From Candidatus Gottesmanbacteria bacterium RBG_16_52_11 (lineage in GTDB: Bacteria > Patescibacteriota > Microgenomatia > UBA10105 > UBA927): 44,492 nucleotides of DNA. The translations under genes were made by a program, and so were the position numbers. The notes below the pieces were generated by a model that saw only the letters and a program-made list of their open reading frames with translations, was not told where the DNA came from and searched no databases. Position 1 is the first letter of the stretch, and each line of letters opens with the position of its first letter. Location of the stretch: NCBI GenBank assembly GCA_001779095.1, contig MFJD01000004.1, positions 34,632 through 79,123 of the forward strand. Direction: 5' to 3'. This document shows positions 1 to 44,492 of the stretch, piece by piece.

Positions 1-354
1 TCAGGCAACCTGAAAGCGGTAGGTGAATGGAAACTGCAACTGGCAGGCATTAACGGATATTTCAGTTTCGGATGTTTTTCCGATAATGCCCGTGACCGCG
101 AAAGTATTGCCAGGCAGGTGCCGTCAGCTGCCCGGCGGCAGCTGAATTTAATCCTGCTTCCCCGGCAGGTGACGGTAGTCGGCGACACGGTACACGATGT
201 CCGTTGCGGTAAAGTTATCGGAGCCAGGACCGTCGCCGTCGGTGTGGCCGGTGAAAATGACGGTAGGAAATTTATGGCTGAGGGTGCGGATTTATGGGTC
301 GGATCACTGGCGGATCCCCGGCTGTACCGGTTCCTGACGGAGGATGAATTATGA
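1..354 (+). CDS. HAD-superfamily phosphatase (phosphoglycolate phosphatase-like), C-terminal part
   Basis: The reading frame is open from base 1, so the gene starts upstream of the window; 117 residues of the C-terminal part are visible. It begins with SGNLKAVGEWKL, matching HAD motif II (Ser/Thr) and the motif III lysine region, then a phenylalanine-rich segment (YFSFGCFSDNA), then motif IV as VVGDTVHDV, whose Asp would bind Mg2+. This order is typical of subfamily IA phosphatases acting on small phosphorylated metabolites such as 2-phosphoglycolate. The nucleophile Asp (motif I) is outside the window, so the substrate cannot be judged. Its stop codon overlaps the start of the HD-domain gene by 4 bases, so the two are probably translationally coupled. 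Confidence 0.8.
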   Translation, partial: SGNLKAVGEWKLQLAGINGYFSFGCFSDNARDRESIARQVPSAARRQLNLILLPRQVTVVGDTVHDVRCGKVIGARTVAVGVAGENDGRKFMAEGADLWVGSLADPRLYRFLTEDEL

Positions 355-905
355 TTCCGGATACCGATCAGGTCCGCAATCTTTGGGAAAAATACCGGTT
401 GCCCGACATGAAACGCCGTCATGTGACACTGGTAAACTCTGCTGTTATGCTGCTTTCCGAACTGATTTATAAAAATACCGGAGAGGGCGGTAACGACGCA
501 TTACTGTCCGCAGCTGCACTGCTTCACGATATAGACAAGGCGGTTCCGGGTTTGCCCGGTGAAGCACATCCCGATACCGGGGTGCGCATTCTGAACGAAG
601 AAGGCATGCCGGAGGTGGCGGAATTGGTGCGTCGGCATCCACTCCATGCTATTCTTGATCCGGCTATCAGGCCGCGGACCCGTGATGAGCGGTTACTGTT
701 TCTGGCAGACAAGATGGTCAAGCACGACTTTATTTCCGTAGATAAACGGTTTGCCCTCTGGAGGGCTGAGCCGCTTGATACGAAGAGTCGGGCGGTTCTC
801 CGGAAAACATACCCGCTAGTCAAGGAACTGGAAAGGGAAGTGTTCCGTTCAGCCGGGGTGACACAACCGAAATTCGCGAAAATGGCGCGGTTGCGCTATA
901 CTTAA
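351..905 (+). CDS. HD-domain phosphohydrolase-like protein
   Basis: A 184-residue protein with an HD signature AALLHDIDKAV near residue 60 and further histidines at HPDTG and RRHPLHAIL, the pattern of metal-binding HD/HDIG phosphohydrolases. After the HD motif, DERLLFLADKMVKHDF fits the second conserved Asp helix (LxxADK) seen in HD enzymes that hydrolyse nucleotides or phosphorylated metabolites. The ATG overlaps the stop of the HAD phosphatase (ATGA), so both phosphatases are likely co-expressed. The substrate is unknown; a role in nucleotide or phosphometabolite housekeeping is inferred from family and neighbour only. Confidence 0.75.
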   Translation: MIPDTDQVRNLWEKYRLPDMKRRHVTLVNSAVMLLSELIYKNTGEGGNDALLSAAALLHDIDKAVPGLPGEAHPDTGVRILNEEGMPEVAELVRRHPLHAILDPAIRPRTRDERLLFLADKMVKHDFISVDKRFALWRAEPLDTKSRAVLRKTYPLVKELEREVFRSAGVTQPKFAKMARLRYT

Positions 906-911
906 AGATCG

Positions 912-1526
912 ATGATGCGAGCGATGGCCCTTCGCTGCCTACTAATCACCGTTGTCGTCAGTGCGGTAACCGTATTTTTGATGAATGCTTCTTATGATGT
1001 TTCCGCTCAGGGGTTACCGGCTATTACCGGCCAAATGACCTTAACCCCTTCGTTGGGATCAGGGTCTACCGGAACTGCAGCTTCCGACCTTGCCGGCTAT
1101 CCGTTGCCTTACCCCGGCATCCTTCCGGATCATCCGCTGTATTTTCTCAAACAGCTGCGCGACTTTATTCTGGAACATGCTGTCAGCGACCCGGATAAAC
1201 GGGTAGAATTTCATATACTCCAGTCGGATAAGAATCTGGTTATGGCAATGGAGATGGCCGATCTGGGTAAGTGGCAGTATGCTGAGAGGGCGGCCGCGGC
1301 GGCAGCTTCACACCGGAACAAGGCATATTTATGGCTGGTCAGTCAAAGAAGCGCCGGGCAGCCGGCACCTCCTTACCTGATTGACCGGTTAGTCCGGTCA
1401 GTTGCCAAGCATCTGGAAATTCTATCCGGATTATTGCGGGCGCAGGCAAATTCGCCTGCATGGAGATCATACTTTACGGAAGCCGGTGAATTGGAGGTTA
1501 AACTGACTGAGTTGCCGCGTGATTAA
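912..1526 (+). CDS. secreted DUF5667-like protein
   Basis: A 204-residue protein starting 6 bases after the HD gene. Residues 1-33 form a signal peptide or N-terminal anchor (hydrophobic LLITVVVSAVTVFLM). After a Ser/Thr/Gly linker comes YPGILPDHPLYFLKQLRD (about residues 69-86), which matches the PxxLPDxPLYxLK signature of the DUF5667 family common in CPR bacteria, followed by an alpha-helical Ala-rich region. It is probably exported or membrane-tethered with its helical domain outside. Function of the family is unknown. No clear Shine-Dalgarno sequence precedes the ATG; an alternative ATG is the next codon. Confidence 0.7.
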   Translation: MMRAMALRCLLITVVVSAVTVFLMNASYDVSAQGLPAITGQMTLTPSLGSGSTGTAASDLAGYPLPYPGILPDHPLYFLKQLRDFILEHAVSDPDKRVEFHILQSDKNLVMAMEMADLGKWQYAERAAAAAASHRNKAYLWLVSQRSAGQPAPPYLIDRLVRSVAKHLEILSGLLRAQANSPAWRSYFTEAGELEVKLTELPRD

Positions 1527-1739
1527 ACGTAGAGTCTATGACCGACCCGGCAATCCGACCGGGAAGAAGTGAGCACTTTAAGTACAGACAAGCTATCGGA
1601 CGTTTTCTGGTGTTTTTTCCCGACCGGAATTGATACATTTAATCCCCGAAGATTCTCCTCAACGAAAAGACATTGAGGCTGCCGGAAAAAATTGCATGGA
1701 TTTGATACATTGTTGCCTAGTTGACCGCAGGACAGGTAG

Positions 1740-1890
1740 TGTCATAGGATGAGTATTGGCCCCACCTGTAGTGCTTTTGTTTTCACATTACACGGCATAC
1801 TAAACCGGAATTTTTCATAACCTCAGGTGGTACTACCCTGAATGCTGAGCAGGCGGTGGTTTGTGTTCACATTAAGAGGATGGGGGAAGC
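1740..1890 (+). promoter_or_regulatory. candidate structured leader in front of nrdR-nrdJ
   Basis: The 364-base gap between 1527 and 1890 has no plausible gene. Its 3' part can form mutually exclusive stems: CCACCTG (1762-1768) pairs with CAGGTGG (1824-1830), while CTCAG (1822-1826) pairs with CTGAG (1845-1849) and shares bases with it. A near-identical 15-base word, TTTGTKTTCACATTA, occurs at 1776-1790 and again at 1860-1874. Upstream in the gap are a duplicated word TTGATACATT (about 1630 and 1700) and a hairpin CCTCAA/TTGAGG (1657-1678). No canonical NrdR box or B12 box was found. Alternative pairing suggests an RNA switch, but no known class is recognised. A Shine-Dalgarno-like GAGGATGGGGG precedes the nrdR ATG. 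Confidence 0.35.
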
Positions 1891-2337
1891 ATGAAGTGTC
1901 CGTACTGCAGTAACCGCGATTCCGAGGTCATGGAGACCCGTGATAGTGAGGATTTGACAGTCACGCGGAGGCGGCGCAGCTGTCCGAAATGCGGCAAGCG
2001 GTTCACGACTTACGAGCGGATCGAAAGCATTCCGCTGACGGTAGTGAAGAAGGACGGCCGGCGTGAATCGTTCGACAGAGAAAAACTGATCCGCGGAATC
2101 TGGCGGGCGAGCGGAAAAACTAAGATTAAAGCGGACGATGTCGACCGTGTAGTCACAGAAGTTGAGCGGGAACTTATCAGCGGGAATACGACTGAGATAC
2201 CAAGCAAAAAGATCGGAGAACTGGTTGCTAAGCGGCTGAAAAAACTTGACAAGATAGCCTATATCCGGTTCGCCAGCGTGTTCCGCAGGTTTGTCGATAT
2301 CGAGGATTTTGAGAAGGAGCTTAAAAAGCTTCTCTAA
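1891..2337 (+). CDS. nrdR: transcriptional regulator NrdR
   Basis: A 148-residue protein of normal family length. The N-terminal zinc ribbon has Cys3, Cys6, Cys31 and Cys34; the rest (about 46-136) is an ATP-cone domain with the usual VVKKDGRRESFDREKL start. NrdR binds ATP/dATP and represses ribonucleotide reductase genes when deoxynucleotides are plentiful. It sits 9 bases upstream of nrdJ, so the repressor and its expected target form one operon. Recognisable palindromic NrdR boxes were not found upstream, so the operator here may be divergent. Identification is very secure. Confidence 0.97.
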   Translation: MKCPYCSNRDSEVMETRDSEDLTVTRRRRSCPKCGKRFTTYERIESIPLTVVKKDGRRESFDREKLIRGIWRASGKTKIKADDVDRVVTEVERELISGNTTEIPSKKIGELVAKRLKKLDKIAYIRFASVFRRFVDIEDFEKELKKLL

Positions 2338-2346
2338 AATACCATT

Positions 2347-4839
2347 ATGGAACTGACAGGTATCAGTAAAACTGTTTTCCTTGACCGCTATGCCCTGAAG
2401 GACGAGCAGGGAGCGCCCGTGGAACAGGCTCCGGAAGAAATGTGGCGCCGGGTTGCCAGGGCAGTTGCCAAAGCCGAGCCGGCGAAACTCCGCAAAACCT
2501 GGGAAGAAAAATTTTACGGTGCGATGCAGGATTTTGCCTTTGTTCCTGGAGGCCGGATACTTTCCGGGGCCGGTACCGGGTATAAGGTCACGTTTTATAA
2601 TTGTTTCGTCATACCCAGTCCTCATGATTCCCGGGGCGGAATCCTTAAAACCCTGACCCAGATGGTTGAAATCATGTCACGCGGCGGCGGAGTCGGGATA
2701 AACCTGTCAAGCCTGAGGCCGCGGGGGGCCAGGGTCACTAAGGTCAACGGATTTTCCTCGGGTCCGTGCAATTGGGCGGAATTATTTTCCGTTGCTACCA
2801 AGGACATTATCCAGCAGGGAGGTTCCCGCAGGGGTGCGTTAATGCTTATGCTTTGGGACTGGCATCCGGATGTGGAGGAATTCATTACCGTGAAAGAAGA
2901 CCTGTCGCGGATAAACGGAGCCAATCTGTCAGTCTGCGTATCCGATGCATTCATGACCGCGGTCAAAGAGGATAAGGATTGGGATCTGGTGTTTCCGGAT
3001 AAGAATGATCCGGATTATGACGCGAAGTGGGATGGTTATCTTCCGAATTGGATCGCGCTCGGAAAGAAGCCAGTGGTGGTTAAGACTATCAAAGCTCGGG
3101 CATTATGGGATCTTATAGCAGCTGCAGCTTGGCGCAGCGCCGAACCCGGCGTAGTTTTCATGGAGCGGTATAATAAATGGTTTAACAATTCCTATTTCGA
3201 ATATGTAAACTGCGTCAATCCCTGCGGTGAGGAAGGGCTTCCCAATTGGGGTGTCTGTAATCTCTGTTCCATAAATCTGGCGGCCCTCGTAAATGATGCC
3301 GGGGAGATGGATTACCAGCGGCTGGCGGAAGTGGCTAAAATCGGTGTCCGGTTTCAGGATGACGTGGTGGATGAGGATTTTTACGTTTTTGATGAGATCA
3401 GGAAGGTCCAGAAGGACGGGGAACGGCGGATCGGATTGGGGACAATGGGTCTGGGCGACGCCCTGATAAAAATGAAGCTGCGGTACGGATCGGCTGACAG
3501 TCTGCCGGTCATCGACAGAATTTACCGCACAATCAGGGATGCGGCCTATGAAGCTTCTGCCGAAATGGCCAGAGAGAAAGGCGCTTTCCCCAGAATTCAG
3601 ATCGATAAACACCTGGAAAGCTACTTCGTCAGCCAATTGACGGAAACGGTGAAGAAAAAAATCAAAAAATGGGGCATCAGAAACAGCGTGATTCTGCAAC
3701 AGGCTCCAACCGGATCCACATCGCTTCTGGCCGGTGTCTCCAGCGGCATCGAACCCGTATATGAATTCGAATTCATCAGGCGGGACCGCCTGGGTGAACA
3801 TATCCTCCGGCACCCGCTGTACGATGCCTGGTTTCAGGATTACAAATCGACCCGAGGTCGGGAGCCGGGCAAGGGTGACCGGCCGGATTATTTCGTTTCG
3901 GCAAATGACCTGACGCCAGAAGATCACGTCCGTGTCCAAGCCACCATCCAGAAGTACGTAGACGCCTCCATTTCTAAAACCGTCAACGCACCTTCGACCC
4001 ATACAGTGGAAGACGTCAAGCGTCTGTATACCCTGGCCTATGAGCTCGGCTGCAAAGGCATAACCTATATGCGGGAGGGGTCACGGCAGGGGGTATTAAC
4101 GAGGATTGACGAAAAGAAAGCAGAGGTTTCCAAGCCGGACGAAGCCAAGAGTGAACCTGTACCGGCATTGCCGGAGATTAAACCCCGGCCGATGGTTGTA
4201 CACGGTTCGACATATCAGGTGGAGACACCGGTCGGGCAGGCGTATGTCACCATAAACACCAACGGGGGCAGACAACCGATGGAAATGTTCATCAACGTCG
4301 GGAAAGCCGGCAGTGACGTTACTGCCATGGCTGAGGCGCTGGGCCGGATGATATCCCTGGTATTCCGTATTGCCTCTCCGATCAGTCCCATGGAGCGGGC
4401 CCATAAGGTCGCTGCCGAACTCATTGGTATCGGCGGCGCGCGGAGCCTCGGATTCGGTGAAAACCGGGTCAGAAGTCTGCCGGATGCCGTCGCTAAAGTC
4501 ATCGACCGGCATTTCGGATTTTTCGCCAAACACCGTCTGACCGACAAGGCACCGGAAAACGTTTCCGTCAGCCAACCGGGTGCCGATGCCAATGGTATCA
4601 ACGCTAAGCCTAACGGTACCAACGGGCATGCAACAGAAAACAACGGGAATCCGGCAGAGCAGATCCAGCTGACGCTGGCGCAAGGGCTTGAACAGCAGCC
4701 CGATCCGGTATCCTTCCAGGCAGCAGTATCGCAGAAACGGATGGTAACGGTGGACCTCTGTCCCAGCTGCGGCGAAGGAAGCCTGGTTTTTGAGGAGAGC
4801 TGCAAGAAGTGTTACAGCTGCGGCTACAGCGAGTGCTGA
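2347..4839 (+). CDS. nrdJ: adenosylcobalamin-dependent (class II) ribonucleotide reductase
   Basis: An 830-residue class II reductase converting ribonucleotides to deoxyribonucleotides with a radical from adenosylcobalamin. Visible catalytic features: Cys86 in FYNCFVIP (redox cysteine), the loop NPCGE with Asn291, Cys293 (thiyl radical) and Glu295, a further cysteine pair in GVCNLCSINL, and the QQAPTGSTS stretch. Residues from about 640 to 735 form an extra domain typical of long NrdJ proteins, followed by a Asn/Gly-rich linker. The C-terminus ends in a cysteine cluster (Cys805, 808, 819, 822, 825, 830) that is expected to relay electrons from thioredoxin. It lies directly between nrdR and the pduO-type adenosyltransferase that would supply its cofactor. 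Confidence 0.97.
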   Translation: MELTGISKTVFLDRYALKDEQGAPVEQAPEEMWRRVARAVAKAEPAKLRKTWEEKFYGAMQDFAFVPGGRILSGAGTGYKVTFYNCFVIPSPHDSRGGILKTLTQMVEIMSRGGGVGINLSSLRPRGARVTKVNGFSSGPCNWAELFSVATKDIIQQGGSRRGALMLMLWDWHPDVEEFITVKEDLSRINGANLSVCVSDAFMTAVKEDKDWDLVFPDKNDPDYDAKWDGYLPNWIALGKKPVVVKTIKARALWDLIAAAAWRSAEPGVVFMERYNKWFNNSYFEYVNCVNPCGEEGLPNWGVCNLCSINLAALVNDAGEMDYQRLAEVAKIGVRFQDDVVDEDFYVFDEIRKVQKDGERRIGLGTMGLGDALIKMKLRYGSADSLPVIDRIYRTIRDAAYEASAEMAREKGAFPRIQIDKHLESYFVSQLTETVKKKIKKWGIRNSVILQQAPTGSTSLLAGVSSGIEPVYEFEFIRRDRLGEHILRHPLYDAWFQDYKSTRGREPGKGDRPDYFVSANDLTPEDHVRVQATIQKYVDASISKTVNAPSTHTVEDVKRLYTLAYELGCKGITYMREGSRQGVLTRIDEKKAEVSKPDEAKSEPVPALPEIKPRPMVVHGSTYQVETPVGQAYVTINTNGGRQPMEMFINVGKAGSDVTAMAEALGRMISLVFRIASPISPMERAHKVAAELIGIGGARSLGFGENRVRSLPDAVAKVIDRHFGFFAKHRLTDKAPENVSVSQPGADANGINAKPNGTNGHATENNGNPAEQIQLTLAQGLEQQPDPVSFQAAVSQKRMVTVDLCPSCGEGSLVFEESCKKCYSCGYSEC

Positions 4840-4848
4840 AAAATATTT

Positions 4849-4884
4849 AAGTAACCTAAGTTACTTAAGTGACTTAAGTAACTT
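4849..4884 (+). repeat. overlapping palindromes made of TTAAGTNAC units, abutting the pduO start codon
   Basis: The gap between nrdJ and pduO contains four imperfect copies of TTAAGTNAC. They create two overlapping inverted repeats: AAGTAAC/GTTACTT with a CTAA loop (4849-4866), and a 27-base near-perfect palindrome (4858-4884) that ends on the base before the ATG. No Shine-Dalgarno sequence fits between palindrome and start codon. It could be a protein operator or an RNA hairpin limiting translation of the adenosyltransferase. Function is inference. Confidence 0.6.
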
Positions 4885-5430
4885 ATGAGTATCTATACAC
4901 GAACCGGTGACGACGGCACCACAGGGCTCTTCGGCGGCAAACGGGTTCTCAAATGCGAAGAACTGGTAGACGCATACGGTACTCTTGATGAGCTGAACTG
5001 CTGGATCGGGCTACTGATAGTCAATGTGCATGATCCTTCCTTCCGGGATCTCTTAACCGGCATACAAACTGACCTCTTCGCCACAGGAAGCGTACTGGCG
5101 GGCTGGAAAGGGGACATCTCTCATATAAACAGCCGGGTAACGGTTTTTGAGCAGCGCATCGATGAAGCGCAGGCAGAGTTGCCGGATCTGTCGAGTTTTA
5201 TTCTCCCCGGTGGTTCACTGGTCGGATCATATGCGCATATCGCCCGGAGCATTGCGCGGCGTGCTGAGCGTCAGGTTGTCGGTATTGCCAAAACAGAACA
5301 TGTCGATCCGGTAATTATCAAATATCTCAACCGGTTAAGTGACTTGCTTTTTGTCTTGGCGCGACTTATAAATAAGAATGCCGGTGTTACCGAGACCGCA
5401 TGGTCAGGTATGCATCCGAAAGGTAAATAA
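4885..5430 (+). CDS. pduO: PduO-type ATP:cob(I)alamin adenosyltransferase
   Basis: A 181-residue protein that adenosylates cob(I)alamin to coenzyme B12 in the cytoplasm. The N-terminal P-loop-like motif GDDGTTGLFGG (residues 8-18), DAYGTLDELN, and the helix IARSIARRAERQVV with the conserved Arg/Glu residues are those of the PduO/EutT-like trimeric family. Placement straight after nrdJ gives a functional pair: cofactor activation next to the B12-dependent reductase. No corrin synthesis genes are present in the window, so cobalamin is presumably taken up or salvaged. The ATG is immediately preceded by the TTAAGTNAC palindromes, and the stop codon is followed at once by a cobalamin riboswitch. 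Confidence 0.93.
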   Translation: MSIYTRTGDDGTTGLFGGKRVLKCEELVDAYGTLDELNCWIGLLIVNVHDPSFRDLLTGIQTDLFATGSVLAGWKGDISHINSRVTVFEQRIDEAQAELPDLSSFILPGGSLVGSYAHIARSIARRAERQVVGIAKTEHVDPVIIKYLNRLSDLLFVLARLINKNAGVTETAWSGMHPKGK

Positions 5431-5504
5431 ACGGTCGGGGACAGAGGAAGGCTGTGTAAATCAGCCGCTGTGCCGCAGTCGTGAGTCTACCGTAGTTTTT
5501 CTCC

Positions 5505-5542
5505 AAGGTGGGCAAACCCACCTTCGTCAAGGCTACGGCAGG
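5505..5542 (+). repeat. hairpin plus dispersed CPR repeat inside the riboswitch arm
   Basis: A perfect stem AAGGTGGG/CCCACCTT with CAAA loop (5505-5524) runs into a copy of a short dispersed element (5521-5542) with the core CCTTCGNCAAGGCTACGG. Related copies lie at 19594-19620 and 23297-23323. Here it builds the tip and one side of the riboswitch peripheral helix, so the repeat seems to have been absorbed into the RNA. Confidence 0.6.
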
Positions 5543-5635
5543 CAAGCCGGAAACTCTCCCGTACCGCATCCCGAGCAGGAATTCAGTTTCGTCATCATCC
5601 ACGGTCTGCCTGACGCGGCTCATGACAATTGATTG

Positions 5636-5661
5636 ACCTTCCCGGGAGGGAAGGTTTTTTT
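5636..5661 (+). terminator. intrinsic terminator of the cobalamin riboswitch
   Basis: ACCTTCCC (5636-5643), loop GGGA, GGGAAGGT (5648-5655), then seven T (5655-5661). The next base is the A of the GNAT start codon. The 3' arm also carries the only Shine-Dalgarno-like purine runs (GGAGGG/AAGG), so the same hairpin could block both transcription and translation. Confidence 0.85.
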
Positions 5662-6135
5662 ATGGATATCGTAACCAGGAGAGCAACAGTTTCCGATTTA
5701 GCGGTCATCCGCGAACTGAACCGCCTGTTATTCCGTGAATCGCATGCGCGGAAACACGATGACATGCTTGATTTGGCATGGCCGGATGACCAGCGGGGAG
5801 AATCCTACTACCGTAAAGCCCTGAGCGATCCGGCAAAGGCCGTCTTCCTGGCGTTTTACGCAGGAAAGCCTGTCGGTTATCTTATCGGAACTTCTGTACA
5901 CCGGTTTGATTACCGTAAGTCCCGGGTAGGCGAGCTGGAGAATATGCTCGTTCTGTCCGCGTTCCGCCGGCGCGGAGCCGGCACCGGACTGGTTTCAGTC
6001 TTTACCGGATGGCTGAAAAATAAGGGAGTCGAACGGGTTTATGTATCGGTATATGCGAAGAACCTGAAAGCCAGCGGATTTTACCGTTCGCTGGGGTTTA
6101 AACCGATCGATGTCGGTCTGGAAAAACAAATATGA
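5662..6135 (+). CDS. GNAT-family N-acetyltransferase under cobalamin riboswitch control
   Basis: A 157-residue GNAT protein, start chosen at ATG 5662 because the protein then begins MDIVTRRATVSDL, the standard first strand and helix of the fold; an upstream ATG at 5629 would translate through the terminator. Motif A is visible as MLVLSAFRRRGAGTGLVSVF (V-x-x-x-x-R-x-x-G-x-G, acetyl-CoA pyrophosphate loop), and the C-terminal VYAKNLKASGFYRSLGFK is the usual motif B end. The acceptor is unknown. It follows a cobalamin riboswitch with no spacer and overlaps the next gene by 4 bases. GNATs are not standard B12-regulon members, so its job may relate to cobalamin acquisition or to B12-dependent metabolism; that is inference. 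Confidence 0.85.
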   Translation: MDIVTRRATVSDLAVIRELNRLLFRESHARKHDDMLDLAWPDDQRGESYYRKALSDPAKAVFLAFYAGKPVGYLIGTSVHRFDYRKSRVGELENMLVLSAFRRRGAGTGLVSVFTGWLKNKGVERVYVSVYAKNLKASGFYRSLGFKPIDVGLEKQI

Positions 6136-8561
6136 TCCGATGCCGCACCTGTTGCCTCCGGAGATACACAGTAGAGCAGCATGAGCCCGGCGGATTAGTC
6201 AGATTCTGGGGCGGAGGTGGCGTGGAATGCGGAGGCCCCGGAGCAAATGACGGATGTTCGGTGGACCGGGGGCTTTATAGCATCGTCTATAACGAAATTG
6301 CCGAAGAAGTCGCCAGTCAAGTGCCGGAACTGACCCGGCGGGATAGGAGCCTGGAGGTCAAACGGAGATTCCGGGACCGGCACTACGAACCTGATATGAA
6401 ATACCGGGCCAGGGAACTGTCAGGCAAAACCGAATATGAAGGTCCGGAATTTACCGTTAACGATGACGGAGAAATCTACTATCCCACCGCGGGCAGAACC
6501 TTAAACGAGCTGTTCGAAAGGCAGAAACAGTACCGGCCGGAATCATATTCGCCGGCCGAGCACCAGACGGCACTTTTAGTGCAGCGTGAGATTGTGAGAG
6601 GGACGGAGTCCGGTACATCCGAAGTCTCCCATATATCTTATTTCCGAAGTGGTGAGGGTGAAGAGCGGATCCGCGATGTATTTACCCTTTCATGGGACGG
6701 CCGGAAAGGCCGGACCCGGGTAACAAATATAGCTCCCGACGGCAATCACCATACCGTCAGGGAAGCGCAGACGGTGATGCGGTCCATGTTTTCCGGTTAC
6801 CGTGAAGTTAATCCCCAGCCGGAAATATTCGTTTTTGCCAGGATTGCGGATTTTCCGAAAGCGCAGCCGGACACCGTCCGGAAAACCACGGAATTATCCG
6901 CCGGGTATATTTCCACCCGGATTGTCGCCGGAACAAAGGCGGATCAGGAGCAACCGCAACCGGTGAAAACAGCCGCAGATCCTGAAAATGAAAATATCAG
7001 AAGTGATACTTATGGAATCCGGGACACGGACGGTATTTCCCATATTCCGACCCTGGGCAGATCGGAACCGGCGGATTCAAAACCGGAACAGATTCTCAAG
7101 CAGCCGGAGGTGATCCGGGATAACCGTCCTGACATAAGTATTGCTGCCAATACCGATGCCGGAGGGCAGGTACGGTTTGTCAGCGTCTGGGAGACGGTCT
7201 TCCCGTACCTGACGGTTGCCGGAGGGAAACCTGATACGGATACCGGGCAGCGACCGGCGGAAACAATGAAGGAAATCAGTAACACAGATCGCCCAAATCC
7301 GGACGGAACCGGACTTCCGGAATATGTATCCGCCGAAGGAGATATCATACCCGGTGCAGGTGATGCGCTGATGACGTCAATAATGGTTAAACTGGCTACT
7401 TTTGTACCCGAATCTCCGGTATCGATTTTAATTATCAGACATATGTCAGCCGGACAGACGGATAACGGGGAGATCCGTAATCCAAATCCGGAAACAGGCG
7501 GAAGGCCGGATGACCAGGTTGCGGAAATCCTCGGACCGGAGTTACCGGATCCGGCAATCCGGATAGCGGAGTCTCCGGCACAAACGGAACCGGAATTATA
7601 CCCGGCTGAAAATACAGCGGGTCAACTGCTGATCGTAGCTATGGAGATAAATACCGGAAGCGCCGGTATTCCGGAGGAATTGGTCGGATCCGTCCTGTCG
7701 GAATCAACTCAGCCAGATACGGATGAAACGGAACCGAAGCCGGTTGCCGGATTTTCCGGCGGGGAGGGGCGGACACTAATACATATGTCAGAGAATCCCG
7801 ATGCGCTCCGGGAATCAGGTTCCCTCCGGGTTGACGTAATGCTGGAAACTGTTAATAACCTGGTTCTTGCATATTTTGAAAAGAAAAACGGAGAAAGTAA
7901 TGATCCGGTAGCCGGCCGGCAGATCCATGAACCGGATCATGATCATCAGTATTTAGCCGGCGGGGATAATCCCGCGTACCAAATAGCCGACAGGCTGACC
8001 GGTCTGCCGGAAAAGGAGAGTCTCATCTGGCTGGGAATACTGATTGCAGCAGAAGGTATGGTCGGAGACGGCGATTCCGGTTCCGGTATTTACATAGAAT
8101 TTCCGACAACCGGGATTGCCCGGGACGAGACGATAATTTCCGAACCCGGACCGTCATCGTTATTGATGACGGACGCCGGGGAGCAGCAGCTGCAGACTGA
8201 AGTAAAAACTGAGCTTCTCTCTGTCATGTTCGGTCTGTTTGTCACTATGCTACTTAAGCGACCGGACGGCGGTGATAATCCGGTTTCAACAGGGCAGCAG
8301 GGAGGATCCGATATGGGTCAACGAAAGGTTTACCCCGTCACTGCTGCCGCAGAAGCGGATCTTGGAGAAACTCCGGGAGTCTGGTTGATCCTGTCGATAA
8401 TCTGGCATCTGACCATGCTGCGGGAGGGGGGTTTTGGGATGTCCGGTGCAAACCAAAACCCGTCAGGTACGGTTTTATTACCGGCTGCCGGTCCAGCTCA
8501 ACTGCCGGTATCGGGGGATGTATTTCCCGGCATAATGCCGGAATTATTTACCGGTAACTGA
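6132..8561 (+). CDS. large unknown protein: conserved N-terminal domain plus long acidic Pro/Glu/Gly-rich region
   Basis: An 809-residue open frame coupled to the GNAT gene (ATGA overlap). A GTG at 6222 preceded by GGAGG is an alternative start that would remove a Cys/Gly-rich N-terminus. Residues about 48-240 look globular (YSIVYNEIAEEVASQVP, RRDRSLEVKRRFRDRHYEPD, EGPEFTVNDDGEIYY). The remaining 550 residues are rich in Pro, Glu, Asp, Gly and Thr, look disordered, and are punctuated by short hydrophobic segments such as LLSVMFGLFVTMLL and GVWLILSIIWHLTML that could be membrane or amphipathic helices. Base use is extreme, with dense CCGG words. It precedes a proline-rich protein and a HerA/VirD4-like ATPase, suggesting a role with that machine. 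Function not recognised. Confidence 0.65.
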   Translation: MIRCRTCCLRRYTVEQHEPGGLVRFWGGGGVECGGPGANDGCSVDRGLYSIVYNEIAEEVASQVPELTRRDRSLEVKRRFRDRHYEPDMKYRARELSGKTEYEGPEFTVNDDGEIYYPTAGRTLNELFERQKQYRPESYSPAEHQTALLVQREIVRGTESGTSEVSHISYFRSGEGEERIRDVFTLSWDGRKGRTRVTNIAPDGNHHTVREAQTVMRSMFSGYREVNPQPEIFVFARIADFPKAQPDTVRKTTELSAGYISTRIVAGTKADQEQPQPVKTAADPENENIRSDTYGIRDTDGISHIPTLGRSEPADSKPEQILKQPEVIRDNRPDISIAANTDAGGQVRFVSVWETVFPYLTVAGGKPDTDTGQRPAETMKEISNTDRPNPDGTGLPEYVSAEGDIIPGAGDALMTSIMVKLATFVPESPVSILIIRHMSAGQTDNGEIRNPNPETGGRPDDQVAEILGPELPDPAIRIAESPAQTEPELYPAENTAGQLLIVAMEINTGSAGIPEELVGSVLSESTQPDTDETEPKPVAGFSGGEGRTLIHMSENPDALRESGSLRVDVMLETVNNLVLAYFEKKNGESNDPVAGRQIHEPDHDHQYLAGGDNPAYQIADRLTGLPEKESLIWLGILIAAEGMVGDGDSGSGIYIEFPTTGIARDETIISEPGPSSLLMTDAGEQQLQTEVKTELLSVMFGLFVTMLLKRPDGGDNPVSTGQQGGSDMGQRKVYPVTAAAEADLGETPGVWLILSIIWHLTMLREGGFGMSGANQNPSGTVLLPAAGPAQLPVSGDVFPGIMPELFTGN

Positions 8562-8632
8562 TGATTAACCGCGGCCGGCGGCTGAGTGTTTTATATCAGT
8601 CCGGCCGGGTAATTCATGATACAATGAACACT

Positions 8633-9079
8633 ATGAACGACCTGCCCCAAATACCTCAGACAGACGGTTCCGGCGGTCCGTCGGCGGTGACGCCGGGATC
8701 ATCGCCCGCCCTCTCCGTCCCGCCAGTGACAGGCGGGGGAATGCAGAAGGAAGCTGAAGGTGCAATACATATGGGTCCGATCGAAGCTCCCACGCTGACT
8801 GAAGTGGGAAAGGATATCGAACTGCCGAAGGAGGTTGCACAGTCAGGCGTAAGCATACCGCCGACAACAATTCCCATACCGCAGATTCTGAAATCCGCCG
8901 GAGTGGCTCCTCAGGGGGCGAATGTCACACTTCCGAAACCTCAGCCCAGTTCAGTACCGCTGACGGATGACCAGATTGCCCAGGGGCTTAAAAAAAGCGT
9001 TTTTGATTCGTGGCGCTGGCTGGCTGAATGGTGCACCAGGAAGTTAAAGCAGTTGCGGCTTGCCGGTGGTCAGAAATGA
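8633..9079 (+). CDS. proline-rich small protein associated with the HerA/VirD4-like ATPase
   Basis: Start chosen at ATG 8633 (148 residues) because a -10 box TACAAT at 8620-8625 puts transcription start on this ATG; in-frame ATGs also exist at 8624 and 8561. Residues 1-120 are a low-complexity Pro/Gly/Ser/Thr linker containing PTTIPIPQILKSAGV, and the C-terminus is a compact helical segment, LTDDQIAQGLKKSVFDSWRW, followed by WLAEWCTRKLKQLRL. This arrangement resembles small proteins found next to membrane ATPases in CPR genomes (recollection, not a search). It may be an adaptor or anchor. It has its own promoter, so it need not depend on the upstream riboswitch. Confidence 0.65.
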   Translation: MNDLPQIPQTDGSGGPSAVTPGSSPALSVPPVTGGGMQKEAEGAIHMGPIEAPTLTEVGKDIELPKEVAQSGVSIPPTTIPIPQILKSAGVAPQGANVTLPKPQPSSVPLTDDQIAQGLKKSVFDSWRWLAEWCTRKLKQLRLAGGQK

Positions 9080-9119
9080 AGGAAACGGGATGTCGCTGTG
9101 ATTAATACCGAAAATAAAT

Positions 9120-11468
9120 ATGCCTGAGGCCTTCACCGATCTTTTGTACCGGATGGAAATGATTATCATCAGCGTGATGATGATGCTGGCGGCTTTGGGC
9201 GGACTGGGATTACTGGCTTATGTCGGATTTCTCCTCTGGAAGTACCGGAACCGGGAATACGAATCACTGGAGCATCTGCTTTTACTGGTATCGGTGCCCA
9301 GAGAGAATGAAATTAAAATTGATGCGGCGGAACAACTGTTTGCCAGCCTGCACAGTATGCACCATGGCGGATTCGGATCTTTCCTCAAACCGGCAGAACA
9401 CCTGAGTTTCGAAATTGTCGCCAGAAAAGAAGACATCCGTTTTTATGTCAGTATGCCGCAACGGCTCATGGACATGGTGGAAAAGCAGATCCACGGGACC
9501 TATCCGGGTGCGGATATCAAGGTGGTTGACGAATACAATATTTTTTCCGAAACCGGCAAGGTCGCGTTCGCATCGATGGTGCCGAAGTATTCGGATTACC
9601 TGCCGCTCCGGACTTTCCGTGATCTACCGGTTGATCCGTTGTCATCGATAACATCGGTACTGGCCAAAATGCAGGATGGGGAAGGAGCGGCCGTCCAGGT
9701 TCTGGTACAACCGACCGGTGACAAGTGGCGCAGCCGAGGCGGCAACTACGTTGCCAATACCAAGAAGCACGAAGCCAATCCTGAAAAAGCAAGCTTCCAC
9801 ATCGATCCCAAATCCCTGGATGCAATCAGTCAGAAAATGGCGAAACCGGGATTCAATACCGTCATCCGGCTGGTGGTTTCGGCAAACACGAAGGAAACGG
9901 CGAAAATGAACCTCGACAATCTGGTTTCGTCATTTGCCCAGTTTTCTTCCGACAACAACCATTTTACCAAAACCAGGCAGCCGTTGAAGTCCCTGTTCAT
10001 GAAGGATTTCATATACCGCTATTTTCCGGTAGTAAACCTGCCGATGATGAAACAGTTCGGAGTATTAAACAGCGATGAGCTGGCATCCGTATATCACTTT
10101 CCCAATAAATCCGTGGAAACAGCTCACATCTTCTGGCTGAACGCCAAGCGGGCCCCGGCCCCGAGCCAGATTCCTAACGAGGGGCTATTCCTCGGTGTAT
10201 CCCGATACCGGGGTATATCCCGTAATATTTATGTCGAACTGGATGACCGGCGGCGGCATTTCTATATCATCGGAAAAACCGGCACCGGCAAATCACAGCT
10301 TCTGGAAGAGCTGGTGATGCAGGACATCAAGGCCGGAAACGGCCTGGCCGTGATTGATCCGCACGGCGACCTGATTCAGGGCATCATGGAACGCATGCCG
10401 CCGGACCGGGCTGAAGATGTGATCTACTTTGATCCGGCGGATACCGAACGGCCGATGGGTCTGAACATGCTGGATGCCAGCACCGAGGAGCAGCGGCATT
10501 TCGTAGTCACGTCAATCGTGGGTTTAATGTACAAGCTATATGACCCGATGAAGACCGGAATCATCGGTCCCCGGTTTGAACACGCAGTTAGAAACGCGAT
10601 GCTCACCGTCATGGTTGAACCGGGAAATACGTTCGTGGAGGTCGTCCGGGCCCTGACGGACAGCTCATTCGTTCAGGAGTTGCTGCCTAAACTTACGGAC
10701 CCGATTATCCGCCGTTACTGGACGGACCAGATTGCCCAGACGGCGGATTTTCACAAATCCGAGGTGCTGGATTACATCGTGTCAAAGTTCGGCCGGTTCG
10801 TAACCAATAAAATGATGCGCAACATCATCGGTCAGTCAAAGTCGGCCTATGATTTCCGTAAAGTTATGGATGACGGTAAGATCCTTCTGGTTAACCTGGC
10901 AAAAGGCAGGGTGGGAGAGGAGAACAGCAATTTTCTCGGATTAATACTCGTGCCCCGGATACTTATTGCGGCAATGAGCCGCACCAACGTGGCGGAGGAA
11001 AAGCGCCGGGACTTCTATCTGTACGTTGACGAGTTCCAGAATTTCGCAACGCCCGACTTTGCCCAGATTCTGTCCGAAGCCCGTAAATACCGTCTGAATC
11101 TGATTGTCGCTAACCAGTTTACCAGCCAGATGGAAGATGAGGTGAAAAACGCCGTATTCGGCAACGTCGGAACGCTGATATCATTCAGGGTCGGCGTTCA
11201 GGACGCCAATTATCTGCAGCATGAGTTTACGCCCACATTCACCGAAGCAGATCTGATCAATATCGACCGGTTCAATGCTTATGTCAAAACTACCGTCCAT
11301 AACGAGCCGGTCAAGCCGTTCAGTATTGATCTGACCAAGGATATGCGGAAAGTCATGGCCGAAAGAAATCCCAAGATTGCCGAGGCGATTATCCAGCTAT
11401 CACGCCTTAAATACGGCCGGCCGCGAGAACTTATCGAAGCTGAGATCTCCCAGCGGGCCAGGCTTTAG
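9120..11468 (+). CDS. membrane-anchored HerA/VirD4 (type IV coupling-like) ATPase
   Basis: A 782-residue protein with one or two N-terminal transmembrane segments (about residues 12-41), a roughly 300-residue middle region, then a motor domain: Walker A IGKTGTGKSQLL (Gly385-Ser392), the IDPHGDLI segment typical of the HerA/TraG group, Walker B YLYVDEFQNF (Asp637, Glu638), and ARKYRLNLIVANQF near the sensor region. Such ATPases form hexamers that pump DNA or protein through membranes. CPR genomes commonly carry this protein without a full conjugation system. It could serve DNA transfer, competence-related or pilus/secretion processes. No relaxase, pilin or VirB4 is present nearby, so conjugation is not supported here. 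Confidence 0.85.
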   Translation: MPEAFTDLLYRMEMIIISVMMMLAALGGLGLLAYVGFLLWKYRNREYESLEHLLLLVSVPRENEIKIDAAEQLFASLHSMHHGGFGSFLKPAEHLSFEIVARKEDIRFYVSMPQRLMDMVEKQIHGTYPGADIKVVDEYNIFSETGKVAFASMVPKYSDYLPLRTFRDLPVDPLSSITSVLAKMQDGEGAAVQVLVQPTGDKWRSRGGNYVANTKKHEANPEKASFHIDPKSLDAISQKMAKPGFNTVIRLVVSANTKETAKMNLDNLVSSFAQFSSDNNHFTKTRQPLKSLFMKDFIYRYFPVVNLPMMKQFGVLNSDELASVYHFPNKSVETAHIFWLNAKRAPAPSQIPNEGLFLGVSRYRGISRNIYVELDDRRRHFYIIGKTGTGKSQLLEELVMQDIKAGNGLAVIDPHGDLIQGIMERMPPDRAEDVIYFDPADTERPMGLNMLDASTEEQRHFVVTSIVGLMYKLYDPMKTGIIGPRFEHAVRNAMLTVMVEPGNTFVEVVRALTDSSFVQELLPKLTDPIIRRYWTDQIAQTADFHKSEVLDYIVSKFGRFVTNKMMRNIIGQSKSAYDFRKVMDDGKILLVNLAKGRVGEENSNFLGLILVPRILIAAMSRTNVAEEKRRDFYLYVDEFQNFATPDFAQILSEARKYRLNLIVANQFTSQMEDEVKNAVFGNVGTLISFRVGVQDANYLQHEFTPTFTEADLINIDRFNAYVKTTVHNEPVKPFSIDLTKDMRKVMAERNPKIAEAIIQLSRLKYGRPRELIEAEISQRARL

Positions 11469-11534
11469 CGCAGTTCTGCTTTACTTTTTCCATACGTTTA
11501 TTTTATCCTGCGTTTATTCCGTTATTGTACACAC

Positions 11535-12938
11535 ATGAATTCCCAAACCGAAGAATCCGGCAGCGGTAAAAAACACGAGGTGACCATTTATATCTCGAAC
11601 ATGTCCGAGGACGTGTGGCCGTTTATATCCGCCATGTCCGATCCGGATGCCCGGCGTTATGAGATCGAGGAAAACGCGACGCTGTCGGATCGCGACCTGT
11701 TTGCTTTTGCCGGCGAAGACCATCTGCTGTTTATATCCCCCAAACCGGTTAGCCGGGAGTTTCAGTTGTACTACCTGTCGCTGTTCGGGAATACGGATTT
11801 TATCGAACTGACACCCCGGCAACACAGCGGTGAAATCTGCAAAGATATTCTCCGCGATGAAACGATAATGCAGGCAATCGTCAGGGCAGCCAATTCATCG
11901 AAGCGGTTAACCGTTATTCCGTACGTCACATCAATGCAGTTTCTCAGGCTGGTCGAGGAACTGAGGAGCCGGGAACTTGATATATTTACACCGGAGTCGC
12001 CGGAAGAGGAGGATGCCTGGACCGTGAATTTTTACGGCAGCAAATCAGGCATCCGGCAGCTGGCGCAGAAAAGTTCCGCGGCGGAGCCTGACTTCGCTAT
12101 GCCTGACGGGCTGATCTGTGTCAATGTGCTGGATGCTTCGCGGATTGCCGCGAAAAAGTACCTGCGGAACCAGGGCGTAGTGCTCAAAACCAACAAGGGG
12201 CATTCCGGAGCCGGACTCCTTATTTTCCGTCCGGGAGACCTGCCGGTATCCTACCATGCGTGTGCCCAGGAGATTCTCGAAACGCTGAAAAAGGATGCAT
12301 ACTGGGACCGGTTTCCCATCGTAATTGAGGATTATATTGCGACCAATCCGCAGGTGGCGGGAGGCAATCCGAATGTCGAGTTCAAGATATATAAAAGCGG
12401 CCGGATTGACTTCCTGTATTACTGCATTCTCCGGGTGACCGACAGCGGAGTATTCAAAGGTATCGAAATCAGCAGTGGTGTCATGCCGGACCGGGTGGCA
12501 GCGCAACTGGTGGATACCGGATTTTTCATCGCCGAGCAGTTCGCCGGGGCAGGGTACCGGGGTTATTTTGACGTCGATTACGTCGCCGGCCGGAGCGGCA
12601 AATTATATGTGACTGAAAGCAATGTCCGTAGAACCGGCGGAACGCATGTCTATCACGTGGCAGTTGCGCTGTTCGGGAAGGATTTCATGTACCGGACATA
12701 CGTACTTTCAAATAACCTCTACCCGTTACCCAACAAGAAGAAGATATCTTCATTCAGCCGGGCATTGGAATGTATAAAGCCGGTCCTGTATGACCGGAAA
12801 ACCGGAGAGGGTGTCATTCTGGCTTCTGAGAGAGTCATATCCATCGGTTGCCTGGCGTATATCGTATTCGGTAGGACCGAGCGGCGGGCGCTTGAAATCG
12901 AGCGGGAAATGGAATCACTAATAGCTGCCAAGGATTAG
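11535..12938 (+). CDS. ATP-grasp ligase, PGM1-like (peptide bond-forming)
   Basis: A 467-residue protein with an N-terminal Rossmann-like pre-ATP-grasp region (about 15-180) and an ATP-grasp fold. VVLKTNKGHSGAGLLIF holds the ATP-binding lysine and glycine loop, and GYRGYFDVDYV...LYVTESNVRRTGGTH gives the metal-binding Asp/Glu/Asn set and a GGTTH-like ending, as in the PGM1 (pheganomycin) group of peptide ligases. The predicted reaction is ATP-dependent amide bond formation between a carboxylate and an amino group. A -10 box TATTGT (11523-11528) puts the ATG at the transcription start. It converges, with no gap, on a femX-like gene, and the whole neighbourhood concerns amino-acid ligation to envelope precursors. 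Confidence 0.75.
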   Translation: MNSQTEESGSGKKHEVTIYISNMSEDVWPFISAMSDPDARRYEIEENATLSDRDLFAFAGEDHLLFISPKPVSREFQLYYLSLFGNTDFIELTPRQHSGEICKDILRDETIMQAIVRAANSSKRLTVIPYVTSMQFLRLVEELRSRELDIFTPESPEEEDAWTVNFYGSKSGIRQLAQKSSAAEPDFAMPDGLICVNVLDASRIAAKKYLRNQGVVLKTNKGHSGAGLLIFRPGDLPVSYHACAQEILETLKKDAYWDRFPIVIEDYIATNPQVAGGNPNVEFKIYKSGRIDFLYYCILRVTDSGVFKGIEISSGVMPDRVAAQLVDTGFFIAEQFAGAGYRGYFDVDYVAGRSGKLYVTESNVRRTGGTHVYHVAVALFGKDFMYRTYVLSNNLYPLPNKKKISSFSRALECIKPVLYDRKTGEGVILASERVISIGCLAYIVFGRTERRALEIEREMESLIAAKD

Positions 12939-13964
12939 TCAGAGGCGGCGGGTACGTTTGCGGATATATTCCACCGCGAAGTTGGCCGCATACCGCGCCG
13001 GACTGAGTATCAGATCCTGCGCATGGAGATAGCATACATCGGTTCCGCCGAATCCCCGTTTGAAAACAGAAACGCCGTAAAACCGGTGGCCGGTATCATC
13101 AGGAGCCACGACACCCCAGAAGTTATAGCGCCGCTGGCCGCGCTGTCTGGCACGGCGGATAGCTTCCCACTGAATCAGGTACGCGCCGGGGTACTGCCGG
13201 CCTTCCTCCGTTGAGGCTCCATAGTGGTAGACGGCCTCCGGTCCGTAGAAAATAATAAATGCCTGAGCGAGAAGGCTGGAATCTTTGTACGCGCTATATA
13301 GAAAAGCCTGACCGTCTGATGCAAATGCTTTGAACTGCTCGTAAAGGTAAGGGTAGGAGAATGGTACGAATTTCTGGCGCCGGGCGGTTTCGGTCTGAAG
13401 TTGGAAAAATGCCCGGATGTCGGCCGGGTCCTGTGACTCTTTCACGATAATACCCAAGGACTTGGCTTTGCGGATTTCGTGGCGGGTGGTTTTGCGCATA
13501 TTGGCCAAAAGCGTTTCTTCAGGGAGCGACAGATCGAGCTGGGAGGTGGTTTCTGCCTCCAGATGCATCTGGGCGGGCAGGAATCCCAGTCCGGAAAACA
13601 GTGACCGGAAAAACGCGTCATCCGGCAGCTGAGGTCTGACCCGGACAAAGGCACATGCGTATCTGTTGCCGGTTTCCCTGACACCATCGGCGAAAGCCGA
13701 TACCAGGCTTTTTTCCGTAAAATCCAGAATCGGTCCTCCGGCGACGCTCAGGTAACGGCCGCGCCGGGCAGGTTCAACCACGGTTAACAGAACCCCCGCG
13801 AGTTTATTTCCTTCATAAAATCCCAGGTTGTCGACGGATTTTCCTAAGTTGCGGTGAAACTGACCCCACTGCCAGGACTGCAGGAAGTTAGCTTCAGGCC
13901 TTTTGGCAAGGAATGACTCCCAGACGGTTTTGTCCGATACAGGTACTATGCGGATCCGTGCCAT
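12939..13964 (-). CDS. FemAB/FemX-like peptidoglycan interpeptide aminoacyltransferase
   Basis: A 341-residue protein of two GNAT-like halves. FLQSWQWGQFHRNLG near the N-terminus, MRKTTRHEIRKAKSLGI in the middle and AYLIQWEAIRRARQRGQRRYNFWGV near the C-terminus are hallmark segments of the FemABX family, which transfers amino acids from aminoacyl-tRNA to the stem peptide or lipid II. No coiled-coil insertion is evident, so it is closer to FemX than to FemA/B. It overlaps the DegT gene upstream by 19 bases and ends the four-gene operon. The amino acid it transfers cannot be read from sequence. Confidence 0.88.
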   Translation of the reverse strand: MARIRIVPVSDKTVWESFLAKRPEANFLQSWQWGQFHRNLGKSVDNLGFYEGNKLAGVLLTVVEPARRGRYLSVAGGPILDFTEKSLVSAFADGVRETGNRYACAFVRVRPQLPDDAFFRSLFSGLGFLPAQMHLEAETTSQLDLSLPEETLLANMRKTTRHEIRKAKSLGIIVKESQDPADIRAFFQLQTETARRQKFVPFSYPYLYEQFKAFASDGQAFLYSAYKDSSLLAQAFIIFYGPEAVYHYGASTEEGRQYPGAYLIQWEAIRRARQRGQRRYNFWGVVAPDDTGHRFYGVSVFKRGFGGTDVCYLHAQDLILSPARYAANFAVEYIRKRTRRL

Positions 13965-15136
13965 CGGTTAATCCTTTCGCAAATTTCCCTGGCCGTTTCA
14001 GTGTTTACCCCTCGGTGGGTGGGTAGATTGACCATCATATCCGCTACTTTTTCAGCGTTGGGACACTCTCCCCGGTAGGTAGTCCGGGACAGGAATTTCC
14101 GGGGAGCAACCGGCGCATCGTACCAGATGTCGCCCAAGTGAACACCCTGCCGTTTCATAACCCTTAACAGTCGGTCGCGGTTTTTTACCAGAACCGGAAA
14201 CCTGAGACATGCGGACCGGGGGATATCGATGACTAATGCGGGAAGTATCATTACCTCCGGCAGATTCCGGGCATAAACCCGGGCGATTGACTGCCGGCGT
14301 ATCAGATCAGCATTCAGATTCGTCAGCTCGCGGACCAGACGGGGAATATACCAGTCAGGCAAATTCCGGGTTGACAGGCTTTTTTCACTCCCTATCGGTG
14401 TGGTTAAAAGGCCGGACTTCTTCACCAGTGCATGGAATACTTTACCCCCATAGGGATACGCCGACCGGATAATAAAGGTCAGCAGGGGATACAGACAGTC
14501 CTTCATCTGCTGTATCCGGCCGACGGATCCGAAGCGCTCCGTAGCTTTTCTCTCCGTACGCCGGAATATTACCGCTCCGCCGGATACGCAGTCGATCAGT
14601 TTGTCCTGGCTGAAGGATAAGCAGACCGCATCACCGACAGTCCCGGCGTTCCGGCCATCTGGATATAAGGTTCCAGTGGAATGAGCCAGGTCCTCTATCA
14701 GGGCAAGCCCGTTCCGGCGGCAAATATCTGCAATCGGCGCGATGTCGGCCGGGAAACCGAGCGTATTCTGAACTATCACAGCGCGGATTGCCGGCCTGGT
14801 TTTCAGCGCCTTCTTCAGGGTTACAGCTGAGAAGTGCAGCGTTCCGGGATCAATATCGAGAAACACCGGCACCATACCCGCAGCAGTGATCGCCTGCCAG
14901 ACGGCAATGCAGGTGTATCCGCAGATTGCCACTCCGGATCCGGGCGGTAGTTTCATTGAAGTTAAGGCCAGACGCAATGCCTCCCGGCCTTTGTAAGTAA
15001 ATACAGGATTTCTGCCGTACCGGTTTTTGAGGATACCCGCGGCCTGAAGCCGGGCGGACCGGCGGGATAAATCCAGGGTAAATTTCAGGGCTTCCGTCAG
15101 CGTGTAATTCGAACCCAGTGAGTTAAAAATATTCAT
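13946..15136 (-). CDS. DegT/DnrJ/EryC1/StrS-family PLP aminotransferase
   Basis: A 396-residue fold-type I PLP enzyme. VPVFLDIDPGTLHF (about 89-102), the LIEDLAHSTG motif with Asp149 binding the PLP ring nitrogen, and SFSQDKLIDCVSGG with probable Schiff-base Lys179 are the standard DegT pattern. Members make amino-sugars or other amine intermediates for cell-surface polymers. Its partners here are a FemX-like transferase, an alpha/beta hydrolase and a MurF-like ligase, which suggests that it makes an amino-containing building block for an envelope peptide or glycan. It overlaps both neighbours by a few bases, consistent with one transcript read leftward. Confidence 0.87.
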   Translation of the reverse strand: MNIFNSLGSNYTLTEALKFTLDLSRRSARLQAAGILKNRYGRNPVFTYKGREALRLALTSMKLPPGSGVAICGYTCIAVWQAITAAGMVPVFLDIDPGTLHFSAVTLKKALKTRPAIRAVIVQNTLGFPADIAPIADICRRNGLALIEDLAHSTGTLYPDGRNAGTVGDAVCLSFSQDKLIDCVSGGAVIFRRTERKATERFGSVGRIQQMKDCLYPLLTFIIRSAYPYGGKVFHALVKKSGLLTTPIGSEKSLSTRNLPDWYIPRLVRELTNLNADLIRRQSIARVYARNLPEVMILPALVIDIPRSACLRFPVLVKNRDRLLRVMKRQGVHLGDIWYDAPVAPRKFLSRTTYRGECPNAEKVADMMVNLPTHRGVNTETAREICERINRWHGSA

Positions 15137-15852
15137 GAAAATAGGCGCCCGATGATTGCCGCCACCTCCTGCGGGTGTGTAAACTGCGGGGCATGACCGG
15201 CATCATTGATGACCCGGAGCTGAGAATGCGGTATCAGCCGATGCAGGGCTTCCCCGTCCGCAAGGGGAGTAATCCGGTCCATCCGTCCCCAAATAATGGT
15301 GGCCGGGACGCTGATTTGTCCGGGTGACAAACCGGCATCTGCCGATAGCAGGTTCCGCATGGTTATTTTGGTATGCCCGGGAGCATCATAATAATCCTTT
15401 TCCCGGGCCAGAATATAAAGCAGCCGTTTCAACTTTTCCGAACGGGTCAGGCGTTTGCCGGTTTTGGCGAGGAATTTAAAGACCGCGCGCTTCAGCACCG
15501 ATAACGGGTCGTTGTGGCGGATTCCGGCACTGTCGATCAGAACCAGGTGTCCGATCCGGTCCGGATGAGTGAGTGTATACCACATCGCCAGCCGTCCGCC
15601 GTTGGAATGTCCGACCATGATTACGGTACCCGGCATTGCAGCAATCCGGCGGTCCAGCCATGCCATGTACTCCGGGACGGTCCAGGCTTTATCAGTCGGC
15701 GCAGTCAATCCGGGTAAAGGTAAAAGTACGGGATCAAATCCGCTGTCAGTCAGGATCCGGCAAAACACCTGCCACCGGCCAGTCCGGTATGCCCAGCCAT
15801 GGAGAATGACTACCCGGGTTAGAGACCCCACTGCTTTCTTCTTCTTTGCCAT
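15133..15852 (-). CDS. alpha/beta hydrolase
   Basis: About 239 residues. The start at ATG 15852 (MAKKKKAVG) is preferred to an upstream GTG (15870) because GGGAAG precedes it at normal spacing. The catalytic triad is visible: nucleophile Ser in GHSNGG, Asp in WGRMDRIT, and His in NDAGHAPQF; HGWAYRTGRW supplies the oxyanion loop. It is an esterase, thioesterase or amidase-like enzyme of unknown substrate. The gene overlaps the MurF-like gene upstream and meets the DegT gene downstream (ATGA-type overlap), so it belongs to the envelope operon and might trim or release a peptide or ester intermediate. Confidence 0.82.
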   Translation of the reverse strand: MAKKKKAVGSLTRVVILHGWAYRTGRWQVFCRILTDSGFDPVLLPLPGLTAPTDKAWTVPEYMAWLDRRIAAMPGTVIMVGHSNGGRLAMWYTLTHPDRIGHLVLIDSAGIRHNDPLSVLKRAVFKFLAKTGKRLTRSEKLKRLLYILAREKDYYDAPGHTKITMRNLLSADAGLSPGQISVPATIIWGRMDRITPLADGEALHRLIPHSQLRVINDAGHAPQFTHPQEVAAIIGRLFS

Positions 15853-17084
15853 ACTTCTTCCCGGCGGCACAGCTTCCTGATGTCGTCGGGATCCGCTAAC
15901 AGGTGCCCGATAACTCCCTCCAGAAAACGGCCACCCTTAAAAAGCACCGTTTCCCGGCCGCGTAGTGACTTTTTCAGGTAATCCAGAACTTCCCGGGGGG
16001 TCTGAAAACTGGCAAATGGGATTTCCGTTTGGCGCGCCCGGAAAGCCGGAACCGTATATTTAAACGTCCGGGGACCCATAAATACGATCCGGTCAAGTTT
16101 CATGCCGGAAACGAGAGTTGCCAGTTTCTCGTGTTCTTCCCGCTCCACTGCACCCTGTTCCAGCATGTCCGAAAGTACCACCCACTTGGGGGAAGCGGGG
16201 AGCGATTCAAACATCCCCAATACTGCTTTCATTGAGTCGAAATTGGCATTGTAACTGCTGTCAATGATCGTGGTACCTTTCACCCCCGGGAAACGCGAGC
16301 TTCTTCCCGGCGGCAGTATCAGGCGGTTAAAAGCCTGAGCGTCCGGTTTCACCCGGAGCCACCCGAGAAGTTCCAGTGTCGCGGCTATGGTGTAGTATGT
16401 CTCCCGGGGTAATAATGCCCGGAACCGGTAGACTTTCGTACCGATAGTAAATGAAGTCCCGCCGTTAATCCGGTAGGCTGCCAGCTGTTTCATCCGGATC
16501 CGGTGGATGGTGGCCCGGCAGCGGTAAAGTTGCCCGGAGATCAGCGGGGAATCCCCATTGACGATTACCAATTTGCGGGTTAGTTCCGGGAAATATCCGA
16601 ATTCACGGGCAACTGCCGTTTCATGCGAGGGAAACTTTTTCCTTCTTATCAGCCGGTCGAAATTCATGCTGTGCGTCCGGCTGACATTGATCCAAAGTGT
16701 GACGTGGGGCTTCAGAAAAGAAGCCAGAAACCGGCCTTCACCGGGCCGGTCGCAATCGGCCTCAACCACATACAACGCTTGCCGGGGTTTCGGGCTGAAT
16801 GCTTTAAACGGGGCTTTGAGAAACAGTAACGGCCATTCCGACGGCAACAGCGTCTGCCGATGCAGGTCCAGAAGATCAAAGGGAATGCCGATAGCGCTGT
16901 TGGCGTCATGGGAGTAGCGGGCCAGGCTGCCCAGCTGGGACTGGATAAAGTGAAGCAGTGTGGTTTTTCCGCTGGAACCGGTGACCACGATGACCGTCGG
17001 GTGCCATATCCGGAAACGTATCCAGGCAAACAGCCGGAAGTACCGGGCAACGGAAAAGTACAGTACCCGTTTGAAGCCTTCCAT
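15819..17084 (-). CDS. Mur ligase family protein, MurF-like
   Basis: About 421 residues from ATG 17084; a longer frame begins at 17120 but a -10 box TACAAT (complement of 17094-17099) lies inside that extension. VIVVTGSSGKTTLLHF is the Mur-ligase ATP loop, HDANSAIGIPFDLL resembles the MurF substrate segment, and IIDSSYNANFDSMKAVL is the MurF signature (DSYNANPxSM). The N-terminal UDP-MurNAc-binding domain of a standard MurF is replaced by a short hydrophobic stretch (VLYFSVARYFRLFAWIRF), suggesting a membrane-associated variant that adds an amino acid or dipeptide to another carrier. First gene of the leftward operon with hydrolase, DegT and FemX. Confidence 0.85.
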   Translation of the reverse strand: MEGFKRVLYFSVARYFRLFAWIRFRIWHPTVIVVTGSSGKTTLLHFIQSQLGSLARYSHDANSAIGIPFDLLDLHRQTLLPSEWPLLFLKAPFKAFSPKPRQALYVVEADCDRPGEGRFLASFLKPHVTLWINVSRTHSMNFDRLIRRKKFPSHETAVAREFGYFPELTRKLVIVNGDSPLISGQLYRCRATIHRIRMKQLAAYRINGGTSFTIGTKVYRFRALLPRETYYTIAATLELLGWLRVKPDAQAFNRLILPPGRSSRFPGVKGTTIIDSSYNANFDSMKAVLGMFESLPASPKWVVLSDMLEQGAVEREEHEKLATLVSGMKLDRIVFMGPRTFKYTVPAFRARQTEIPFASFQTPREVLDYLKKSLRGRETVLFKGGRFLEGVIGHLLADPDDIRKLCRREEVWQRRRKQWGL

Positions 17085-17181
17085 CACCCCAGTATTGTAT
17101 ACGGTTTTTCCGGAAATCACTAACCTGTACCCGGTCTGACTGAAGCCAGAAGTACAGCAGATCGGATGCGCAGGTATTTGG

Positions 17182-17187
17182 TATAAT
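17182..17187 (+). promoter_or_regulatory. -10 box upstream of the tRNA locus
   Basis: A perfect TATAAT lies 45 bases upstream of the interrupted tRNA. No good -35 is visible. Probably the promoter for the tRNA transcript and perhaps upp. Confidence 0.4.
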
Positions 17188-17231
17188 CCAGGAAATACCG
17201 GACCTCCGGTTTAATTTCCCGGGGACTTCCG

Positions 17232-17411
17232 GCGCTGGTAGATCAGCGGCAGTAGCACCACTCTTACCCGCCTGCCAAAGCGCGTCCGTAGCTCAGTGGT
17301 AGAGCACATGTCTTATAAACATGAGGTCCTTGGTTCGATCCCAAGCGGACGCACAGACGGCGCGGCGGGCAGGTAAAGTGGGGGTCGATGGTTCGAATCC
17401 ATCCCAGCGCA
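17232..17411 (+). tRNA. interrupted tRNA (Val-UAC-like) with a 107-base insertion in the anticodon loop
   Basis: The two halves pair well: acceptor GCGCTGG (17232-17238) with CCAGCGC (17404-17410), anticodon stem CCACT (17258-17262) with AGTGG (17377-17381), T-arm GATGG/CCATC with TTCGAAT loop. Removing 17268-17374 gives the loop CTTACAA, anticodon UAC (Val); shifting the junction by one gives UAU. Insert ends TTACCCGCCTGCC (17264-17276) and GGCGGGCAGGTAA (17364-17376) form a 13-pair stem with one mismatch and one wobble. The insert contains a complete tRNA-Ile gene. The D-stem (GATC/TAGC) is poor, so this may be a decayed gene rather than a spliced one. Confidence 0.6.
17282..17353 (+). tRNA. 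tRNA-Ile(UAU)
   Basis: A complete 72-base cloverleaf: acceptor GCGTCCG/CGGACGC with discriminator A, D-stem GCTC/GAGC, anticodon stem CATGT/ACATG, loop CTTATAA with anticodon TAT, T-stem CTTGG/CCAAG with TTCGATC loop. CCA is not encoded. UAU reads the AUA codon directly; most bacteria instead use a CAU tRNA modified by TilS. It lies inside the insertion of another tRNA. Confidence 0.9.
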
Positions 17412-17462
17412 CAAACAGCGGAAAATCCGTAAAATCCGAAACAGGTAACAGGCGGGACAAAC

Positions 17463-18095
17463 GTGACGCGGCAACATATACATATTGTCAGACATCCGCT
17501 CCTGGGATCATCCCTGACCGTGCTCCGGCAGAAAAATACAGGCACGGAAGATTTCCGCAAACACGCCGGAATCGTATCGAAAATCCTACTCGTCGAAGCT
17601 CTGAAAAACCTCCGGGTTTCCCGGTACCGGATTGAAACTCCGTTGTCTGCAGCTATCGGCGTGAAGCTGAAGGATGACGTGGTGGTGGTTCCGGTGCTGC
17701 GTGCCGGACTGGCGATGCTTTTTGCGATTAACGATTTCCTGCCGCAGGTCGGGGTAGGCTTTGTCGGTCTGGAACGCGATGAACAGACGGCGATTGCCCG
17801 GGAATACTACCGGAAACTGCCGCGGCTATTTAAAACCAGTACTGTCCTGGTTCTGGATCCGATGCTGGCAACCGGCGGATCGTTCGACGATACGATAACG
17901 ATTCTGAAAGGCAAAGGGGCCAGCAAACTGCTCCTGGTGTGCATAGTTGCCGCACCCGAAGGATTAGAACGGATCAGGAGGAAACACCCCGGAGTGACGG
18001 TATACACAGCGGCAATTGATTCACACCTGAACGACCGCAAGTTCATCGTGCCGGGACTCGGGGATTTCGGTGACCGGTATTTCGGGACGGTGTGA
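17463..18095 (+). CDS. upp: uracil phosphoribosyltransferase
   Basis: A 210-residue enzyme making UMP from uracil and PRPP. The N-terminus HIHIVRHPLLGSSLTVLR, the VVVPVLRAGLAM loop, the PRPP motif VLVLDPMLATGGS (about residues 129-141) and the uracil-binding end PGLGDFGDRYFGT are all present. The start is GTG at 17463, 7 bases after GGCGGG. It follows the tRNA cluster. With prs and two UMP kinases in this window it forms a pyrimidine salvage route, which suits an organism with limited de novo synthesis. Confidence 0.95.
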   Translation: MTRQHIHIVRHPLLGSSLTVLRQKNTGTEDFRKHAGIVSKILLVEALKNLRVSRYRIETPLSAAIGVKLKDDVVVVPVLRAGLAMLFAINDFLPQVGVGFVGLERDEQTAIAREYYRKLPRLFKTSTVLVLDPMLATGGSFDDTITILKGKGASKLLLVCIVAAPEGLERIRRKHPGVTVYTAAIDSHLNDRKFIVPGLGDFGDRYFGTV

Positions 18096-18110
18096 GGCAA
18101 TCCTTCTGCC

Positions 18111-18971
18111 TCAGAGTTCTTCCAGCTTGACGCTTTCAGCCTGCTTATCCTTCACCAGGTCGAGGTATTTTTCCGTAGTCGACAACCGCTTGTGACCGAC
18201 CAGTTTTGACAGGGTAGTTATCGGAGTTCCGGCCATGAGATGGTGGGCGATAAAGGTGTGCCGGAGGTCATTAACCTTGGCATTTTCAATTCCGGCGATG
18301 CGGAAATACCGGTCAATGGCGGTCCGAATGTTTCTGATCAGGAGCGGCTTACCGGTTTTGGTGATAAAAAGCGCATTGCTGGGACCCGTCTTATTACGGA
18401 TTTCCAGATAGCTGTTGAGCGCTTCACGGGCTGCCTTATTCAGGGGAACCATCCGTTCCGGATGACCTTCCTGGGGGGCGATACGCAGTTCATTCTCCCG
18501 GACATCATCAAGTGTCAGATTTGCCAGTTCGCCGATCCTGATACCGGTCTGGAGAAATAGTTCGACGATAGCATAGGTTCTGGTGTCTGCCCGGCAGGCA
18601 TCGCGGAGCGCCCGGTACTCCAGTTTCGACAGAATTCTGGGTGGTTTGACCTCATATTTAGGATGCTCAATTTCGACTGCCGGGTCCGTGCCGACGACTC
18701 CGGAAGCCTTGAGGAAGCGGAAGAACGTTTTGATGGAGTTGATTTTCCGGGAGATTGACTTGGGTGTGTAATTATCGCTGGTGAGCTTTTTGAGGTAGGC
18801 GAGGATATCATCGCGGGAAATATCGGCAATTTCAGTTTTGCCCATATTCCGGATGAACTCGATAAGTTGTTCGATATCTTTGCTGTATGCTACGATGGTG
18901 GCGCGAGCCCTTCTCCTTGAGCCAAGATGGTCTACGAATTGTGAGTGGGCAGTCTTTAAGTCAAGTACCAT
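18111..18971 (-). CDS. tyrosine recombinase, XerC/XerD-like but with substituted catalytic residues
   Basis: A 286-residue protein with an N-terminal SAM-like DNA-binding domain (about 5-95) and a C-terminal catalytic domain. Arg145 (TGIRIGEL), Arg237 (NDLRHT), His260 (LVGHKR) and Tyr269 (TEKYLDL) match the RHRY set. The first His of the HxxR motif is Asn234, and the hairpin that normally reads GKGxKER is QEGHPER, so the usual Lys is missing. It may still act in chromosome dimer resolution or may be a specialised relative. A dif-like palindrome sits 25 bases upstream of its start. Confidence 0.85.
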   Translation of the reverse strand: MVLDLKTAHSQFVDHLGSRRRARATIVAYSKDIEQLIEFIRNMGKTEIADISRDDILAYLKKLTSDNYTPKSISRKINSIKTFFRFLKASGVVGTDPAVEIEHPKYEVKPPRILSKLEYRALRDACRADTRTYAIVELFLQTGIRIGELANLTLDDVRENELRIAPQEGHPERMVPLNKAAREALNSYLEIRNKTGPSNALFITKTGKPLLIRNIRTAIDRYFRIAGIENAKVNDLRHTFIAHHLMAGTPITTLSKLVGHKRLSTTEKYLDLVKDKQAESVKLEEL

Positions 18972-18995
18972 ATGTTAGGTATTCTTATAAGTCCA

Positions 18996-19030
18996 ACATA
19001 TCCTATACTACCATACATAGTATTATATGT
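18996..19030 (+). repeat. dif-like palindrome, candidate Xer site, in an AT-rich gap
   Basis: The 212-base gap 18972-19183 is much more AT-rich than its surroundings. Arms ACATATCCTATACTA (18996-19010) and TAGTATTATATGT (19018-19030) are inverted with a 7-base centre CCATACA, the size and shape of a Xer recombination site. A second inverted pair GTATTCTTA (18979-18987) and TAAGAATAC (19043-19051) flanks it symmetrically. A further hairpin GGAGCGT/ACGTTCC lies at 19078-19095. It could also be an operator for the divergent genes. Confidence 0.5.
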
Positions 19031-19183
19031 CACCAGTCACTGTAAGAATACTTATATTTAGTATTTAATATCAAAATGGAGCGTTTTTACGTTCCAAATA
19101 TCTTTGTAAGATAACCTATAATATCATATAAATAGTTCAGATGCAAGGCCTAAAATATCCCATAACAGCACTACAAATACACT

Positions 19184-19534
19184 ATGAATACCCGTAAAGG
19201 ATGGTTTTTTGGTACGATAGCCATCCTCTTAAATCTGCTGATTATAGTCAGCCTGACCAGAAGCGTCTGGGAGGTCTGGCAGCGGCGGGATATAGTAACC
19301 GAGCGGAAAGCGGAACTGACCGTACTTGAAGCGGAAAACATCAAGCTGAAACAGGCGCTGGAGGAAGCCCAGAGCCGGGAATACATCGAACGGGAGGCCC
19401 GCAATAAACTGGGAATGGCTAAACCGGGCGAAACGGTCATACTTTTCGAGCGGCGGGAGGCCTCAGAATCGGCTGCTTCGGGAAACCCCGACCGGCGGAC
19501 GAACTGGCAGCGGTGGGTGGGATTATTCTTCTAG
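19184..19534 (+). CDS. FtsL/DivIC (FtsB-like) septum formation protein
   Basis: A 116-residue bitopic membrane protein: residues 7-25 form a transmembrane helix (FFGTIAILLNLLIIVSLT), followed by a coiled coil (about 30-72) with heptad leucines and the IEREARNKLGMAKPGETVI segment that defines the DivIC/FtsB family. These proteins join the divisome and connect early and late septal components. TACAAA at 19172-19177 puts the ATG at the transcription start. It stands alone, divergent from the recombinase. FtsB versus FtsL cannot be settled from sequence alone. Confidence 0.8.
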   Translation: MNTRKGWFFGTIAILLNLLIIVSLTRSVWEVWQRRDIVTERKAELTVLEAENIKLKQALEEAQSREYIEREARNKLGMAKPGETVILFERREASESAASGNPDRRTNWQRWVGLFF

Positions 19535-19593
19535 TTAGACCTCCCCGCGTACCGGCGGGCTGGGTTTATTAAGTAATGTCAATGTGCCAGCGG

Positions 19594-19620
19594 CCCTCCT
19601 TCGCTGAAGCTACGGAAGGG
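19594..19620 (+). repeat. dispersed CPR-type hairpin repeat
   Basis: An imperfect hairpin: CCCTCCTTCG pairs with CGGAAGGG around a GCTGAAGC tip. Same family as the copies at 5521-5542 and 23297-23323, with core CTTCGNNRARGCTACGG. Confidence 0.6.
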
Positions 19621-19685
19621 CAATAGTGAACCTCGTTGAGCATGGATCTGATTACGGAGCAGAGGGGGAGGTTTGAGTGTTTTTG

Positions 19686-19757
19686 TGCCAGCGGCAGGGA
19701 TCGAACCTGCGGCCCACGCCTTATGAAGACGCTGCTCTACCACTGAGCTACGCTGGC
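19686..19757 (-). tRNA. tRNA-Met(CAU), elongator type (Ile2 not excluded)
   Basis: A 72-base cloverleaf on the minus strand: acceptor GCCAGCG/CGCTGGC, discriminator A, D-stem GCTC/GAGC, anticodon stem GCGTC/GGCGT, loop TTCATAA with anticodon CAT, T-stem GCAGG/CCTGC with TTCGATC loop. A paired G1-C72 excludes the initiator. Because tRNA-Ile(UAU) is present, a lysidine-modified Ile2 role is less needed, which favours Met. Confidence 0.85.
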
Positions 19758-20054
19758 AAGTGGCACCAATTGTACGAAAGTAAGGGGGAAATGGCAATTA
19801 GGATACATTCCGGGAGGGTTTAGCCGTTTTAGGTACTTCTGAGGCTCCGGAATGGCCAAAAAAACAGCCAGGATTCCGACTACCCAATCCTCACACAGGG
19901 GACAGGGTCACCACACATGTCAGGAAGAGGGTAGCCGGCAATTTGTCCCTGACTTGGGCACGTTATACCATGGGCCCCAATGAGTGTCAATATCTTATTA
20001 ATATATAGTAATAGATCTAATATTAGGGGGATTTCCTGGTTGAGTCTGGGAAAT
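19758..20054 (+). other. intergenic gap, no gene seen
   Basis: Between tRNA-Met and the CBS gene. It holds short inverted words (GGAAT/ATTCC near 19850-19875; GGGGACA at 19898-19904 against TGTCCC at 19944-19949) and an AT-rich stretch around 19990-20030. No coding frame, tRNA or recognised RNA element was found. Confidence 0.5.
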
Positions 20055-21188
20055 TTAATCTGTCCCGATGCGCCGGAGCAGCCGGTCGCCGGCCTCACGG
20101 ACGCTGTCCCTGAGTGAATACTCCTTCGCTGAGGCGGAAACAGACCGGTTGTCCTCGGTAATAGCCCGCAGTGACGCTTCGTACATCATGACGTGATGTC
20201 CGGCTTTCCGGAGAGCATCCACTACCAGTTCGATCTTGACAACCGGTATCCGGTAACGCATCTGGCGGGAGTATTTCCGGAGCAGATCTTCCATTTCCAG
20301 CTGGCGGAAGGCAGACAGGACTTTCCGTCGGTCAACGATGACCGTTTCAACCGATTCCTCGGGAAAAATGTTGGTTACCGATTTGAGCATATGCCGCAGG
20401 GACAGGATGCCTACCGGTTTTTCGTGAATATCCACCACCACGACTGACCCCCGGGGGGAGGCAACAAGGGCTTCAATAATCCTGCGTCCCGGTTCCGTTA
20501 CCGGAATTTTTTTAAGGGGTATGGTCATATATGACTTCACCGGATAATCGAATTTAGTGACCCACTCGCGGTCAAAGAAGCGTGATGGTACGTTGCCGCC
20601 CTGTTTGCGCAACCGCTCTCCCGGCGAAGGGGAAAGGAAGGCCATGTAGATGTCGCGGCGCGTGATCATGCCGACCGCCCGACCCTGCGGATCAACGACG
20701 ACAGCCCGGTTGGTTTTTTCCCGGCGCATCACCGGATACACGTCTTTGACAGTCGCGGTATCGTAAACGACGAACGGTTCCTGTATGGAAATGCTGTCCG
20801 TCAGTTTCTGACGCATCGCCGGAACATCAAGGAGAGCCTTCAGCAGCGATTTGGCCGTGACCACGCCCATCGGCGTGCCGCGGGCATCCATTACCGGCAG
20901 GGTGTAAAGCCGCATGGACAGCATATGCCTGATGACCGATTCGACGGCGGAATCGCGGGTGACATAAGGGGCGACCACAAGCGCTGATTCGGCCGTGGCG
21001 TCGACAGGCGGGCGTTTTTTGTAAAGCACGTGGTACGGGTATACCAGGCCGCGGTACCGGCCGTCGGCGTCGAAAACCAGCGCCGCATCATGACTGCCTG
21101 TTGTGCGGGCAATAACCTGGCTTAAGGAATCGGACACTGATACTCTGGGGACGGAAGAAAGCGGTTTGACGTACCTGGCAATAGTCAT
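20055..21188 (-). CDS. multi-CBS-domain protein with a possible HPF-like C-terminal domain
   Basis: A 377-residue soluble protein with four CBS-type repeats, two Bateman pairs (about 1-130 and 130-275). Repeat signatures include ALVFDADGRYRGLVY, TLPVMDARGTPMGVVTAKSLL, AVVVDPQGRAVGMITRRDIY and VVVDIHEKPVGILSLRHML. CBS pairs sense adenine nucleotides. Residues about 285-377 (VETVIVDRRKV to the LLRRI end) have the strand-helix-strand order and the AxxxxSLRDSVREAGDRLLR helix reminiscent of ribosome hibernation factor HPF; this is a weak fold-level guess. If right, the protein could couple energy state to ribosome dormancy. TATAAT lies 12 bases upstream of the ATG. Confidence 0.75.
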   Translation of the reverse strand: MTIARYVKPLSSVPRVSVSDSLSQVIARTTGSHDAALVFDADGRYRGLVYPYHVLYKKRPPVDATAESALVVAPYVTRDSAVESVIRHMLSMRLYTLPVMDARGTPMGVVTAKSLLKALLDVPAMRQKLTDSISIQEPFVVYDTATVKDVYPVMRREKTNRAVVVDPQGRAVGMITRRDIYMAFLSPSPGERLRKQGGNVPSRFFDREWVTKFDYPVKSYMTIPLKKIPVTEPGRRIIEALVASPRGSVVVVDIHEKPVGILSLRHMLKSVTNIFPEESVETVIVDRRKVLSAFRQLEMEDLLRKYSRQMRYRIPVVKIELVVDALRKAGHHVMMYEASLRAITEDNRSVSASAKEYSLRDSVREAGDRLLRRIGTD

Positions 21189-21253
21189 TCAGTTAGGCAC
21201 ATTATACCACCATGAACAACACAGGTCTGATCCGTAAATACCGGTAGCATGCT

Positions 21254-21499
21254 TCAAATACTGAGGTTCAGGCGGAGAATCTTCCGGTCCCTGGTCCAGC
21301 TTTTAATTTCCGCTTCGCGTCTGAGTGCTGCTGAGTGATCCGGTTGAGGCTGTATATAAATTATGCGGAGCGGTTTGCGGAGCCGGGTATATTTACCACC
21401 GGTACCGCGTACATGAGATTGAAATCTTTTCTGCGGATCCTTAGCGATACCAGTGTAAAGACTATTACCCGAACAGAGCAGTATGTAGACGTACCACAT
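21254..21499 (-). CDS. small GIY-YIG endonuclease-like protein (UPF0213 type)
   Basis: An 81-residue protein with WYVYILLCSGNSLYTGIAKD, where the GIY-YIG element appears as VYI...YTGIA, followed by the catalytic Arg in KRFQSHVRGTGGKYTR and Glu in RREAEIKSWTR. This size and order match the stand-alone YhbQ/UPF0213 group, thought to act in DNA repair or processing rather than as a homing enzyme. GATACT lies 8 bases before the ATG, another leaderless arrangement. Confidence 0.88.
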   Translation of the reverse strand: MWYVYILLCSGNSLYTGIAKDPQKRFQSHVRGTGGKYTRLRKPLRIIYIQPQPDHSAALRREAEIKSWTRDRKILRLNLSI

Positions 21500-21633
21500 A
21501 AACGTAGAGTATCACAGGGGCATGGAGACAGATTCGGAATAAAAAACCCTCCGGTTAACACTCATCCGTACCGTGTAACTGCAGGTACGAATAAATATTC
21601 GCCAAAGGGCTGAATGTGCAATGCGGAAACTGA

Positions 21634-22251
21634 CTACCGGAGCAGCCGGATTGAGTCCCGGATCAGACGTAACGCACCAACTGTGATTATGCAGGCAATT
21701 CCGAGAGAAATAATCGGGTCGATCAGGAACCAACCGGTTTGTTTTATCATTACTCCACCAATAATCACACCAACGGAGGTGAGCATGTCTCCCAGAACAT
21801 GCCAAAATGCTCCCCGGATATTGATGGAATCACGATGGCGCAGCAGGATTACTATTGCCGCATTTGCTACGAAACCAACGGATGCGACAAAGAGCATACC
21901 CTCAACACTAATAGTTGCAGGATTTGCCAGTCGCCCCAGTGCTTTTATGATTATTATTGCGCCGATACTTAATAGTAAAACTCCATTAAACAGGGCACTT
22001 AGCATTTCAATCCGGGTGTGACCGGTGGCATTGTTCCTGACCGCCTGTTTATTAGCTTCCCATACTGCAAGCAGGGCTATCCCTAAAGCGGATACATCGA
22101 CCGTGGCGTGTCCGGCATCGGACATCAGAGACAATGAACCGGTCAGATATCCGCCGACGTATTCAAGCCCGGCAACAGACGCCGTTAATAAGATCGAGAT
22201 GATCAGTCTTTGTTGGTCGCGACGCCGATTTTCAAACAGCGGTGTGTTCAT
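21634..22251 (-). CDS. cation diffusion facilitator transporter lacking the cytosolic domain
   Basis: About 205 residues from ATG 22251, chosen because GAGGGAG precedes it and family homology starts near there; a longer frame from 22323 would run through a hairpin. It has six transmembrane segments with metal-site motifs SDAGHATVD in TM2 and WHVLGDMLTS in TM5 (HxxxD), as in Zn/Co/Mn/Fe exporters. A His-rich loop is absent. The protein ends just after TM6 (LRLIRDSIRLLR), so the usual 80-100 residue C-terminal metal-sensing domain is missing; no remnant was seen downstream in another frame. Preceded by a structured leader. Confidence 0.85.
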   Translation of the reverse strand: MNTPLFENRRRDQQRLIISILLTASVAGLEYVGGYLTGSLSLMSDAGHATVDVSALGIALLAVWEANKQAVRNNATGHTRIEMLSALFNGVLLLSIGAIIIIKALGRLANPATISVEGMLFVASVGFVANAAIVILLRHRDSINIRGAFWHVLGDMLTSVGVIIGGVMIKQTGWFLIDPIISLGIACIITVGALRLIRDSIRLLR

Positions 22252-22278
22252 GGCGACTCCCTCTAGAAAAATTTGGAT

Positions 22279-22401
22279 GGATAGCTTTTCGGGCACGAAA
22301 ATACCCAAAAAGCTACCCACCAATCGGGAGCCGGCTTTCCGCAGCTGTAAAGGTGCAATGCCAGTACGTAATTTAGCCCAGCTATAAGCGCTAATTACGT
22401 A
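22279..22401 (-). promoter_or_regulatory. structured leader of the CDF transporter gene
   Basis: Two strong hairpins precede the gene on the minus strand. The distal one pairs TACGTAATTTAGC (22365-22377) with GCTAATTACGTA (22390-22401). The proximal one pairs 22279-22293 with 22304-22318 over 15 positions including two wobbles, and is followed in the transcript by an AT-rich AATTTTTCT, like an attenuator. It does not match the NiCo or manganese riboswitch sequences I know. A metal-responsive RNA is plausible but unproven. Confidence 0.4.
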
Positions 22402-22511
22402 TGTTTGCCAGTTCGGAGTGTAGCAAGAGCCAATGATGCGGTCAAATTCTGCGGAATGCAGGCATAAAAGAGAGTCGGGAAAACCGGCTAAGGAACCAAG
22501 AGAGAATCAGG

Positions 22512-22634
22512 TTACTCTGCCGGAGTATCTTTGTGGGAAAAAATATGCATTACGGTAACAGGTCCGAGCCTCTCCAGATAGTCGATCTGACTTCCGGGGC
22601 TGTTAATGTCTTCCGGATCCAAGCGTAAATGCAT
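22512..22634 (-). CDS. possible small protein, 40 residues
   Basis: A short frame ATG 22634 to TAA 22512 between the CDF gene and the unknown gene at 22680. The peptide starts MHLRLDPEDINSPGSQ and ends in FSHKDTPAE; its balanced composition looks more like protein than random translation, but there is only a weak ribosome site. No family recognised. Confidence 0.3.
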   Translation of the reverse strand: MHLRLDPEDINSPGSQIDYLERLGPVTVMHIFSHKDTPAE

Positions 22635-22679
22635 TGTTGGTTCATCTTTCTATATTATGTTTACTTCTTCGTGATAGTA

Positions 22680-23204
22680 CTATATAGCGGGTTGACGAAG
22701 TTGTTTTGCTTCTTCATGTATCTGCATATTTAGTCCTTTTCTATCAGGAAATACGATTGCGTTTTGGAGATCTTTTAAATATCCATCGAAAAGTACAAAA
22801 GACCGTAATGGCAGAATGTCTCTCAGATGTGCATCATAATTTGGACCGAACCCTAATATTATTGCGTTTGGGTGTAAACGATCAGGAGTAATGTATAAAC
22901 CAACTCTATCACTTACTCTTGCAGATCCAATTGGAACTCTTCCACAAAGTGGAAATACTGATTCGTTATCTGAACTATCTACGCCAATTAATGATTTACT
23001 AAGCCTGACAATTTCAAGCTCTTCAGGGAAAATGGTGCTTGGTTCAACTGATATCACCTGATCATGACCCCACGGTTTAATTATCTGATTTTCTCTTTCC
23101 TGAACCCACGGAAGTCTTGAAAAAACCCGTAACGGTTGACGATATATTTCGTCTCGACTGGGAAAAGTTGTAGATAATTCAGATAGATTAGGTAATTCTC
23201 CCAT
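22680..23204 (-). CDS. hypothetical protein
   Basis: A 174-residue soluble protein, not recognised. It has no signal peptide or membrane segment. Parts such as AIILGFGPNYDAHLRDILP and SFVLFDGYLKDLQNAIVFPD look like alternating strands and helices; polar residues dominate. A perfect -10 TATAAT (complement of 23211-23216) is exactly 6 bases from the ATG, so the transcript is leaderless. Base composition is clearly more AT-rich than most genes here, and it lies next to the tRNA-fMet locus with a duplicated tRNA end, which may point to acquisition. Confidence 0.6.
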   Translation of the reverse strand: MGELPNLSELSTTFPSRDEIYRQPLRVFSRLPWVQERENQIIKPWGHDQVISVEPSTIFPEELEIVRLSKSLIGVDSSDNESVFPLCGRVPIGSARVSDRVGLYITPDRLHPNAIILGFGPNYDAHLRDILPLRSFVLFDGYLKDLQNAIVFPDRKGLNMQIHEEAKQLRQPAI

Positions 23205-23252
23205 AATATAATTATATCAAATTAGCACGGATGGTCTTATAACACAAAAATA

Positions 23253-23268
23253 GAGCGTTGTAACGCTC
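23253..23268 (+). repeat. short perfect hairpin GAGCGTT/AACGCTC
   Basis: GAGCGTT (23253-23259) and AACGCTC (23262-23268) separated by GT. A related hairpin TGGAGCGT/ACGTTCCA is at 19077-19096 in inverted orientation. Confidence 0.5.
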
Positions 23269-23282
23269 CATTTAAATATCCG

Positions 23283-23296
23283 GTTGCGGGGCCGGG
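23283..23296 (+). repeat. partial copy of the tRNA-fMet 3' end
   Basis: GTTGCGGGGCCGGG is identical to 23377-23390, which is the 3' acceptor and T-stem end of the initiator tRNA. The copies are direct repeats 94 bases apart. This is what an attachment-site duplication or a tRNA remnant would leave. Confidence 0.55.
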
Positions 23297-23323
23297 TCTC
23301 CTTCGCCAAGGCTACGGCGGACC
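23297..23323 (+). repeat. dispersed CPR-type hairpin repeat
   Basis: CTCCTTCGCCAAGGCTACGG with flanks; same family as the copies at 5521 and 19594. Confidence 0.6.
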
Positions 23324-23341
23324 AATTGGCCCAGTTGATAC

Positions 23342-23370
23342 AAAAAAATCCTCATTGAGAGGATCTTTTT
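23342..23370 (-). terminator. terminator after the initiator tRNA (possibly bidirectional)
   Basis: Stem ATCCTC (23348-23353) with GAGGAT (23359-23364). In the minus-strand transcript it is followed by seven T (complement of 23342-23348); in the plus direction by five T (23366-23370). Confidence 0.75.
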
Positions 23371-23377
23371 GTATCTG

Positions 23378-23663
23378 TTGCGGGGCCGGGAGTCGCACCC
23401 GGCCTAGAAGATTATGCATCTGTTTCTCCCATTACTGAGAGTGTCGGACTATATCTTCCCCGCCAACAATTGAGTTATCAACTGTAGGCGGGGTCCGGCG
23501 TATAGTCTCTACGGACTCGCCCCCATATTTTATGCGGAAGGGGGATTGCCTCGGTGTTGTCCTTCGGCTAGCTCAGGATTTCACCGATACAGCCGGACTA
23601 TCACTAAAATAGTTTTCAGTGAGCCCAAATTGAGCCTTCTGTGCAACTGTACACTACCCCGCG
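23378..23663 (-). tRNA. initiator tRNA-fMet(CAU) interrupted by a group I intron
   Basis: Exon 1 is the complement of 23633-23663 and exon 2 the complement of 23378-23416. Acceptor CGCGGGG pairs with CCCCGCA leaving the C1-A72 mismatch that marks initiators; the discriminator is A. Anticodon stem GAAGG/TCTTC; the joined loop is CTCATAA, anticodon CAU. D-stem GTGT/GCAC with a 6-base loop ACAGTT that lacks the usual GG, and T-loop TGCGACT with G instead of U at position 55; these two changes affect the normal D-loop/T-loop contact and may compensate each other. CCA is not encoded. Spliced length is 70. Confidence 0.8.
23417..23632 (-). ncRNA. group I intron, about 216 nt, no ORF
   Basis: The minus-strand sequence carries the conserved core: a Q-like segment AATCCTGAGC, an R-like GTCCGTAGAGACTATACG and a perfect S element AAGATATAGTCC that pairs to form P7. 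The preceding exon ends in U (U33) and the intron ends in G, as self-splicing requires; a short P1 forms between exon GGCT and intron GGCT with a U-G pair at the splice site. The inferred insertion point is between U33 and C34; nearby alternatives are possible. Group I introns in initiator tRNA genes are known from cyanobacteria. Confidence 0.8.
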
Positions 23664-23724
23664 GCACTATAAACGTGCCCACGTATTATAGCCTCAAAAG
23701 GATTCGAGGTCAATTGAAGTGAAG

Positions 23725-24027
23725 CTAATTTATCTGGTTTACCGTCGGAGGACTGGAGCGGGATTTACGGGTTACCTGCTGCAGCCAGGGATAGAGATAG
23801 AGGAAAAGCCCGGTAACGGCCATGACGGCGAATGAAACCGTAAAAAAAGTGCTGTTCAGGTTATGGATTTCGGAACTTGATCGCAGGTCAAAGAGTGATA
23901 ACACCGGGAGATCGGGGTACTTCAAAACCATGCCGGTGACTGCCTGAATGGTGCCCAGTACCGCGATGATAATCACATTCAGCCGATGGAGTCTTCGGGT
24001 GAGAATGGCGAGCCTGGTAAGTTTCAT
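23725..24027 (-). CDS. small two-helix membrane protein, PepSY-TM-like
   Basis: A 100-residue protein with two transmembrane helices (about 17-38, NVIIIAVLGTIQAVTGMVL; and 60-82, FFTVSFAVMAVTGLFLYLYP). The N-terminal RRLHRLN before helix 1 and HNLNS before helix 2 give one His near each helix, similar to PepSY-associated TM segments that form part of haem- or iron-reduction proteins. The soluble PepSY domain is absent and the function is unknown. The C-terminus is short and basic. Confidence 0.6.
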   Translation of the reverse strand: MKLTRLAILTRRLHRLNVIIIAVLGTIQAVTGMVLKYPDLPVLSLFDLRSSSEIHNLNSTFFTVSFAVMAVTGLFLYLYPWLQQVTRKSRSSPPTVNQIN

Positions 24028-24102
24028 AAAAAGTATCCGGCAGTAAAGGCAATTCTACCACACATCATATCGATTGACCGGTTATGGTACAATAAGTTTC
24101 TT

Positions 24103-24174
24103 ATGAGAAGCCAAATTACCAGCTACTATTGGCACTTAACCTCTTGCCGGGAGGCTGGTAGGGCTGTGGCGTAA
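24103..24174 (+). CDS. attenuator leader peptide, 23 residues with Tyr-Tyr-Trp-His
   Basis: ATG 24103 to TAA 24172-24174. Residues 8-11 are Tyr-Tyr-Trp-His, an improbable run of scarce aromatic codons, placed where a stalled ribosome would change the RNA fold. The -10 box ends 9 bases before the ATG, so the transcript is leaderless or nearly so, as in actinobacterial trp leaders. The coding frame runs through segment 2 of the attenuator and stops 22 bases before the terminator stem. The peptide itself is unlikely to have another function. Confidence 0.8.
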   Translation: MRSQITSYYWHLTSCREAGRAVA

Positions 24175-24195
24175 ATACAAAACATACCTGCGAGA

Positions 24196-24220
24196 GACCT
24201 CCCGGACGGGAGGTTTTTTT
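24196..24220 (+). terminator. attenuator terminator before the hisC-like gene
   Basis: ACCTCCC (24197-24203), loop GGAC, GGGAGGT (24208-24214), followed by T through 24220. It lies 15 bases upstream of the hisC-like ATG. Confidence 0.88.
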
Positions 24221-24234
24221 GTGGGGAAAAACGT

Positions 24235-25290
24235 ATGAACCAGAAGATACCAAGTTTCAGAAATCTCTATGCTTTCGGCCGGAAACTTCCGGTTGATCTG
24301 TCGTTGTCGGAAAATCCCCTCGGGTGCCCGCCGGGGGCATTGAAGGCTATCAGCAGGCTGAGCCGGAGTGACGTGTTTGATTATCCCGATCCTGACGCAT
24401 CACTATTGCGGGAGGCACTTGCATCCGGCCTGAAGATACCGGTAGACATGATATTGGTATCAAACGGCGCTGAATCGATTATCAAGCTCATTGCCGACGC
24501 GTTTATCACGGGCGGTGACGAGGCGGTCATGCCTGAGCTGACATTCCCGATGTTTGCCCTGGCTGTCAAGATTTCCGGTGGGATACCGGTCCGGGTGCCT
24601 ATGACCGAATCGTTTGACATCGATCCGGACGGGATATGCGGCAGGGTGGGAAAAAGAACAAAACTGGTATTTATCTGCAACCCCAATAATCCGACCGGTA
24701 GGGTACTGGATGCAAAGATAATAATCCGAGTTGCCGGAAATATTTCCGTGCCGGTGGTAGTTGATGAAGCCAATATCGAATTCGGCGGGCAGACCGTGGT
24801 TAACTTTACCCGAGAAATACCGAATCTGATTGTGCTGCGGACATTTTCCAAAGGTTTCGGACTGGCTGGTATGCGGGTGGGATTTGCTGCCGCAGGCAGG
24901 GACATAACCGAACGCCTGAAGCGGATAAGGCAGCCGTTTCCCGTGTCAGCAGTCACCGAACGGGTGGCAGTTGCCGGACTGAGTGACACCGCGTTTATCA
25001 GACAGACGAGATCATTTATGGACCGGGAGCGGAATTTCCTGACCCGGGAAATGCGCGCCCGCGGACTGAGAGTGATTGATTCATCCGCCAACAACCTGAT
25101 GGTGATTGTGCCCGGAAAATCAGGGGCGTTTGTCCGCCGGCTTGAAGCAGAGGGAGTGTCAGTGGTTGACGGAACCGGATTTATGTGCCGCACCCCAGTA
25201 TTCATCCGGGTAAGCCCGAGACTGCGGAGCGTGAACCGGAAATTCCTGACAGCTATTGACCGGATAGCAGGCAGCGGATTTCGTTTATAA
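24235..25290 (+). CDS. hisC: HisC-like class I/II PLP aminotransferase
   Basis: A 351-residue fold-type I enzyme of the histidinol-phosphate/aromatic aminotransferase group. Seen: NPNNPTG (149-155), DEANIEF (177-183), TFSKGFGLAGMRVGF with Schiff-base Lys206, and the terminal Arg region VFIRVSPRLRS. In most HisC proteins the DEAY tyrosine contacts PLP; here it is Asn. No other histidine genes are nearby, while trpS follows 12 bases later and the leader peptide reads Tyr, Trp and His codons, so transamination of aromatic amino acids (or of histidinol phosphate) are both possible. GGGGA precedes the ATG by 7 bases. Confidence 0.85.
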   Translation: MNQKIPSFRNLYAFGRKLPVDLSLSENPLGCPPGALKAISRLSRSDVFDYPDPDASLLREALASGLKIPVDMILVSNGAESIIKLIADAFITGGDEAVMPELTFPMFALAVKISGGIPVRVPMTESFDIDPDGICGRVGKRTKLVFICNPNNPTGRVLDAKIIIRVAGNISVPVVVDEANIEFGGQTVVNFTREIPNLIVLRTFSKGFGLAGMRVGFAAAGRDITERLKRIRQPFPVSAVTERVAVAGLSDTAFIRQTRSFMDRERNFLTREMRARGLRVIDSSANNLMVIVPGKSGAFVRRLEAEGVSVVDGTGFMCRTPVFIRVSPRLRSVNRKFLTAIDRIAGSGFRL

Positions 25291-25302
25291 TAGGGAGGAT
25301 AT

Positions 25303-26730
25303 ATGGACCACCAGATACAGGGCATAAGACTAAACGGCCGCAGGATACTCTCCGGAATCACCCCGTCGGGGGACGGGACGCTCCACATCGGCAATTACTT
25401 AGGAGCGGTACGGCAGTTTATTGAGATTGCCAAGTCAAACCAGTGCTTCCTGTTTGTGGCAGACCTGCATGCCCTGACAACGGTTCAGGACCGGAAGGCT
25501 CTGGAGCGCAATACGGAAACGCTGATCCTGAACGAGCTGGCGCTTCTAGCCGGATTGGGATCGCTCGAAAACATTACGTTTTTCCGCCAATCGGATGTGC
25601 CGCTTCACGCTGAACTTCAGTCGGTCCTCAATAACGTGACGCCGGTGGGGTTTCTCAGACGGGCGCATGCTTATAAGGACAAGCTCGCCAAAGAAACGGC
25701 AGAGGATGAGATCAACCTGGGGCTTTTCAATTATCCGATCCTGATGGCTGCCGACATACTTCTTTATAAACCCGACTACGTGCCGGTAGGGCGTGATCAG
25801 AAGCAGCATATTGAAATAACCCGGGATATCGCGGACCGGTTTAACCGGACGTTCGGAAAACAGGTATTCAAGCTGCCGGAGCCTTACATTCCGGAGGAAG
25901 TCGCTGTGGTTTTGGGAACCGACGGCAAACGCAAGATGAGCAAATCCCTCGGCAACATAATTTCCATATTTGAGCCGGAAGAGGAGATTAAGAAGCAGGT
26001 GATGAGTACGTACACCGACCCCAAACGGATTCATGCCGATGATCCGGGTCACACCGAGGGCAATATGGTATTTGCCTACCTCGAATTTTTCGGGGATAAG
26101 AAAAAAGTCGCCGACCTAAAGGCGAAGTACACGGAGGGCAAGGTCGCGGACGTCGAAGTAAAGGAGTACCTTTTTGAAAGCCTGATGAAAACATTCCGCC
26201 CGGCCCGTGAAAAATACCGGGAACTGAAAAGTGACCGGAAGCAAGTGCAGGAGATTCTGGAATCAGGCGCCGCCAAAGCCCGGATCACGGCAGCCGAAAC
26301 CATGAAAGCCGTCCGGGAAGCTGCCGGACTGACCAACCAATACTCTTTTTTCCGGTATGAGTTTGCCCGGACTGACGGGATGATCTCGATTGACGAGTTT
26401 GCCCGGACGGAAATCCGGGTCGGCAAAGTCGAAAAAGCTGAGAATGTCGAGAAAAGCGACAAACTGATCCGGCTGACGGTTGATTTGGGGGAGTCAGGTA
26501 AGCGCAATATCCTGACCGGAGTGCGTGGGTTCGGGTATACGCCGGAATACTTTTCCGGGAAACAATTCTTGTTTGTGACTAACCTCGAGTACCGCAAGAT
26601 GATGGGGGAAGAGTCCCAGGGTATGATCTTAGCTGTTGATGGTTTAGAGTTGCCTTTCGGTGAACACGGAGAGGCCAAGCCGGTATTCATTCCCGCTGAA
26701 GATCTGCCGATCGGGGCAAAAGTCCGGTGA
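25303..26730 (+). CDS. trpS: tryptophanyl-tRNA synthetase fused to a C-terminal tRNA-binding (EMAP/tRBD) domain
   Basis: A 475-residue protein. Residues 1-345 are a normal class Ic TrpRS: PSGDGTLHIGNY (HIGH-like His28-Asn31), VGRDQKQHIE, and GTDGKRKMSKSLGN (KMSKS 211-215). Residues about 363-475 add an OB-fold tRNA-binding domain like that at the end of MetRS and in Trbp111/EMAP II (ISIDEFARTEIRVGKVEKAE, LTVDLGESGKRNILTGVRG). Standard TrpRS lacks this module; it would raise affinity for tRNA. AGGGAGG precedes the ATG. The gene is downstream of the attenuator whose leader contains a Trp codon, so low charging of tRNA-Trp should raise its expression. Confidence 0.93.
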   Translation: MDHQIQGIRLNGRRILSGITPSGDGTLHIGNYLGAVRQFIEIAKSNQCFLFVADLHALTTVQDRKALERNTETLILNELALLAGLGSLENITFFRQSDVPLHAELQSVLNNVTPVGFLRRAHAYKDKLAKETAEDEINLGLFNYPILMAADILLYKPDYVPVGRDQKQHIEITRDIADRFNRTFGKQVFKLPEPYIPEEVAVVLGTDGKRKMSKSLGNIISIFEPEEEIKKQVMSTYTDPKRIHADDPGHTEGNMVFAYLEFFGDKKKVADLKAKYTEGKVADVEVKEYLFESLMKTFRPAREKYRELKSDRKQVQEILESGAAKARITAAETMKAVREAAGLTNQYSFFRYEFARTDGMISIDEFARTEIRVGKVEKAENVEKSDKLIRLTVDLGESGKRNILTGVRGFGYTPEYFSGKQFLFVTNLEYRKMMGEESQGMILAVDGLELPFGEHGEAKPVFIPAEDLPIGAKVR

Positions 26731-26748
26731 AAACAGCGAATAGCCGGA

Positions 26749-27597
26749 TTATCCGGATTCCTCTTTGACGGCGGTGACTCCGGAAAGGAAAACTAGCACC
26801 CCGCCGAGAGCCACGGCCGGGCTGATCGACTGCCTGAGAAATAAGGCTGCCCACAAAGCCCCGAGTGCCGGTTCGGTATAACCCAGTATCGAGACTTCGA
26901 ACGCCTTTAATCCACGGAATGCTGCGCTCAGAAGCATGATCGGTATGGCCGTACCTATGATGCCGAAATACAGGATAGACAGAAAGTCCGGCCAGGCAAA
27001 CCCAAGCCGTACGTTTGAGAGCAAGAGGAGGCTGCCGACCCCCTGACCCAGAATGAAAACAAACGCCTGTAGCGAAGATGGCGTCGACCGTATTAGTGAG
27101 CGCTGAACCACATCCTGTATGCCGGAACAGAGGGCGGCTATCAGCGCCAAAACCGCACCGAAAGTCAGCAATCCTGAGGGGTTTGTGTTCACCCTCAAAA
27201 GCAGTGACAGTCCCAGGAATCCGGTTATGATGGCGATGATATGAGACGCAGATGCCTTCTCCTTCAGCACCAATGGGGACAGTGCTGCAGCCACTACCGG
27301 GGCCAGGTTATGGATGAGCATGGCATTGGCTACCGGGAAGTGTTTGAGGGCTTCAAACCAGACAATACCTTTGATGCCGCCGATCAGAAACAGGACAATC
27401 AGGGGTAATGTTATCCGTATCCGGCTGAACTTTTGGCCTGATACCGTCAGGTAGCCGTAAAGAACCGCCAGTCCGGCAAGTGATCCCAGAGAAACGTAAA
27501 CTGCAGTCGGAAGGGCGGCGGTATTGAAAAATACCCCCAGAGTGCTCCAGAGAGCAAAAGCCGTTACGGCGGATAGTACCGATATTTGTCTTTTCAT
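26749..27597 (-). CDS. EamA/DMT-family transporter
   Basis: A 282-residue integral membrane protein with ten predicted transmembrane helices in two EamA repeats (about 5-130 and 145-278). GIKGIVWFEALKHFPVANAMLIHNLAPVVAA is the first-repeat signature and FGIIGTAIPIMLLSAAFRGLKAFEVSILGYTEPALGALWA the second, written here as two separate stretches of one family pattern. DMT proteins export or import metabolites such as amino acids; the substrate is unknown. It converges on trpS. TATTAT (complement of 27604-27609) is 6 bases before the ATG, so the transcript is leaderless. Confidence 0.88.
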   Translation of the reverse strand: MKRQISVLSAVTAFALWSTLGVFFNTAALPTAVYVSLGSLAGLAVLYGYLTVSGQKFSRIRITLPLIVLFLIGGIKGIVWFEALKHFPVANAMLIHNLAPVVAAALSPLVLKEKASASHIIAIITGFLGLSLLLRVNTNPSGLLTFGAVLALIAALCSGIQDVVQRSLIRSTPSSLQAFVFILGQGVGSLLLLSNVRLGFAWPDFLSILYFGIIGTAIPIMLLSAAFRGLKAFEVSILGYTEPALGALWAALFLRQSISPAVALGGVLVFLSGVTAVKEESG

Positions 27598-27630
27598 ATG
27601 TATATAATAGACGCTATTCTAGTAATCTTC

Positions 27631-27666
27631 TTGACAAACATCAATAGATAGTGTATGTATATATGT
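27631..27666 (+). promoter_or_regulatory. promoter with perfect -35, leaderless start
   Basis: TTGACA (27631-27636), 17-base spacer, TATGTA (27654-27659). Transcription should start about 7 bases on, at the ATG at 27667. Overlapping a divergent promoter for the EamA gene. Confidence 0.65.
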
Positions 27667-28245
27667 ATGGACTCCCGGTTGACCGTGTTTTATACCGCAT
27701 CCTACTTTGGCAAGGAGAAATACCAGGCCAACTATGACCTGATCCGGGAAGCTATAGAATCATTCAATGTCACCCTTATTTCACCGGAAAAGGGTAATTA
27801 CCTTGAGGTTCTTTCGGAAGAGAAGCGCAGAGAACTGGGTGACCATAATTTCATTCATTATGAAGCCATCCGGCAGGGGATCCATAAAGCCGACTGCGTG
27901 ATCATTGAGATCAGCCAGGAGGATTTCCAGCTCGGCCATGAAGCCACACTGGCCATCATGGACAAGAAGCCGGTTCTATGCCTTTCGGTGCATGAGGATT
28001 TCAGCCGCAAAATCAATAACGACTACTTTTCCGGAGCCAAGTACACAGCAGATTCGGTGCGGGGCACTATTCAGGATTTTTTCGCCCGTGTCCGGGAACT
28101 TTCCAGGTCGAAACGGTTTAATATGTTTCTTTACCCGTCGCAGTTGGAGTATTTAGCCAAAGCTGCCGGCAAACAGGGGATGAACAACTCGGAATACATC
28201 CGGCACCTGATCAATACCGACCGCCGCGCAGTCCGGGACGATTAA
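27667..28245 (+). CDS. nucleoside 2-deoxyribosyltransferase-like domain fused to a ribbon-helix-helix-like domain
   Basis: 192 residues from ATG 27667; an in-frame ATG at 27655 lies within the -10 box and is unlikely. Residues about 1-140 (RLTVFYTASYFG, KADCVIIEISQEDFQLGHEATLAI, KKPVLCLS) fit the nucleoside 2-deoxyribosyltransferase/DNPH1 fold, where a Glu in a GxE-like motif attacks N-glycosidic bonds of nucleotides. The C-terminal RFNMFLYPSQLEYLAKAAGK and MNNSEYIRHLI look like a CopG/RHH DNA-binding unit: one strand and two helices. A nucleotide-sensing DNA-binding protein, or an N-hydrolase that dimerises by RHH, is suggested. Confidence 0.65.
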   Translation: MDSRLTVFYTASYFGKEKYQANYDLIREAIESFNVTLISPEKGNYLEVLSEEKRRELGDHNFIHYEAIRQGIHKADCVIIEISQEDFQLGHEATLAIMDKKPVLCLSVHEDFSRKINNDYFSGAKYTADSVRGTIQDFFARVRELSRSKRFNMFLYPSQLEYLAKAAGKQGMNNSEYIRHLINTDRRAVRDD

Positions 28246-28260
28246 TCCTGAAACGGAGGT

Positions 28261-28285
28261 AAACCGCCCGAATTTCCGGCGGTTT
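28261..28285 (+). terminator. hairpin after the deoxyribosyltransferase-like gene
   Basis: AAACCGCC (28261-28268) and GGCGGTTT (28278-28285), a perfect 8-pair stem with a 9-base loop, but no T tract follows, so termination is uncertain. Confidence 0.4.
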
Positions 28286-28390
28286 GCGGTGCCATCCGTC
28301 CACAACTAACAATTCATGCACCCGGGCGGTGATCATGGTATACTCAGGGGGCAAAAAAGGCTATACTAATGGCCTGATTTTCTTGTTCTT

Positions 28391-30286
28391 ATGCCTGAAA
28401 AACCGGTTCAGAAACCAAGGAAGAACGGAAACGGCAGACGACCGAAAAAGCTTGAGATGAAAATGAAGTTCAATCTCAAGAATATCATGGTCGGACTGTT
28501 CGTGTTGTTTTTCCTTCTGTCGGTGCTGGGCAGTTTCGGCGGACAGGACGCGCTAACGACCGACAAACCCCTATCTACGGTAATCAGCGACATCCGGGAG
28601 GGTAAAGTCGACAAGATAGAGGTGGAAGAGAGCAAACTGAGCGTAACCCTCAAGGGCGGGGAAAAGTACATATCACACAAGGAGCCGCAGGACAGTTTGG
28701 TCCGTACTTTGGAATCCGCCGGGATTGACCCCAAGTCCGTGGAAATGACGGTCAAGGACCTGAGCATGGGCCAAATCTGGGTGGGGCTGATTTCCAATGT
28801 CCTGCCGCTAGTTCTGACCGTACTGTTCTTTCTTTTCATTTTCCGGCAGGCCAGAGGGGCGCAGGATAATATTTTCTCATTCGGACAGTCCAAAGCCCGA
28901 ATCTGGAACAAGGACCTGCCCCGGGTGACTTTTGCCGACGTTGCCGGTGTGGATGAAGCTAAAAGCGAATTGGAAGAAGTGGTTGACTTTCTTAGGAACC
29001 CGACCAAATACAAGGCACTGGGCGCCCGGACGCCGAAAGGCGTCATATTAGTCGGACCGAGCGGAACCGGCAAGACTCTGCTTGCCAAAGCCGTGGCGGG
29101 AGAAGCCCGGACGCCGTTTTACTCGATAGCCGGTAGCGAATTCATGGAAATGCTGGTCGGCGTGGGTGCAGCCCGGGTACGCGACCTGTTTGCCCAGGCG
29201 AAAAAGAATGCCCCGTCGATTATCTTCATCGATGAGATAGACGCCATCGGCAGGATGCGTTCGGTCGGCATTATGGGTGGGCATGACGAACGGGAACAGA
29301 CTCTGAACCAGATACTGGTGGAGATGGACGGGTTCGAGCCCAACACCGCCGTCATGGTCATCGCCGCGACTAACCGGGGAGACCTCCTGGATTCGGCACT
29401 ACTGCGGCCCGGAAGGTTTGACCGGCGGGTCGTCCTGGACCTTCCGGATATGGAAGGCCGGAAGTCGATACTGGCAATCCATGCCAAAGGTAAGCCGTTT
29501 GCCGCAGGTGTTGACTGGGACAAGGTTTCCAAGCGGACCGTCGGATTCTCGGGTGCGGACCTGGAGAACATGCTCAACGAAGCGGCAATTCTGGCTGCCC
29601 GGGAGAACAAGAAAGAGATTGAGATGAAGGATCTGGAAGAGGCTGCCACCAAGGTCAAGCTGGGACCGGAGAAGAAACGGCTGCAGACAGACCTGGACCG
29701 GAAGATGACGGCGTATCATGAAGCCGGCCATGCGGTCGTTACCTACCATAGCCCGAACATGGATCCGGTCCACCGCATATCAATCGTATCCCGGGGCATG
29801 GCGCTCGGGTATACCCTGACGCCTCCGGAGAAAGACCGGCTGCACGAAACCAAGTCGCATCTGATCGAGCAGATCGCCTCCATGATGGGCGGCCGGGCCG
29901 CCGAACAGCTGGTTTTCAGTGAGATGACGTCGGGTGCCGCCAATGATATTGACCAGGCTACAAGACTGGCCAGGTACATGGTGATGGAATTCGGTATGAG
30001 CGATATCGGCCCGATAAATTTCGGCCCCCAGACAGACATTACCGAATGGGGCAAGAGCTACGTGGAGCAGACTCCCATATCGCCGGATATGATGGCCAAA
30101 ATAGATACGGAAGTGAGAAAAATACTCGAAACCGGCATGGCCCGGGCGGTCGCAGTACTCAAAAAGAACCGGAAACAACTGGATACGATTGCCGGGGAAC
30201 TGATCAGGAAGGAAACCATCGAAAGTGAGGAATTCGAACAGCTCATGGGCGGCCCCAGAAAAGTACAGACTCCGGTATTGTCATGA
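28391..30286 (+). CDS. ftsH: ATP-dependent zinc metalloprotease FtsH
   Basis: A 631-residue membrane AAA protease that degrades unneeded or misfolded membrane and cytosolic proteins. Two transmembrane helices (about 31-49 and 131-151) flank a small outer domain. The AAA module has Walker A GPSGTGKT (222-229; Ser replaces the usual second Pro), Walker [12 protein letters not shown], and [24 protein letters not shown]. The peptidase site is HEAGH (His443, Glu444, His447) with the third zinc ligand Asp in [11 protein letters not shown]. The basic N-terminal 20 residues are an extension. TATACT (28362-28367) is a likely -10; no Shine-Dalgarno is visible. The stop overlaps the next ATG. Confidence 0.97.
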
Positions 30287-31242
30287 AGCGATTGGTAATA
30301 ATTGACGGGAATGCACTCCTGCACCGGGCGTACCACGCACTGCCACCTCTGACCGATCCCGACGGAACGATAGTGAACGCAGTTTACGGATTCGCATCCG
30401 TAATCATCAAACTCTATTCAGAACTTAAACCCACCCATATGGCAGTCGCGTTTGACCGGCCGGTACCGACGTTCAGAAAAATTCTGTACAAGGATTACCA
30501 GGCTAAGCGGCCGGAGATGGAAGACGCGTTATCTTCACAGATACCGAAAGTTCAGGAACTGGTGAAAGCCTTCGGAATTCCCAGGTATGAGGCGGACGGA
30601 TTCGAAGCAGATGATGTCATCGGAACGGTTACGAAGATGGCCGGGGATGAAAAGATCGATCAGGTGGTCATCGTGACCGGGGACCGGGATTTACTTCAGC
30701 TGGTTAAGGACGACCGGGTATATGTTTACATGCCGACCAAGGGCATATCGGAAAACAAGATTTACGGTGAGAAGGAAGTACAGGACAAGATGGGCGTGAC
30801 ACCGGCACAAATACCGGATCTGAAAGCCCTGGCCGGGGACAGCTCCGACAATTATCCCGGGGTAGCCGGAATCGGACCCAAAACGGCGGCGCAGTTACTG
30901 GGTAAGTACGGATCACTGGAGAGAATATACCGGAAAATTGACGAAGTCAGGTCTGACATGGCCGATCCTGTCGCCGAAAAGCTGAAAGCCGGCAGGGAAA
31001 CCGCCCTCCTGTTTCACAACCTGGCTACCATCAGGACCGATGTTCCCGTCGATGTCGACCTCAAGAAAACAGAAATCAAGGAGCTGGATACGGACGAAGC
31101 CCGGGAATTCCTCTTAAAACTCCATTTTCCGTCCCTGCTTAAGCGGTTGGCCTCCAAAAGCGGAGAGACCGAAAAGACCGAAAAACCGGTGAAGAAGAAA
31201 AAGAAAGTACACGCAGATAACGGACAACTGCCGCTGGTCTGA
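30283..31242 (+). CDS. 5'-3' exonuclease (DNA polymerase I N-terminal-domain family)
   Basis: A 319-residue stand-alone flap/5' nuclease. LVIIDGNALLHRAYHALP gives the first Asp, YEADGFEADDVIGT and VIVTGDRDLLQLV supply the acidic metal cluster, and ALAGDSSDNYPGVAGIGPKTAAQLL is the helix-hairpin-helix that binds the template. It ends with a Lys-rich tail (KKKKKVH). No polymerase domain follows, so the polymerase is encoded elsewhere or absent. Overlaps ftsH by 4 bases. It would remove RNA primers and flaps, with the ATP-dependent ligase at the end of this window sealing nicks. Confidence 0.92.
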   Translation: MKRLVIIDGNALLHRAYHALPPLTDPDGTIVNAVYGFASVIIKLYSELKPTHMAVAFDRPVPTFRKILYKDYQAKRPEMEDALSSQIPKVQELVKAFGIPRYEADGFEADDVIGTVTKMAGDEKIDQVVIVTGDRDLLQLVKDDRVYVYMPTKGISENKIYGEKEVQDKMGVTPAQIPDLKALAGDSSDNYPGVAGIGPKTAAQLLGKYGSLERIYRKIDEVRSDMADPVAEKLKAGRETALLFHNLATIRTDVPVDVDLKKTEIKELDTDEAREFLLKLHFPSLLKRLASKSGETEKTEKPVKKKKKVHADNGQLPLV

Positions 31243-31312
31243 GAGGGTTATGGGCACAAAAGGACCGGAAGGGAAGACCGGAGACCAGGCGCGGGGGAAT
31301 GAGCTTAATATT

Positions 31313-32482
31313 ATGCGTGTTGCATTAGTCCACGATTATTTACGGGAGTATGGGGGAGCGGAAAGGGTGGTGGAAGCCTTGCACCGGATCTGGCCGGATG
31401 CGCCGCTTTTCACTTCATTTGTCGACCGGCATGCCCTGGGTGAGCATGCAGTACGGTTCCGGGACTGGGACATCCGGACGAGCTGGGTACAAGGAAATCC
31501 GGTGGTCAGGAAATTCCATTCGCCGCTGCGGTTCCTGGCGCCCCGGATATGGGAGAGCCTGGATCTCAGAGGTTACGATACCGTGATTTCCTCCAGCGGC
31601 TGGTACATCTGCCGCGGCATCAGGGTGCCGCCGGGTGCCGTCCACATCAGCTATATCCACCATCCGCCGCGCAACCTCTACGGGTACGCCACAGGCAGCG
31701 ACTGGCAGAAGTATGCCCTGGTCCGCGGGTATGCAGCGGTTGTCAACTTTTTCCTCCGGCAGTATGACTGGGAAAGCGCTCAGCGGGTCGATTGGTTCGT
31801 AGCCAATTCGCATGAGACAGCCCGGAGGGTTTGGAAGTTTTACCGGAGAGAAAGTACGGTGATATATCCGCCGATCCTATATCAAAAATTAAAAAGTAAG
31901 AATCAAAAACACTTACTAAAAATAAAAAATAAATCAACTTATTTTCTTTCGGTAGGCAGGTTGACGTATGCCAAAAGGGTCGATCTGGCGATTGAAGCCT
32001 GCAACCGGCTGAAACTGCCCCTGAAAATCGTGGGAACCGGTAAAGAGGAAATATATCTCCGGTCGATAGCCGGACCGACGGTTCAGTTTCTGGGAAGCGT
32101 GCCGGACAGCGAACTGGCAACACTATATGCCGGTGCCCGGGCGCTGATTTTCTGCGCACTGGACGAGGATTTCGGCATGGTGCCGGTGGAAGCCATGTCG
32201 CAGGGTACGCCGGTGATTGCCCTGGGGCAGGGTGGGGTACTGGAGACTGTCATAAACGGAAAAACCGGAATCCTTTTCAGCGAACCGTCAGCAGATCAGC
32301 TCGCCGGAGCGATCATTAAGTTCAAATCGGCCAGGAAAGATTGGTCAGCAGACTGCCGGAAACAGGCTGAGAGGTTCAGTGAAAGCCGTTTCAGACAGGA
32401 ATTTGTCAGTTTCGTCCGGAATCATGCCGGCAAGGTCAGAACCGCAGCCAGCACCGGCATTATTACCCAAGAGCGCGGCTAG
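31313..32482 (+). CDS. glycosyltransferase family 4
   Basis: About 389 residues from ATG 31313, where the GT4 fold begins (MRVALVHDYLREYGGAERVV); an ATG at 31250 with AGAGGG close before it would add 21 polar residues. The C-terminal Rossmann half contains FLSVGRLTYAKRVDLAIEA (nucleotide-sugar phosphate site) and the EX7E element EDFGMVPVEAMSQGTPVIAL. It transfers a sugar to a lipid or surface glycan acceptor. Bases about 31878-31950 form a sharply A-rich island coding KLKSKNQKHLLKIKNKS, unlike the rest of the gene, as if a short insertion had been tolerated in a surface loop. Confidence 0.9.
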   Translation: MRVALVHDYLREYGGAERVVEALHRIWPDAPLFTSFVDRHALGEHAVRFRDWDIRTSWVQGNPVVRKFHSPLRFLAPRIWESLDLRGYDTVISSSGWYICRGIRVPPGAVHISYIHHPPRNLYGYATGSDWQKYALVRGYAAVVNFFLRQYDWESAQRVDWFVANSHETARRVWKFYRRESTVIYPPILYQKLKSKNQKHLLKIKNKSTYFLSVGRLTYAKRVDLAIEACNRLKLPLKIVGTGKEEIYLRSIAGPTVQFLGSVPDSELATLYAGARALIFCALDEDFGMVPVEAMSQGTPVIALGQGGVLETVINGKTGILFSEPSADQLAGAIIKFKSARKDWSADCRKQAERFSESRFRQEFVSFVRNHAGKVRTAASTGIITQERG

Positions 32483-32484
32483 AT

Positions 32485-33264
32485 TTAGGAAACAGGCTCG
32501 GGAGAGACAGCTACATCAGCAGGCACCGTCTCAGTTGCTTTCGGAGTCGGCCGGATAACCGTACCGATGAAAGCCTTACCGGACAGACAGTTTTCGATAT
32601 TTTCGAAATTTTCCCCGATAAGTATGACGGTAATGCCGTTTTTGTCGGCGGTTTCCGCGGCTGTCCGGTCAAACGGGATATTCTCGCCGGCTTTGTGGGC
32701 TCCGGGAAACATCGCCAGGTACTCTGAAAACGTCAGTTCGGGAATAATTTTTGCGGTGTCCAGTCCGCCCGACGGGTTTACCGGATACAATCCGGGAACC
32801 GAAGCGATATTGATGACCGTTCCCGCCTTCAGTTCGATGGCGACATCGACCGCGACTTTGTCGGTTGTCACCCCCGGCTTATCCCCGCCGCGGGTATAGA
32901 CCACACCGGCAAATACCGGCTTGCCGAATTCGTAACTTCTGGCCGGAATACCGTTTTCATCGATTATGGTTTTCAGCTGGTTGGCGTTAAACCAGGTGAC
33001 CTGGATGCCGGCCTGGTCGAGCCTGGTTTCGTTTTTGACTCCGGTACAGCGCATATCGTCAATCCGGACGCGGGCCAGGTGGCCGCCGCCGACTACCGCG
33101 ACGATTGATTTATCCTTGATGTGCCGCTTGCAGAAAGCTACGAAGCTGTCGATAAAATCGCAGTTGAAGTGGACCGGATCGACCTTGTCGTTCATGACAC
33201 TGCCGCCGACACTCATCACGAGGTCCTTAGGCTGGCTGGTCTCAAATTCTGCCAAACGGGGCAT
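32485..33264 (-). CDS. amino-acid-kinase-fold UMP kinase-like protein
   Basis: A 259-residue protein of the PyrH/archaeal UMP kinase group. DLVMSVGGSVMND near the N-terminus is the glycine loop for the nucleotide, VAVVGGGHLAR the second, and GVTTDKVAVDVAIELKAGTVINIASVPGLYPVNP the acceptor and Mg site region. It has a 20-residue Pro/Val/Thr tail. A second, different member of the family is encoded at 36394-37098, so one may be true UMP kinase and the other another phosphoryl kinase (for example of CMP, carbamate or isopentenyl phosphate). Convergent with the glycosyltransferase. Confidence 0.8.
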   Translation of the reverse strand: MPRLAEFETSQPKDLVMSVGGSVMNDKVDPVHFNCDFIDSFVAFCKRHIKDKSIVAVVGGGHLARVRIDDMRCTGVKNETRLDQAGIQVTWFNANQLKTIIDENGIPARSYEFGKPVFAGVVYTRGGDKPGVTTDKVAVDVAIELKAGTVINIASVPGLYPVNPSGGLDTAKIIPELTFSEYLAMFPGAHKAGENIPFDRTAAETADKNGITVILIGENFENIENCLSGKAFIGTVIRPTPKATETVPADVAVSPEPVS

Positions 33265-33323
33265 AAAATTCTACTACCAATTTATAAACGCAACTATTGT
33301 GAGGAAACTAACTCAGACTGAGA

Positions 33324-33578
33324 TTATTCACCAGGTGCCTGATCTCCGGAATTTAATGCTACTCTTGCTTGAAAGGCAGGATGTTCAGTCGTATCAATTA
33401 ATTCTCCATCCTCATTGTACCTTTGCCAAGGCTGAATATCTTTTACTTTCCGTCGATGGCGCAGCGGATCTTCGGGAGCGTCAATTCCACTGTCACCGTC
33501 ATCATGTGGTTTCGGCAGGGTTGAAGCGAGTTCGGTAAGTTCATCCATTCGTTCCTGAGAAATTTCAGTGGATGTCAT
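33324..33578 (-). CDS. small acidic hypothetical protein
   Basis: 84 residues from ATG 33578: MTSTEISQERMDELTELAST, then a Pro/His/Asp-rich middle and an ending VALNSGDQAPGE. Not recognised; soluble and acidic with no cysteine. TATTAT (complement of 33586-33591) lies 7 bases before the ATG, supporting this start over the much longer open frame that reaches back into the ABC gene. It is divergent from the ABC transporter and upstream of the UMP kinase-like gene. Confidence 0.55.
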   Translation of the reverse strand: MTSTEISQERMDELTELASTLPKPHDDGDSGIDAPEDPLRHRRKVKDIQPWQRYNEDGELIDTTEHPAFQARVALNSGDQAPGE

Positions 33579-33642
33579 ATATCCTATAATATACTCTTTC
33601 AAATAGAATATGTCAACGGGATATAATACGGATACTCCTGAT

Positions 33643-34557
33643 ATGATTATACAGGCTACAGGTCTGACTAAGAAATTCGGCGGACATGCCGCTGTTGACG
33701 GATTGACCTTTGGTGTCAAAGCCGGCGAAATCGTCGGTCTCCTGGGCAGAAACGGAGCCGGGAAGACAACAACGGTTTCGCTGCTGCTGGGACTCCTGAC
33801 GCCGACCAGCGGCACCATCGAAATTTTCGGTAAAAACCTCCAGGAGCACCGGACCGAGATACTTAACCGGGTCAACTTCTCATCGGCATACATCAACTTC
33901 CCGGGCCGGCTCTCGGTGCGGGAGAACCTGAACGTGTTCGCGATGCTTTATGATATTCCCAACCGGAACAAACGGATTGACGAGGTGCTCGAGTTGTTCG
34001 GTATTGCCGACCTCGCCCGCGAAAAATACGTCTTCCTGTCTTCAGGCCAGCAGACCCGGGCACACCTGGCCAAAGCGTTCCTGAACAAACCCACGATCCT
34101 GTTTCTGGATGAGCCGACGGCAGCTCTTGATCCTGACATTGCGGACATGGTCAGGTCGCTGATTCTCGAAATGCAGGAGAAGTACAAACTGACGGTACTT
34201 CTGACCAGCCACAACATGGCCGAAGTGGAGGAGATCTGCGACCGGGTGCTGTTTATCGATCACGGGAAGCTGATAGCCGAAGATACACCGGAAGAACTGG
34301 CCCACCGGATATCCAAAACGACGGTACGGCTCCTGATCAGGGACGGACTGAAGCGGACGCTGGAATATGCCAAGAAGCATAAATTCGGAGCGGAAATTCA
34401 GGGCCGGAGCCTGGCGGTTGCGATGTCGGATGAGGAAATCGTCTACTTTCTGACTTTCCTGGCGGAGCGGGGGATCAAGTACCAGGAAATCTCGATCGAC
34501 CGGCCGGACCTGGAGGATTATTTCCTGTCGAAGACCCGGGGGGACCATGAATCTTAG
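33643..34557 (+). CDS. ABC transporter ATP-binding protein (DrrA/CcmA type)
   Basis: 304 residues from ATG 33643; an ATG at 33610 precedes the -10 box TATAAT (33622-33627) and is rejected. Walker A GLLGRNGAGKTT, Q-loop region, signature LSSGQQTRAHLAKAF (an atypical LSSGQ rather than LSGGQ), Walker B PTILFLDEPTAALDPD, and H-switch LLTSHNM are all present. The C-terminal 90 residues resemble the regulatory extension of drug or polysaccharide exporters (daunorubicin type). It overlaps its permease by 11 bases. Substrate unknown. Confidence 0.93.
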   Translation: MIIQATGLTKKFGGHAAVDGLTFGVKAGEIVGLLGRNGAGKTTTVSLLLGLLTPTSGTIEIFGKNLQEHRTEILNRVNFSSAYINFPGRLSVRENLNVFAMLYDIPNRNKRIDEVLELFGIADLAREKYVFLSSGQQTRAHLAKAFLNKPTILFLDEPTAALDPDIADMVRSLILEMQEKYKLTVLLTSHNMAEVEEICDRVLFIDHGKLIAEDTPEELAHRISKTTVRLLIRDGLKRTLEYAKKHKFGAEIQGRSLAVAMSDEEIVYFLTFLAERGIKYQEISIDRPDLEDYFLSKTRGDHES

Positions 34558-35329
34558 GCACGTTCAGGGGATACTTGTCCGTAATTTCTACCTCTGGTTC
34601 CGCGAGGTGGACCGGGTGTTTGATGCTTTCTGGTGGTCGTTCTTCGATATTGCCATCTGGGGATTTATGAGTTCGTACTTTGCCGGCACCACATCCCCGT
34701 CGATCGTCGGACAGCTTCTGACCGGGCTGATACTCTGGACGGTGCTGTCGCGTTCACAGTGGGAAATTTCCGCCACTATGGTTGTCGAGTCATGGGACCG
34801 GAATCTGGCCAACATTTTTACCTCGCCGATTACTTTGGCGGAATTCCTGACGGCGTCGGTCATTCTCGGGGTGGGGAAGGTGCTGCTCGTCATGTCTTTC
34901 ACATCCCTGACGGCAGCGCTGATGATCGGATTTAACGTCTTCGCGATTTCCTGGTGGATCATTCCGCTGGTCGGTAATATCTTCCTGACCGGCGTCTGGC
35001 TGGCATTCATAATCAACGCGATCATTCTCCGGTTCGGCAAGAACGCCATCGCCTTTGCCTGGACACTGGTCTTCGTCATCAATCCGCTATCCGGCGTGAT
35101 GTATCCCATAAGCGCGCTTCCGGTGCCGGTTCAGGCAGTTTCCCGGCTGCTGCCGTCGGCATATGTTTTTGAGGGGATGCGTAGCCTGCTGACAAGCCGG
35201 ACAATCGACGTGACGCTACTATGGATCAGCCTCGGGCTGAATCTCCTCTATATCGCCGCCGGCGTCGGCGTCTATTCATATACTTTCCGGAAAGCCCGCG
35301 AGCACGGTTGGCTCGTTAAACTGGCTTAA
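34547..35329 (+). CDS. ABC-2 type transporter permease
   Basis: A 260-residue membrane protein with six predicted helices. The N-terminus contains the amphipathic FYLWFREVDRVFDAFWW segment, and GVMYPISALPVPVQAVSRLLPSAYVFEGMR near residue 190 is the classic ABC-2 signature (written here across its loop). It pairs with the preceding ATPase; a homodimer of each would form an exporter for lipid-linked glycan, drug or peptide. The gene starts within the ATPase gene, so translation is coupled. Confidence 0.92.
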   Translation: MNLRHVQGILVRNFYLWFREVDRVFDAFWWSFFDIAIWGFMSSYFAGTTSPSIVGQLLTGLILWTVLSRSQWEISATMVVESWDRNLANIFTSPITLAEFLTASVILGVGKVLLVMSFTSLTAALMIGFNVFAISWWIIPLVGNIFLTGVWLAFIINAIILRFGKNAIAFAWTLVFVINPLSGVMYPISALPVPVQAVSRLLPSAYVFEGMRSLLTSRTIDVTLLWISLGLNLLYIAAGVGVYSYTFRKAREHGWLVKLA

Positions 35330-35413
35330 AACCATACCGTAGAACGGATATTTGCCGGTAGTAACAGTATGAGTTCTATCTTCCGGGATACATGTGTATA
35401 ATGACACTAATCT

Positions 35414-36310
35414 ATGGTGATAATTTCCGGGTCAGCCAGTAGAAATCTGGCGAAGCGCATTGCGGAAGCGCTGTCCCTGCCGCTCGGTAACCCGGAAATC
35501 TCAAAATTCTCCAATGATGAACTGCGGGTGCGGATAACGGAGAGCAAAACCGGCCATGCGGCAATTGTCGTCCAGAGCCTTTCCGCCCCGGTAGACAGCC
35601 ATATCCTGGAGTTTAACTTCATCTGCGATGCCCTGCACCGGATGGGGGTCACCGATATATATCCGGTTATTCCCTGGCTTGCCTATAGTAAACAGGATAA
35701 GGTGTTCCGGCCGGGCGAGCCGCTATCGGTGAAAGTGGTCGCCAAAATTCTCCAGGTCGTACCGATGAAGCGCCTGTATACATTTGATCTCCATAATACG
35801 GCGATACTCGGTTTTTTCGATATTCCGGTTACTAATCTGACAGCCAGGCCGCTGTTTGTGGAGTATTTCCGGAAAAGGATCAGCAGGCAGACCGTGGTGG
35901 TTGCACCCGACGCCGGCGCCATCAAGATTTCGACTTTGTTTGCCCAGGAATTGGGGGTACCGGCCGCTTATATCGACAAGAAACGGGACTTAGTTACCGG
36001 CGAAGTCAGCGTATCCGGTCTGTCGCGCAAGGTCAAAGACGCCGAAGTCATACTGCTTGACGATATGATCGTTACCGGCGGAACAATCAGGGAAACGGCG
36101 AAGTTTCTCAAAACCCGGGGGGTGGGAACCATCACAGTTGCGGCAACGCATCACCTGTATGTACCCGGGGCACAGGAGGCAATCGAGGCGAGCGGCGTGG
36201 ATCATGTAGTAGTGACGGATACCGTGGAGCCTGCTGTGAAAAGTGACAAGCTGCATGTACTGTCAGTCTCCGGCATAATCGCGGAAGCCCTGTCGGAGCT
36301 GCTGAATTAG
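35414..36310 (+). CDS. prs: ribose-phosphate pyrophosphokinase
   Basis: A 298-residue PRPP synthase. The ATP flexible-loop region is DIYPVIPWLAYSKQDKVFRPGEP; the ribose-5-phosphate/PRPP binding motif is EVILLDDMIVTGGTI (about 212-226); VVAPDAGAIKI supplies the Mg/ATP segment. It is slightly shorter than the 310-320 residues of most bacterial Prs, and closer to archaeal-type enzymes. PRPP feeds upp at 17463 and nucleotide/amino acid synthesis. TATAAT (35397-35402) lies 11 bases before the ATG, leaving an untranslated leader of about 5 bases. Confidence 0.93.
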   Translation: MVIISGSASRNLAKRIAEALSLPLGNPEISKFSNDELRVRITESKTGHAAIVVQSLSAPVDSHILEFNFICDALHRMGVTDIYPVIPWLAYSKQDKVFRPGEPLSVKVVAKILQVVPMKRLYTFDLHNTAILGFFDIPVTNLTARPLFVEYFRKRISRQTVVVAPDAGAIKISTLFAQELGVPAAYIDKKRDLVTGEVSVSGLSRKVKDAEVILLDDMIVTGGTIRETAKFLKTRGVGTITVAATHHLYVPGAQEAIEASGVDHVVVTDTVEPAVKSDKLHVLSVSGIIAEALSELLN

Positions 36311-36311
36311 T

Positions 36312-36393
36312 TTGACAAACCGATGGATTCTGTTAGTATAAAGCGTACGCGCAATATAATTGGCGCGTTTTTCACGGTAGGTTTTTTACCCGT
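36312..36393 (+). promoter_or_regulatory. promoter and hairpin-rich leader of the second UMP kinase gene
   Basis: TTGACA (36312-36317) with TAGTAT 16 bases on (36334-36339). The leader then has ACGCGC/GCGCGT (36347-36352, 36363-36368) followed by TTTTT, a terminator-like structure, and a second hairpin from ACGGTA (about 36375) with TTACCCGT ending just before the ATG, which would mask the only purine-rich site (GGTAGG). Confidence 0.6.
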
Positions 36394-37098
36394 ATGAGTT
36401 TCGGGAAGGATGCCTTTGTTTTGTCTCTCGGGGGTTCCATTGTCGTCCCAAAGGAGGGAATTGATACGCAATTCCTCAATCAGTTCAACACCTTTATCCG
36501 TCACCAAATCTCCTCAAAAAAGAGGAGATTTTTTATAGTTGTGGGAGGCGGATCAACCGCCCGGAAATACCGCGATGCGGCGGAAATGGTGGTCGGCCAC
36601 CGGATTACCGACGAGGACCTGGATTGGATCGGGATCCACGCCACCCGCCTGAATGCCCACATGCTCCGCGTCATCTTCCGCGATATTGCCCACACCAACG
36701 TCCTCAAACATTATGAAATCATCCGCAAGGTCGACGAGCCGGTCGTGATAGCTGCCGGCTGGAAACCCGGCTGGAGTACCGATTACTGTGCCGTCACCAT
36801 CTGCCAGGATTACGGCATCAAAAACGCGCTTAACCTCACCAATGTCGACCAGGTATATGACAAGGATCCCCGTAAACACGCTGATGCCAGGCCGCTGAGC
36901 AAAATTACCTGGAAGGCCTACCGCAGGATGACCGGCGATACGTGGATACCGGGCATGAACCTGCCGTTTGACCCGATTGCCTCCAGACTGGCCAGCGAAC
37001 TGGGAGTTACGGTCCGGATACTGAACGGCAAGGACTTCCACAACCTCGAGCTGGCGCTCGACGGGAAACCGTTTTTCGGTACTACAATATCCAAATAA
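36394..37098 (+). CDS. pyrH: UMP kinase (archaeal-type PyrH), with an intragenic terminator
   Basis: A 234-residue amino-acid-kinase-fold enzyme converting UMP to UDP. AFVLSLGGSIVVPKEG (glycine loop), FIVVGGGSTARKYRDAA, ITDEDLDWIGIHATRLNA and NLTNVDQVYDKDPRKHADA (acceptor and Mg site) are strong matches to archaeal-type UMP kinases, which resemble the PyrH of CPR bacteria. A perfect terminator hairpin sits within codons 38-47. The ORF is intact across it and continuous with the conserved domain, so it is not a false start. Next to prs; no overlap with neighbours. Confidence 0.9.
   Translation: MSFGKDAFVLSLGGSIVVPKEGIDTQFLNQFNTFIRHQISSKKRRFFIVVGGGSTARKYRDAAEMVVGHRITDEDLDWIGIHATRLNAHMLRVIFRDIAHTNVLKHYEIIRKVDEPVVIAAGWKPGWSTDYCAVTICQDYGIKNALNLTNVDQVYDKDPRKHADARPLSKITWKAYRRMTGDTWIPGMNLPFDPIASRLASELGVTVRILNGKDFHNLELALDGKPFFGTTISK
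36507..36534 (+). terminator. perfect intrinsic terminator inside the pyrH coding sequence
   Basis: AATCTCCTC (36507-36515), loop of six A, GAGGAGATT (36522-36530), T run 36529-36534. Nine uninterrupted pairs and six T, about 115 bases into the gene. A ribosome close behind polymerase would prevent it from folding, so it could stop transcription when translation is slow. Confidence 0.8.
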
Positions 37099-37188
37099 TC
37101 TTAACGACTGATTCTTTCCGGTCTCTCAGCAATCCCGCTGATATCCTGAAAACCTCGGATTTTGGGGCCAACATGGTAGAATTGGAGC

Positions 37189-38280
37189 ATGATTCTGACC
37201 CGCGTGAGCCTGACGGGATTTAGAAACTATACTAAAAAGTCCTTCCCGTTTAATCCGGGTGTCACTTTGGTCCTGGGGCCCAATGCCAGCGGCAAGACCA
37301 ACATTCTTGAGGCAATTTCGGCGCTGTCTGCCGGAAAGAGCTTCCGTGCAGACCGCGACGCGGAAATGATCAGGTGGGGGAGCGAACTTGCCAGGGTCCA
37401 GGGGACGGCTGATGATACCGTACTGGAACTGGTTATCACAACGGGACAGGTCGGCGGCAGGACCGTGCCCGGTAAAAAATACCTGGTCAACGGGGTTTCC
37501 CGGAGGCCTGCCGATTTCGCGGGACAGCTGCGGACTGTGCTGTTCTGGCCGGAGGATATGGAACTGGTGACAGACAGCCCGGGACTCAGACGGAGGTACA
37601 TGGACCGGGTGTTAAGCCAGGTAGACCGGGAATACAGGCGGAATCTGCTGTCTTATGAACGGGGTATCCGGCAGCGGAACCGGTTGCTTGAGTTAATCAA
37701 TGAGGGAAAATCCTCGCGGACACAGCTGATTTTTTGGAATCAGCTGTTGATTAAATCCGGCGGATACATCACCGACGCCAGGGGTAATTTCCTGGAGTAC
37801 GTGAGCCGGCAGGTGATTCCCGGTATGACGCTCCGGATTTCATACGACAAGAGTGTTATTTCCGAAACCCGGCTTGAAGAGTACCGGGATGAGGAAGTAG
37901 CCGCAAAGGCAACGCTGGTCGGACCGCACCGGGATGACTGCATATTCCAGATGAGACATTCCGATAATACAGACTGGCTGGACCTGTCGCGTTTCGGGAG
38001 CCGGGGAGAACAGCGGATGGGGGTATTATGGCTGAAACTGGCTGAAGTCGCATTCATCACCGAAAGGGCCGGCAATAAACCACTGCTTCTATTAGACGAT
38101 ATACTGTCGGAACTGGACACGGCACACCGTGATCTCGTGATTGAGCTGATCAGGCAGCATCAGGTGATCGTTACCAGCGCTGAAGAGGATGCCGCTGAAG
38201 TATTGCAGAAACACCGGATTCCTTACGATACGGTAAGGTTACCGGCAGATGACCGTAGCGGTGCCGGTGCGGTAAAATAA
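37189..38280 (+). CDS. recF: DNA replication and repair protein RecF
   Basis: A 363-residue SMC-like ATPase that loads RecA at gaps. Walker A LGPNASGKTN (Gly30-Thr37), the RecF landmark FWPEDMELVTDSPGLRRRYMD, the DSP-like GPHRDD, signature SRGEQRM, and Walker B PLLLLDDILSELD are all visible. TAGAAT (37177-37182) is 6 bases before the ATG, a leaderless start. It is first in a tight run with nnrD and murD (3-base gap then 4-base overlap), so DNA repair and wall synthesis share a transcript. Confidence 0.95.
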   Translation: MILTRVSLTGFRNYTKKSFPFNPGVTLVLGPNASGKTNILEAISALSAGKSFRADRDAEMIRWGSELARVQGTADDTVLELVITTGQVGGRTVPGKKYLVNGVSRRPADFAGQLRTVLFWPEDMELVTDSPGLRRRYMDRVLSQVDREYRRNLLSYERGIRQRNRLLELINEGKSSRTQLIFWNQLLIKSGGYITDARGNFLEYVSRQVIPGMTLRISYDKSVISETRLEEYRDEEVAAKATLVGPHRDDCIFQMRHSDNTDWLDLSRFGSRGEQRMGVLWLKLAEVAFITERAGNKPLLLLDDILSELDTAHRDLVIELIRQHQVIVTSAEEDAAEVLQKHRIPYDTVRLPADDRSGAGAVK

Positions 38281-38283
38281 ATT

Positions 38284-39183
38284 ATGTCACATCTGTCTGA
38301 TTCCGGAACAGCCACACTGCTTGTAGCCGATGAGCTTCTGAGTCTGTATTTACCGCCGCCGGGATCACATAAAGGGCAGAACGGGCGTCTTCTGGTAATC
38401 GGCGGATCGCACCTTTTTCACGCAGCCAGCCTGTGGGCACTAACTGTCGCTTCCCGGATTGTTGACCTGGTGCACTACTCGTCAGTTCCCGAGAATAACG
38501 AACTGGTGATGCAGGCTAAGGCTGAATTCCGTAACGGGATCGTGGTGCCCAGGAGCGAACTTGAAAGCTATATCAGGGAAGATGACTGTATTCTGATCGG
38601 ACCGGGAATGACCCGGGATGAGGAGACGAAATCACTGACTGATAAACTCCTTGCCGGCTACCCGGACAAACAATGGGTGATCGATGCCGGGGCACTCCAG
38701 ATGATGGATATTGACCTGATCCCGAAGAATGCCATACTGACGCCTCATCACGGCGAATTCGAATTGCTGTGGAGCAAATTCGGAACGGAAGTGCAAAAAT
38801 CCCCCCGCCGCCAAGGCTACCGGGAGCAGGCGAAAGTCAGAAATGAAGCCGAAAGGGTCAGTTTTATCGCCCAAGCTTTTAACTGTATCGTACTTCTGAA
38901 AGGGCCATTCGATATTGTATGTTCGCCGACTGCGAACCGGCGAATTGACGGGGGGAATGCCGGCATGACCAAGGGCGGCACGGGCGATGTCCTGGCCGGA
39001 CTGATAGCCGCACTGGCGTGCAAGAACGATCCGTTTTTAGCCGCATGTGCGGGAAGTTACGCCAATAAGCTGGCAGGAGATGAACTGTATAAGACGGTCG
39101 GGCCTTATTTCAATGCGACCGACCTTTCCGGTCAGATCCCCAGAACTCTGGCCGCAATGACCGCCGGAAAGCGTCGCGTATGA
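38284..39183 (+). CDS. nnrD: ADP-dependent NAD(P)H-hydrate dehydratase
   Basis: A 299-residue ribokinase-fold enzyme repairing damaged NAD(P)H hydrates using ADP. RLLVIGGSHLFHAA near residue 35 and the C-terminal GNAGMTKGGTGDVLAGLIAAL (glycine-rich anion hole with catalytic Asp) define the family, along with ILTPHHGEFELLWSK. The NnrE epimerase partner domain, often fused upstream, is absent here. It sits between recF and murD and overlaps murD by 4 bases. Confidence 0.93.
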   Translation: MSHLSDSGTATLLVADELLSLYLPPPGSHKGQNGRLLVIGGSHLFHAASLWALTVASRIVDLVHYSSVPENNELVMQAKAEFRNGIVVPRSELESYIREDDCILIGPGMTRDEETKSLTDKLLAGYPDKQWVIDAGALQMMDIDLIPKNAILTPHHGEFELLWSKFGTEVQKSPRRQGYREQAKVRNEAERVSFIAQAFNCIVLLKGPFDIVCSPTANRRIDGGNAGMTKGGTGDVLAGLIAALACKNDPFLAACAGSYANKLAGDELYKTVGPYFNATDLSGQIPRTLAAMTAGKRRV

Positions 39184-40538
39184 AACGATCCGATTTTTCC
39201 GGAGCTTCCGTTGCCGTCTGCGGCCTGGGCGTTGAAGGCATCAGTGCCGTTAGGTTCCTTACCGCCCGGGGCGCCCGTGTCACAATTCTCGACGAAAAAA
39301 AGTCCGTTCCCGAAATGTCAGCAGTCCCGGATATTGCCGGTCTAAAGGTGCAGTACGTCCACGGACCGATGACGGCACTGCTCGGGTATGACACTGCCGT
39401 GGTCTCTCCGGGAATCCGGCTGGACCGTCCGGTTTTCCGGCAGGCACGGAAATCGGGGACAACCATTACAACAGCTACAAATATTTTTATGGACCTGGCG
39501 CCCTGTCCGGTAATCGGTGTTACCGGTACCAAGGGCAAGGGAACGACCGCGAGTCTGTTGACAGAGATGTTTAAAGCTGCCGGCCGGGATGCGTATCTGG
39601 GCGGCAACATCGGCACGCCACCGCTTGATTTTCTGGATCAGCTGGATTCCGGGTCAATAGCCGTCCTGGAATTATCCAGTTTTCAGATCATGAATATGAC
39701 CAGAAGCCCGGAAACTGCCGTAATCCTGATGGTTACCAGCGAACACCTGGATTACCACATAGATACCGATGAGTACATCAGTGCCAAGACAAACCTGGTT
39801 ACAAATCAGGGAGAAAACGGCCTGGTGATCGTAAACGCGGACTATCCGAATTCGGTTCGGGCGGCACGGGGTGCCAGGCACAGGATCTGGTGCCTCAGCA
39901 TGAAGCACCGGGTCACCCCGGGCGCCTGGACGGAGGGCGAAGCGATATTCGTTTCAGACGGTTCCGCGACAGTCAAAGTCACCCAGTGCAGCGAGATTTT
40001 CCTTCCCGGTATGCATAACCGGGAAAACGTCCTTGCCGCAGTGGCAGCTGCATATGCTTACGGCGTCCCGGCTGATGTGATGCGCCGGGTGATCGGGACG
40101 TTCCGGGGCTTGCCGCACCGGCTGGAACTTGTCGGAGAAATCGGCGGAGTCGCCTATTATGACGATTCTTTTTCGACTACACCCGAGACGGCAGTCGCTG
40201 CCATAAAAGCGTTTGACCGGCCGAAAATCCTGATCCTAGGAGGATCCAGCAAGGGCAGTGATTTTTCCGGGCTGGGGGAAGTGATAAATGATACACCGTC
40301 GGTCCGGGCGATCATCGGTATCGGCCTCGAGTGGCCGCAGATAATGGCAAAAATTCAGAATCCGAAAGCGAAAATCATAGAAGGCTGTAAAAATATGCAG
40401 GAAATCGTCCGGACGGCCGGAAGCATTGCTGAACCGGGAGATGTCGTGCTGTTGTCTCCGGCATGTGCGAGTTTCGATATGTTTAAAAACTATAAAGACC
40501 GGGGTGATCAGTTTAAAGCTAACGTTTCGGCGCTTTGA
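39180..40538 (+). CDS. murD: UDP-N-acetylmuramoylalanine--D-glutamate ligase
   Basis: A 452-residue Mur ligase adding D-Glu to UDP-MurNAc-Ala in the cytoplasm. The N-terminal domain opens with SVAVCGLGVEGISAVRFL and TAVVSPGI; the central domain has the ATP loop GVTGTKGKGTTASLL and LELSSFQ, and HLDYH; the C-terminal domain has YYDDSFSTTPETAVAAI and VLLSPACASFDMFKNYKDRG, the classic MurD end. Bases near 40350 encode KIQNPKAKII, a small A-rich insertion. It follows nnrD and precedes a RidA-like gene. Confidence 0.96.
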   Translation: MKRSDFSGASVAVCGLGVEGISAVRFLTARGARVTILDEKKSVPEMSAVPDIAGLKVQYVHGPMTALLGYDTAVVSPGIRLDRPVFRQARKSGTTITTATNIFMDLAPCPVIGVTGTKGKGTTASLLTEMFKAAGRDAYLGGNIGTPPLDFLDQLDSGSIAVLELSSFQIMNMTRSPETAVILMVTSEHLDYHIDTDEYISAKTNLVTNQGENGLVIVNADYPNSVRAARGARHRIWCLSMKHRVTPGAWTEGEAIFVSDGSATVKVTQCSEIFLPGMHNRENVLAAVAAAYAYGVPADVMRRVIGTFRGLPHRLELVGEIGGVAYYDDSFSTTPETAVAAIKAFDRPKILILGGSSKGSDFSGLGEVINDTPSVRAIIGIGLEWPQIMAKIQNPKAKIIEGCKNMQEIVRTAGSIAEPGDVVLLSPACASFDMFKNYKDRGDQFKANVSAL

Positions 40539-40550
40539 AAAGGAGGCATA

Positions 40551-40952
40551 ATGCAAAAAAGAAAAATCAACTCCGACCAGTTTGCCAAACGCCTGGGCGC
40601 ATACTCACATGGGTATTCTATTGACGTGGGAGATGCGGCTTTTATTTTTACCACGGGTCAGATAGCCCTGGATAATGCTGGAAATGTGGTTCATCCCGAC
40701 GATCCGGCCAAACAGGCGGAATATATTTACGAAACACTTAACCGGATTCTTAAGGAGGCCGGCTCCAGTCTTGATGATGTCGTCAAAACCACGGTATACG
40801 TTACCGATATGAATGATTTCCCGAAAATTTCCGCCGTCAGAAACAGATATTTTACCAATGCGGAGCCGGTATCGACCCTGGTAGAAGTGAAAAAACTGGT
40901 CAAGGAAGGATGCGTTGTGGAAATAGAGGTAGTTGCCGTAAAAGGCAGGTAA
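40551..40952 (+). CDS. RidA/YjgF-family protein lacking the catalytic arginine
   Basis: A 133-residue member of the RidA fold, trimeric proteins that in the canonical form hydrolyse reactive imines. FTTGQIALDNAGNVV, VVKTTVYVTDMNDF and VEIEVVAVKGR are family landmarks. Alignment by eye to E. coli RidA (PARSCVEV) puts Ser108 (PVSTLVEV) where the substrate-binding Arg105 should be, so it is probably not a standard imine deaminase and may belong to a Rid subgroup of unknown role. Shine-Dalgarno AAGGAGG (about 40541) lies before the ATG. Ends 11 bases before the first TrpR-like operator. Confidence 0.88.
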   Translation: MQKRKINSDQFAKRLGAYSHGYSIDVGDAAFIFTTGQIALDNAGNVVHPDDPAKQAEYIYETLNRILKEAGSSLDDVVKTTVYVTDMNDFPKISAVRNRYFTNAEPVSTLVEVKKLVKEGCVVEIEVVAVKGR

Positions 40953-40963
40953 TAGTGTTTTGC

Positions 40964-40985
40964 TATCATGTACCGTTACATGATA
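40964..40985 (+). promoter_or_regulatory. operator O1 upstream of the TrpR-like gene
   Basis: Perfect inverted repeat TATCATGTA (40964-40972), CCGT, TACATGATA (40977-40985), ending 13 bases before the regulator ATG. Identical arms recur at 41459-41480. The position suggests autoregulation by the protein it precedes. Confidence 0.75.
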
Positions 40986-40998
40986 ACAAAGACGAAGT

Positions 40999-41451
40999 AT
41001 GGCCCAGGTTTCGAAATATTCCGTATCGAAAAATGTCTCGGAGCGGATGTATGAGATATTTCTCGAGTCTTTGGCAGATATCAGGACTAAATCAGATGCA
41101 TCGGTATTTGTGAACGATTTCCTGACTCCAACAGAACGCGTCATGCTTCCCAAGAGATTGTCGATAGCACTATTGTTAGTGAAAGGTTATGATCAGCGGT
41201 TGATCTCCCATTATTTGAAGGTAAGTTTTACGACCATTACCCGGATTCACAATCAGATGAAAACCGGTGGAGAAGGTTATAAACGGATTATCAATAAAAT
41301 ATTAGCTGATGAATCAATGACCGATTTTATCAACCGAATTGATGACGCTCTGGCCAACGTGCTTGGTCCTATGGGTCCGGGGAGTTTAAATTGGAAGTTG
41401 TGGAGACGTGAGCGGGAAAGACAAAAAAAAGCGTCGAGACGACCGTTTTAG
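40999..41451 (+). CDS. TrpR/YerC-family transcriptional regulator
   Basis: A 150-residue all-helical protein. Residues about 32-90 (VNDFLTPTERVMLPKRLSIA, then LLLVKGYDQRLISHYLKVSFTTITRIHN) are the TrpR/YerC fold with a helix-turn-helix: YDQRLISHYL and SFTTITRIHNQM as recognition helix. The C-terminal Arg/Lys-rich tail (RRERERQKKASRR) is extra. The ligand is unknown; Trp-binding residues of E. coli TrpR are not clearly retained. The gene lies between two copies of the same perfect palindrome, one before it and one before murE. Confidence 0.85.
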   Translation: MAQVSKYSVSKNVSERMYEIFLESLADIRTKSDASVFVNDFLTPTERVMLPKRLSIALLLVKGYDQRLISHYLKVSFTTITRIHNQMKTGGEGYKRIINKILADESMTDFINRIDDALANVLGPMGPGSLNWKLWRRERERQKKASRRPF

Positions 41452-41455
41452 CTTC

Positions 41456-41483
41456 TGCTATCATGTACAGTTACATGATAGCA
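41456..41483 (+). promoter_or_regulatory. operator O2 between the TrpR-like gene and murE
   Basis: TGCTATCATGTA (41456-41467), CAGT, TACATGATAGCA (41472-41483): 12 perfect pairs, containing the same 9-base arms as O1 with a different 4-base spacer. It could be the control site for murE and the genes after it, or act with O1 through DNA looping. Confidence 0.75.
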
Positions 41484-41541
41484 AAGGGGTGATGAGACCA
41501 TAAAAGCGAAGCGTATATACAGGCGTAAGTCAGAATAAGAT

Positions 41542-42789
41542 ATGAAGCATTTTGTGCAATCAGTCAAAAATTTGTATCACCTGGCGCAGGCGGTGGCGGC
41601 AAACATTTACTTCGAATTTCCTTCCCGGAAGCTATACGTAATCGGAGTGACCGGTACCGACGGAAAAACAACGACAACCAGCATGATCTACCATATTCTC
41701 AAAACTGCCGGCAAACGGGTTGCCATGATCTCGACAGTCGGGGCATTCATCGGAGACAACGTTTATGACGTGGGATTCCATGTCACCAACCCGGCACCCT
41801 TTGCCCTGCAGAAGTTCATCCGTGAAGTTACCGACAGCGGAAATGATTACCTGGTGCTCGAAGTCACTTCCCATGGCCTGGACCAGAACCGGGTATGGGG
41901 CGTACCGTTTGCCATCGGTGTGCTGACCAACATTACCGGCGAACACCTGGATTACCACGGTACGATCGGGGAGTATGCCAGGGTAAAGCTGAAACTCTTA
42001 GCGCGAGCCGGTGCCGCTATCGTTAACGCTGACGATCCGGAGAGCCAACGGGTCCTAAAGAAAATTCCCCGGGACAGGATACGAAGGTACGCTGTCGACT
42101 CGGAACCGGCTGAATATACGTCAAAATCATTTCCGATAGCGACTTCACTTCAAGGGATATTCAACCGTTACAACGCTCTGGCGGCATTTGCTGCCTGCCG
42201 GGAAGCCGGCATTGACGCCAAAATAATCCGCACTGCACTGAAAAGTTTCCGGCCTCCCGTCGGGCGGCAGGAAATCGTTTACGATGAAGATTTCAGAATC
42301 ATGATAGATTTCGCCCACACACCGAACGCGTTTGCGAACCTGCTGTCCGGGATCAGGGGAATGGTGGAGGGGAAACTGATTCACGTTTTCGGATCCGCAG
42401 GCCTTCGTGACCGCGGCAAACGGCCGGAAATGGGCCGGGAGGCTGCCCGCCGGGACGATGTCATCATCCTGACTGCAGAAGATCCGCGCAGCGAATCAGC
42501 TGATGCAATCGCCGGGGAAATCGCTGCCGGATTCGGAAACGGCTGGATGCAGACGACCAGAGATGACATCCGCAAAGACACGGGTAAACAGGGACGGAAG
42601 TTATATGCGGTCATCCCGGACCGCAGGGATGCCATCAGCTTCGCAATTGCGATTGCCCGGAAAGGCGATCTGGTGCTCCTGACCGGTAAAAGCCACGAGA
42701 AATCAATCAACCTGGGATCCGGCGAGGAACCTTGGGACGAATTCGCGGCCGTCCGCGATGGGCTTAAGGGTCGTAAAACAGCAGGCTGA
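41542..42789 (+). CDS. murE: MurE-like UDP-MurNAc-tripeptide synthetase
   Basis: A 415-residue Mur ligase adding the third stem-peptide residue. ATP loop GVTGTDGKTTTTSMIYHIL; HVTNPAPFALQKFIREV and LEVTSHGLDQNRV (substrate and Mg sites); HLDYHGT; C-terminal FAHTPNAFANLL and FGSAGLRDRGKRPEMG. It is shorter than the usual 480-500 residues because the N-terminal UMP-binding domain is reduced to about 25 residues. The diaminopimelate/lysine motif DNPR is EDPR here (TAEDPRSESAD), so the residue added is unclear. Operator O2 lies 58 bases upstream. Confidence 0.9.
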   Translation: MKHFVQSVKNLYHLAQAVAANIYFEFPSRKLYVIGVTGTDGKTTTTSMIYHILKTAGKRVAMISTVGAFIGDNVYDVGFHVTNPAPFALQKFIREVTDSGNDYLVLEVTSHGLDQNRVWGVPFAIGVLTNITGEHLDYHGTIGEYARVKLKLLARAGAAIVNADDPESQRVLKKIPRDRIRRYAVDSEPAEYTSKSFPIATSLQGIFNRYNALAAFAACREAGIDAKIIRTALKSFRPPVGRQEIVYDEDFRIMIDFAHTPNAFANLLSGIRGMVEGKLIHVFGSAGLRDRGKRPEMGREAARRDDVIILTAEDPRSESADAIAGEIAAGFGNGWMQTTRDDIRKDTGKQGRKLYAVIPDRRDAISFAIAIARKGDLVLLTGKSHEKSINLGSGEEPWDEFAAVRDGLKGRKTAG

Positions 42790-42876
42790 AGTCCCGATAT
42801 AAAAAATCCTCCGGATAATGACCGGTTGCTTTTTACAGTCCCTGCGGTTAATATACGGGTATTCTGTACGGCCCGT

Positions 42877-43920
42877 ATGTATAGTCCAAATTTCACAATC
42901 ACCAACCGGCTGCTGAAATACACCGGAATTATCGAGGCCGCAAAAGAAGTTATCGAGAACAGCCCGCTGGTTCCGGCGTGGGAAGCCAAGTTCCGCGACG
43001 AGGCGATCGTCCGGACAGTCCACCACGGAACCCATATTGAAGGAAACGAGCTGAACCTGACTGAGGCGGAGAAAGTCCTCGCCGGAGCCAAGATCGTAGG
43101 CCGGGACCGGGATATCCAGGAAGTCCTCAATTTCAGAAACGTCCTCAAGTTCATATCGGAGTATGACAAACCCGAAATCACGGAAGAGGCCGTGAAGCAC
43201 ATCCATGAGCTGACGGTATACCGGATCCTGCCTGATGAAACAATCGGAGATTACCGCCGGACCCAGGTCGTCGTGAAGAATGCCCAGACCGGAGAAATAA
43301 CATTCCGCCCGCCTCCGGCCGTGGAGATACCGTTTCTGATGGCCGATTTTCTGCGCTGGTTGAATGCGGTGTCCCCGGATGACGTGCATCCTGCACTCTC
43401 GGCCGGAATAACCCATTACGAATTCGTCCGCATCCACCCGTTCCTGGACGGAAACGGCCGGGTGGCACGGGCACTGGCGACCCTCGTACTGTTTCGTCAC
43501 AGTTACGATGTCAAACGTTTCTTTGCCCTTGAGGAATACTATGACCGGGAGCCCATGAAGTACTACGAAGCGCTCCAGTCCGTCGGCAAGCTGGAAGGGG
43601 TCATGACTTCGTGGCTCGAGTACTTCTGCGAGGGACTGGCTATTGAATTGTCCCGCATCAAGGATAAAGTCAAATCCATATCCACTGATCTCAAAATCAA
43701 GCGCAGTCTGGGCGGGCAACAGATGACGCTGAGCGAACGGCAGATTAAAATCGTAGAATTCGTCCAGGAGAACGGATTCCTGCAGAACAAGACTTTTTTC
43801 GAGTTATTTCCGATGATTTCGGAAGATACGGTGCTGCGGGACCTGAATGACCTGGTGAAAAAGGGTATCGTCAGAAAAGAGGGATCGACGAAGGGCGCCC
43901 GCTATGTGCTGCGGTCATAA
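42877..43920 (+). CDS. Fic-domain protein (AMP transferase-like) with C-terminal winged helix
   Basis: 347 residues from ATG 42877 (a longer frame starts at 42826). The Fic active site HPFLDGNGRVAR matches HxFx(D/E)GNGRxxR. THIEGNEL near the N-terminus resembles the inhibitory helix (S/T)xxxE(G/N), so activity is probably auto-repressed by that Glu. The last 70 residues (MTLSERQIKIVEFVQENGFL to RKEGSTKGARYVLRS) form a winged-helix-like DNA-binding domain, as in Fic-DUF4172-type regulators. It may AMPylate a partner and also bind DNA. No antitoxin gene accompanies it. Confidence 0.92.
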   Translation: MYSPNFTITNRLLKYTGIIEAAKEVIENSPLVPAWEAKFRDEAIVRTVHHGTHIEGNELNLTEAEKVLAGAKIVGRDRDIQEVLNFRNVLKFISEYDKPEITEEAVKHIHELTVYRILPDETIGDYRRTQVVVKNAQTGEITFRPPPAVEIPFLMADFLRWLNAVSPDDVHPALSAGITHYEFVRIHPFLDGNGRVARALATLVLFRHSYDVKRFFALEEYYDREPMKYYEALQSVGKLEGVMTSWLEYFCEGLAIELSRIKDKVKSISTDLKIKRSLGGQQMTLSERQIKIVEFVQENGFLQNKTFFELFPMISEDTVLRDLNDLVKKGIVRKEGSTKGARYVLRS

Positions 43921-43978
43921 CTTTCTGACTGGGGCAGGATAGCGCCGTACCGGGTGAATTACCGACTCCGGCATTACT

Positions 43979-44492
43979 ATGACTTTCAGAGAGCTATCAG
44001 CATACTTTCAGAAACTTGAGTCGACATCGTCCCGACTGGTAATGACCGAAACGCTGAGCAGACTCTTCCGGGAAGCTAAAACGGGAGAAATCGGTAAACT
44101 CTGCTATCTGCTTCAGGGCCGGGTAGTGCCGCTTTATGAGGCGGTTGAATTCGGGGTGGCTGATAAGTTCATGATCAGGGCTATTGCCAAAGCCGCTGAC
44201 GTTCCAGACGCTCAGGTGCTGAAAGAATTTAAGGCCGCAGGTGACCTGGGTATTGCTGCCGAGAAGATTAAATCTTCCCACTCTCTTAAGGCTGCGAGGA
44301 ACAGGCAGAATATAAAAGTGAACGAAGTACACGAGAAACTATACCAGATTGCAAAAACCGGCGGCGCAGGCTCACAGGAGAAGAAAATAGAAATGCTGGC
44401 TGAGCTGATCAGGACTGCCGATCCGTTATCATCCCGATACCTGGCCCGGATTCCGGTCGGCAAGCTCCGTCTGGGTTTTTCGGAAATGACCA
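43979..44492 (+). CDS. lig: ATP-dependent DNA ligase, N-terminal part (runs off window)
   Basis: Open from ATG 43979 to the window end (171 codons). MTFRELSAYFQKLESTSSRL, then TETLSRLFREAKTGEIGKLCYLLQGRVVP and FGVADKFMIRAIAKA match the N-terminal DNA-binding domain of archaeal/eukaryotic-type DNA ligase I; the adenylation KxDG site must be beyond the window. Bacteria normally use NAD-dependent LigA for replication; an ATP-dependent large ligase is a known oddity of some CPR and archaeal-like lineages. It would act with the exonuclease and RecF. Start is supported by family alignment. Confidence 0.88.
   Translation, partial: MTFRELSAYFQKLESTSSRLVMTETLSRLFREAKTGEIGKLCYLLQGRVVPLYEAVEFGVADKFMIRAIAKAADVPDAQVLKEFKAAGDLGIAAEKIKSSHSLKAARNRQNIKVNEVHEKLYQIAKTGGAGSQEKKIEMLAELIRTADPLSSRYLARIPVGKLRLGFSEMT

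What the first reader, a model, noticed from the sequence alone, without database searches (positions are those of the whole stretch)
24088..25290. Trp/his-type attenuator with a Tyr-Tyr-Trp-His leader peptide controlling hisC-like and trpS genes
A 23-residue leader ORF carries TAC TAT TGG CAC just after segment 1. Segments 1:2 (TTACCAGCT/GGCTGGTAG), 2:3 (CCGGGAGG/CCTCCCGG, perfect) and 3:4 (ACCTCCC/GGGAGGT plus T run) give the full set of mutually exclusive stems of classical attenuation. The downstream genes are an aromatic/histidinol-phosphate aminotransferase and TrpRS. A single leader reading three aromatic codons is unusual, and attenuation by leader peptide is little known outside Proteobacteria and Actinobacteria. 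The leader appears leaderless in transcription too.
Basis: partly seen in the sequence, partly recalled or inferred. Interest (0 to 1): 0.85.

Follow-up and report, generated by a model that had tools for sequence, protein, structure and literature searches.

The report
Trp/Tyr/His leader-peptide attenuator in Patescibacteria
A small peptide gene rich in tryptophan, tyrosine and histidine codons sits on an RNA on/off switch in front of an aminotransferase and a tRNA-charging enzyme; it is one of a whole set of such switches in a group of tiny uncultured bacteria for which I found no published record of this kind of control.

Summary
Window 24103-24174 is a 23-codon leader (MRSQITSYYWHLTSCREAGRAVA*), followed by segment 2 (24147-24161) and a terminator (24197-24220), before a HisC-like aminotransferase and trpS. 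The same layout precedes close hisC homologues in 15 other genomes, 14 of the same class and one outside it. All carry Trp/Tyr/His codons in changing order. Segments 2, 3 and 4 co-vary as triples; one position shows all four Watson-Crick types. Leader starts lie a median 9 nt from a -10 box with no Shine-Dalgarno, so the leaders are probably leaderless. G000 lacks hisD and trpB, so the aminotransferase is not part of a His or Trp pathway; it probably makes these amino acids from scavenged keto acids. Terminator-shaped searches that ignored codons found sister attenuators whose codons match the aminoacyl-tRNA synthetase in the operon: Phe-pheST, Met-metG, Lys-lysS/lysK, Cys-cysS, His-hisS, Tyr-tyrS (0 of 100,000 permutations). 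The window element is thus one of a lineage-wide set that coexists with T-boxes. No Rfam match over threshold; no paper found. Mechanism classical; lineage, three-amino-acid input, leaderless start and synthetase set are new. No experiment exists.

The parts
24085..24093 (+). extended -10 promoter element (TGG TACAAT); transcription start inferred near 24100
   Evidence: 9 nt from -10 to ATG, median 9 in the 32 of 34 leaders with a recognisable -10, none with a Shine-Dalgarno
24103..24174 (+). leader peptide ORF MRSQITSYYWHLTSCREAGRAVA, apparently leaderless
   Evidence: homologous leaders in 15 other genomes
24124..24135 (+). control codons TAC TAT TGG CAC (Tyr Tyr Trp His)
   Evidence: W/Y/H cluster kept in close homologues, order changes
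24116..24124 (+). segment 1 (TTACCAGCT)
   Evidence: pairs with segment 2, -20.8 kcal/mol with neighbouring pairs
24147..24161 (+). segment 2 (CCGGGAGGCTGGTAG)
   Evidence: pairs with 1 or with 3; triple covariation 2/3/4
24197..24205 (+). segment 3 (ACCTCCCGG), 5' arm of terminator and partner of segment 2
24208..24220 (+). segment 4 (GGGAGGT) and T run: intrinsic terminator
   Evidence: about -15 kcal/mol hairpin with T tail
24235..25290 (+). HisC-like PLP aminotransferase (aromatic/histidinol-phosphate type)
   Evidence: PF00155; TIGR01141 at 252 bits, below cut-off; no hisD in the genome
25303..26730 (+). trpS, tryptophanyl-tRNA synthetase with C-terminal tRNA_bind domain
   Evidence: TIGR00233 over cut-off, PF01588

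Best explanation
This is a ribosome-dependent transcription attenuator. RNA polymerase starts a few bases before the leader ATG, and a ribosome loads directly on the 5' end. If Trp-, Tyr- or His-tRNA is short of charge, the ribosome stalls at TAC TAT TGG CAC and covers segment 1. Segment 2 then pairs with segment 3, the terminator cannot form, and hisC-like and trpS are transcribed. If all three tRNAs are charged, the ribosome runs on to the stop codon, which lies beyond segment 2, and covers segment 2; segments 3:4 then terminate transcription. Without translation, 1:2 forms and 3:4 also terminates. The leader therefore acts as an OR gate for shortage of any of three amino acids. The output is an aminotransferase that probably makes them from scavenged 2-oxo acids, plus a synthetase. 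It is one member of a lineage-wide set of leader attenuators for synthetase and amino-acid genes. Shown by sequence: anatomy, conservation, covariation and codon-operon match. Inferred: transcription start, stalling, readthrough and enzyme direction.
For: Anatomy. Leader with W/Y/H cluster plus terminator upstream of close hisC homologues in 15 other genomes, one of them outside the class. Terminator in 17 of 17 leaders tested; 2:3 pairing z -3 to -7 in all 17; true partners beat swapped partners in 20,000 of 20,000 permutations for 1:2, 2:3 and 3:4 (related sequences are included, so this is not a strict probability). At position 4 of the terminator all four Watson-Crick types occur in both the terminator and the antiterminator; positions 5-7 also change in step. 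Distance from codon cluster to segment 2 is 7-16 nt in 16 of 17. Independent members found by terminator pattern have codons cognate to the operon's synthetase; with the hisC group 25 of 25, permutation 0 of 100,000; an Ile leader precedes an IleRS-like gene in another family (protein named by eye).
Against: No transcript, reporter or ribosome data exist for any of these organisms. 1:2 pairing is weak (z above -1.1) in L006, L014, L152, L153, L154, L010 and L018. L156 has no ATG/GTG/TTG start in a sensible place, and the divergent homologue L157 has no leader. The L018 Tyr leader has only one Tyr. No good -35 box in the window. Leader frames were chosen by start and -10 quality, but some by eye.
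Confidence: 0.9

Rival explanations
1. T-box riboswitch: uncharged tRNA binds the leader RNA directly and stabilises an antiterminator.
For: T-boxes do occur in this order (matches in 26 of 27 genomes, 3 over cut-off) and near serS in this very genome.
Against: The window leader gives no T-box match even at E 10, is only about 120 nt, has no TGGNACCGCG core, and conserves a reading frame with a codon cluster. The three T-box hits of G000 lie elsewhere.
Confidence: 0.02
2. Nascent-peptide arrest: a specific leader sequence stalls the ribosome in response to a small molecule, for example a free aromatic amino acid or an antibiotic, as in TnaC or erm leaders.
For: Other leaders in the order have a conserved peptide core (HF[MI].LI.LR) that looks like an arrest peptide.
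Against: In the W/Y/H group the order and number of residues change freely (YYWH, WYH, YHWWY, WHY, WHH, YCH, YHW), and sister leaders carry simple codon runs matched to the synthetase.
Confidence: 0.05
3. Constitutive partial terminator with a non-functional small ORF; the ORF is open by chance and hisC-trpS is simply expressed at low level.
For: No expression data.
Against: Codon cluster, frame, start spacing and triple covariation are conserved across families.
Confidence: 0.03

Closest known systems
trp, his and pheA/pheST attenuators of Enterobacteria (ribosome-mediated attenuation; Rfam Phe_leader RF01859, Trp_leader, His_leader)
   Same: short leader with control codons, three mutually exclusive stems, terminator before the structural genes; Phe_leader aligns end to end but only at 23.3 bits against a cut-off of 55
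   Different: no Rfam family reaches its threshold; leaderless start without Shine-Dalgarno; stop codon beyond segment 2; three amino acids in one leader; phylum Patescibacteria; operon of a lone aminotransferase plus synthetase
trpS and leuS attenuators of Streptomyces (PMC1262725)
   Same: classical attenuator before a synthetase gene; complementary triples among antiterminator and terminator arms (described there for trp operons)
   Different: single amino acid, other phylum, no aminotransferase
hisS leader peptide of bacilli (PMC2965389)
   Same: His codons in a leader before hisS, in a lineage that also uses T-boxes
   Different: His only; Firmicutes; no Trp/Tyr
thr and ilv attenuators (Thr+Ile; Ile+Val+Leu leaders; from general knowledge)
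   Same: several amino acids read by one leader
   Different: those amino acids share a pathway; here Trp, Tyr and His are joined through one aminotransferase
T-box leaders (RF00230)
   Same: same output: synthetase genes respond to tRNA charging
   Different: no ribosome or leader peptide; sequence test negative here

Membership tests
ribosome-mediated transcription attenuator (trp/his type) | short leader ORF with a cluster of regulatory codons | tested here: met
ribosome-mediated transcription attenuator (trp/his type) | mutually exclusive 1:2, 2:3 and 3:4 pairings, 3:4 being an intrinsic terminator | tested here: met
   1:2 weak in about seven relatives but strong in the window
ribosome-mediated transcription attenuator (trp/his type) | control codons cognate to the regulated genes | tested here: met
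   Trp for trpS here; 25 of 25 across the set
ribosome-mediated transcription attenuator (trp/his type) | termination depends on leader translation and tRNA charging | not testable with these tools
   needs in vitro transcription-translation or reporters
Rfam leader families (RF01859 and other attenuator leaders) | score over the curated threshold | tested here: not met
T-box (RF00230) | T-box covariance model match | tested here: not met
HisC histidinol-phosphate transaminase (TIGR01141) | equivalog score and a histidine pathway in the genome | tested here: not met
   252 bits against 276.55; no hisD in G000
TrpRS (TIGR00233) | equivalog score | tested here: met
   295.9 bits against 176.75

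The most novel reading that the evidence does not exclude
A whole lineage of Patescibacteria, streamlined and largely dependent on scavenged amino acids, controls many of its aminoacyl-tRNA synthetase and amino-acid salvage operons with leaderless leader-peptide attenuators, each reading its own amino acid and working in parallel with T-boxes. The Trp/Tyr/His leader is a three-input OR gate on a salvage aminotransferase.
Probability: 0.7. Interest if true: 0.85.

Novelty: new variant of a known kind. Interest (0 to 1): 0.77.

Why it matters
Little is known of how Patescibacteria sense starvation, and they are mostly uncultured. These elements give readable sensors: the codons state which amino acid each operon answers to. 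That makes functional predictions possible (a lone HisC-like enzyme acting on Trp, Tyr and His; unknown small genes inside synthetase operons) and gives sequence-level evidence for leaderless translation and coupled transcription-translation in the group. It extends leader-peptide attenuation to a new phylum and to pheST, metG, lysS, lysK, cysS, hisS, tyrS and trpS there.

Tried and rejected
The simple promoter/terminator scan missed the element. MAFFT alignments shift some terminator arms by a base, so RNAalifold understates the pairing; per-sequence pairing was used instead. T-box, arrest-peptide and chance-ORF readings were considered and rejected or ranked low. The strict terminator pattern searched over the phylum outside the class found only ordinary terminators. 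Literature searches for leader-peptide attenuation in Patescibacteria/CPR found none in the held library; subscription papers and preprints are not covered. The organism's name could not be established; one relative, G026, is UBA10118.

Full report
Setting. The window lies in a 1.47 Mb genome of 18 contigs (G000, contig C4:34632-79123). The class could not be named.

The element. Upstream of 24235 there is an extended -10 box (24085-24093), a 23-codon ORF (24103-24174) with TAC TAT TGG CAC at 24124-24135, and a hairpin with seven T (24197-24220). Segment 1 (24116-24124) can pair with segment 2 (24147-24161), segment 2 with segment 3 (CCGGGAGG/CCTCCCGG, perfect), and 3 with 4. The gene upstream (23725-24027) is on the - strand, so no upstream gene on this strand needs the terminator. 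After it come a HisC-like aminotransferase and trpS with a C-terminal tRNA-binding domain.

Relatives by gene. Using the aminotransferase as probe, 59 relatives, the order, 374 genomes of the class and 380 of the phylum were searched. Close homologues with the same layout were read by eye in L002-L006, L014 and L149-L156, and in L158 from outside the class. Leaders: MCSQTTVQYHWWYTSPRELGSFVVA, MKTAQNTVWYHTHQVTGGFSVR, MNGLPTNSNWHYNPTRQVGGLFVE, MNIARVTVWYHTHPHIGRVSMR, MTNAWSHGYHTHPQAGRVSMR, MVFNLTIGYCHPPA, MNQLTTRNYYWHYTSLREAGRLVAQ, MITLTTNAYYWHYTSQREAGSFVV, MKKISFINTWYHYTSLSGGVVFSA, MIKINSVENNWHHTSLSGGVLFVV, MKKAFTFENSWYHHASFQGGVIFSA, MSLSNNTYHSAWYYFPTGRSVFLMQ, MNFAKQINNTYHWNKLLHVADFPI. The residues are kept, their order is not, and Tyr and His are written with both codons. 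L156 has the run but no usual start codon; L157, the most divergent homologue, has no leader.

Structure. All 17 leaders tested (15 of this group, the window included, plus two Tyr-type, L010 and L018) have a terminator of -10 to -15 kcal/mol with a T tail. Pairing 2:3 is far better than shuffles in every one, and true partners beat swapped partners in every one of 20,000 permutations for each stem; the set contains related sequences, so this is a descriptive measure. Read per position, the triple segment2/segment3/segment4 is A/T/A, G/C/G, T/A/T or C/G/C at position 4 (with G/T/A in the two Tyr-type leaders) and mostly G/C/G or C/G/C at position 5. Complementary triples of this kind are described for the classical attenuators of Actinobacteria (PMC1262725).

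Leaderless start. In the 32 of 34 leaders with a recognisable -10 the distance to the start codon has a median of 9 nt, and none of the 34 has a Shine-Dalgarno-like sequence by the motif list used. With a start about 6-8 nt after the -10 box the ORF begins at or within a few nt of the 5' end. This is inference; no 5' ends are mapped. L158, with 19 nt, may be an exception.

Operons. The aminotransferase is followed by trpS in the window, by hisS in L003, L004, L005, L006, L014, L149 and L154, and shows no synthetase directly after it in several other relatives. More distant hisC-like genes with Tyr leaders are followed by tyrS (L010, L018). hisD is absent from G000 and from all order members with this leader, while the order members that have hisD carry their own hisC beside it. 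trpB is also absent from G000 (the genome is 92% complete). So the enzyme is not part of a histidine or tryptophan pathway there. Since the attenuator should open when Trp, Tyr or His is scarce, the enzyme most likely makes these amino acids from scavenged keto acids (inference).

A lineage-wide set. A terminator pattern that says nothing about codons (AACCTCC N2-10 GGAGGTTTTTT) hit 18 places in 27 genomes with no hits for the reversed control; most are leader attenuators. A looser pattern gave more, and downstream genes were read and named. Pairs: AFFAFFFAS and similar before pheST (three); MMM and similar before metG (five); KKSKK and similar before class I LysRS (two) and class II LysRS (two); CCAAC before cysS; HH before hisS (two); YVYTYY and CYYYF before tyrS; FYFYFYF before a DAHP synthase. 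Of 25 leader-synthetase pairs (hisC operons included) all contain the cognate residue, and no label permutation of 100,000 reaches the observed content. In another family of the class an Ile leader (IEIIDIII) precedes a gene that reads like IleRS (by eye). Several leaders have no clear codon logic, so the set is not uniform.

Comparison. Leader-peptide attenuation of synthetase genes is known singly: pheST in gamma-proteobacteria, trpS and leuS in Streptomyces (PMC1262725), hisS in bacilli (PMC2965389). [quoted passage not shown] Rfam finds nothing over threshold in the window element or in 20 other loci tested, apart from a tRNA; Phe_leader aligns end to end at 23.3 bits against 55. T-boxes do exist in the order, including a weak one before serS in G000, so both systems coexist. 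The mechanism is classical; the lineage, the three-amino-acid input, the leaderless leader and the breadth of the synthetase set are new as far as these tools show.

Limits. Everything rests on sequence, mostly metagenome-assembled genomes. Some leader frames were picked by eye among alternatives, although the start and -10 score gave the same frames for most of the cases listed. Permutation and swap tests include related sequences. The literature search covers open-access papers only.

Noticed in passing
L166, L175, L176, L178, L179, L222, L225, L235, L240, L242, L253, L260, L269, L281 and others: Sister attenuators before metG, pheST, cysS, lysS/lysK, tyrS and hisS in the same order, with cognate codon runs.
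   Followed up: yes
L215, L226, L238, L257, L261, L266, L272, L167, L177: Leaders with a conserved peptide core HF[MI].LI.LR before small unrelated ORFs or no ORF; several lie close to, and divergent from, a T-box hit. Possible arrest peptide.
   Followed up: partly
G000:C16:65335-65552 (L246): T-box-like leader with terminator upstream of a SerRS-like gene in the window's own genome, below the Rfam cut-off.
   Followed up: partly
window 5421-5665: Cobalamin riboswitch just below Rfam threshold (26.4 against 31.5 bits) followed by a terminator before a GNAT-like gene.
   Followed up: partly
window 23425-23642, - strand: Group I intron (RF00028, 65 bits) near the divergent gene upstream of the element.
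   Followed up: no
L273:1496-3361 and L275:485-2302: AlaX-type editing domain fused to PheS in pheST operons with Phe leaders (L275 by eye).
   Followed up: no
window 25303-26730: TrpRS carries a C-terminal tRNA_bind domain related to that of MetRS.
   Followed up: no
terminators: The T run of many of these terminators is followed within 0-3 nt by NTGG, also in the window (TTTTTTTGTGG); part of the set was selected for it.
   Followed up: no
L273, L274, L276, L286, L287, L292: An unrelated small ORF of 70-100 aa lies between terminator and synthetase gene in many attenuated operons.
   Followed up: no
L156: Leader lacks ATG/GTG/TTG at the expected place; ATA or ACG would be the start.
   Followed up: no
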